A DNA stretch of 36,803 bases from Hydrogenophilus sp. (lineage in GTDB: Bacteria > Pseudomonadota > Gammaproteobacteria > Burkholderiales > Thiobacillaceae), in NCBI GenBank assembly GCA_020692235.1, contig JAIMKU010000001.1:16984-53786 (forward strand), in the 5' to 3' direction. This document shows positions 1 to 36,803 of this stretch, piece after piece. The first letter of the stretch is position 1. The number at the start of each line of letters is the position of its first letter. The position numbers and the translations under genes are program-made. The notes beneath the pieces were generated by a model, which searched no databases, was not told where the DNA came from, and was given only the letters and a program-made list of their open reading frames with translations.

Positions 1-934
1 GATGGTCGGGGCTGCCGTTCAATTCCTGCCAACTGGCCGGGTCGATGCCGTCGATGAACAGGTTGGGGTCGAAACCGGGCGCCGACACCAGGGCCAGCAC
101 GGACCCGGTCTGCGGGTCCAGTGCCACCAGCGAGCCGCGCATCTGACCGAAGGCGGTCTCGGCCACCTGCTGCAATTTAGAGTCCAGGTTCAGATAGATG
201 TTGTCGCCGGCCATGGGCGGGCTGCGGGACAGGACCCGGACCGCCCGACCAGAGGCATCGATCTCGACCTTTTCGATGCCGGTGCGACCGTGCAACCACC
301 TCTCGTAGCGGTTCTCGATACCCTGCTTGCCGATGTGATCGGTGCCCCGATAATTGGCGTCCTGTTCGCTCTCTGCCAAGCTATCCAGGTCGTCGTCGCT
401 GATCCGGCCAATGTAGCCCACCACGTGGGCGAAGGAGTTGCCGAACGGGTATTGGCGGAACAGCCGGGCGCGCACCTCGACGCCGGGGAAGCGAAAGCGG
501 TTGACCGCGAAGCGGGCCGCCTCTTCTTCGGTCAGATGGTTATGAATGGGGATGCTCTCGAAATCCTTGCTCTCGGCCAGCAGACGTTTGAAGCGTTTGC
601 GGTCGGCGACATCGATCTGGACAATGGCCGACAGGCGGGTGATCGTGTCTTCCAGGTCGCCCGCCCTGCTCGGCGTGATCTCCAGGGTATAGGCGGAAAA
701 GTTGTGGGCCAGCACGATGCCGTTGCGGTCGTAGATGACGCCGCGTGCCGGCACCGCCGGCACCATGGCGATGCGGTTGCTTTCGGCCAGGGCGTGGTAA
801 CGCTCGTACTGGATCGATTGCAGCCAGACGAACCGGCCCAGGAGCAGCAGGAACAATAGACCGGCGGTGAGCGCGGCGATGCGGATACGGTAATAAAACC
901 GCCGGAACTCCTCGTGCGCATTGGGCAGCCTCAT
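1..934 (-). CDS. mrdA: Penicillin-binding protein 2 (MrdA), N-terminal part; cut by the window edge
   Basis: This is the peptidoglycan transpeptidase of the elongasome, acting in the periplasm with RodA and MreBCD. The reading frame begins MRLPNAHEEFRRFYYRIRIA and runs open for 311 codons to the window edge. A single membrane anchor lies at about residues 17-40, followed by the PBP dimerisation region. Near the edge comes the start of the transpeptidase domain (GSLVALDPQTGSVLALVSAP, then the ELNGSPDH stretch). The catalytic SxxK serine would lie beyond the window, so activity cannot be judged. The ATG shares four bases (ATGA) with the mreD stop, which implies translational coupling in the mreB-mreC-mreD-mrdA operon. 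The gene order and motifs make the assignment secure; rodA would be expected next. Confidence 0.93.
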   Translation of the reverse strand, partial: MRLPNAHEEFRRFYYRIRIAALTAGLLFLLLLGRFVWLQSIQYERYHALAESNRIAMVPAVPARGVIYDRNGIVLAHNFSAYTLEITPSRAGDLEDTITRLSAIVQIDVADRKRFKRLLAESKDFESIPIHNHLTEEEAARFAVNRFRFPGVEVRARLFRQYPFGNSFAHVVGYIGRISDDDLDSLAESEQDANYRGTDHIGKQGIENRYERWLHGRTGIEKVEIDASGRAVRVLSRSPPMAGDNIYLNLDSKLQQVAETAFGQMRGSLVALDPQTGSVLALVSAPGFDPNLFIDGIDPASWQELNGSPDH

Positions 935-1524
935 CTGTGGCCCCGCCAGCCATGGCCCGCGCTACCAACGGGTCGAGCCGACGGGCGGCTATCGGCCGGC
1001 TCGATATGCATCTCGCTGGTCCAGCCGGTAAGCCGGTCCAGGAGGCGGGCCACCGGTACCCAGAATAGCGCCGTGGCAACACCGGCGGCCAGAAAGCGCC
1101 AGTCCACGCCCGGCAGGTGAAAGGCCAGACCGAGCAGCAGGAACAATAATTGCTGACCGAAGAAAATCGGTGCCAGATGGAGCGCGCAACCGCCGACCTG
1201 GAAGTTTTCCAGACGCCGGCGCAGGCTCAGCGCGGCGAATGCCGACAGGGTATAGGTCAAGGCGTGGTGTCCGATCAGGCTGCCCTGAGTAATGTCGGCG
1301 AGCAGGCCCAAGGCCATGGCCAGGCCCAGGCCGGCCCGATGCGGGGCATGGATGGACCAATAGAGCAACACCGCCAGGGTGAAGTCCGGCAGCAGCCAGG
1401 TTACGCCGTCGGGCCAGGGTAACTGGGCAGCCAGGTAGGCCAGCGCCAGGGTACCCGCTATCAGCCGGGTCGAGGCCGGTGTAAGCAGCAGCAGGCCTTG
1501 TGGGACCAAGGGTTCGGTATTCAC
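931..1524 (-). CDS. mreD: Rod shape-determining protein MreD
   Basis: Inner-membrane component of the elongasome, 197 aa. The sequence is almost entirely hydrophobic with about five or six membrane segments (for example TLALAYLAAQLPW and LLFLLLGLAFHLPG) and a polar C-terminal tail of about 30 residues. Residues such as LPDFTLAVLLYWSIHAPHRAG and GLLADITQGSLIGHHAL fit the MreD family, which has weak sequence conservation but this TM layout. The start is GTG at 1524, which overlaps the mreC stop by four bases (GTGA). The stop overlaps the mrdA start in the same way. The family is usually 160-190 aa, so the length is slightly long. Assignment rests on family style plus position between mreC and mrdA. 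Confidence 0.92.
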   Translation of the reverse strand: MNTEPLVPQGLLLLTPASTRLIAGTLALAYLAAQLPWPDGVTWLLPDFTLAVLLYWSIHAPHRAGLGLAMALGLLADITQGSLIGHHALTYTLSAFAALSLRRRLENFQVGGCALHLAPIFFGQQLLFLLLGLAFHLPGVDWRFLAAGVATALFWVPVARLLDRLTGWTSEMHIEPADSRPSARPVGSAGHGWRGHR

Positions 1525-2357
1525 TTGGCCGCCTCCGGCCGGTTCAGGATCAGCACATGGCGATGTTGCCCGATTGCCCCGATCGGTTGACAGATAACCC
1601 TGGCGAAGGGGGTCTGGCGGGGTGGCTCCACCCGCACTACGCGGGCGACCGGGATGCCCAGCGGGTAGACGCCGTCGATACCCGAGGTGACCAGTATGTC
1701 GCCCGGCTTGAGGTCGGCGTGCATGTCCAGGTAACGGACTTCCAGTTGATCGTTGGAACCAGTGCCGGAGACGATGAGGCGCAGACCGTTGCGTTGGTTC
1801 TGCACCGGCGCGGCCTGTTCCTTGGCAGTGAGCAAACTCACCTGGCTGCTGGTCGAATAGACCTGGGTGACCTGACCAACCAGGCCGGCGGCATCGACCA
1901 CCGGGCGGCCGGCGGTCACGCCATCGGTCGCGCCTTTGTCGACGATGACCCGGCGATTGAATGGGTCGGGCAGGATACGGACGATCTCGGCCGCGCGCGT
2001 CTCGACCCCGCTTGGCGGCCGCAGATCGAGTAGAGCGCGTAGCCGGGCATTCTCCAGCTTGAGCGCTTCGTAGCCCTGTAGGCGACTGGCGAACACCTGG
2101 CTGGCCAGTATCAGACGTCGGTTTTCGCCCAGTACCTGGCCGTGGACGATGAAGAAATCGCCGGCCTTGCCCAGGTAGCCGAACGGCCTGGCCAGTATGT
2201 CTTGAATCGGGTTGACCAACTCGGCGGCCGTGTTCTTAACCGTCGCCATCGCGGCATAGCGGCTATCGACGACCATCAGCGCCAGGCTCGCCAGGCAATA
2301 CAAGGCCAGGCGGGCGGGCAATCCCATGGTGCGAGCGAACATCGGTGCGTGGGCCAT
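1521..2357 (-). CDS. mreC: Rod shape-determining protein MreC
   Basis: Periplasmic scaffold of the elongasome that links MreB/MreD to PBP2, 278 aa. It has one N-terminal membrane anchor (about residues 14-32, ARLALYCLASLALMVVDSRY). A predicted coiled coil follows at about 75-112 (ASRLQGYEALKLENARLRAL). Then comes the two-lobed beta domain with family-typical stretches such as IVDKGATDGVTAGRPVV, AGLVGQV and LDMHADLKPGDILVTSG. Translation starts at ATG 2357, 41 bp after the mreB stop. The 3' end overlaps mreD by four bases. The C-terminus is short and lacks the long proline-rich tail seen in some betaproteobacteria. Confidence 0.95.
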   Translation of the reverse strand: MAHAPMFARTMGLPARLALYCLASLALMVVDSRYAAMATVKNTAAELVNPIQDILARPFGYLGKAGDFFIVHGQVLGENRRLILASQVFASRLQGYEALKLENARLRALLDLRPPSGVETRAAEIVRILPDPFNRRVIVDKGATDGVTAGRPVVDAAGLVGQVTQVYSTSSQVSLLTAKEQAAPVQNQRNGLRLIVSGTGSNDQLEVRYLDMHADLKPGDILVTSGIDGVYPLGIPVARVVRVEPPRQTPFARVICQPIGAIGQHRHVLILNRPEAAK

Positions 2358-2398
2358 GGGGGCGTCTGGAATGAACTGTTTAAGCCGGAAGCGCGCCG

Positions 2399-3841
<1,443 letters not shown>

Positions 3842-3849
3842 GCTCTCTC

Positions 3850-5304
3850 ATGTCTCAGACCACCATCAAACAACTCGCCGACCGCCTGGCGAGCGGCAAA
3901 ACCTCCAGCGTCGAGCTGTGTCAGGACTACCTGGCCCGGATCCAGGCCGGCAATCCCAAGCTCAATGCCTTCATCACGGTTGACGCCGAGCGTACCTTGG
4001 CCGAGGCCCGTGCTGCCGACGCCCGTCGCGCCGCAAATAATGCCGGGCCGCTGACCGGGGTGCCGATCGCCCACAAGGACATCTTTTGCGCCGAGGGTTG
4101 GCTGACCACATGCGGCTCGAAGATGCTGGCCAACTTTGTTTCGCCCTACGATGCCCATGTCATCGGCCAGTTCAAGGCCGCCGGTATGCCCTGCCTGGGC
4201 AAGACCAACATGGACGAATTCGCCATGGGGTCGAGCACCGAGACCAGCTATTACGGTCCGACCAGGAACCCCTGGGATAGCGCCCGGGTGCCGGGCGGCT
4301 CGTCGGGCGGCAGTGCGGCAGCGGTGGCCGCTCGAATTACCCCGGCGGCGACCGGCACCGACACCGGCGGCTCGATCCGGCAGCCAGCCGCCTTGTGTGG
4401 CATTACCGGCCTCAAGCCGACCTACGGCGTAGTGTCGCGTTACGGCATGATCGCCTTCGCTTCCTCGCTCGATCAGGGTGGGCCGATGGCGACCACTGCC
4501 GAGGACTGCGCCCTGCTGCTCAACGTCATGGCCGGTTTCGACGCGCGCGATTCGACCAGTCTGGAACGGGAAAAAGAGGACTACACCCGCGACCTGGCCA
4601 GGCCGCTGGCCGGCCTGCGCATCGGCCTGCCCAAGGAGTTCTTCGGTGCCGGCCTGAGCGGCGACACCGCCATTGCGGTCGAGGCGGCTATCGAGCAGTT
4701 CAAAAAGCTGGGCGCCGTCATCGTCGAGGTCAGCCTGCCCAACTCCGGTCTCTCGGTCGCGGCCTATTACGTCATTGCCCCGGCCGAGGCGTCGAGCAAC
4801 CTGTCGCGCTTCGACGGCGTCCGCTACGGCTACCGGACGCCTGACTATGGCGACCTCACCGAGATGTACGAAAAGAGCCGCGCCGAGGGCTTCGGCGCCG
4901 AGGTCAAACGGCGCATCATGATCGGCACCTATGTCCTCTCCCACGGCTATTACGACGCCTATTACCTCCAGGCCCAAAAACTGCGCCGCCTGATCGCCCA
5001 GGACTTTGCCGCCGCCTACCGGCAATGCGACGTCATCCTCGGGCCGACCGCGCCGACCACCGCCTTCAAGCTGGGCGAAAAGGCCGACGACCCGGTTGAG
5101 ATGTATCTCTCGGACATCTACACCATCGCCGTCAACCTGGCCGGCCTGCCCGGCATGAGTCTGCCCTGCGGCCTGGACGGCCAGGGTCTGCCGATCGGCC
5201 TGCAACTGATCGGCGACTACTTCTCCGAGGCGCGAATGCTCAATGTCGCGCATCAATATCAACTCGCCACCGACTGGCATCAGCGCACGCCGGGAGGGTT
5301 CTGA
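3850..5304 (+). CDS. gatA: Asp-tRNA(Asn)/Glu-tRNA(Gln) amidotransferase subunit A
   Basis: Glutaminase subunit of GatCAB (amidase-signature family), 484 aa, full length. It releases ammonia from glutamine and passes it to GatB. The Ser-cis-Ser-Lys triad is visible: K76 in AHKDIF, S151 in the glycine-serine loop [12 protein letters not shown] (148-159), and S175 in [11 protein letters not shown]. The C-terminal region has [13 protein letters not shown] and [15 protein letters not shown], typical of GatA. The gene starts at ATG 3850 without a strong ribosome-binding site, so coupling to gatC just upstream is likely. It ends one base before the gatB ATG context. Long open frames on the opposite strand are only codon-bias shadows. 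Confidence 0.97.
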
Positions 5305-5305
5305 C

Positions 5306-6739
5306 ATGCAATGGGAAACCGTTATCGGACTTGAGGTCCATACCCAGCTCACCACCAAATCGAAGATATTCTCCGGCGCCAGCACCGCCTTCGGCGCCGA
5401 GCCGAACAGCCAGGCTTGCGGCATCGACGTCGCCCTGCCCGGCGTGCTGCCGGTGTTGAACCGCGGCGCGGTCGAGTGCGCCATCCGGTTCGGCCTGGCT
5501 ATCGGCGGCAAGCTGAACCGGGTCAACGTCTTCGACCGCAAGAATTACTTCTACCCCGATCTGCCCAAGGGTTATCAGATCAGCCAGTTCGAGACGCCCA
5601 TCGTCGAGGGCGGTGCGCTGACCATCCAGGTCGGCGACCGGGAAAAGACCATCCGCCTGACCCGCGCCCACCTCGAAGAAGACGCCGGCAAGTCGCTGCA
5701 CGAGGGCTTCCACGGCATGACCGGCATCGACCTCAACCGCGCCGGCACGCCCTTGCTGGAGATCGTCTCCGAACCGGACATGGGCTCGGCGACCGAGGCG
5801 GTGGCCTATGCCAAGGCGTTGCATGGCCTGGTGACCTGGATTGGCACCTGCGACGGCAACATGCAGGAAGGCTCGTTCCGCTGCGACGCCAACGTCTCGG
5901 TGCGTAGGCCGGGTGAGCCTCTGGGTACCCGGCGCGAGATCAAGAACCTCAACTCATTCCGCTTCCTGGAACAGGCGATCAATTACGAGGTGCGCTGGCA
6001 GATCGGCGAGATCGAAGACGGCCGCGCCATCCAGCAGGCCACCGTGCTGTTCGACTCGGACAGCGGCGAGACCCGCATGATGCGGACCAAGGAAGACGCA
6101 CACGACTATCGCTACTTCCCCGACCCCGACCTGTTGCCGGTCAAGCTGGATGAAGACTGGATCGAACAGGTGCGCGCCACCATGCCGGAACTGCCACAGG
6201 CCAGACGGGCCCGCTATCAGACCGAATTCGGTCTGTCCGCTTACGATGCCGGTGCGCTCACCGGCTCGCACGTCCTGTCGGACTACTTCGAGGCCGTGGT
6301 CGCCAGCTTGCCCAAGGCTGACCCGAAACTGGTCGCCAACTGGGTGATGGGTGAGCTGTCCGCCGCGCTCAACAAGGCTGAACTGGGCCTTGCCGAAAGC
6401 CCGATTACGGCAATCATGCTGACAAAACTACTCGGCCGAATTCAGGATGGCACCCTGTCCGGCAAGCTGGCCAAGCAGGTGTTCGAGGTGATGTGGACGG
6501 AGGGCGGCGAGCCGGATGCCATCATCGCCGCCAAGGGCCTGAAGCAGATGTCCGACTCCGGCGAGGTCGAGCGGATCATCGACGAGGTCCTGGCGGCCAA
6601 TGCCAAGTCGGTCGAGGAATTCCGCGCCGGCAAGGACAAGGCCTTCAACGCCCTGGTCGGCCAGGTCATGAAGGCCACCAAAGGCAAGGCCAATCCGGCC
6701 CAGGTCAACGACCTGCTGCGGGCCAAGCTGACCGGCTGA
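5306..6739 (+). CDS. gatB: Asp-tRNA(Asn)/Glu-tRNA(Gln) amidotransferase subunit B
   Basis: tRNA-binding and kinase/transamidase subunit of GatCAB, 477 aa. It activates the glutamyl or aspartyl group on mischarged tRNA and adds the ammonia channelled from GatA. The N-terminus [13 protein letters not shown] and the stretches [32 protein letters not shown] and DANVSVR are hallmarks of the GatB catalytic domain. The last roughly 150 residues form the helical and YqeY-like tail ([17 protein letters not shown]). ATG 5306 is chosen over the upstream in-frame ATG at 5243. It follows a strong GGGAGGG (5293-5299) and lies one base after the gatA stop, whereas the earlier start would overlap gatA by 62 bp. 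Confidence 0.97.
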
Positions 6740-6765
6740 CCGGCCTCAACGTCGGCCGGTCAGCC
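6734..6765. terminator. Perfect 12-bp hairpin between convergent gatB and the small ORF
   Basis: GGCTGACCGGCC (6734-6745) pairs perfectly with GGCCGGTCAGCC (6754-6765) around an 8-nt loop. The left arm contains the gatB TGA, and the loop contains the stop of the minus-strand ORF. There is no T-run on either side, so it may act as a bidirectional structural or 3'-end-stabilising element, not a classic intrinsic terminator. Confidence 0.6.
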
Positions 6766-6928
6766 CATAATGGATGCCGCCTTGTTCGTCCACCCAGCGA
6801 TAGGCCGCCGCCCAGCAGGTCGCCGCCGTAAGCAAGACGACCAGGGTCAGGCCGCAGGTGGCACAGCGATTCAGTCGCTGCCGTACTGTTGCCGATAACG
6901 CACAATGGCTAAGCGTGTATCCGCCCAT
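6746..6928 (-). CDS. Small secreted-peptide ORF with a DUF4124-like start, overlapping the pyrE 3' end
   Basis: A 60-aa ORF whose first 58 bases lie inside pyrE in another frame. Residues about 26-41 (CGLTLVVLLTAATCWA) look like a signal-peptide core ending in an A-X-A-type site. The remaining mature part is YRWVDEQGGIHYGLTGRR. The YRWVDEQGGIHYG stretch matches the opening of DUF4124 domains in proteobacterial envelope proteins, but the domain stops almost at once. ATG 6928 is the only start ahead of the hydrophobic segment. It has GGGAGG nine bases upstream, made from pyrE codons that use GGA, unusual in this GGC-rich genome. It could be a real coupled small gene or the remnant of a longer DUF4124 gene. 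Confidence 0.5.
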   Translation of the reverse strand: MGGYTLSHCALSATVRQRLNRCATCGLTLVVLLTAATCWAAAYRWVDEQGGIHYGLTGRR

Positions 6929-7512
6929 TCTGGTTTTCCTCCCAGGTATTCCAGCAGGTCGTTCAGGTCGACGATGGCAATGACTGGTAGCCCATGTTGC
7001 TGACTGACCTCCTGTACTGCCGACAGGGCGCCCTGGCCGCGTTCCATGCGGTCCAGGGCGATGGCGACGGCGCTGGGCGTCGCGCCCGCGGCCCGAATCA
7101 TCTCGACCGATTCGCGCACCGAGGTACCGGCCGAGATCACGTCGTCGACGATCAGTACCCGGCCCCGCAACGGGGCGCCGACGATCATGCCGCCCTCGCC
7201 GTGGTCCTTGGCCTTTTTCCGGTTATAGCTGTAAGGCACGTTGCGGCCCAGGCCGGTCATGGCGATTGCCACCGTTGCGGCCAGCGGGATGCCTTTGTAA
7301 GCGGGACCGAACAGGCCGTCGAAGACGATACCGGAAGCCAGGATGGCTTTGGCGTAAAATTCGCCCAGCGTCTTCAGCGATTCGCCATCGTTGAACAGGC
7401 CGGCATTGAAAAAGTACGGCGATAGCCGGCCAGCCTTGGTTTTGAATTCGCCAAACAGCAGCACTTGTCGGCGGATGGCGAAATCGAGGAAGGCCTCCTT
7501 GAAACCCTGCAT
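6871..7512 (-). CDS. pyrE: Orotate phosphoribosyltransferase
   Basis: Converts orotate and PRPP to orotidine 5'-phosphate in pyrimidine synthesis (cytosol). It is 213 aa, matching the gammaproteobacterial and betaproteobacterial form. The N-terminal hood carries TKAGRLSPYFFNAGLFNDG. FGPAYKGIPLAA (68-79) is the substrate loop, and YSYNRKKAKDHGEGG (94-108) is the flexible catalytic loop. VLIVDDVISAGTS (119-131) is the PRPP-binding motif with its acidic pair at 123-124. It starts at ATG 7512, only 28 bp from the divergent xth start. Its 3' end overlaps a small ORF in another frame and uses GGA GGA AAA CCA codons there, unlike the rest of the gene. Confidence 0.97.
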   Translation of the reverse strand: MQGFKEAFLDFAIRRQVLLFGEFKTKAGRLSPYFFNAGLFNDGESLKTLGEFYAKAILASGIVFDGLFGPAYKGIPLAATVAIAMTGLGRNVPYSYNRKKAKDHGEGGMIVGAPLRGRVLIVDDVISAGTSVRESVEMIRAAGATPSAVAIALDRMERGQGALSAVQEVSQQHGLPVIAIVDLNDLLEYLGGKPEWADTRLAIVRYRQQYGSD

Positions 7513-7540
7513 CTCAGCATCCCTATCTATATTTCATTTC

Positions 7541-8320
7541 GTGCGAATTGTAACGCTGAATCTAAACGGCATCCGCTCCGCCGTGAAAAAGGGCGTGCTC
7601 GACTGGCTGGCCAATGCCGAGGCCGACGTGGTCTGCCTTCAGGAGCTGAAGGCACAGACCGCTGACCTGAGCGCTGAGATGCTGAATCCACCCGGCTACT
7701 TCGGCTATTTCCACTACGCGGAAAAGAAGGGCTACAGCGGCGTTGGCATCTGGTCGCGCCGTCAGCCTGAGCATATCGTCGAGGGTCTGGGTATCCCCGA
7801 CATCGACGCCGAGGGCCGCTACATTGAGGCCCGCTTTGGCGACCTGTCCGTAGTCTCCGTTTACCTGCCCTCTGGCTCATCGGGCGAGCACCGGCAAGTC
7901 GCCAAGTTCGCCTTCATGGCCCGCTTCTATCCCCACCTTGAAGCCCTCGCCCTCGCCGGCCGGGACGTGGTGCTGTGCGGCGACTGGAACATCGCCCACA
8001 CCGCCAAGGACATCAAAAACGCCAAGGCCAACCAAAAGCACTCCGGCTTCCTGCCTGAAGAACGGGCCTGGATCGACGCCGTATTCAACAAGATCGGTTG
8101 GCTCGATGTCTACCGCCACCTATACCCCGACGCCGAGGGCGAGGGCTACACCTGGTGGAGCAACCGTGGTCAGGCCTGGGCGAAAAACGTCGGCTGGCGT
8201 ATCGACTACCAGATCGCCAGCCCCGGCATCGCCGCTCGGGCCACGGCCGCCAGCGTTTACAAGGCGGAGCGATTTTCCGACCATGCGCCGTTGAGCGTGG
8301 ATTATGACGCGGCGCGGTAA
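7541..8320 (+). CDS. xth: Exodeoxyribonuclease III / AP endonuclease (Xth family)
   Basis: DNA-repair nuclease of the endonuclease/exonuclease/phosphatase fold that cuts at abasic sites and degrades 3' ends, 259 aa. The N-terminus VRIVTLNLNGIRSAVKKG contains the metal-binding N7, and LQELK provides catalytic E35. GDWNIAHT carries D148 and N150. SDHAPLSVDY near the C-terminus carries D247 and H248. GTG 7541 is chosen because it places RIVTLNLNG at the normal N-terminus. An upstream in-frame ATG at 7391 would run through most of the divergent pyrE 5' region. The 28-bp gap to pyrE must hold promoters for both genes or share them with coding sequence. Confidence 0.95.
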   Translation: MRIVTLNLNGIRSAVKKGVLDWLANAEADVVCLQELKAQTADLSAEMLNPPGYFGYFHYAEKKGYSGVGIWSRRQPEHIVEGLGIPDIDAEGRYIEARFGDLSVVSVYLPSGSSGEHRQVAKFAFMARFYPHLEALALAGRDVVLCGDWNIAHTAKDIKNAKANQKHSGFLPEERAWIDAVFNKIGWLDVYRHLYPDAEGEGYTWWSNRGQAWAKNVGWRIDYQIASPGIAARATAASVYKAERFSDHAPLSVDYDAAR

Positions 8321-8336
8321 TAGCCTTGGCAGCACA

Positions 8337-8368
8337 GTTAAGATTCACTTAAGCTAAGTGGCTAGAAT
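8337..8368 (+). promoter_or_regulatory. Candidate activator-dependent promoter of the SHP-DHC-cytochrome b operon
   Basis: GTTAAG (8337-8342), five bases, then CTTAAG (8348-8353) form a direct repeat with 11-bp period. It matches the PmrA-type consensus YTTAAK-N5-YTTAAK at 11 of 12 defined positions. A TAGAAT -10 (8363-8368) follows; the -35 position (8340-8345, AAGATT) is poor and covered by the repeat, as expected for an OmpR-family class II activator. CACTTA-AGC-TAAGTG (8346-8360) is also a short palindrome. No response regulator gene is in the window. Confidence 0.45.
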
Positions 8369-8400
8369 AGACACCATCGCCACACCATAGAGGAAACACC

Positions 8401-8805
8401 ATGACCCGCATCACCCTCCTACTCGCCGCCCTGCTCGCAGTCGTCCCGCAAACCGCGCTGGCCGCAGCGCCCGGCACCTTGCTGGATACCTATCGGACCG
8501 CCGCTCTGAAGGAGGATGCGGGTTTCCGCGACTTCTCCGCGCCACGCGGCGAGCAATTCTTCCACGCCAAGCATGGCGACACCAGTTGTGCTACCTGCCA
8601 CACCGACAATCCCAAGGCGGGCGGCAAACATGCCAAGACCGGCAAGGCCATCGAGCCCTTGGCGCCGGTCGCCAACGCCAAGCGTCTGAGTGACCCGGTC
8701 AAGGTGGAGAAATGGTTCAAGCGCAACTGTAAAGATGTCCTGCAACGCGCCTGCACCGCCCGTGAGAAAGGCGATTTCGTTGCCTGGCTGATTTCTGTCA
8801 AATAA
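8401..8805 (+). CDS. shp: Sphaeroides heme protein (SHP)-like monoheme cytochrome c, DUF1924
   Basis: Small periplasmic cytochrome, 134 aa. It has a clean signal peptide (about residues 1-22, ending in ALAA) and one heme-binding CATCH motif (63-67). The family-typical tail has RLSDPVKVEKWFKRNC and CTAREKGDFVAWLISVK, with two extra cysteines that may form a disulfide. The SHP family is known for a high-spin heme whose distal Asn ligand can be displaced by oxygen or other diatomics. N92 in the PVANAK stretch is a candidate but cannot be confirmed by eye. AGAGGA lies seven bases before ATG 8401. The gene leads an operon with dhc and the cytochrome b fusion, its expected electron-donor partners. 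Confidence 0.88.
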   Translation: MTRITLLLAALLAVVPQTALAAAPGTLLDTYRTAALKEDAGFRDFSAPRGEQFFHAKHGDTSCATCHTDNPKAGGKHAKTGKAIEPLAPVANAKRLSDPVKVEKWFKRNCKDVLQRACTAREKGDFVAWLISVK

Positions 8806-8818
8806 AGGACCCATAAAC

Positions 8819-9304
8819 ATGAAACCCATGCTCAGTTTGCTGCTTGCTCTCAGCCTCGTAAGTACGGCGGCCCTGGCCGAATCCGGCAACCGATATGGTG
8901 GCAAGGATCGCGGCAAAACGCTCATCCCCGGCCAGTCAAACAGCCTGTGGAAACAGGAATGCGGTTCCTGCCACTTGGCCTTTGCCCCCGGCCTGTTGCC
9001 CGCCGAATCCTGGCGCAAGGTAATGGGCGGCCTGGACAAGCACTTCGGCGCGGATGCCTCGCTGACGCCGGAGGAAAATCGCGAGATCACCGCCTTTCTG
9101 GTGAATAACGCCTCCAGCCGCTGGCGCGCGCCCACCGCGCCGCTGCGCATCACCGAGACCGCCTGGTTCAAGCACAAACACCGCGAACTCGCCAGCAGTG
9201 TCTGGAAACGCGCTGCCGTCAAGGGCCCGGCCAACTGTGCCGCCTGCCACAGCGGCGCCGACCGGGGCGACTTCAACGAAGACCGCGTGCGCGTTCCACG
9301 CTAA
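8819..9304 (+). CDS. dhc: Diheme cytochrome c (DHC)
   Basis: Periplasmic diheme cytochrome, 161 aa, with a signal peptide ending at about residue 20 (TAALAES). The two heme sites are CGSCH (48-52) and CAACH (140-144). The stretches CHLAFAPGLLPAESW, DKHFGADASL and PLRITETAWFKHKHREL are characteristic of the DHC family found next to SHP. The known role is to pass electrons from a membrane cytochrome b to SHP. It sits 13 bp after shp. The C-terminal domain of the next gene is a clear paralogue of this protein, sharing the CGSCHLAF and NCAACH stretches. Confidence 0.92.
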   Translation: MKPMLSLLLALSLVSTAALAESGNRYGGKDRGKTLIPGQSNSLWKQECGSCHLAFAPGLLPAESWRKVMGGLDKHFGADASLTPEENREITAFLVNNASSRWRAPTAPLRITETAWFKHKHRELASSVWKRAAVKGPANCAACHSGADRGDFNEDRVRVPR

Positions 9305-9331
9305 CAGACTCCTAATCCAAGCCACCACTTG

Positions 9332-9360
9332 CCGCAGTGGGCGGGCGATGCCCACTGCGG
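9332..9360 (+). other. Perfect 11-bp hairpin between dhc and the cytochrome b fusion gene
   Basis: CCGCAGTGGGC (9332-9342) pairs with GCCCACTGCGG (9350-9360) across a 7-nt loop in the 92-bp gap between dhc and the next operon gene. There is no T-run. A processing or stability element that sets the ratio of soluble to membrane cytochrome is one reading; partial termination is another. Confidence 0.6.
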
Positions 9361-9396
9361 CCACCCGCTCATCGTCGTCGATTCAAGAGACCATTC

Positions 9397-10539
9397 ATGC
9401 AACCCACCCTGATCTGGGACCTTCCCCTGCGTCTGTTTCACTGGTTGTTGGCTGCCAGCTTTCTCGGCGCCTGGCTGACCTCCGAATCCGATCAATGGCT
9501 GTCGCTGCACAGCTTTTTCGGTTATCTCATGCTCGGCCTGATCGGTTTTCGCCTGGCCTGGGGTCTGGCCGGTAGCCGTTACGCGCGCTTTTCCTCGTTT
9601 CTCTATGGTCCGCGCGCCGGTCTGGAGTATCTGCGCCAAGCCATCGCCGGCAGCGCGGAGCGTCATCTTGGCCACAACCCGGCGGGCAGCCAGGCGGCCT
9701 TCCTGCTGCTTGGGCTGGGACTGTTGGCGGCCTTCTCCGGGCTGTTCGTGCAGGGCGGCGAGGAACAACATGGCGCGGCCGCAGTAGGCGTGCTGGGCTT
9801 CGCGGCCGGCAAGGCGATCAATGAGGTGCACGGGCTGCTCGCCAACCTGATGCTGCTGGTGGTGTTCGGCCACCTGGCCGGGGTGGCCTTGGAGAGTTGG
9901 CTGCACAAGGAAAATCTGGTGCGCAGCATGGTCACCGGTCTGAAGGCGGCCGCGCCGGGCACCCCCGCCGTCCGTCCCCACACGCTGATTGGCCTGCTGC
10001 TGCTGGTTGCCGTCGCGGCCTTCGGCGCCTGGTGGTTTTTCTATGCCTGGCATGAGCCGGTGGAACGGCTGGGCGGTCATGACGATGCCGCCAACGAGGC
10101 GCCACATGTCGCCTTCGTCGGCAAGACTCTACCCGAGAGCGCCAAGTGGCAAGAGGAATGCGGTTCCTGCCACCTGGCCTTCCACCCCAGCCTGCTGCCG
10201 GCGCGCTCCTGGCAGGCCTTGCTTGCCGGGCAGAATCGCCACTTCGGCGACGACCTCGGGCTGGATGCCGCCACCGTATCCGATCTGCTTGCCTTTGCCG
10301 TGCCCAACGCCGCCGAACAGGGCGCGACCGAAGCCGCCTGGAAGCTCAATCGTTCTGTGCCGGCGGGCAGCACGCCGCTGCGCATCTCGGAAACGCCGTA
10401 CTGGACCAAGAAGCACCGCGAGATCGCCGATGCCGATTGGCAGAATCCCAAGGTGAAGAGCAAGGCCAACTGCGCCGCCTGTCATCGGGATGCCGAGGCC
10501 GGCACCTTTGAGGATGCGGCGATGCAGGTACAGAACTGA
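9397..10539 (+). CDS. Cytochrome b561 fused to a C-terminal diheme cytochrome c (DHC) domain
   Basis: A 380-aa predicted membrane electron carrier. Residues 1 to about 185 form a cytochrome b561 (Ni/Fe-hydrogenase b-subunit type) domain with four membrane helices. Candidate heme b histidines are H15 (RLFHWLL), H38 (LHSFFGY), H145 (VHGLLAN) and H159 (FGHLAGV). After a further helix (about 198-216, TLIGLLLLVAVAAFGAWWFF) comes a periplasmic DHC domain with CGSCH (255-259) and CAACH (359-363). ATG 9397 places the first helix normally; the upstream ATG at 9337 would add a charged tail read through the hairpin. The likely route is quinol pool to heme b to the DHC domain, then free DHC and SHP. The fusion of both modules is notable. 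Confidence 0.9.
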   Translation: MQPTLIWDLPLRLFHWLLAASFLGAWLTSESDQWLSLHSFFGYLMLGLIGFRLAWGLAGSRYARFSSFLYGPRAGLEYLRQAIAGSAERHLGHNPAGSQAAFLLLGLGLLAAFSGLFVQGGEEQHGAAAVGVLGFAAGKAINEVHGLLANLMLLVVFGHLAGVALESWLHKENLVRSMVTGLKAAAPGTPAVRPHTLIGLLLLVAVAAFGAWWFFYAWHEPVERLGGHDDAANEAPHVAFVGKTLPESAKWQEECGSCHLAFHPSLLPARSWQALLAGQNRHFGDDLGLDAATVSDLLAFAVPNAAEQGATEAAWKLNRSVPAGSTPLRISETPYWTKKHREIADADWQNPKVKSKANCAACHRDAEAGTFEDAAMQVQN

Positions 10540-10695
10540 GCCCCGGTCACCGCAGGCCAAAGAGGACCGACAGACTCCCGGCGATTACGATTCGGTAAGG
10601 TGGCTGGACGTCGTTATGCCCCATATTATTAATCATGTGGCTAAAAAGCGTCAAAAAAGAGATCGACTGGAAATCGCAAGACGTCCGTCATTCCG
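10540..10695. other. Non-coding left flank of the IS, unusually AT-rich from about 10600
   Basis: No convincing gene. The stretch from about 10616 to 10695 is far richer in A and T than its neighbours (for example CCATATTATTAATCATGTGG) and could be a relic of another inserted segment. The missing 5' end of the FMN reductase gene that resumes after the IS is not found here. No terminator is evident after the cytochrome b gene. Confidence 0.5.
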
Positions 10696-11802
10696 TGCTT
10701 ATCGGGTTGTCACACACGCCCACTAAATATAGTGAGCCGTGATTTTGCGGCGTAAAGCTCGGCATAGGTCGGTGCAGTGACATCGCCAGCGATACCGAGC
10801 AGAGAGAGGAAGGCGTTGAAAGGGTAGAAGCGGCGGTTGAAGCGAAAAGTGAATTCGTTGAGATAGGCCGGGAGGTGTTGCGGGCTGACACCATGATGGG
10901 TTCCACGCAACCAGGTCTTTAGATTGGAGAACACAAGGTGAATGATCGGCAGAAAGGTCTCGGCAACTTGCATGTTGCCCCGCTCCGCGACGGCGGTATG
11001 GCAATAGCCGCGTTCGCCCAGTTTCGCGTAACCGCTCCAGTCATCGGTGATGATGATGGCACCGGGTGCAACGGTGCGCTCGATGAATCCGCCCAGCGAC
11101 TTGGCGCTGCGATCCGGCGCAACGGCAAGGCGAACACGTCCTGCGTAGCGCCCGGTCCTACGCTGATTGCGGATCCCTTGCTGCTTGCGCTGGCGGACTT
11201 CAACGGCGCCGGCCACGAGTACCATGTCGTGGACGCCCCTCCCTTTGCCGCGGGTACGTCCACCGATGTAGGTTTCATCGGCCTCGACGTGTTCCTCGTG
11301 CTTACCACCAATTCGATCCTGGTTGGGTCGCACCATGCCGACTCGCAGCTTGTGAAGAATCTGGAACGCGGTCTCGTAGGACTTGAGTCCGAGTTGCCGC
11401 TGAAACTGAACCGCCGACATGCCGGGCGTTTGACTGGTCACCAAGTATGCTGCCCAGAACCAAACCGAGAGTGGAGTGTGCGTGCGCTCCATGACGGTGC
11501 CGGCGGTGAGACTCGTGTCACAGCGACACTTCCGGCAACGGAGCACGCCGGGACGAGTGGCAATACGGTAAGGCTCACCGGACGTGCCACAACGAGGACA
11601 GACAAAGCCATTGCACCATCGCGCGCGCTCAAGGTAGGCCGCACATGCCGCCTCGTGCGGAAACAGCCGCTGAAACTCCGGCAGCGAGCGTGGAAACACC
11701 AAATCGCCTCGCTCAAGAACGTTGATCGCCACCGCAGCCCTAAGTTGATGCAATTGCTCAACATACTACCTGTAGCGGGTGTGTGTGACAACCCGATAAG
11801 CA
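10696..11802. mobile_element. IS1595-family insertion sequence, 1107 bp
   Basis: The ends are inverted repeats of 26 bp (10696-10721 and 11777-11802) with one mismatch; the conserved core reads TTATCGGGTTGTCACACAC. One transposase gene fills the interior on the minus strand, and its stop lies inside the left repeat. The family normally makes an 8-bp target duplication. The flanks here (TCATTCCG on the left, TACAATCA on the right) do not match, which points to a deletion or recombination beside the element. The right end abuts a truncated FMN reductase gene. Confidence 0.88.
10710..11753 (-). CDS. IS1595-family transposase
   Basis: DDE transposase of the IS1595 (ISXO2-like) type, 347 aa from TTG 11753; GTG eight codons in is an alternative start. 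An N-terminal zinc ribbon with C52, C55, C73 and C76 (CPRCG, CRKC) precedes a helix-turn-helix-like region (SAVQFQRQLGLKSYETAFQ). The catalytic core shows D159 (HVEADETYIGG), D237 (ITDDWSGY) and E300 (YLNEFTFRFNRRF). The frame is intact with no stop or frameshift, so the element could still be active. The stop codon is formed within the left terminal inverted repeat, as often seen in compact IS elements. Confidence 0.93.
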   Translation of the reverse strand: MHQLRAAVAINVLERGDLVFPRSLPEFQRLFPHEAACAAYLERARWCNGFVCPRCGTSGEPYRIATRPGVLRCRKCRCDTSLTAGTVMERTHTPLSVWFWAAYLVTSQTPGMSAVQFQRQLGLKSYETAFQILHKLRVGMVRPNQDRIGGKHEEHVEADETYIGGRTRGKGRGVHDMVLVAGAVEVRQRKQQGIRNQRRTGRYAGRVRLAVAPDRSAKSLGGFIERTVAPGAIIITDDWSGYAKLGERGYCHTAVAERGNMQVAETFLPIIHLVFSNLKTWLRGTHHGVSPQHLPAYLNEFTFRFNRRFYPFNAFLSLLGIAGDVTAPTYAELYAAKSRLTIFSGRV

Positions 11803-12309
11803 TACAATCACGCAGCGTTGCGCGCGGCGCAGGAGTTGCTACCGGCCGGCGCGACGCTGGACCTGATCGAGCTCACCGGCATCCCGGTATTCAACCAGGA
11901 CGACGAAGCGGCGCCGCCGGCCGCGGTGGTCGAGTTCAAGCGCCGGATTCGCGCCGCCGCCGCCATCCTGTTTGCCACCCCGGAATACAACTACTCGGTG
12001 CCCGGCGGCCTCAAGAACGCCATCGACTGGGCCTCCCGGCCTTATGGCGACAATGCCTGGGCCGGCAAGCCGGCGGCGCTGATGGGCGCCTCCATCGGCA
12101 ACCTGGGCAGCGCCCGCGCCCAATACCATCTGCGCCAGATACTGGTCGCCTTCGACATGGCTGTGGTCAGCCAGCCGGAGGTGATGATAGGCAATGCCGC
12201 GCAACGCTTCGACGCGGCGGGCCGGCTGACCGACGACCCGACCCGGCAGCACATTCAAAAGCTACTGGAAACCTTGGTCAAGTTGGGCAGGAATACCAGG
12301 GTCGCCTGA
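11803..12309 (+). pseudogene. NADPH-dependent FMN reductase, 5' end lost at the IS junction
   Basis: In-frame coding from the first base after the IS reads YNHAALRAAQELLPAGATLD and continues 168 codons to a normal C-terminus. The flavodoxin-like FMN reductase signature is clear: ATPEYNYSVPGGLKNAIDW and KPAALMGASIGNLGSARAQ. Intact relatives begin about 15-20 residues earlier with an ILGISGSLRxxS-type strand and FMN-phosphate loop, of which only the YN remains. A TAA inside the IS end (11797-11799) closes the frame upstream. The first possible start is TTG 11818, which would yield a protein without the flavin-binding loop. The missing 5' part is absent on the far side of the IS, so the gene is very probably dead. 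Confidence 0.82.
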
Positions 12310-12310
12310 G

Positions 12311-13804
12311 TTGAACCGCTTCGCCGCCTGGCACCGGCTATTTGCCGTACTGCTGCTCGGCTTCGCCTCCGGCCTGCCGCTGGCCCTGACCGGTCAGGCC
12401 ATGCAGGCCTGGCTGGCGGTGGACGGGGTGGACATTGCCACCATCGGTTTCCTGGGCCTGGTCGGCGTGCCCTATACCTTCAAGTTCCTCTGGGCGCCGT
12501 TGATGGACCGCTTCGAGCCGCCCTGGCTGGGCCGTCGGCGCGGCTGGCTGGTGCTGACGCAACTGGCACTGGCCGCAGCGCTGGCCTGGATGGCCGGGAT
12601 GTCGGCCAAGGACGGTGCCGGCCTGTTCGCTTCGGTGGCACTCCTGGTGGCCTTCCTGTCGGCGTCGCAGGACGTGGTGATCGACGCCTACCGCACCGAT
12701 GTGCTCCTCGCCCGCGAGCGCGGCCTGGGCGGCTCACTGTCGGTGTTCGGTTATCGCCTGGCGATGATCTTGTCGGGCGGCATCGCCCTGATCTGGGCCG
12801 ATCAGTGGCAAAGCTGGCCGCGCGTGTACCTGACCATGGCGGGGATCATGGTCGCGGCGGCGGTCGTGTCGCTTACCATGTTGCCCGGGGTCTCTGACCA
12901 GTCGCGGCCGCTCGCCTCCGAGCCGAGACGCGAACTGATAGGCTTTACCGCCATGCTGGCCGGTTTCGCGGTCGGCTGGTTTGCCGCCCGCTTCCTCCTG
13001 GCCGACCTCGGCCTCGACCCGGACGACCCCGACAAATGGCTGCGTCTGGCCTTCATCCTGGCCCAACTGGCGGCGGCCCTGCCGCTCGGTTATTGGGCCG
13101 CGCGCCGGGCCGGCTTCGAGACCCTGAACCGCTCGCTGGAGAGTTACTTCAGCCAGCCCGGCGCCTGGGCCTTCCTGCTGCTCATCGTCCTTTACAAATT
13201 CGGCGACGCCTTCGCTGGCACCCTGACCACGCCCTTCCTCATCAAGGGCATGGCCTTCACCCAGGCCGAGGTCGGCATCGTCAACAAGATCATCGGCATC
13301 TGGCTGACCATCGTCGGTGCCCTGCTCGGCGGCGCCCTCATGCTGCGGCTCAACCTGTATCGCTCCCTGCTCTTGTTTGGCGTGCTGCAACTGGTGGCCA
13401 TTGTCGGCTTCTGGCTGTTGGCGGTGCTCGGCAAGGGCGCCTGGGGCGGCTTCACCCTGCCGCCGTTCGATCTGGGCTTCGTGGCGCTCGACCACCCGAC
13501 CCGAATCGACAGCCTGCTGGTGGCCGCCATCGCCGCCGAGAACGTCACCAGCGGCATGGGCACGGCAGCCTTCGTGGCCCTGCTCATGGGCCTGTGCAGT
13601 CACCGCTACAGCGCCACACACTACGCCCTGCTGTCGGCCTTTTCGGCGGTTGGCCGGATCTATATCAGCCCGCTGGCCGGGGTGCTGGCGGAAAGTATCG
13701 GCTGGCCGGCCTTCTTTGTCCTGGCCATGGTGCTGGGCCTGCCCGGTCTGTATATGGTGTGGCGGCTGCGCGCCGTGATCGAGCGCCTGAACGGCGGGCT
13801 ATGA
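12311..13804 (+). CDS. ampG: AmpG-type muropeptide permease (major facilitator superfamily)
   Basis: Inner-membrane proton-driven importer of anhydromuropeptides for cell-wall recycling, 497 aa with 12-14 predicted membrane helices. The N-terminus is typical of AmpG: LLLGFASGLPLALTGQAMQA, then TIGFLGLVGVPYTFKFLWAP and LMDRFEPPWLGRRRGWL. SASQDVVIDAYRTD is the conserved stretch after helix 4. The later helices include GDAFAGTLTTPFLIKG and YALLSAFSAVGRIYISPLAG. It starts at TTG 12311, one base after the stop of the truncated FMN reductase frame, so it may have depended on a promoter now interrupted by the IS. Relatives also include general AmpG-like MFS carriers; the specific substrate is inferred from similarity. 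Confidence 0.85.
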   Translation: MNRFAAWHRLFAVLLLGFASGLPLALTGQAMQAWLAVDGVDIATIGFLGLVGVPYTFKFLWAPLMDRFEPPWLGRRRGWLVLTQLALAAALAWMAGMSAKDGAGLFASVALLVAFLSASQDVVIDAYRTDVLLARERGLGGSLSVFGYRLAMILSGGIALIWADQWQSWPRVYLTMAGIMVAAAVVSLTMLPGVSDQSRPLASEPRRELIGFTAMLAGFAVGWFAARFLLADLGLDPDDPDKWLRLAFILAQLAAALPLGYWAARRAGFETLNRSLESYFSQPGAWAFLLLIVLYKFGDAFAGTLTTPFLIKGMAFTQAEVGIVNKIIGIWLTIVGALLGGALMLRLNLYRSLLLFGVLQLVAIVGFWLLAVLGKGAWGGFTLPPFDLGFVALDHPTRIDSLLVAAIAAENVTSGMGTAAFVALLMGLCSHRYSATHYALLSAFSAVGRIYISPLAGVLAESIGWPAFFVLAMVLGLPGLYMVWRLRAVIERLNGGL

Positions 13805-13839
13805 TGAGGGCTCCCCGGTAACCGAAAAGGCCGCGCATC

Positions 13840-16509
13840 ATGCGCATCGCCAGCCTGAGCGCCGCCGAGGCGCTCGCCAGCCTGAATTCGTCCGCCAGCG
13901 GCCTTGATGCCGTGGAGGCCGAGCGCCGGCTGGCGGAATTCGGAGCCAACCGGCTGGAAGAGGTGGCGCGGGAACATTGGCTGCTCCGCTTTGCCCGCCA
14001 GTTCAGTCACTTCTTCGCCCTCATCCTCTGGCTCGCCGCGGCGCTCGCCGTCATCGCCGAACACTACAACCCCGGTCAGGGCATGGCCCGGCTCGGCGTA
14101 GCTATCGTCAGCGTTATCCTGATCAACGGCGTCTTCTCGTTCTGGCAGGAATATCGGGCCGAACGGGCGGTGGCTGCCCTGCGCCGGTTGTTGCCAGGCA
14201 AGGTCAACGTGCTGCGCGGCGGCGCGACGGCCGAACTTGGCGCCGAGCGGCTGGTGCCGGGTGACGTCGTACTGCTGGAAGAGGGCGACGGCATACCGGC
14301 CGACTGCCGGGTGATCGAGGCCTTCGGCCTGCGTGTCAATACCGCCACGGTGACCGGCGAATCCCGGCCCAAGGCGCGCAACGCCGAGCCGTGTCTTGAT
14401 GCATCGCCTCTGGAGGCCCGCAACCTGCTCCTGGCCGGCGCCTCGGTGGTGTCCGGGCAGGCGCGCGCGGTGGTGTACGCCAGCGGTATGCGCACCGAGT
14501 TCGGTCGTATCGCCCACCTAACCCAGACCGCCGGTGACTCAAGCTGCCCGCTGCAACGCGAGATCGGCCTTCTGTCTCGCCTGGTGGCAGCCCTGGCCGC
14601 CGGCCTGGGCATCGTCTTCTTCCTGATTGGCCAGATACTCGGCCTGCCGTTCTGGGAGAACATGCTGTTCGCGGTTGGCATCATTGTCGCCAACGTGCCG
14701 GAGGGGCTCTTGCCCACGGTGACCCTGGCGCTGGCCATGGCCACCCAGCGCATGGCCCGGCGCAACGTGCTGGTGCGCCACCTGCCGGCGGTCGAGGCAC
14801 TCGGCTCGACCACGGTGATCTGCAGCGACAAGACCGGCACCCTGACCCAGAACCGCATGACGGCTCGTCGGCTTTGGCTGGACGGGCGTTTCACCACGCC
14901 GGAGGGGCTTGCGGACTACTCGCTGAGCCACCGCGAACTCTGGCTCGACGCCGCCCTCTGCCACAATCTCAGACAGGTCGACGGCGTCTGGCAGGGCGAC
15001 CCGATGGAGGTCGCGCTCAACGAGCTCGGCCGCCGCCACGTCGACCCCGCCGGCTGCCAGCGCCTGGACGAGATCGCCTTCGACACCGACCGCAAGCGCA
15101 TGTCGGTCGTCTGTGCCAGCCCGGCCGGCCGGCGGCTCTATTGCAAGGGCGCCCTGGAGACGGTGCTCGACGCCTGCGCCGGCGTGCTGATCGAAGGTCG
15201 CGCCGCAGCACTCGACGAATCGCTGCGCCAGCGTCTGCTGGCGGCCCAGGACGAGATGGCCGACGCCGGGTTGCGGGTGCTGGCCTTCGCCTGGCGCCCG
15301 CTCGAAGACGATGCGGCCGCTTCCGAAGCGGCACTCATCCTGACTGGGCTCGTCGGCCTGGAGGACCCGCCCCGGCCCGAGGTGCCGGCCGCTATCGCCC
15401 GCTGCATCACGGCCGGCATTCGGGTGGTCATGGTCACCGGTGACCATCCCCACACCGCGCTGGCCATCGCCCGCGAGATTGGCCTGGTGCTGGGTGAGCG
15501 GCCGCGCGTGATGACCGGCGATGAGTTGCGCCACCTCTCGCCCAGCCAGTTGCAATTGGCCCTGAACACATCGGAAATACTGTTTGCCCGGGTCGCCGCC
15601 GAACAGAAGATGGGCATCGTCGAGGCCCTCAGGAAGAAGGGCGAGGTGGTCGCGGTCACCGGCGACGGCGTCAACGACGCCCCGGCCCTGAAGACCGCCG
15701 ACATCGGCATCGCCATGGGCGTGGCCGGCACCGACGTGGCCCGCGAGGCGGCCGACCTGATACTGCTCGACGACAACTTCGCCAGCATCGTCGCCGGCAT
15801 CGAGGAAGGCCGCGCGGTGTTCGACAATATCCGCAAGTTCCTCACCTACATACTCACCTCCAACATCCCGGAGATCGTACCCTACCTGGCCTACGTCCTG
15901 TTTCGCATCCCGCTGCCCCTGACCGTGATCCAGATTCTGGCGGTCGACCTCGGCACCGACATGCTGCCGGCCCTGGCGCTTGGCGCCGAGCGGCCTGACC
16001 CGGCGGTGATGCAACGGCCGCCCCGCGCGCGGGGCGAACGGCTGCTAAACTGGGGACTGGTGGCGCGCGCCTACCTGTTCCTCGGTGCGCTGGAGGCGGC
16101 GGCGGCCCTGGCGGCCTTCTTCCTCGTGCTTGGCACGGCCGGCTGGCACTACGGCCAGGTGCTGGGCAGGCTCGACCCGCTCTACCTCGAAGCCACCACC
16201 GCCTGCCTGGTCGCCATCGTCGTTGCTCAAGTCGCTAACCTGTTCCTGTGCCGGCACCCGACTCACTCCATTCTGGCCCCCGGATTACGCGGCAATGGCT
16301 TGCTCCCTCTGGCGTTGGCGGTCGAATTGGCGGTCACCCTGGCCATCGTCTACACCCCGCCCGGTAACTGGCTGTTCGGCACCGCGCCGGTAGGGATCGA
16401 GGTTTGGCTGGCGGCCGGGCCGTTGGCCCTGGTCATGGTGACACTGGAGGAGGCGCGCAAGGCCTGGATGAGGCGGCGCTTGTCCTCGTCCGTCGAGCCA
16501 CCTCGATAA
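13840..16509 (+). CDS. P2-type cation-transporting ATPase resembling Na+/K+-ATPase
   Basis: Integral-membrane P-type ATPase, 889 aa, about ten membrane helices. All catalytic signatures are present: TGES (172-175), the M4 motif NVPEGLLPTVT (285-295), the phosphorylated D330 in CSDKTGTLTQNRMT, KGALE in the nucleotide domain, and TGDGVNDAPALK (607-618). In M5-M6, TSNIPEIVPYL (673-683) and DLGTDMLPALALG (703-715) closely follow the animal Na+/K+-ATPase pattern (TSNIPE, DLGTDM) instead of the SERCA pattern, so it belongs near the P2C group. E678, D703 and D707 are candidate ion ligands. The ion moved is not known; sodium extrusion is an inference. It lies 35 bp after ampG, with no obvious functional link. 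Confidence 0.9.
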   Translation: MRIASLSAAEALASLNSSASGLDAVEAERRLAEFGANRLEEVAREHWLLRFARQFSHFFALILWLAAALAVIAEHYNPGQGMARLGVAIVSVILINGVFSFWQEYRAERAVAALRRLLPGKVNVLRGGATAELGAERLVPGDVVLLEEGDGIPADCRVIEAFGLRVNTATVTGESRPKARNAEPCLDASPLEARNLLLAGASVVSGQARAVVYASGMRTEFGRIAHLTQTAGDSSCPLQREIGLLSRLVAALAAGLGIVFFLIGQILGLPFWENMLFAVGIIVANVPEGLLPTVTLALAMATQRMARRNVLVRHLPAVEALGSTTVICSDKTGTLTQNRMTARRLWLDGRFTTPEGLADYSLSHRELWLDAALCHNLRQVDGVWQGDPMEVALNELGRRHVDPAGCQRLDEIAFDTDRKRMSVVCASPAGRRLYCKGALETVLDACAGVLIEGRAAALDESLRQRLLAAQDEMADAGLRVLAFAWRPLEDDAAASEAALILTGLVGLEDPPRPEVPAAIARCITAGIRVVMVTGDHPHTALAIAREIGLVLGERPRVMTGDELRHLSPSQLQLALNTSEILFARVAAEQKMGIVEALRKKGEVVAVTGDGVNDAPALKTADIGIAMGVAGTDVAREAADLILLDDNFASIVAGIEEGRAVFDNIRKFLTYILTSNIPEIVPYLAYVLFRIPLPLTVIQILAVDLGTDMLPALALGAERPDPAVMQRPPRARGERLLNWGLVARAYLFLGALEAAAALAAFFLVLGTAGWHYGQVLGRLDPLYLEATTACLVAIVVAQVANLFLCRHPTHSILAPGLRGNGLLPLALAVELAVTLAIVYTPPGNWLFGTAPVGIEVWLAAGPLALVMVTLEEARKAWMRRRLSSSVEPPR

Positions 16510-16510
16510 A

Positions 16511-16618
16511 CTCGGACTTCAGTCCGACAAACCCAAGTTCATGGCAGGCACGCTGTCGGGTTGCACCCCGACCGACAAAAAACCACTGCTCCTTTGGGCT
16601 TGAAGGCCGACCTACCAA
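16511..16618. repeat. Cluster of REP-like palindromes between convergent genes
   Basis: Three related units lie in the gap after the ATPase gene. TCGGACT-TC-AGTCCGA (16512-16527) is a perfect 7-bp hairpin. GTCGGG-TTGCAC-CCCGAC (16555-16572) is a 6-bp hairpin followed by CGACAAAAAA. GGGCTTGAAGGCCGACCTACC (about 16597-16617, with first and last bases approximate) is a degenerate third unit. Its reverse complement supplies the priA stop codon (TAG at 16614-16612). Such GTCGG palindromes are common dispersed repeats in proteobacteria and may also help end both transcripts. Confidence 0.6.
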
Positions 16619-18801
16619 TCCAGCGGATCGACATCCAGAGACCAGCGCAGGCTGCCGTTTTTCTGCTGCCGCAAGGCGGCCACCCAGGGCGTCAGGAAGG
16701 CCTGCAAACGGCTGCGGGAGACCGACTGGATCAATAGCTGGGCCCGCTCGCGGTTGGCGACGCGCGGTATCAGTGCCGATACCGGGTCATACAGCAATAC
16801 CCCCTCGGTCTTTCCCCGGCCCAGTGTGCGGGCCATTTCCAGAAAGGTCATTGCCTCGGCCATCGACCGGGCATCGGCGCGCAAAAGCGCCTGATGGCTG
16901 TAGGGCGGAAACTCGGCCGATTTGCGCTCGCGCAAGGTCCGCTCGGCGAAGGCGGGATAGTCGTGCGCTGCCAGGGCCGCGTAGAGCGGGTGATGCGGGT
17001 ACTCGGTCTGGATCAGTACGCGGCCGGCGCGTTCGGCGCGCCCGGCCCGGCCGCCGACCTGCATGAGCTGGGCGAACAGCCGCTCGGAGGCACGGAAGTC
17101 GGCGGACATCAGGGCCTGGTCGGCGCCGATCACCCCGACCAGGGTGAGCATCGGGAAGTCATGGCCTTTGGCGACGATCTGGGTGCCGACCAGTATGTCC
17201 ACCTCATGGCCGGCGATGGCCTCGCGCATGGTGGCGAAGGCGCCGCGTCGCGCGGTGGTGTCGCGGTCGACGCGCAGTATGCGGGCGGCGGGGAACAGAT
17301 CGGCCAGGGTATCCTCGACCTTCTGCGTGCCCTGTCCGGCCGGCCGCAGGTCCAGACTGCCACAGGCCGGGCAAGCATCGGGCGGCCGGCTCGCCAGACC
17401 GCAGTGGTGGCAGCGCAATTGATAACCGCCGCGATGTCGGTGGATGACCTGATGGGCGGCGCAGCGCGGGCACTCGCTGACCTGGCCGCAGGCGCGGCAA
17501 TAAAGCACCGGGGCGTAACCGCGGCGGTTGATGAATACCAGGCTCTGTTCGCCGCGCTCCAGGTTTTCCCGCAATGCCTTGCGTAAGGCCTCGGACAGGC
17601 CCAGCGCGGCCTTGTCCACGCGCGTGTCGATCAGCCGAACCTCCGGCAGGCTGGCCTGGGCATGGGCGCGCTCGGCCAGACTCAGCAGCCGGTAGCGATT
17701 ACCTTTGGCATTGGCCCAGGACTCCAAGGCCGGCGTGGCGGAACCCAGGACGACCGGAATGTTCAACTGTCTGGCGCGCCAGACCGCGACATCGCGGGCG
17801 TGGTAGCGCAGCCCTTCCATCTGCTTGTAGGAGGCGTCGTGCTCCTCATCGACGACGATGAGGCCCAGTCTGGGCAGCGGCGTGAATACCGCCAGCCGGG
17901 TGCCCAGGACGATGTCGGCCCGGCCGGCGAGGCAATCCAGCCAGCCGGCCAGCCGGTCACCATCCGCCAGGCCGCTGTGCAGACTGACCAGTCTCCGATC
18001 GGGAAAGCGGCGTTGGAACCGCTCCATCATCTGCGGCGTCAGGTGAATTTCCGGGGCCAGTACCAATGCCTGTTTGCCCTCGGCCAAGGCGCGTTCGATC
18101 AGGCGCAAGTAGACCTCGGTTTTACCGCTGCCGGTGACGCCATGGAGCAGCCAGGCGGTGAAGCCGTCGGCCGCGTCGAGCAAGGCTTCGAGCGCGCCCT
18201 GCTGGGCCTCGGTCAGTGTCGGCGCGGGTTCGGCCGTAAGCCTGGAGGTCGCACCATAGTCGGCCATGGCCAGCCCCTTGTTCAGCCAGTCGCGCAAGGG
18301 CACACGCAAGTCGGACAAACAGTCACTGGCAACCGGGCCGTCGGCCAGCAGCGCGGCCAGGCGGCGCTGCGCCGTGGCCCGTGCCGGAATGATCACGCAA
18401 TAGGCCTGGCCGGCCGGGGTCAGGACGTAGGCGGCCGGGGCCGGGGGACGAAATTTTGCCCGCTTCAGTGCCGGCGGCAGCAGCGCCAGCAGCACCGGCC
18501 CGAGCGGGTGCTGGTAATAGCCCGCCGCGAAGCGCGCCAGTCGGATGACCTCGGGCGGCAGCGCGGCCAGTTGCCGGTCGATCTCGATGACTGCCCGTAA
18601 CTGTTCATTCGGTATCGTCGACGAGTCGGTCAGCCCGACGATAACGCCTACTTGCTCCCGCTTGCCGAATGGCACCCGGACCCGGCGGCCGACATCCGCA
18701 GCCAGGGCACCGGGCGCCAGGTAGTCGAACAGACGGTCCAGCGGGGCATCGAGTGCAACCTGAATGACAGTACGCGAAGTTGATTTCAAGTTATGGGCCA
18801 A
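16612..18801 (-). CDS. priA: Primosomal replication protein N' / replication-restart helicase PriA
   Basis: Superfamily 2 3'-5' helicase that reloads the replisome at stalled forks, 729 aa (the family is about 730). The N-terminal 3'-end-binding region (VIQVALDAPLDRLFDYLAP) is followed by Walker A GVTGSGKT (221-228) and Walker B DEEH (318-321). The cysteine-rich zinc insertion begins at C435 (CRACGQVSECPRC) and continues through RCHHCG and CPACG. Helicase motifs V-VI include GTQIVAKGHDFPMLTLVGV and QLMQVGGRAGRAERAG. The start is TTG 18801; another TTG four codons later would serve equally. The stop is formed by a REP-like repeat. Confidence 0.97.
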   Translation of the reverse strand: MAHNLKSTSRTVIQVALDAPLDRLFDYLAPGALAADVGRRVRVPFGKREQVGVIVGLTDSSTIPNEQLRAVIEIDRQLAALPPEVIRLARFAAGYYQHPLGPVLLALLPPALKRAKFRPPAPAAYVLTPAGQAYCVIIPARATAQRRLAALLADGPVASDCLSDLRVPLRDWLNKGLAMADYGATSRLTAEPAPTLTEAQQGALEALLDAADGFTAWLLHGVTGSGKTEVYLRLIERALAEGKQALVLAPEIHLTPQMMERFQRRFPDRRLVSLHSGLADGDRLAGWLDCLAGRADIVLGTRLAVFTPLPRLGLIVVDEEHDASYKQMEGLRYHARDVAVWRARQLNIPVVLGSATPALESWANAKGNRYRLLSLAERAHAQASLPEVRLIDTRVDKAALGLSEALRKALRENLERGEQSLVFINRRGYAPVLYCRACGQVSECPRCAAHQVIHRHRGGYQLRCHHCGLASRPPDACPACGSLDLRPAGQGTQKVEDTLADLFPAARILRVDRDTTARRGAFATMREAIAGHEVDILVGTQIVAKGHDFPMLTLVGVIGADQALMSADFRASERLFAQLMQVGGRAGRAERAGRVLIQTEYPHHPLYAALAAHDYPAFAERTLRERKSAEFPPYSHQALLRADARSMAEAMTFLEMARTLGRGKTEGVLLYDPVSALIPRVANRERAQLLIQSVSRSRLQAFLTPWVAALRQQKNGSLRWSLDVDPLDW

Positions 18802-18874
18802 ACTTAAAGTAAATTATCGTTAACGAATGGAACTGCCTACGACTAATAGGGGTTTTAAAGTTCTCCACCAATCC

Positions 18875-18895
18875 TGTGGATAACTTTGTGGGTAA
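18875..18895. promoter_or_regulatory. Pair of DnaA-box-like sites in the priA-dacB gap
   Basis: TGTGGATAA (18875-18883) is the exact complement of the consensus DnaA box TTATCCACA. TGTGGGTAA (18887-18895), 12 bp on and in the same orientation, has one mismatch. They lie in a 198-bp AT-rich gap upstream of priA and downstream of dacB. DnaA regulation of priA is possible; no dnaA, dnaN or gidA is nearby to suggest an origin. Confidence 0.45.
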
Positions 18896-18999
18896 ACTGT
18901 CTTGAAACTGTAAAAAAGCCTTGTGGCCAGGCCGCTCCGATGGCCGAGCCTAAAAATTAGGCAACTGACAATCCCTTTACAATCAATAACTTAAAAAAA

Positions 19000-20532
19000 C
19001 TACAAGTTATTTTCAGAATTCGCCTTGACAAGCCGCGAAGGCCCATCCGGCGGTGTGTATAAGTCAATACCGATATTGCCGGCGGAATTGACTTTCCGCT
19101 TCGATCGGCGCAGGTGGCGCTTGCCGTCCATCGCCCAATGCAGGGTGGCGGCCTGTATTGTTTCGGCCTGCCGCTCCGATATATCGCGCAGGAATAGGAC
19201 CACCGCCTTACGCTGGCCGTCGGCATCCAGTACATAGCCGGCCAAATTATGAATGCCATCCAGGCTGCCGCTCTTCAGCCAGGCCCGGCCAGCCAGCGGG
19301 GTGTCCTTGAGATGATGGCGCTGGGTACCTTCCAGGCCCAGTGCCGGCAGCGATGCGGCGAATTCATAATACAGCGGCCGTTTGCTTGCCCAGACCAGTA
19401 ATCGCGCCATCGATGCCGCTGAGATGCGCTCGGCGCGTGACAAGCCCGAGCCGTTATCGATGACCAACTCAGGTATGGCGAGGTCCTGCACGGTCAGCCA
19501 TTCCAGAATGGCACGCTGGCCTTTGTCCCAAGTGGCGGGCGCGCCGAAGCGGCTGGCGCCAAGGTCCAGAAGTAGCTCCTTGGCGATGACGTTGTTACTG
19601 AATTTATTGGCCCCGCGCACGATTTCGGAGAGTGCCGGCGAATTGAAATCCAGTAGTGGCGTTGCGCTCGCCGGGGTCTCGTTCAGCCGGATCTGGCCGG
19701 TCAGGGTGCCGCCCAGCCCGGCCCACCCGGCCCTGAACACGGCGGCGGCGGTCGCCGACGGTGGCATCAGGTTGAGCCACAGCACACGGTCGCCACATGC
19801 CGTCGGGTAGCGTCCGGAAAGCCTCAAGCGATCGCCTTCGCGGCTCGCCGTCAGGCCATCCTGCCAGTCGCCACAGGCCGATTCGTTATCTGGATCGAGC
19901 CTGTTTTCCAGCGGCAGATCGGGCGGTTCCAGATATGCGGCGATGCCGTCCCTCGCGACCGCCAGGCGCAATGGCAAAACATTGTAATTGACCATCAGGG
20001 CAGCGGGCGCGGCGTTGTAAGGCTTAAGCGGTTTGTCGTCGAAGCTGGCGGGGTCCTCGGCGGCGATGGCAAAAAGGCTGTTGTCTAAAATGACATCGCC
20101 ATCGATCTTGTCTATGCCGCGCGCCCGTATCTCCCGCAGCAGGGTGTGGAAATGCTCAAGGGTCAACGCCGGATCGCCGCCGCCCCGAATGACCAGATTG
20201 CCGGTCAAAACGCCATCGGCGAGCGTCCCGTCGATCAGTACCTGAGTTTTGAAGGTATGCGCCGGGCCTAGGGTATCCAATGCCGCCAGGGTGGTGACTG
20301 CCTTCATGACCGAGGCGGGGTTGAATGGGGTATCGGCGTTGAGGCTGGCCATCACCTTATTGCGATCCAGCGCTTGCACGACCAGGCCAACGTGGTCGCC
20401 CGGTATTTGCGCCTGTCTGAGAGCGGCCCTGATTTTGCCGGGCAGCGGGCCGGCTTGCGCCGTCCAGGTCGCAAACAGGATGAAGGCGACTGCGGCGGTC
20501 AGGAATGATTTTGGCATGGCGGTACAGGGCAT
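19000..20532 (-). CDS. dacB: D-alanyl-D-alanine carboxypeptidase/endopeptidase (PBP4, DacB)
   Basis: Periplasmic class C penicillin-binding protein that trims or cuts peptidoglycan cross-links, 510 aa. A signal peptide (FLTAAVAFILFATWTAQA) leads into the S13 peptidase fold. The active-site motifs are SVMK (74-77, in NPASVMKAVTT), SNN (312-314, in KFSNNVIAKELL) and KSG (420-422, in WLKSGSLDGIHNLAGY). VIRGGGDPALT and the NYNVLPL stretch are also typical. The first ATG (20532) and the one five codons in (20517, MPKSFLTAAV) are both possible; the second gives a cleaner signal peptide. About 40 residues of basic, polar tail (KRHLRRSKRKVNS onward) extend beyond the usual C-terminus. Confidence 0.95.
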   Translation of the reverse strand: MPCTAMPKSFLTAAVAFILFATWTAQAGPLPGKIRAALRQAQIPGDHVGLVVQALDRNKVMASLNADTPFNPASVMKAVTTLAALDTLGPAHTFKTQVLIDGTLADGVLTGNLVIRGGGDPALTLEHFHTLLREIRARGIDKIDGDVILDNSLFAIAAEDPASFDDKPLKPYNAAPAALMVNYNVLPLRLAVARDGIAAYLEPPDLPLENRLDPDNESACGDWQDGLTASREGDRLRLSGRYPTACGDRVLWLNLMPPSATAAAVFRAGWAGLGGTLTGQIRLNETPASATPLLDFNSPALSEIVRGANKFSNNVIAKELLLDLGASRFGAPATWDKGQRAILEWLTVQDLAIPELVIDNGSGLSRAERISAASMARLLVWASKRPLYYEFAASLPALGLEGTQRHHLKDTPLAGRAWLKSGSLDGIHNLAGYVLDADGQRKAVVLFLRDISERQAETIQAATLHWAMDGKRHLRRSKRKVNSAGNIGIDLYTPPDGPSRLVKANSENNL

Positions 20533-20596
20533 GATGTCGCGGACACCCTACCCTAACCGACCCCGTCGGGACAACCCGATGCGCTAACATTCGGCC

Positions 20597-21028
20597 ATGA
20601 AAGGCACCTCACTGACCGTTGACATAGGCGTCTCGCGCCTGCTGACCGGCATGATCGTCGCGGCCCATCTAATGGCCGCCGCCGCATTGCTATTGGCTGA
20701 TTTGCCCTGGACGTACCGGGTGTCTTTATTCATTGCCATCGCGGTCGGTCTGGGTTTTGCCGTCCGCGCGCCGCGCGCGCTAAGGCTACGCGGCCGAGCG
20801 GATGGCGGCCTGGATATTTGGCTGGCCGGCGATTGGCAAGCCGTCCGGCTTTTGCCGGACACCCTGGTTTTGTCCCGCTGCATGGTATTGCGCTACCAAA
20901 GGCCCGGACGGCGCTGGGCCGAAACCCGCGTCATCCTGCCGGATAGCCTGGCCGAGAACGATTTCAGGCGGCTCAGGGTCTGGTTACGATTTCAGGCGTC
21001 GGGGTGTGTTAAACCCACGCCTCAATGA
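20597..21028 (+). CDS. YgfX-like inner-membrane protein
   Basis: A 143-aa protein with two N-terminal membrane helices (about 16-34, GMIVAAHLMAAAALLLADL, and 40-57, RVSLFIAIAVGLGFAVRA). A small soluble part follows with the pattern DIWLAGDWQAVRLLPDTLVL, LRYQRPGRRWAETRVILPD, and FRRLRVWLRF. This layout matches the YgfX/CptA family, best known beside the flavin-transfer protein SdhE in enterobacteria. No sdhE is present here, so function is not inferable beyond a membrane-anchored role. It is divergent from dacB across a 64-bp gap and convergent with acs, separated by a terminator. Confidence 0.7.
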   Translation: MKGTSLTVDIGVSRLLTGMIVAAHLMAAAALLLADLPWTYRVSLFIAIAVGLGFAVRAPRALRLRGRADGGLDIWLAGDWQAVRLLPDTLVLSRCMVLRYQRPGRRWAETRVILPDSLAENDFRRLRVWLRFQASGCVKPTPQ

Positions 21029-21029
21029 G

Positions 21030-21055
21030 AAAGGCCCCGACTGGCGGGGCCTTTT
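21030..21055. terminator. Bidirectional intrinsic terminator between the YgfX-like gene and acs
   Basis: AAAGGCCCC (21030-21038) pairs perfectly with GGGGCCTTT (21046-21054) over a 7-nt loop. Flanking A and T bases give a short T-tract in both directions. It lies between the convergent genes, as expected for shared termination. Confidence 0.8.
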
Positions 21056-21110
21056 CGAGCTGGTTGCGGCGGCCGGGTCGGGCCCCGGCCGCACGCAGTT
21101 TTCCAAGCGA

Positions 21111-23096
<1,986 letters not shown>

Positions 23097-23105
23097 CGTG
23101 TAAAG

Positions 23106-23111
23106 CCTCCT
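23106..23111 (-). promoter_or_regulatory. Shine-Dalgarno sequence that fixes the acs start
   Basis: The minus strand reads AGGAGG, nine bases ahead of ATG 23096. It lies inside the longer frame that would begin at 23120, which argues against that earlier start. Confidence 0.8.
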
Positions 23112-23210
23112 AGACAGCAATAGCGAAAAACCCTGTTGCCTACCCCTCGCAAAGCCTCAAGCAACCGCCGGGGGAAAGAAATTAGGACAATATAGTATCA
23201 TTTTCAAATT

Positions 23211-23232
23211 TCCTGACACCATCCTGACACCA
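23211..23232 (+). repeat. 11-bp tandem repeat abutting the glnE start codon
   Basis: TCCTGACACCA occurs twice in a row (23211-23221 and 23222-23232); the last A is the first base of the glnE ATG. The repeat occupies the place where a ribosome-binding site should be, and none is otherwise visible. Confidence 0.85.
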
Positions 23233-25910
23233 TGACCGCATTCCAACCCACCAGTCATATCGCCAAGGCCGCCGATTATAGCCATTATCTGGCTGCCCGC
23301 CTGGTCGCCCGGCCCGAGTTGGGCGACTGGTTGGCCGAGGCCGCGCAAGCCCCTTTCCCGCGCCAGGCGATGCAGGTATTCCTAATGGCGACGCCGATTC
23401 CGGACGAGGCGGCGCTGAAACGTCTGCTGCGGGACCTGCGCCAGCGAGTCATGACCCTGCTCATCGTCCGCGACCTCAATGGCCTGGCCGACCTGTCCGA
23501 GGTGACCGGCGCCTGCACCGACCTGGCCGAGCTTGCCCTCGCGCTTGCTTGTGATTGGCATCACCGCGATCTGGCGACCATCCACGGCGAACCGCTCGAC
23601 AGCCAGGGGCAGCCGCAAAAGCTGATCGTGGTCGGCATGGGCAAGCTGGGCGGCCGCGAACTCAACGTCTCATCCGACATCGACCCCATCTTTGTCTATC
23701 CGGAGGATGGCGAGACCAGCGGGCCGCGCAAGCTGGCCAACCACGAATTCTTCGTCCGTCTGGGCAAACGGCTGATTAATGCGATCGGCGAGATCACGGC
23801 GGACGGTTTCGTGTTCCGGGTCGACATGCGCCTCAGACCCTATGGCGACGACGGCCCGCTGGTCTCCAGCTTCGCCATGCTGGAGGACTACTTTTATACC
23901 CAGGCCCGCGAATGGGAGCGCTACGCCTGGATCAAGGGCCGGCCGCTGACCGGTGAGCGCCATGACGAACTGGAGGCATTGCGCCGGCCCTTCGTGTTCC
24001 GCAAATACCTCGACTTCGGCGCCTTCGGCGCCATGCGCGACTTGCACAGCCAGATTCGTCGTGAGGTGGCGCGCAAGGACATGGCCGATAACATCAAGCT
24101 GGGCGCCGGTGGCATCCGCGAGATCGAGTTCATCGCTCAGGTCTTTCAGTTGATCCGTGGCGGCAAGACGCCTTCGCTGCAAGCGCGACCCACCCGCACC
24201 ATACTGCACCAACTGGCGGCCATGGACCTGCTGCCGGAAGCCGTGGCCGACGAGCTGGAAACCGCCTATATCCTGCTGCGTAACCTGGAGCACCGCCTGC
24301 AATACCGGAACGATAGCCAGACCCAGCAATTGCCGCGCGATGCGGCGGAACGCCAGCGGCTTGCCCTGACCATGGGCCATGCCGACTGGGACGGCTTTGC
24401 GGCCGATCTCGACCTGGTCCGGCGCAAGGTGGCCGATCAGTTCGAGCAGGTCTTCGGCGCGCCCCAGGAAGACCAGTCGGAACACCCACTGGCGGGGTTG
24501 TGCGACCTGACCCCGGAGGCGGCGCGGGAACGGCTGGAACAGCTTGGCTATGTCGACGGCGGCGCCATGCTGGAGCGCCTGAGCGCACTGCGTGGCTGCA
24601 GTCGCTATGCCGGGTTACCGGCGATCAACAAGACCGCCCTGGACGGTCTGCTGCCGCCCTTGATCGAGGTTGCCGCCCGACAAGCCAACCCGGACGATAC
24701 CCTGGTTCGCATACTGGCCCTGCTGGAGGCGATCAGCCGCCGCGCCCCTTACCTGCTCCTGCTGCGCGAATATCCGCAAACCCTGGCCCAGGTCGCCCGC
24801 ATCGTCGGCGCCAGCCCGTGGGCAGCCCAGTATCTGACCAATCAGCCGCATCTGCTCGATGAACTGCTCGACCCGCGCACCCTGATGACGGCCCCGGACT
24901 GGGCGCTTAAACAGGGCGATCTGAAGGCCTGTTTGGCCGCCTTCAACGGCGACCGGGAACGTCAGATGGACGAGATGCGCCATTTCAAGCAGAGCGAGAC
25001 CTTCCGCCTGCTGGCCCAGGACCAGGCCGGGATGTGGACGGTGGAAAGGCTATCCGACAACCTCGCCGCGCTGGCCGATCTGCTGCTCGACCAGACCCTG
25101 GAAATGGTCTGGGCCGATCTGCCGAAGAAGCACAGGGAACGGCCGGCCTTCGCGGTGATCGCTTATGGCAAGCTGGGCGGCAAGGAGTTGAGTTACGCCT
25201 CCGATCTCGACATTGTTTTTCTATATGACGATCCGCACCCCGATGCCCAGGATATTTATGGCCGTCTGGGCAAGCGCATGAACACCTGGATGAGCACCCC
25301 GACCGCCGCCGGTATCCTCTACGAGACCGATCTGAGGCTGCGCCCGGATGGTGCCTCCGGGTTGCTGGTCAGTAGTATCGAGGCGTTCGATGACTACCAG
25401 CGCCACCATGCCTGGACCTGGGAACACCAGGCCCTGACCCGCGCCCGTTTCGCCTGCGGCGACGTCGCCGTGGGTCGGCGCTTCGAGGTCATCCGCGAGG
25501 CCGTCCTGCGCCTGCCGCGCGACCGGAGCAAACTGCGCGCCGAGGTGCTGGAGATGCGGCAAAAGATGCACGACGGCCACCCCAATAGCAGCGGTCTGTT
25601 CGATCTGAAACACGATTGCGGCGGTCTGGTCGATGTCGAATTCGCGGTCCAGTGTCTGGTCCTGGCCTCCAGCTCGGAGCACCCGGAGTTGACCGCCAAT
25701 CGCGGCAATATCGCCCTGCTCGGCATGGCTGGCGGGCTCGGCCTGATCCCGACCGGCATCGCCGATGTCGCCGCCGATGCCTACCGGGAACTGCGCCGCC
25801 GCCAGCATGAGGTCAAGTTGCAAGGTGCCGAACACGCCCGCCTGCCGGCCGGGGAGATGGCCAGCGAAATCGCCGCCGTCCGGTCGCTCTGGCAAGCGGT
25901 GTTCGGCTAG
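23232..25910 (+). CDS. glnE: Bifunctional glutamine synthetase adenylyltransferase/deadenylase
   Basis: Controls glutamine synthetase by adding or removing AMP in response to PII and glutamine, 892 aa (E. coli GlnE is about 945). It contains two nucleotidyltransferase domains. The N-terminal deadenylylase half has GMGKLGGRELNVSSDID with metal ligands D149 and D151. The C-terminal adenylylase half has AYGKLGGKELSYASDLD with D658 and D660. Each is followed by a helical domain (GAGGIREIEFIAQ in the first half, DCGGLVDVEFAVQ in the second). The start follows an 11-bp tandem repeat and has no clear Shine-Dalgarno sequence. ilvE follows at 59 bp. Confidence 0.96.
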   Translation: MTAFQPTSHIAKAADYSHYLAARLVARPELGDWLAEAAQAPFPRQAMQVFLMATPIPDEAALKRLLRDLRQRVMTLLIVRDLNGLADLSEVTGACTDLAELALALACDWHHRDLATIHGEPLDSQGQPQKLIVVGMGKLGGRELNVSSDIDPIFVYPEDGETSGPRKLANHEFFVRLGKRLINAIGEITADGFVFRVDMRLRPYGDDGPLVSSFAMLEDYFYTQAREWERYAWIKGRPLTGERHDELEALRRPFVFRKYLDFGAFGAMRDLHSQIRREVARKDMADNIKLGAGGIREIEFIAQVFQLIRGGKTPSLQARPTRTILHQLAAMDLLPEAVADELETAYILLRNLEHRLQYRNDSQTQQLPRDAAERQRLALTMGHADWDGFAADLDLVRRKVADQFEQVFGAPQEDQSEHPLAGLCDLTPEAARERLEQLGYVDGGAMLERLSALRGCSRYAGLPAINKTALDGLLPPLIEVAARQANPDDTLVRILALLEAISRRAPYLLLLREYPQTLAQVARIVGASPWAAQYLTNQPHLLDELLDPRTLMTAPDWALKQGDLKACLAAFNGDRERQMDEMRHFKQSETFRLLAQDQAGMWTVERLSDNLAALADLLLDQTLEMVWADLPKKHRERPAFAVIAYGKLGGKELSYASDLDIVFLYDDPHPDAQDIYGRLGKRMNTWMSTPTAAGILYETDLRLRPDGASGLLVSSIEAFDDYQRHHAWTWEHQALTRARFACGDVAVGRRFEVIREAVLRLPRDRSKLRAEVLEMRQKMHDGHPNSSGLFDLKHDCGGLVDVEFAVQCLVLASSSEHPELTANRGNIALLGMAGGLGLIPTGIADVAADAYRELRRRQHEVKLQGAEHARLPAGEMASEIAAVRSLWQAVFG

Positions 25911-25969
25911 TCCCGGGTTGCGCTAGAATTAACGCTCCGATTTTTGACCGATTTTGAGGAGTTTGGACC

Positions 25970-26890
25970 ATGTCCATGGCTGACCGCGATGGTGTTATCT
26001 GGTATGACGGCAAACTGGTGCCCTGGCGCGAAGCCACCACCCACGTGCTCACCCACACACTGCATTACGGCATGGGTGTATTCGAAGGCGTGCGCGCCTA
26101 CAAGACCGACCGGGGCACGGCCATCTTCCGGCTGGAGGAACACACCAACCGGCTGTTCAACTCTGCCCATATCTTCGGCATGAAGATGCCCTTTGACCGC
26201 GACGCCATTACCCCGGCCCAGTTGGAGGCGGTGCGCCAGAATAAGCTGGAATCGGGCTATATCCGGCCGCTGGTCTTCTATGGTTCGGAGGCCATGGGCA
26301 TCTCGGCCAAGACCTTATCTGTACATGTGATCGTCGCCGCCTGGTTGTGGGGCGCCTACCTGGGCAAGGAGGGTATGGAGAAAGGCATCCGGGTCAAGAC
26401 CTCGTCCTTCACTCGGCATCATGTCAACATCACCATGTGTCGCGCCAAGGCCAGTTCCAGTTACACCAATTCCATCCTGGCCCACCAGGAGGCCGACAAT
26501 TGCGGTTACGACGAGGCCTTGTTGCTGGACGTGGACGGCTTCGTCTCCGAAGGCTCGGGCGAGAACGTATTCATCGTCAAGAAAGGCAAGCTGTACACCC
26601 CCGACCTTACCTCCTGCCTGGAGGGCATCACCCGCGACACCATCCTGCAACTGGCGGCCGAGTTGGGCATTCCGGTCATCGAGAAGCGGATCACCCGCGA
26701 TGAAGTGTATTGCGCCGACGAGGCCTTCTTCACCGGCACCGCCGCCGAGGTCACCCCCATCCGCGAACTGGACAACCGGACCATCGGTAGCGGCCGCCGC
26801 GGGCCGATCACGGAAAAGCTGCAAGCGTTGTTCTTTGATTGTGTCCAGGGTCGTGTGGCCAATCGCGCCGGCTGGCTCAGCCATATCTGA
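25970..26890 (+). CDS. ilvE: Branched-chain amino-acid aminotransferase
   Basis: PLP-dependent fold-IV transaminase for the last step of valine, leucine and isoleucine synthesis and the first of their breakdown, 306 aa. The pattern HYGMGVFEGVRAY (32-44) is typical of the substrate-side loop. K160 in MCRAKASSSYTNS is the PLP-binding lysine, and EGSGENVFIVKKG and GTAAEVTPIRELD are conserved cofactor-site stretches. ATG 25970 is preceded by GAGGAG about ten bases upstream. A TAGAAT hexamer just after glnE could be its own -10. The gene is followed at 11 bp by the small zinc-finger gene, a common betaproteobacterial pairing. Confidence 0.96.
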   Translation: MSMADRDGVIWYDGKLVPWREATTHVLTHTLHYGMGVFEGVRAYKTDRGTAIFRLEEHTNRLFNSAHIFGMKMPFDRDAITPAQLEAVRQNKLESGYIRPLVFYGSEAMGISAKTLSVHVIVAAWLWGAYLGKEGMEKGIRVKTSSFTRHHVNITMCRAKASSSYTNSILAHQEADNCGYDEALLLDVDGFVSEGSGENVFIVKKGKLYTPDLTSCLEGITRDTILQLAAELGIPVIEKRITRDEVYCADEAFFTGTAAEVTPIRELDNRTIGSGRRGPITEKLQALFFDCVQGRVANRAGWLSHI

Positions 26891-26901
26891 CAGGGATAGT
26901 C

Positions 26902-27102
26902 ATGAGCGAAGTGAATCTGCAAACAGCGGTCGTCGAGGTCTCCGAGGCCGACCTGCCGCTGCACTGTCCGATGCCCGGACAAAGCGCCTGGGACAGTCAC
27001 CCTCGGGTGTTCCTGCCGGTCGAGGTTAAAGGCGAGGCGTTGTGCCCTTACTGCGGCACGCACTACAAGTTGAAGGGCGGCGCCAGCCAGCGACATCACT
27101 GA
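26902..27102 (+). CDS. Small CHCC zinc-finger protein (zf-CHCC family)
   Basis: A 66-aa protein with a zinc-binding set C22, H33, C48 and C51 within LHCPMPGQSAWDSHPRVFLP and ALCPYCGTHYKL. This is the zf-CHCC domain shared with the mitochondrial complex I subunit NDUFS6; the bacterial versions are of unknown role. ATG 26902 lies 11 bp after the ilvE stop and is preceded by AGGGA. An upstream in-frame ATG would overlap ilvE by over 50 bp and adds no conserved residues. It is probably cotranscribed with ilvE. Confidence 0.9.
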   Translation: MSEVNLQTAVVEVSEADLPLHCPMPGQSAWDSHPRVFLPVEVKGEALCPYCGTHYKLKGGASQRHH

Positions 27103-27157
27103 CTGGTCCTTGCTCAGGCCAGAAAGCCGCAGGCATGAGGAAGCGTCGGCTTTGCCC

Positions 27158-27198
27158 TGATGTGTTGCCGTCGCGGCTGCCGTGACGGCAACACATCA
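27158..27198. terminator. Perfect 15-bp hairpin between convergent genes
   Basis: TGATGTGTTGCCGTC (27158-27172) pairs perfectly with GACGGCAACACATCA (27184-27198) across an 11-nt loop. The right arm contains the hemN stop codon (TGA read from 27198). It has no T-run but is well placed to end the ilvE-zinc-finger and hemN transcripts. Confidence 0.65.
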
Positions 27199-28566
27199 GG
27201 CGGTGCGCGAGTAGCGCGGCTGGTCGGTGCTTTGCTGTTTGAGGTAGTTGTCGAAACACATGGCGATGTTGCGCAGGAACAAACGGCCTAGCTCCGTTAC
27301 CTCGACGTATTTGGCCTCCAGCCGGACCAGTCCGTCGGCGGCGAGCGGTTCCAGATCCTTTAGTGCATCGGCGAAATAGGTATCGAAATCGACGCCCCAG
27401 TTCGCCGAGAAGCTGGCCTTGTCCAGCTCCAGGTCGCACATGACGGTGGCGATGGCGTCGCGCCGAATCTGGTTGTCGCGGGTCAGACGCAGGCCACGCT
27501 CGACCGGCAGGTGGCCTTGGGCAACCATATCCTGATACTTCTTTACATTCTTTTCGTTCTGGACATAGGTATCCGGCGTCTGGCTGATGCTGGAGGCGCC
27601 GAAGGCGTAGATGTCGCACTCCTTGTGCGTGGTATAGCCCTGAAAGTTGCGCCACAGACTCTTGCTGTTCTGGGCCTTGACGATTTCGTCGTTCGGTTTG
27701 GCGAAATGGTCCAGGCCGATGTTCACATAGCCGGCCGCACTCAGTCGATCATGGATCAACTGTTGTAGATCCAGACGGGTGGCGAAATCGGGCAGATCCT
27801 TTTCCAGTATCAGTTTCTGGTGCTTCTTCATCCACGGCACGTGGGCATAGGAGAATATTGCCAGCCGGTCGGGCGACCAGGCGACCACCTTGTCCAGGGT
27901 GCGGGCGAAGCTATCCAGAGTCTGGTGCGGCAAGCCGACGATCAGGTCCATGTTGATGCTGGAAAAGCCCAGCTCACGCGCCCAGCCGTAGACCTCCTTG
28001 ATCATGCCCTCCGGCTGGACCCGGTTGACCGCCTTTTGTACCCGGTCGTCGAGGTCCTGTACGCCGATGGACAGCCGGTTGAAGCCGGTCTCTCTGAGCG
28101 CGACCAAGTGTTCGCGGGTTAGCTCGCGGGGATCGGCCTCGCAGCCCATCTCGGCATCGTCGGCGATGCTGAAGCGATTGCGTATCAGAGCCATCAGGCG
28201 GCGAATGTCCTGCGGTCGCAGATAGGTCGGTGTGCCGCCGCCCCAATGCAATTGCTTCACCGGCCGGCTCGGCAGGGTCAGTTCGGCCACCTGGGCCATC
28301 TCCATGTCGAGGTAGTCGAGGTACTGATAGGCCTTCTTGTAATCACCCGTGGCCACCATGTTGCAGCCGCAGTAGTAACACAGCGTGTCGCAGAAAGGGA
28401 TATGGAAATAAAGCGACAGACCGCGGTCCGGCTTCTGGGAGGCCGCCAGCTCCGCCCGCCAGTCGGCCTCGGTGAATTCGGTATTGAAATAGGGCGCGGT
28501 CGGATAGGACGTGTAGCGGGGGCCAGGTTTGCTGTATTTTTCCAGCAGGTCGGTGAGTGCGGACAT
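27196..28566 (-). CDS. hemN: Oxygen-independent coproporphyrinogen III oxidase
   Basis: Radical-SAM enzyme that makes protoporphyrinogen IX in heme synthesis without oxygen, 456 aa (family about 455). The [4Fe-4S] cluster ligands are C59, C63 and C66 in FHIPFCDTLCYYCGC, followed by the HemN-specific C68. Other family stretches are KQLHWGGGTPTYL, GCEADPRELT, FNRLSIGVQD and MDLIVGLPHQT. The C-terminal HemN domain (RNFQGYTTHKECDIYAFGASSISQ) separates true HemN from HemW. The translated frame begins at ATG 28566. In the window's context it supplies heme for the cytochromes during anaerobic or microaerobic growth. Confidence 0.96.
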   Translation of the reverse strand: MSALTDLLEKYSKPGPRYTSYPTAPYFNTEFTEADWRAELAASQKPDRGLSLYFHIPFCDTLCYYCGCNMVATGDYKKAYQYLDYLDMEMAQVAELTLPSRPVKQLHWGGGTPTYLRPQDIRRLMALIRNRFSIADDAEMGCEADPRELTREHLVALRETGFNRLSIGVQDLDDRVQKAVNRVQPEGMIKEVYGWARELGFSSINMDLIVGLPHQTLDSFARTLDKVVAWSPDRLAIFSYAHVPWMKKHQKLILEKDLPDFATRLDLQQLIHDRLSAAGYVNIGLDHFAKPNDEIVKAQNSKSLWRNFQGYTTHKECDIYAFGASSISQTPDTYVQNEKNVKKYQDMVAQGHLPVERGLRLTRDNQIRRDAIATVMCDLELDKASFSANWGVDFDTYFADALKDLEPLAADGLVRLEAKYVEVTELGRLFLRNIAMCFDNYLKQQSTDQPRYSRTA

Positions 28567-28597
28567 GAAATTAGATTTCCAATCGGTAATTGGCCGG

Positions 28598-28627
28598 ATT
28601 GTAGGCAGTTAGCGCTCGCCAAGGCAA
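28598..28627 (-). promoter_or_regulatory. Candidate hemN promoter
   Basis: On the minus strand TTGCCT (28627-28622) and TACAAT (28603-28598) are separated by 18 bp, with 4/6 and 5/6 matches to the sigma-70 boxes. They lie 32 bp before the hemN ATG. I see no clear FNR/Anr site (TTGAT-N4-ATCAA) here, although hemN is often controlled that way. Confidence 0.45.
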
Positions 28628-28718
28628 GGCGAATGCGTGACGATGGCCGGGTCATTACCGGCGGATGCCATGGCTGGCGCCATTCATGGGCCTACTATAT
28701 CGAAAGTACAATTTTTTC

Positions 28719-28746
28719 TGGACATTTGCCTTTCGCATGGCATAAT
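28719..28746 (+). promoter_or_regulatory. Sigma-70-like promoter of a putative short RNA
   Basis: TGGACA (28719-28724) and CATAAT (28741-28746) are 16 bp apart, each matching 5/6 of the consensus. The predicted start, at about 28753, is only about ten bases before the first of two terminator hairpins. Confidence 0.55.
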
Positions 28747-28762
28747 GAAATCTACCTCCCTG

Positions 28763-28783
28763 ACCGCCGCAACGGCGGTTTTT
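28763..28783 (+). terminator. Intrinsic terminator, first of a tandem pair
   Basis: ACCGCCG (28763-28769) and CGGCGGT (28773-28779) form a perfect 7-bp stem with a CAA loop, followed by a T-run to 28783. Confidence 0.8.
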
Positions 28784-28786
28784 GAT

Positions 28787-28817
28787 ACGGCACCGGTTTA
28801 CCGGTGCCGTTTTTTTT
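28787..28817 (+). terminator. Strong intrinsic terminator, second of a tandem pair
   Basis: ACGGCACCGG (28787-28796) and CCGGTGCCGT (28801-28810) form a perfect 10-bp stem with a TTTA loop, followed by eight Ts (28810-28817). This is the best intrinsic terminator in the window. Confidence 0.93.
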
Positions 28818-28821
28818 ACTC

Positions 28822-28983
28822 GGAGCCTGTCGGACTTGAAGAATCGAAGCGAAAAATCGTCCGAACGAGGACAGATTTCGACGATTTCGCTGGGCAATAG
28901 CCGTTCTATTGCCCAAGAAAGCGGCGGAATATGGACCGCTCCGACGGTTTTGCAGCCGATTTCCTTTAACTCCGATAGGCTCC
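28822..28983. mobile_element. 162-bp MITE-like element
   Basis: The ends are inverted repeats of 20 bp (28822-28841 and 28964-28983) with three mismatches; the outer part reads GGAGCCTGTCGGA. Inside are a perfect 10-bp hairpin, TGGGCAATAG/CTATTGCCCA (28891-28915), and an imperfect pair, GCGAAAAATCGTC (28849-28861) with GACGATTTCGC (28880-28890). There is no coding potential. A non-autonomous transposable element is the best reading, but no target duplication is obvious and the parent IS is not identified. Confidence 0.65.
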
Positions 28984-29052
28984 TAGGCGCTCAAGTGGCG
29001 CTGGCCGGGCAAATCTCGGATAATCGCCCGATCGATTCATGGGAGGTTACAG

Positions 29053-30429
29053 ATGTCCCGCGTCCCCGCAGAAATATTCAAGGCCTATGACATTCGCGGC
29101 ATCGTCGGTCGGACCCTGACCCCGGATATCGTCGAAAAGATCGGCCAGGCGCTGGGTTCCGAGGCCAAGGCCCGTGGCCGGACTGAAATCGCCATTGGCC
29201 GCGACGGTCGACTGTCGGGCCAGTCGCTTGCCGCCGCCCTGGCGCGCGGCATCCAGGCGGCCGGCGTGGACGTCGTCGATGTCGGCCTGGTGACCACGCC
29301 GATGACCTATTTCGCCGCCTACCATTTAGGCACCCATTGCGCGGTCATGGTCACCGGTTCGCACAACCCGCCCGACTACAACGGACTCAAGATGGTGCTG
29401 GCCGACGAGACCCTGTCCGGCGAGGCCATCCAGGCCTTGCGTCAGCGTATCGAGACCGGCGAGATGGCCAAGGGCGCCGGCGCCTACCGGCACAACGACA
29501 TCGCCCCGGCCTACCTCGCCCGCATCGTCGGCGACGTTAAACTGGCCCGGCCGCTCAAGATCGCGGTCGACGCCGGCAACGGTGTGGCCGGCGCCTACGC
29601 CCCCGCACTCTACCGGGCGCTGGGCTGCGAGGTGGAGGAGTTGTTCTGCGCGGTCGACGGTCATTTCCCCAATCACCACCCGGACCCCTCCGTACCGGCC
29701 AACCTGGCTGACCTGATTGCCCGGCTGAAACAGGGTGACGCCGAGATTGGCCTGGCCTTCGACGGTGACGGTGACCGCCTGGGCGTGGTCACCAAGGACG
29801 GCGCCATCATCTACCCGGACCGGCAGTTGATGATATTTGCCGCCGACGTACTGAGTCGCAACCCCGGCGCGACGGTGATCTTCGACGTCAAATCAACCCG
29901 TAATCTATATCGGTGGATTCGCGACCACGGCGGCGAACCCATGCTCTGGAAGACCGGCCATTCGCTGGTCAAGGCGCGGATGCAGGAGACCGGCGCGCTG
30001 TTGGCTGGCGAGATGAGCGGCCATGTCTTCTTCAAGGAACGCTGGTACGGCTTCGACGATGGCCTCTATGCCGGCGCGCGGTTGCTGGAATACCTGGCCA
30101 AACAGCCCGACCTCGACGCTACCCTGCATAACCTGCCGGACAGCGTAAACACGCCCGAACTGCACATCGAGATGGCCGAGGGCGAGCCGCGCCGACTGAT
30201 CGATCGGTTGCGCGACAGCGCCCGTTTCGAGGGGGCGCGGGAAGTCATCACCCTGGACGGCTTGCGGGTCGAATATGATGATGGCTTCGGCCTGATGCGG
30301 CCATCCAACACCACGCCGGTGATGGTGCTGCGCTTCGAGGCCGACAGTGCGGCGGCGTTGTCCCGCATCCAGGACGACTTCCGCCGGGTCTTGCTGGCCG
30401 CCGCGCCCGCCGCCGAGCTGCCGTTTTAG
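29053..30429 (+). CDS. algC: Phosphomannomutase/phosphoglucomutase
   Basis: Cytosolic alpha-D-phosphohexomutase that interconverts hexose 6- and 1-phosphates for lipopolysaccharide, capsule or exopolysaccharide precursors, 458 aa. The phosphoserine is S103 in VTGSHNPPDYNGLK. The metal loop DGDGDR lies at 237-242. The sugar loop GEMSGHVFFKERWYGFDDG and the C-terminal phosphate loop RPSNTTPVMVLRFE complete the four domains. A strong GGGAGG (29041-29046) precedes ATG 29053, and GATAAT (29019-29024) could be a -10. The dual-specificity AlgC type is the nearest match; strict ManB or Pgm activity cannot be excluded by eye. Confidence 0.93.
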   Translation: MSRVPAEIFKAYDIRGIVGRTLTPDIVEKIGQALGSEAKARGRTEIAIGRDGRLSGQSLAAALARGIQAAGVDVVDVGLVTTPMTYFAAYHLGTHCAVMVTGSHNPPDYNGLKMVLADETLSGEAIQALRQRIETGEMAKGAGAYRHNDIAPAYLARIVGDVKLARPLKIAVDAGNGVAGAYAPALYRALGCEVEELFCAVDGHFPNHHPDPSVPANLADLIARLKQGDAEIGLAFDGDGDRLGVVTKDGAIIYPDRQLMIFAADVLSRNPGATVIFDVKSTRNLYRWIRDHGGEPMLWKTGHSLVKARMQETGALLAGEMSGHVFFKERWYGFDDGLYAGARLLEYLAKQPDLDATLHNLPDSVNTPELHIEMAEGEPRRLIDRLRDSARFEGAREVITLDGLRVEYDDGFGLMRPSNTTPVMVLRFEADSAAALSRIQDDFRRVLLAAAPAAELPF

Positions 30430-30459
30430 CCCCAGGTTATTCATGAACGAGGCCTAACC

Positions 30460-31413
30460 ATGGAATTCTGGGTCCACAGCGCAAATCAGTGGCACGCCGT
30501 CCAGCCGGACGGGCTGGCGACCGCCATCGCCTTGCCGGACAGCTTCATCTGGCTGGAACTGAGCGGCAACGACCCGTCGTTCCTGAACAAGCTCGGCAAG
30601 CTGCTGAACCTGCATGAGTTGGCCTTGGAAGACGCCATCTCCGCCGGTCAGCGACACAAGATCGAGGAATATGCCGACGGCGGCCTGTTCCTGGTGATGC
30701 GCACGGCCATGGAATGGAACGACGATGTCGAATATGGCGAGGCCCATGTCTTTCTGGACCGCCGCTATATCATCATCATCCGCCATGGCCCCGGCCCCGG
30801 CTATGGTCATGCGCTGGAGCGATTCAAGGGTAACCGCTTCACGCCATCGCCGGGTGCCGCGCTTTATGTCGTCCTGGATCAGGTTGTCGATGCCTACCGG
30901 CCGGTAACGGAAAACCTGGAACAACGCTACGACAGCTATGAATCGGCCCTGCTGGAAACGGCGGTCGCCGAGCAGAATCTGTCCAGGCTATACAGCCTGA
31001 AACGGCAGACCCTGCTGCTCAGTCAGGCCCTGGAACCCATGGCCGACATGGTGCAGGACATCTTCAGGATGCACCCGGATATTGTCGAAAAAGGCCTCAA
31101 GGCCTACTACCGTGACGTCCAGGATCACCTGACCAGGCTCAACCGGGACATCTACCAGATACGGGAAATGCTGACCGACGCCATGCACGTCAGCCTGGCC
31201 TCGTTGGCGCTCAAGCAAAACGCCTCGGTACAGAAATTGGCCGGCTGGGGCGCGATCCTGGCGGTCCCCACGCTGGTATTCAGCCTCTACGGCATGAACT
31301 TCAAGGTCATGCCGGAACTGGCCTGGCCCTGGGGCTATCCCCTGGCCCTGGCCCTGACCGGCATCGCCTGCCTTGGGCTCTACCGCCACCTCAGGAAACG
31401 GGGTTGGATTTGA
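30460..31413 (+). CDS. corA: CorA-family magnesium/cobalt transporter
   Basis: Inner-membrane divalent-cation channel, 317 aa. A long soluble alpha/beta domain and stalk helices fill the first roughly 255 residues. Two C-terminal membrane helices follow (about 256-276 and 292-310), joined by the selectivity motif GMN (278-280, in [17 protein letters not shown]). The last residues are RHLRKRGWI, the usual short basic tail. It starts 30 bp after the phosphohexomutase gene and may share its transcript. The set of two TM helices and GMN is diagnostic. Zinc-exporting ZntB relatives share it, so the ion is inferred. Confidence 0.92.
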
Positions 31414-31465
31414 GGCGACTGGCCGCGCCCCGTATCATCTCGACTTTACCAATCAAGGATTCGCC

Positions 31466-31954
31466 ATGAACCCACTCGTCGGCATCGTCATGGGCAGCGT
31501 CAGCGACTGGGAAACCATGCGCCAGGCTGCCGACATGCTCAAGGAATTGGGCATCCCCTTCGAGAAGCGGGTGGCTTCCGCCCACCGCACCCCGGATTTG
31601 CTGTTCCAGTACGCCGATAGCGCCGCCGGCCGCGGCCTCAAGTGCATCATCGCCGGGGCCGGCGGGGCCGCCCATCTGCCCGGCATCGTTGCCGCCAAGA
31701 CCTACCTGCCGGTACTCGGCGTGCCGGTTCAGTCGCGCGCCCTGAAGGGCATCGACTCGTTGCTGTCCATGGTGCAGATGCCCAAGGGCATTCCGGTCGC
31801 CACCTTCGCCATCGGCGAGGCCGGGGCCGCCAACGCCGCCCTGTTCGCCGCCGCCATGCTGGCCAACGATTCCCCGGCCATTCGCGAACGACTGCTCGCC
31901 TTCCGTAAAAGGCAGACCGACAGCGTCCTGGCCATGTCCCTGCCGGACGACTGA
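31466..31954 (+). CDS. purE: N5-carboxyaminoimidazole ribonucleotide mutase
   Basis: Purine-synthesis enzyme that moves a carboxyl group to give CAIR, 162 aa, class I PurE. The family stretches are [13 protein letters not shown] (6-18), [16 protein letters not shown] and [18 protein letters not shown], which line the active site, and [19 protein letters not shown] 31466 is chosen because it follows AAGGA and gives the normal length; the longer upstream frame overlaps corA. purK, the usual partner, is not adjacent in this window. No terminator is seen in the 49 bp before the convergent DUF3108 gene. Confidence 0.95.
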
Positions 31955-32003
31955 TCCCGTCCCGCTGCCCGCGTCCCCATAGGGCGGCCCATGGCCGAGG
32001 CTA

Positions 32004-33038
32004 CTAGGGGCCGGGCACGGTGATCTTTTCCAGCCGCAACACCATCGTCTTACCCTTTTGATCGGCGGTCCGGATGCGCACTGGCAAGCCCGATCTGGCC
32101 AGATCGAGCCAGACGTCCAAGGTCCCCTCGCCGGTCCGCGTGCCTTGCAAATGCAGGGCATCCGCCTGGCCGCCCGGGACATTGATGGTTTCCCGGCCGA
32201 GCGCATGAAAGGCGTAGTCGCGGAAATTGCGGCCATTGGTGACCCATAACACGAAATCCGGTTCGCTCTCGCGCACCGTCAGCGCCAACTGGAACGGGAA
32301 ACTCAACAGGTCTTGCGCCTGCGCCTGCAATGACTGGCTGGCTTGGCCGCCGCTCAATAGCAACTGGTTTCGGGGCCAGTCGAAGCGGGCGGCATCCTGT
32401 TTCCGACTACTGCGTTCCAGCCAGTATTGTTCGGGTTGCAAGCCGCCGGCGTCGAGCCTGCCCTGGCTGACCTGGACGATACGGCCGCTGACGAACAGCG
32501 CGGTCAGACCGGTGGCTTGAACCGTGCTGACCATGGAGTATCGCCCCTGTCCGGCGTGCCAATGGTAAGCGGCGCGGCCGGCGACAAAACCGTTGTCGCC
32601 GGCGCCTATCTGCACCGCATAGTCGATGACCAGATCGGCCGGCAGATCGCGCAGGGCCGGGCGGACCGGCGGCAACGGTGCAGCCGCCGTGGTCGGGGCA
32701 GAAGGTGGGCGGATGACCGGCGGCGCGGCTGGAAGTGGCAATGCGACCGGCCCGGGTTCCGGTTCTGGTGTCGGTTCGACTACCGGAGGCGGCTCTGCCG
32801 GGGCTGGGCTGACCGGCCTGGGCTGGGGAATGGGTCGGCGCGCCGGGACGGCCGCTTTGGGTTTGGCTGGCGGCGCCCTGGCGACGGGTGGCGTTAAACG
32901 CGCCTCAATCGGAAAGTCGAGCCGTTCAGTGGGCAGCGACCATAAATCGCCTAGTGAGCCCACCATGAGGAAGTGCAGCAGCAGCGAGATCGCCAGCGCC
33001 CAGAGCAGCGTCCGATTGACGGCGGCGACCCGGCCCAT
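32004..33038 (-). CDS. DUF3108 envelope protein with proline-rich linker
   Basis: A 344-aa protein of unknown function. It has an N-terminal membrane anchor (about 10-30, TLLWALAISLLLHFLMVG) and a long proline/alanine/glutamate linker (about 48-125, for example PVVEPTPEPEPGPV) recalling TonB periplasm-spanning segments. The C-terminal part is a predicted beta-rich DUF3108 domain (DLVIDYAVQIGAGDNGFVAG, FVSGRIVQVSQGRL, DVWLDLARSGLPVRIRT). It lies six bases after purN on the same strand, the usual betaproteobacterial order, although no purine role is known. The architecture suggests a periplasmic or outer-membrane-facing protein. Confidence 0.82.
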   Translation of the reverse strand: MGRVAAVNRTLLWALAISLLLHFLMVGSLGDLWSLPTERLDFPIEARLTPPVARAPPAKPKAAVPARRPIPQPRPVSPAPAEPPPVVEPTPEPEPGPVALPLPAAPPVIRPPSAPTTAAAPLPPVRPALRDLPADLVIDYAVQIGAGDNGFVAGRAAYHWHAGQGRYSMVSTVQATGLTALFVSGRIVQVSQGRLDAGGLQPEQYWLERSSRKQDAARFDWPRNQLLLSGGQASQSLQAQAQDLLSFPFQLALTVRESEPDFVLWVTNGRNFRDYAFHALGRETINVPGGQADALHLQGTRTGEGTLDVWLDLARSGLPVRIRTADQKGKTMVLRLEKITVPGP

Positions 33039-33044
33039 GGCCTG

Positions 33045-33686
33045 TCACCGTGCGTCGGGCGGCGGTGAGATCAAGGCAGTGACTTGCCGGGCCACGCCGG
33101 CCACGGCCACGCTGCCATCCGCGCGCAGGGTCAGGCGGCCCTCGGCAAACCAGCGCACCGCCTGGACATAGACGCGGTGTTCCTGTTCCAGTACCCGGGC
33201 GGCCAGGCTGGCTTCGTCATCGTCGGCCAGTACCGGTATGGCGGCCTGGATGATGATCGGTCCGACATCCACCTCGGGGGTGACGAAATGCACCGTGCAG
33301 CCATGCACCCGAACGCCGGCGGCGAGCACTCGGGCATGGGTATCGAGGCCGGGAAAGGCAGGCAGCAGGGCGGGATGGATGTTAATCATGCGGCCCTGGT
33401 AGCGGCGCACGAAGTCGGCCGTCAGGACTCGCATAAAGCCGGCTAGGATGATCAGATCGGGTGCGTGGCGGTCGATCTCGGCGGCCAGCGCGGCGTCAAA
33501 CGCCTTGCGGTCGGCGTGGCCGCGATGATCCACCACGGCCGTCGCCACACCCAGCGAACGGGCGGTTTCCAGGCCCCTGGCATCGGGCCGGTTGCTGATG
33601 ACGACGGCGAACTCGACCGGTATATCGGCCTTCAGCAACGCCTCCATGTTGGAGCCGCGGCCGGAGATGAGTATGACGGCCTTCAT
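33045..33686 (-). CDS. purN: Phosphoribosylglycinamide formyltransferase (folate-dependent)
   Basis: Transfers a formyl group from 10-formyltetrahydrofolate to GAR in purine synthesis, 213 aa. The N-terminal phosphate-binding stretch is [13 protein letters not shown]. The catalytic residues are N102 and H104 ([17 protein letters not shown]) and D140 ([11 protein letters not shown]). All are in place, and the length matches the family. The ATG shares four bases (ATGA) with the purM stop, so the two are translationally coupled. The DUF3108 gene follows six bases after the stop. Confidence 0.96.
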
Positions 33687-34723
33687 CGACGGACAATGGT
33701 CTGGTGTTCATTGCCCTGGCGGGCGGCGATTTCGCCCAGCCGATACACCGTCTCGCCCCGCTCGGTCAGGAAGTGGGCGGCGGCATCGGCGGCGGCGCGG
33801 TCGATCACTACCGCCATGCCGATGCCGCAGTTGAAGGTACGGTACATTTCGTGTTCAGTCACATTGCCCTTGGCCATCAGCCACTCGAACACCGGCGGCA
33901 GGGTCCAGGCGGACTGGTCGAGCACGGCCACGGTATTGTCCGGTAGCACCCGTGGTATGTTTTCCAGCAGGCCACCGCCGGTAATGTGAGCCATGCCCTT
34001 GACCGTAATTTCTTTTATCAGGGCCAGCAGCGGCTTGACATAAATCCGGGTCGGCTCCAGCAGGGCATGACCGAGCGAGCGGCCGTTGAAATCGCCGGCC
34101 AGGTCGGCGCCGCTGACCTCGACGATCTTGCGAATCAAGGAATAGCCGTTGGAATGCGGGCCGCTGGAGGCCAGACCCAGTATGACGTCACCGGGCCGGA
34201 TGGTGGCGCCCGAGATCAGCTTGGACTTTTCGGCCACGCCGACCGCGAACCCGGCCAGGTCATACTCACCGACCGGGTACATGCCAGGCATCTCGGCCGT
34301 CTCGCCGCCGATCAAGGCGCATCCGGCCAGCTCGCAGCCGTGGGCAATGCCCGCGACGACCTGCTCGCCGGTGTCGACGTCGAGCTTGCCGCAGGCGAAG
34401 TAGTCGAGGAAGAACAGCGGCTCGGCGCCCTGCACCAGGATGTCGTTGACGCTCATGGCGACCAGGTCCTGACCGATGGTGTCGTGCTTGTTCAGCTCGA
34501 ACGCCAGTTTCAGCTTGGTGCCGACGCCGTCGGTGCCGGAGACCAGCACCGGCTCCCGGTAGTCCTTGGGCAACTCCATCAGGGCGCCGAAACCGCCGAT
34601 GCCACCCAGCACTTCCGGTCTCATGGTGCGGCGGGCAAAGGGCTTGATGCGTTCGACCAGGGCATCGCCGGCGTCGATGTCGACGCCCGCATCTCGGTAG
34701 GAAAGTCCGGTTTTACTGTTCAC
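33683..34723 (-). CDS. purM: Phosphoribosylformylglycinamidine cyclo-ligase (AIR synthetase)
   Basis: ATP-dependent ring closure giving aminoimidazole ribonucleotide in purine synthesis, 346 aa (E. coli 345). Family stretches are [58 protein letters not shown] and [18 protein letters not shown] 34723 is chosen because [17 protein letters not shown] is the normal N-terminus. The longer frame to 34789 would run into the divergent AI-2E permease gene. The 43-bp gap to that gene must hold both promoters. It is first in the purM-purN-DUF3108 operon. Confidence 0.96.
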
Positions 34724-34766
34724 GGCGGTAGGCGGGAAATGGCAGGAAGGGTGATATTCTAGCCCA

Positions 34767-35813
34767 ATGGACCTCAATCCTGCCTCCAACCGCGCATTGC
34801 TCTATCTGCTGCTTGCCGCCGGCGGCCTCTGGCTGCTCTACCTGCTGGCGCCGATGCTGACGCCCTTTCTGGTCGCCGCGACCCTGGCCTATCTGTTCGA
34901 CCCGCTGGTGGACTGGCTGGAACGGCACAAATTATCGCGCACACTGGGCACGGTGCTGGTAATGCTCGGTCTGCTGCTCCTGATGGCGGTGCTGGCGCTG
35001 ATACTGACCCCCTTGTTCCAGGCCCAAACCCGTTTATTGATGGCTCAGCTTCCCCGGCTGCTGGACTGGGGCCAGCTCACCCTGTTGCCCTGGCTGCATT
35101 CGTCCCTGGGCATGGACCTGGCGAGCAGCCAGACCGAGATCGTGACCTGGCTCAAGGGCCATGTCGGCGAATTGACCAAGCTGACCGCCTATCTGCCGGC
35201 GGTGGGCAATCAGGGACTGGCCCTGCTGGGTATCGTCGCCAACCTGCTGCTGATCCCGGTAGTGACCTTTTATATGTTGCGTGACTGGGACCGGATGATG
35301 GCCGCGCTGGGCGAGATAATCCCGGCCAGGGTACGGCCCTCGCTCACCGGGATCGCCCGGGAAATCGACGAGGTACTGGCGGAATTCGTGCGCGGCCAGG
35401 TATCCGTCATCCTCATCATGACGCTGTTTTACAGCCTGGGGCTCTGGCTGGCCGGCCTGGATTACGCCCTGGCGGTCGGTATGGTCGCCGGCATCCTGGT
35501 CTTTGTGCCGTATCTCGGCGTCACCGTGGGCGTGTTGCTGGGCACCCTGGCCAGCCTGGGCCAGCACGGCGAGCTGGTTGCGCTGTTGCCGGTCTGGGGC
35601 GTGTTCGCCGTCGGCCAATTGCTGGAAGGCATGGTTATCACCCCCCGGCTGGTCGGCGAACGGGTCGGCTTGCACCCGGTGGCGGTCATATTCGCCCTGA
35701 TGGCCTTCGGTCAGCTGTTCGGCTTCTTTGGCGTCTTGCTGGCCATTCCGGCATCGGCGGCGCTGCTGGTCGCCCTGCGCCACCTCAAGGCGCATCTGGA
35801 TTCAGGACAGTGA
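34767..35813 (+). CDS. AI-2E family transporter (PerM-like permease)
   Basis: A 348-aa inner-membrane protein with about eight helices. The early helices ([36 protein letters not shown]) are followed by an amphipathic central part. Family motifs come next: [46 protein letters not shown] and [39 protein letters not shown]. The family includes proteins named for AI-2 export and others acting as sodium/proton antiporters, so no substrate is assigned. It is divergent from purM, a common betaproteobacterial arrangement. Here it is followed by the convergent fxsA, with a hairpin that contains both stop codons. Confidence 0.88.
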
Positions 35814-35860
35814 CGACGTGACAAGGGGTACTGGTAACGTTGTCACTCCGTCACTGTCCT
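35804..35860. terminator. 20-bp inverted repeat spanning two convergent stop codons
   Basis: AGGACAGTGACGACGTGACA (35804-35823) pairs with the segment 35841-35860 with two mismatches around a 17-nt loop. The left arm holds the permease TGA (35811-35813) and the right arm overlaps the fxsA TAG (read from 35861). There is no T-run. It probably ends or protects both transcripts. Confidence 0.6.
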
Positions 35861-36272
35861 ATTCATCCATCCGTCGGAACTCGCCTTCGATCACGTCATC
35901 GTTGGCCGCCGCGCCGGGGCCGCGCGGGGTACGCGGCGGCGGTGGCCGGAACCCGGCCCAGAGCAGCAGAAGCAGTGCCAGCACATCACTGATCGCGCCA
36001 GGAAAGATCAACAATAGACCCGCAAGAAAGCGCAGCCCGCTGGCCTTGAGTGTTTCGAAAGGATTGCCGCCGGCCAGCATGTTTGCGGCCAGGCCGGGCA
36101 TGAAGGCGACTCGCTCAAGCGAAATCAATGTCGACCCGGCAACGGCGGCAAGGAATAGCCAGAGCAGGGTCCAGGCGCCAATCTCGCCCCAGATCGAAAT
36201 AATCCCGATCAGTTCCAGCACCGGGAAGGCCAAAGCTATAATCGGCCAGATACCGGCCAGCGAACTATTCAT
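35859..36272 (-). CDS. fxsA: FxsA family membrane protein
   Basis: A 137-aa inner-membrane protein with about three or four hydrophobic segments (WPIIALAFPVLELIGIISIW, AWTLLWLFLAAVAGSTLI, FLAGLLLIFPGAISDVLALLLLL). The LRFLAGLLLIFPGAISD stretch is the family hallmark. The E. coli homologue is linked to F-exclusion of phage T7; otherwise the function is unknown. The C-terminal tail is polar with a proline run (RPPPPRTPRG). ATG 36272 is chosen because GAGG lies about eight bases before it and FxsA proteins begin close to the first helix. An upstream in-frame start at 36305 is possible. The chosen start codon overlaps the divergent cutA ATG in one CATG. Confidence 0.86.
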   Translation of the reverse strand: MNSSLAGIWPIIALAFPVLELIGIISIWGEIGAWTLLWLFLAAVAGSTLISLERVAFMPGLAANMLAGGNPFETLKASGLRFLAGLLLIFPGAISDVLALLLLLWAGFRPPPPRTPRGPGAAANDDVIEGEFRRMDE

Positions 36273-36603
36273 GCAAACGCCCTCGACGTTACTCATATTT
36301 ACCACTTTACCCGATCGGGAGGCCGCCCGGACACTGGCCCGCCAGTTGCTGGAGGCGCGCCTGGCCGGATGCGTGAACGTCCTGTCGCCGTGCCAGTCAT
36401 TCTATCGTTGGCAGGGCGCGGTGAACGAAGATGGGGAGATTCCGGTCATTATCAAGACCACCGCCGAGCGCTATGACCAGGTCGAGCGCTTTGTCCGGGA
36501 CCGCCACCCTTACGAGCTGCCCGAACTGGTAGCGATCGACATAACGCGCGGCCTGCCCGAGTATCTGGCTTGGCTGGCCACCGAAACGCAGGAGACCGCA
36601 TGA
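36271..36603 (+). CDS. cutA: Divalent-cation tolerance protein CutA
   Basis: Small trimeric cytosolic protein of the CutA1 family, 110 aa. The family pattern is complete: LLIFTTLPDREAARTLARQL, LEARLAGCVNVL, SFYRWQGAVNEDGEIPVIIK, and RDRHPYELPELVAIDI with YLAWLATET at the end. It was linked to copper tolerance in E. coli through its neighbour dsbD; the true role is uncertain. ATG 36271 is the only start giving the normal N-terminus, although the ribosome-binding site is weak. The stop overlaps the next ATG (ATGA), coupling it to dsbD. Confidence 0.94.
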   Translation: MQTPSTLLIFTTLPDREAARTLARQLLEARLAGCVNVLSPCQSFYRWQGAVNEDGEIPVIIKTTAERYDQVERFVRDRHPYELPELVAIDITRGLPEYLAWLATETQETA

Positions 36604-36803
36604 TCCGTTTTTTACTAATTGCTCTGTTTTTTCTTGCCTCCCCCACACTGAGGGCCGCCGACGGCGAGCTGCTGGAACCGGAGCAGGCCTTCCGCTATTC
36701 CGCCCGGATGGTTGACGCCAAGACCATAGAGGCGCAATTCAAGGTCGTCGATGGCTATTACCTGTATCGCGGCAAGATCAAGTTCAGCGCCGATTCGGCC
36801 AAG
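36600..36803 (+). CDS. dsbD: Thiol:disulfide interchange protein DsbD, N-terminal part; cut by the window edge
   Basis: The first 68 codons of the membrane protein that carries electrons from cytosolic thioredoxin to the periplasm, including cytochrome c maturation. A signal peptide (IRFLLIALFFLASPTLRAA) is followed by the start of the alpha domain, DGELLEPEQAFRYSARMVDA and VVDGYYLYRGKIKF, which matches the DsbD-alpha opening. The catalytic cysteines lie beyond the window. The ATG overlaps the cutA stop. The cutA-dsbD order is the familiar one and supports the assignment. Confidence 0.88.
   Translation, partial: MIRFLLIALFFLASPTLRAADGELLEPEQAFRYSARMVDAKTIEAQFKVVDGYYLYRGKIKFSADSAK

Follow-up and report, generated by a model that had tools for sequence, protein, structure and literature searches.

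The 36,803-nucleotide stretch of Hydrogenophilus DNA analysed here (the window) carries, on its forward strand between positions 8401 and 10539, what is in all likelihood an SHP operon of the CytB/mDHC-chimera type, in which electrons would run from quinol through b hemes, a tethered diheme cytochrome and a free diheme cytochrome to SHP, where O2 or NO would be turned over. The first of its three genes (8401-8805) encodes SHP, a 134 aa protein matching PF09086 (DUF1924; E = 7.6e-38) with the solved relatives 1dw0 and 1e8e. Thirteen bases further on lies the gene for a free diheme cytochrome c, sDHC (8819-9304, 161 aa; PF09626, E = 8.6e-38; solved relatives 2fw5, 2fwt and 3u99), which is followed after a gap of 92 bases by the CytB/mDHC fusion gene (9397-10539, 380 aa). 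The fusion protein matches both PF01292 (residues 7-181, E = 2.8e-25) and PF09626 (residues 251-371, E = 1.1e-37) in one frame, and the Pfam cut-offs were exceeded by far for all domain matches of the three proteins. With CytB and DHC in one frame, and with a free DHC and SHP clustered beside them, the locus has the make-up of a CytB/mDHC-chimera SHP operon. These matches bear out the first-pass annotation, which had described an SHP-DHC operon whose cytochrome b gene carries a fused DHC domain, had noted a free DHC paralogue upstream, and had correctly placed the motifs CGSCH and CAACH at residues 255-259 and 359-363 of the fusion. A search of the same genome at E 0.001 returned one SHP, two DHC domains and one PF01292 match, the latter three all at this locus. 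The closest named relative found was a Hydrogenophilales metagenome assembly (L004), with 89% identity in the fusion.

A fused frame of this kind might arise from a frameshift or misassembly joining two genes near position 10080, an outcome against which the first-pass annotation had itself warned, and two-gene forms are indeed known in other operons, for example in Caballeronia. However, with the fusion protein as query, CytB and DHC were found in one open frame in 21 of 23 loci of other assemblies, the remaining two (L025, L026) containing CytB only. Moreover, the stretch between the domains is conserved, as is the spacing from one CxxCH motif to the next, which across 59 fused frames is 104 residues in 39, 102 in 14, 103 in three, 100 in one and 106 in one; L020 is the sole frame of the 59 to lack the second heme motif. 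The recurrence of the join and the motif spacing exclude an artefact, to which we attach a vanishingly small probability. The fusion is real, intact and well conserved. The order SHP-sDHC-fusion was found in 17 of the 21 fused loci, the exceptions being L012, where the fusion stands alone, L016, in which the contig ends on the SHP side, L018, which lacks sDHC, and L024, where sDHC comes first.

As an SHP, the first protein would be expected to bind O2 at its ferrous heme and to lose a heme ligand on reduction. The SHP of the window has a c-type heme motif (CATCH) in keeping with its PF09086 membership, an Asn at the sixth-ligand position followed by a Cys pair, and a Trp four residues before the Asn. 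All of these residues are widely shared: across 65 SHP domains the Asn and the Trp are each present in 65/65 and each of the two Cys in 64/65. The N-termini of both SHP and sDHC are hydrophobic and, judged by eye, look like signal peptides. Two heme sites are present in both DHC copies, and in the 107 aligned DHC domains columns 255, 258 and 259 and His282 are conserved in every row, whilst columns 359, 362 and 363 and His340 are each conserved in 106. In the fusion, the CytB residues His15, 38, 93, 145 and 159 and the mDHC residues His259 and His363 (of the motifs), His282 and His340 are invariant in 35 aligned fused proteins, out of a set of 40 distinct fused frames of which five were left unaligned. 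The Asn, the Trp and the Cys pair of the SHP heme have been discussed by Meyer, Kyndt and Cusanovich (2010; PMC2909971, cited throughout from part of its text).

An AlphaFold model built from 35 sequences (mean pLDDT 81.6) gives the fusion helices at residues 9-27, 32-58, 95-121, 135-169 and 196-219, followed by a low-confidence stretch and then the DHC domain. The first four helices make up the cytochrome b561 part (9397-9978; PF01292), in which the five invariant CytB His residues lie. The fifth membrane helix (residues 196-219; 9982-10053) leads into a linker of about residues 220-242 (10054-10122) that is probably flexible, and the mDHC domain itself spans 10147-10509, with CGSCH at 10159-10173, CAACH at 10471-10485 and the conserved His282 and His340. 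Model confidence falls below pLDDT 50 at residues 220-242 and 358-380, the latter including the second heme motif. Lys and Arg residues number five in loop 2-3 and four in loop 4-5, with none in loops 1-2 and 3-4, and the net charge after helix 5 is negative. By the positive-inside rule, this distribution predicts that helix 5 places the C-terminal heme c domain on the periplasmic side; c-type cytochromes mature in the periplasm. A plain hydropathy scan (19 residues, cut 1.6) recovered the fifth helix in 11 of 14 fused frames, with L166, L136 and L191 falling below the cut. In fold comparisons the fusion matched DHC 2fw5 and showed a weak match (E 0.08) to 1kqf_C, the cytochrome b of formate dehydrogenase N.

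From this anatomy and the literature we infer the following electron path. The four-helix CytB would oxidise quinol, the presumed donor, whilst the fifth helix and the flexible linker would hold a diheme cytochrome of its own at the periplasmic face. From the b hemes, electrons would then pass to mDHC, on to sDHC, if the two DHCs act in that order, and finally to SHP, whose ferrous heme, a putative binder of O2 or NO, would turn the ligand over, perhaps by NO dioxygenase or oxygenase chemistry. The available text of PMC2909971 likewise proposes that a quinol likely reduces CytB, which passes electrons to mDHC and sDHC and thence to SHP, and cites both the reduction of SHP by DHC and a report of NO dioxygenase activity in Rb. 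sphaeroides (Li et al.). The wired path through heme b, tethered diheme and mobile diheme to SHP put forward in the first-pass annotation thus fits the anatomy and this published model, but is not a new idea.

A different role for the fusion is suggested by genomes in which it stands without SHP. One such genome (G024), listed as 100% complete, has an intact fusion (L012) that is 72% identical to that of the window, together with a second, separate DHC, yet yielded no PF09086 match; SHP is therefore not an obligatory partner of the fusion. Six further fusions (L177, L190-L194), which make up a subclade of their own (100/100), lack both SHP and sDHC in the 4-4.5 kb retrieved. However, SHP was found elsewhere in five of the six corresponding genomes (G517, G550, G574, G585, G648), G520 not being among the matching genomes. 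In L018, SHP and the fusion occur with no sDHC within the 5-kb flanks, and the free diheme may therefore be dispensable. The fusion could accordingly be a general quinol-to-periplasm donor with SHP as one of several acceptors, the tether freeing it from the need for a soluble diheme. We regard this as a credible minority reading, set against the 17 of 21 fused loci that retain the SHP-sDHC-fusion arrangement. Probably the fusion can serve something besides SHP; for the window, we retain the SHP operon described above.

To place the fusion in a wider context, PF09626 was searched in samples of the family, the class and the phylum, the window genome being in all three. All full-length matches in frames of at least 337 aa, and some shorter ones, were fetched and checked with purpose-built profiles, unfetched shorter frames being scored as unfused by length; a DHC match was taken at E <1e-20 and matches were counted twice by eye from the tables. 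The fusion was found in 12 of 117 genomes of the family sample, 18 of 369 of the class sample and 18 of 398 of the phylum sample, or in 12/96, 18/59 and 18/90 of those with a full DHC match. The first-pass annotation had said that its reading would suffer if the fusion were the common form of the family; the fusion is not the common form, yet it is recurrent and far from unique. Nor is it a rare novelty, a view ruled out by these samples and by the chimeras described in PMC2909971. Within the seven genomes of the window's genus, two have the fusion (G000, G035), two are unfused (G034, G037), two contain short DHC frames only (G036, G038) and one contains none (G039). In one fused frame of the class sample (L144) the CytB part is shortened. 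Beside the fused frame, L140, L144 and L152 also contain a second, unfused four-helix CytB frame.

The history of the tether was examined in an unrooted tree (126 columns) of 107 DHC domains, of which 50 are tethered and 57 are free. They were drawn from the window's class and from other classes of the phylum, a named Ruegeria plasmid (L196) being among the sources, and cover Pseudomonadota only. All 50 tethered domains fall on one side of a single branch (99/94, 98% of 200 bootstrap trees), which a smaller, 90-row tree had supported at 96/86. The phylogeny of the two DHC domains proposed in the first-pass annotation therefore separates tethered from free copies. They are also distinct at position 263, which is His in 45 of 50 mDHC and Pro, Gln or Ala in 53 of 57 sDHC; Asp365 is present in 49/50 tethered domains. 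This single group argues for one origin in the sampled Pseudomonadota, where several origins are unsupported, although Campylobacterota may have had a separate one. A local addition of the DHC domain to a CytB gene is doubtful, since the tethered domains group across the phylum and the domain may have been lost from some unfused CytBs.

The free CytBs fall into two sets, as most end just after helix 4 whilst twelve end after an extra hydrophobic stretch (L060, L050, L064, L092, L095, L102, L105, L169-L171, L174, L197), a few of which are rich in His or Asp at the end. Five-helix status was assigned by reading the tails and is weak for L105 (hydropathy 1.14). These twelve form one clade (99/90), nested within a group (93/96) to which all 44 fused CytBs in the tree belong, as does L026, an unfused CytB lacking the fifth helix. 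Their position suggests that mDHC was lost with the helix left behind. However, CytB alone does not reject a clade of all fused CytBs (AU p 0.299 and 0.316), so the unfused five-helix CytBs might instead be the sister group of the fused CytBs. When SHP, sDHC and CytB from 66 operons were concatenated, that clade was rejected (p 8.8e-5), and the five-helix unfused operons came out as sister to the window's fused clade with a support of only 91/58. This p value is not clean, because most four-helix CytBs fall in another CytB group and the three genes therefore probably lack a shared history; exchange of CytB genes between operons is probable.

Judged from these sequences, some unfused CytBs may have shed a tethered domain. 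We give an even chance to the fuller account, namely that the tether is old and arose once in Pseudomonadota, and that the two-gene form in the clade including Burkholderiales is derived, having shed the domain and kept the helix. If so, the seemingly useless fifth helix would mark a free CytB as a molecular fossil of the fusion, and the chain could run whether tethered or not. Against the several independent chimera origins suggested in the available part of PMC2909971, partly from the Campylobacterota chimeras, this sets a testable single origin in the sampled phylum with possible loss. The natural pairs of fused and shed forms would offer a direct test of tethering a diheme to its quinol-oxidising partner.

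Several smaller features were observed within the operon and its relatives. The first heme sites of sDHC (8952-8982) and mDHC (10151-10181) share 28 of 30 bases despite the distant paralogy of the two domains, which could reflect local gene conversion or codon bias. The gap between sDHC and the fusion holds a hairpin on the forward strand (9331-9361; 13-bp stem, 5-base loop), a stretch with a z of -2.04 that was equalled in stability by 5 of 200 shuffles. L004 also has a hairpin at this place (before 5505), though with a different sequence. Such a hairpin could determine how much of the soluble parts is made relative to the membrane part. In six relatives the same gap contains a conserved micropeptide of 18-32 residues with the core GTGxGGxG, at about 5391 in L005, 5550 in L006, 5451 in L007, 5409 in both L010 and L011, and 5405 in L023; it is absent from the window. 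Five of the cores read GGTGMGGTG and differ only at third codon positions, which is all that the DNA search pattern permits. This pattern was found in six of 117 family genomes, five times at these loci and once (G084) inside a longer protein that we take to be of DUF5666 type. Lastly, an apparent SHP-DHC fusion in L153 was set aside as a probable frameshift, as its second part starts with its own signal-peptide-like stretch and its SHP part seems to lack an end.

Downstream of the fusion, the window carries an IS1595-type element (10696-11802) whose terminal repeats share at least 20 bases. At the corresponding position L004 contains a 905 aa PAS-GGDEF-EAL-CZB-hemerythrin gene and an intact FMN reductase (6720-9530 in L004, about 2.7 kb). 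In the window (10635-11830) the former is cut to its first codons (from about 10635 to the element) and the FMN reductase lacks about its first 16 codons. A divergent gene lies upstream of SHP in five relatives (L005, L007, L010, L011, L023), and the two examined (L010, L011) encode a GGDEF domain together with a CZB match under the Pfam cut-off (22.5 vs 29.4 bits). The idea of a regulator common to these neighbourhoods was considered and rejected: a response regulator lies directly downstream of the fusion in L006, L012, L015, L022 and L024, but the same query found no match among the window frames at E 1e-8. Upstream of the operon the window contains a phosphoribosyltransferase, read as pyrE, and an Exo_endo_phos protein.

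The wider surroundings of SHP also raise the alternative of a role in metal stress or metal-linked redox chemistry in place of the detoxification of NO or O2. Thirteen plasmid records contained SHP, of which five annotated ones and a sixth without annotation were opened. Copper or heavy-metal transport genes were found within about 6 kb of SHP in four of the five annotated records, two of these being near-identical Ruegeria plasmids, but this sample is small, hand-chosen and without a control for the frequency of metal genes on such plasmids, and the Pseudomonas record has no metal gene. A linkage to Czc/CzcD is noted in the part of PMC2909971 available. Moreover, in the portion of PMC11267869 available, Alvin_0022 (DUF1924), which is probably the SHP of A. 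vinosum, stands second in Table 1 of genes induced on pyrite relative to sulfide (log2FC 7.10). The neighbouring DHC, b561 and metal efflux genes were also induced there, with values of 5.54 for Alvin_0023 and 5.13 for Alvin_0021, and the neighbours FieF and CzcA were likewise up on pyrite. The window has a P-type cation ATPase about 3.3 kb past the fusion, beyond the IS element. However, this protein has Cation_ATPase_N and _C domains, a heavy-metal role for it is putative, and it is separated from the fusion by the IS element, the FMN reductase fragment and an MFS gene. We consider a metal-related function rather unlikely and keep NO or O2 as the presumed substrate.

The window locus represents a further case of a known system, since a CytB/mDHC chimera with SHP and sDHC was already described in PMC2909971 as a three-gene operon of Rb. 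sphaeroides, with five further species named as having the chimera. The two operons agree in the CytB-mDHC fusion, the free sDHC, the SHP Asn ligand and Cys pair, and the proposed path from quinol to SHP; neither has regulators inside it, the Rb. sphaeroides SHP operon being without regulatory genes according to the available text. They differ in gene order, which is SHP-sDHC-CytB/mDHC in the window and CytB/mDHC-SHP-sDHC in Rb. sphaeroides; in the chimeras outside Rhodobacteraceae given there, SHP precedes CytB. Where that text gives one betaproteobacterial chimera (Rhodoferax ferrireducens), we found loci labelled Hydrogenophilales, Gallionellaceae and Nitrosomonadales, and the locus thus adds a clade of betaproteobacterial assemblies, several apparently from groundwater, to a little-studied system. 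Relative to the part of PMC2909971 available, three modest points are new: the tethered domains form a single group, some unfused CytBs keep an orphan fifth helix, and one fusion occurs in a genome where no SHP was detected. The Rhodospirillum rubrum CytB/SHP chimera of the same paper also joins a heme c partner to cytochrome b, but the partner is SHP and not DHC; a 373 aa frame with CytB and SHP domains in L099 (676-1794; G530) resembles it. An unfused counterpart of the window is found on plasmid p3 of Caballeronia zhejiangensis (L197), where SHP, DHC and CytB are adjacent and in the same order. Unlike the window protein, its CytB stops after the fifth helix and a short tail, without mDHC; the genes after it encode a protein of response-regulator type and an ATP-binding protein.
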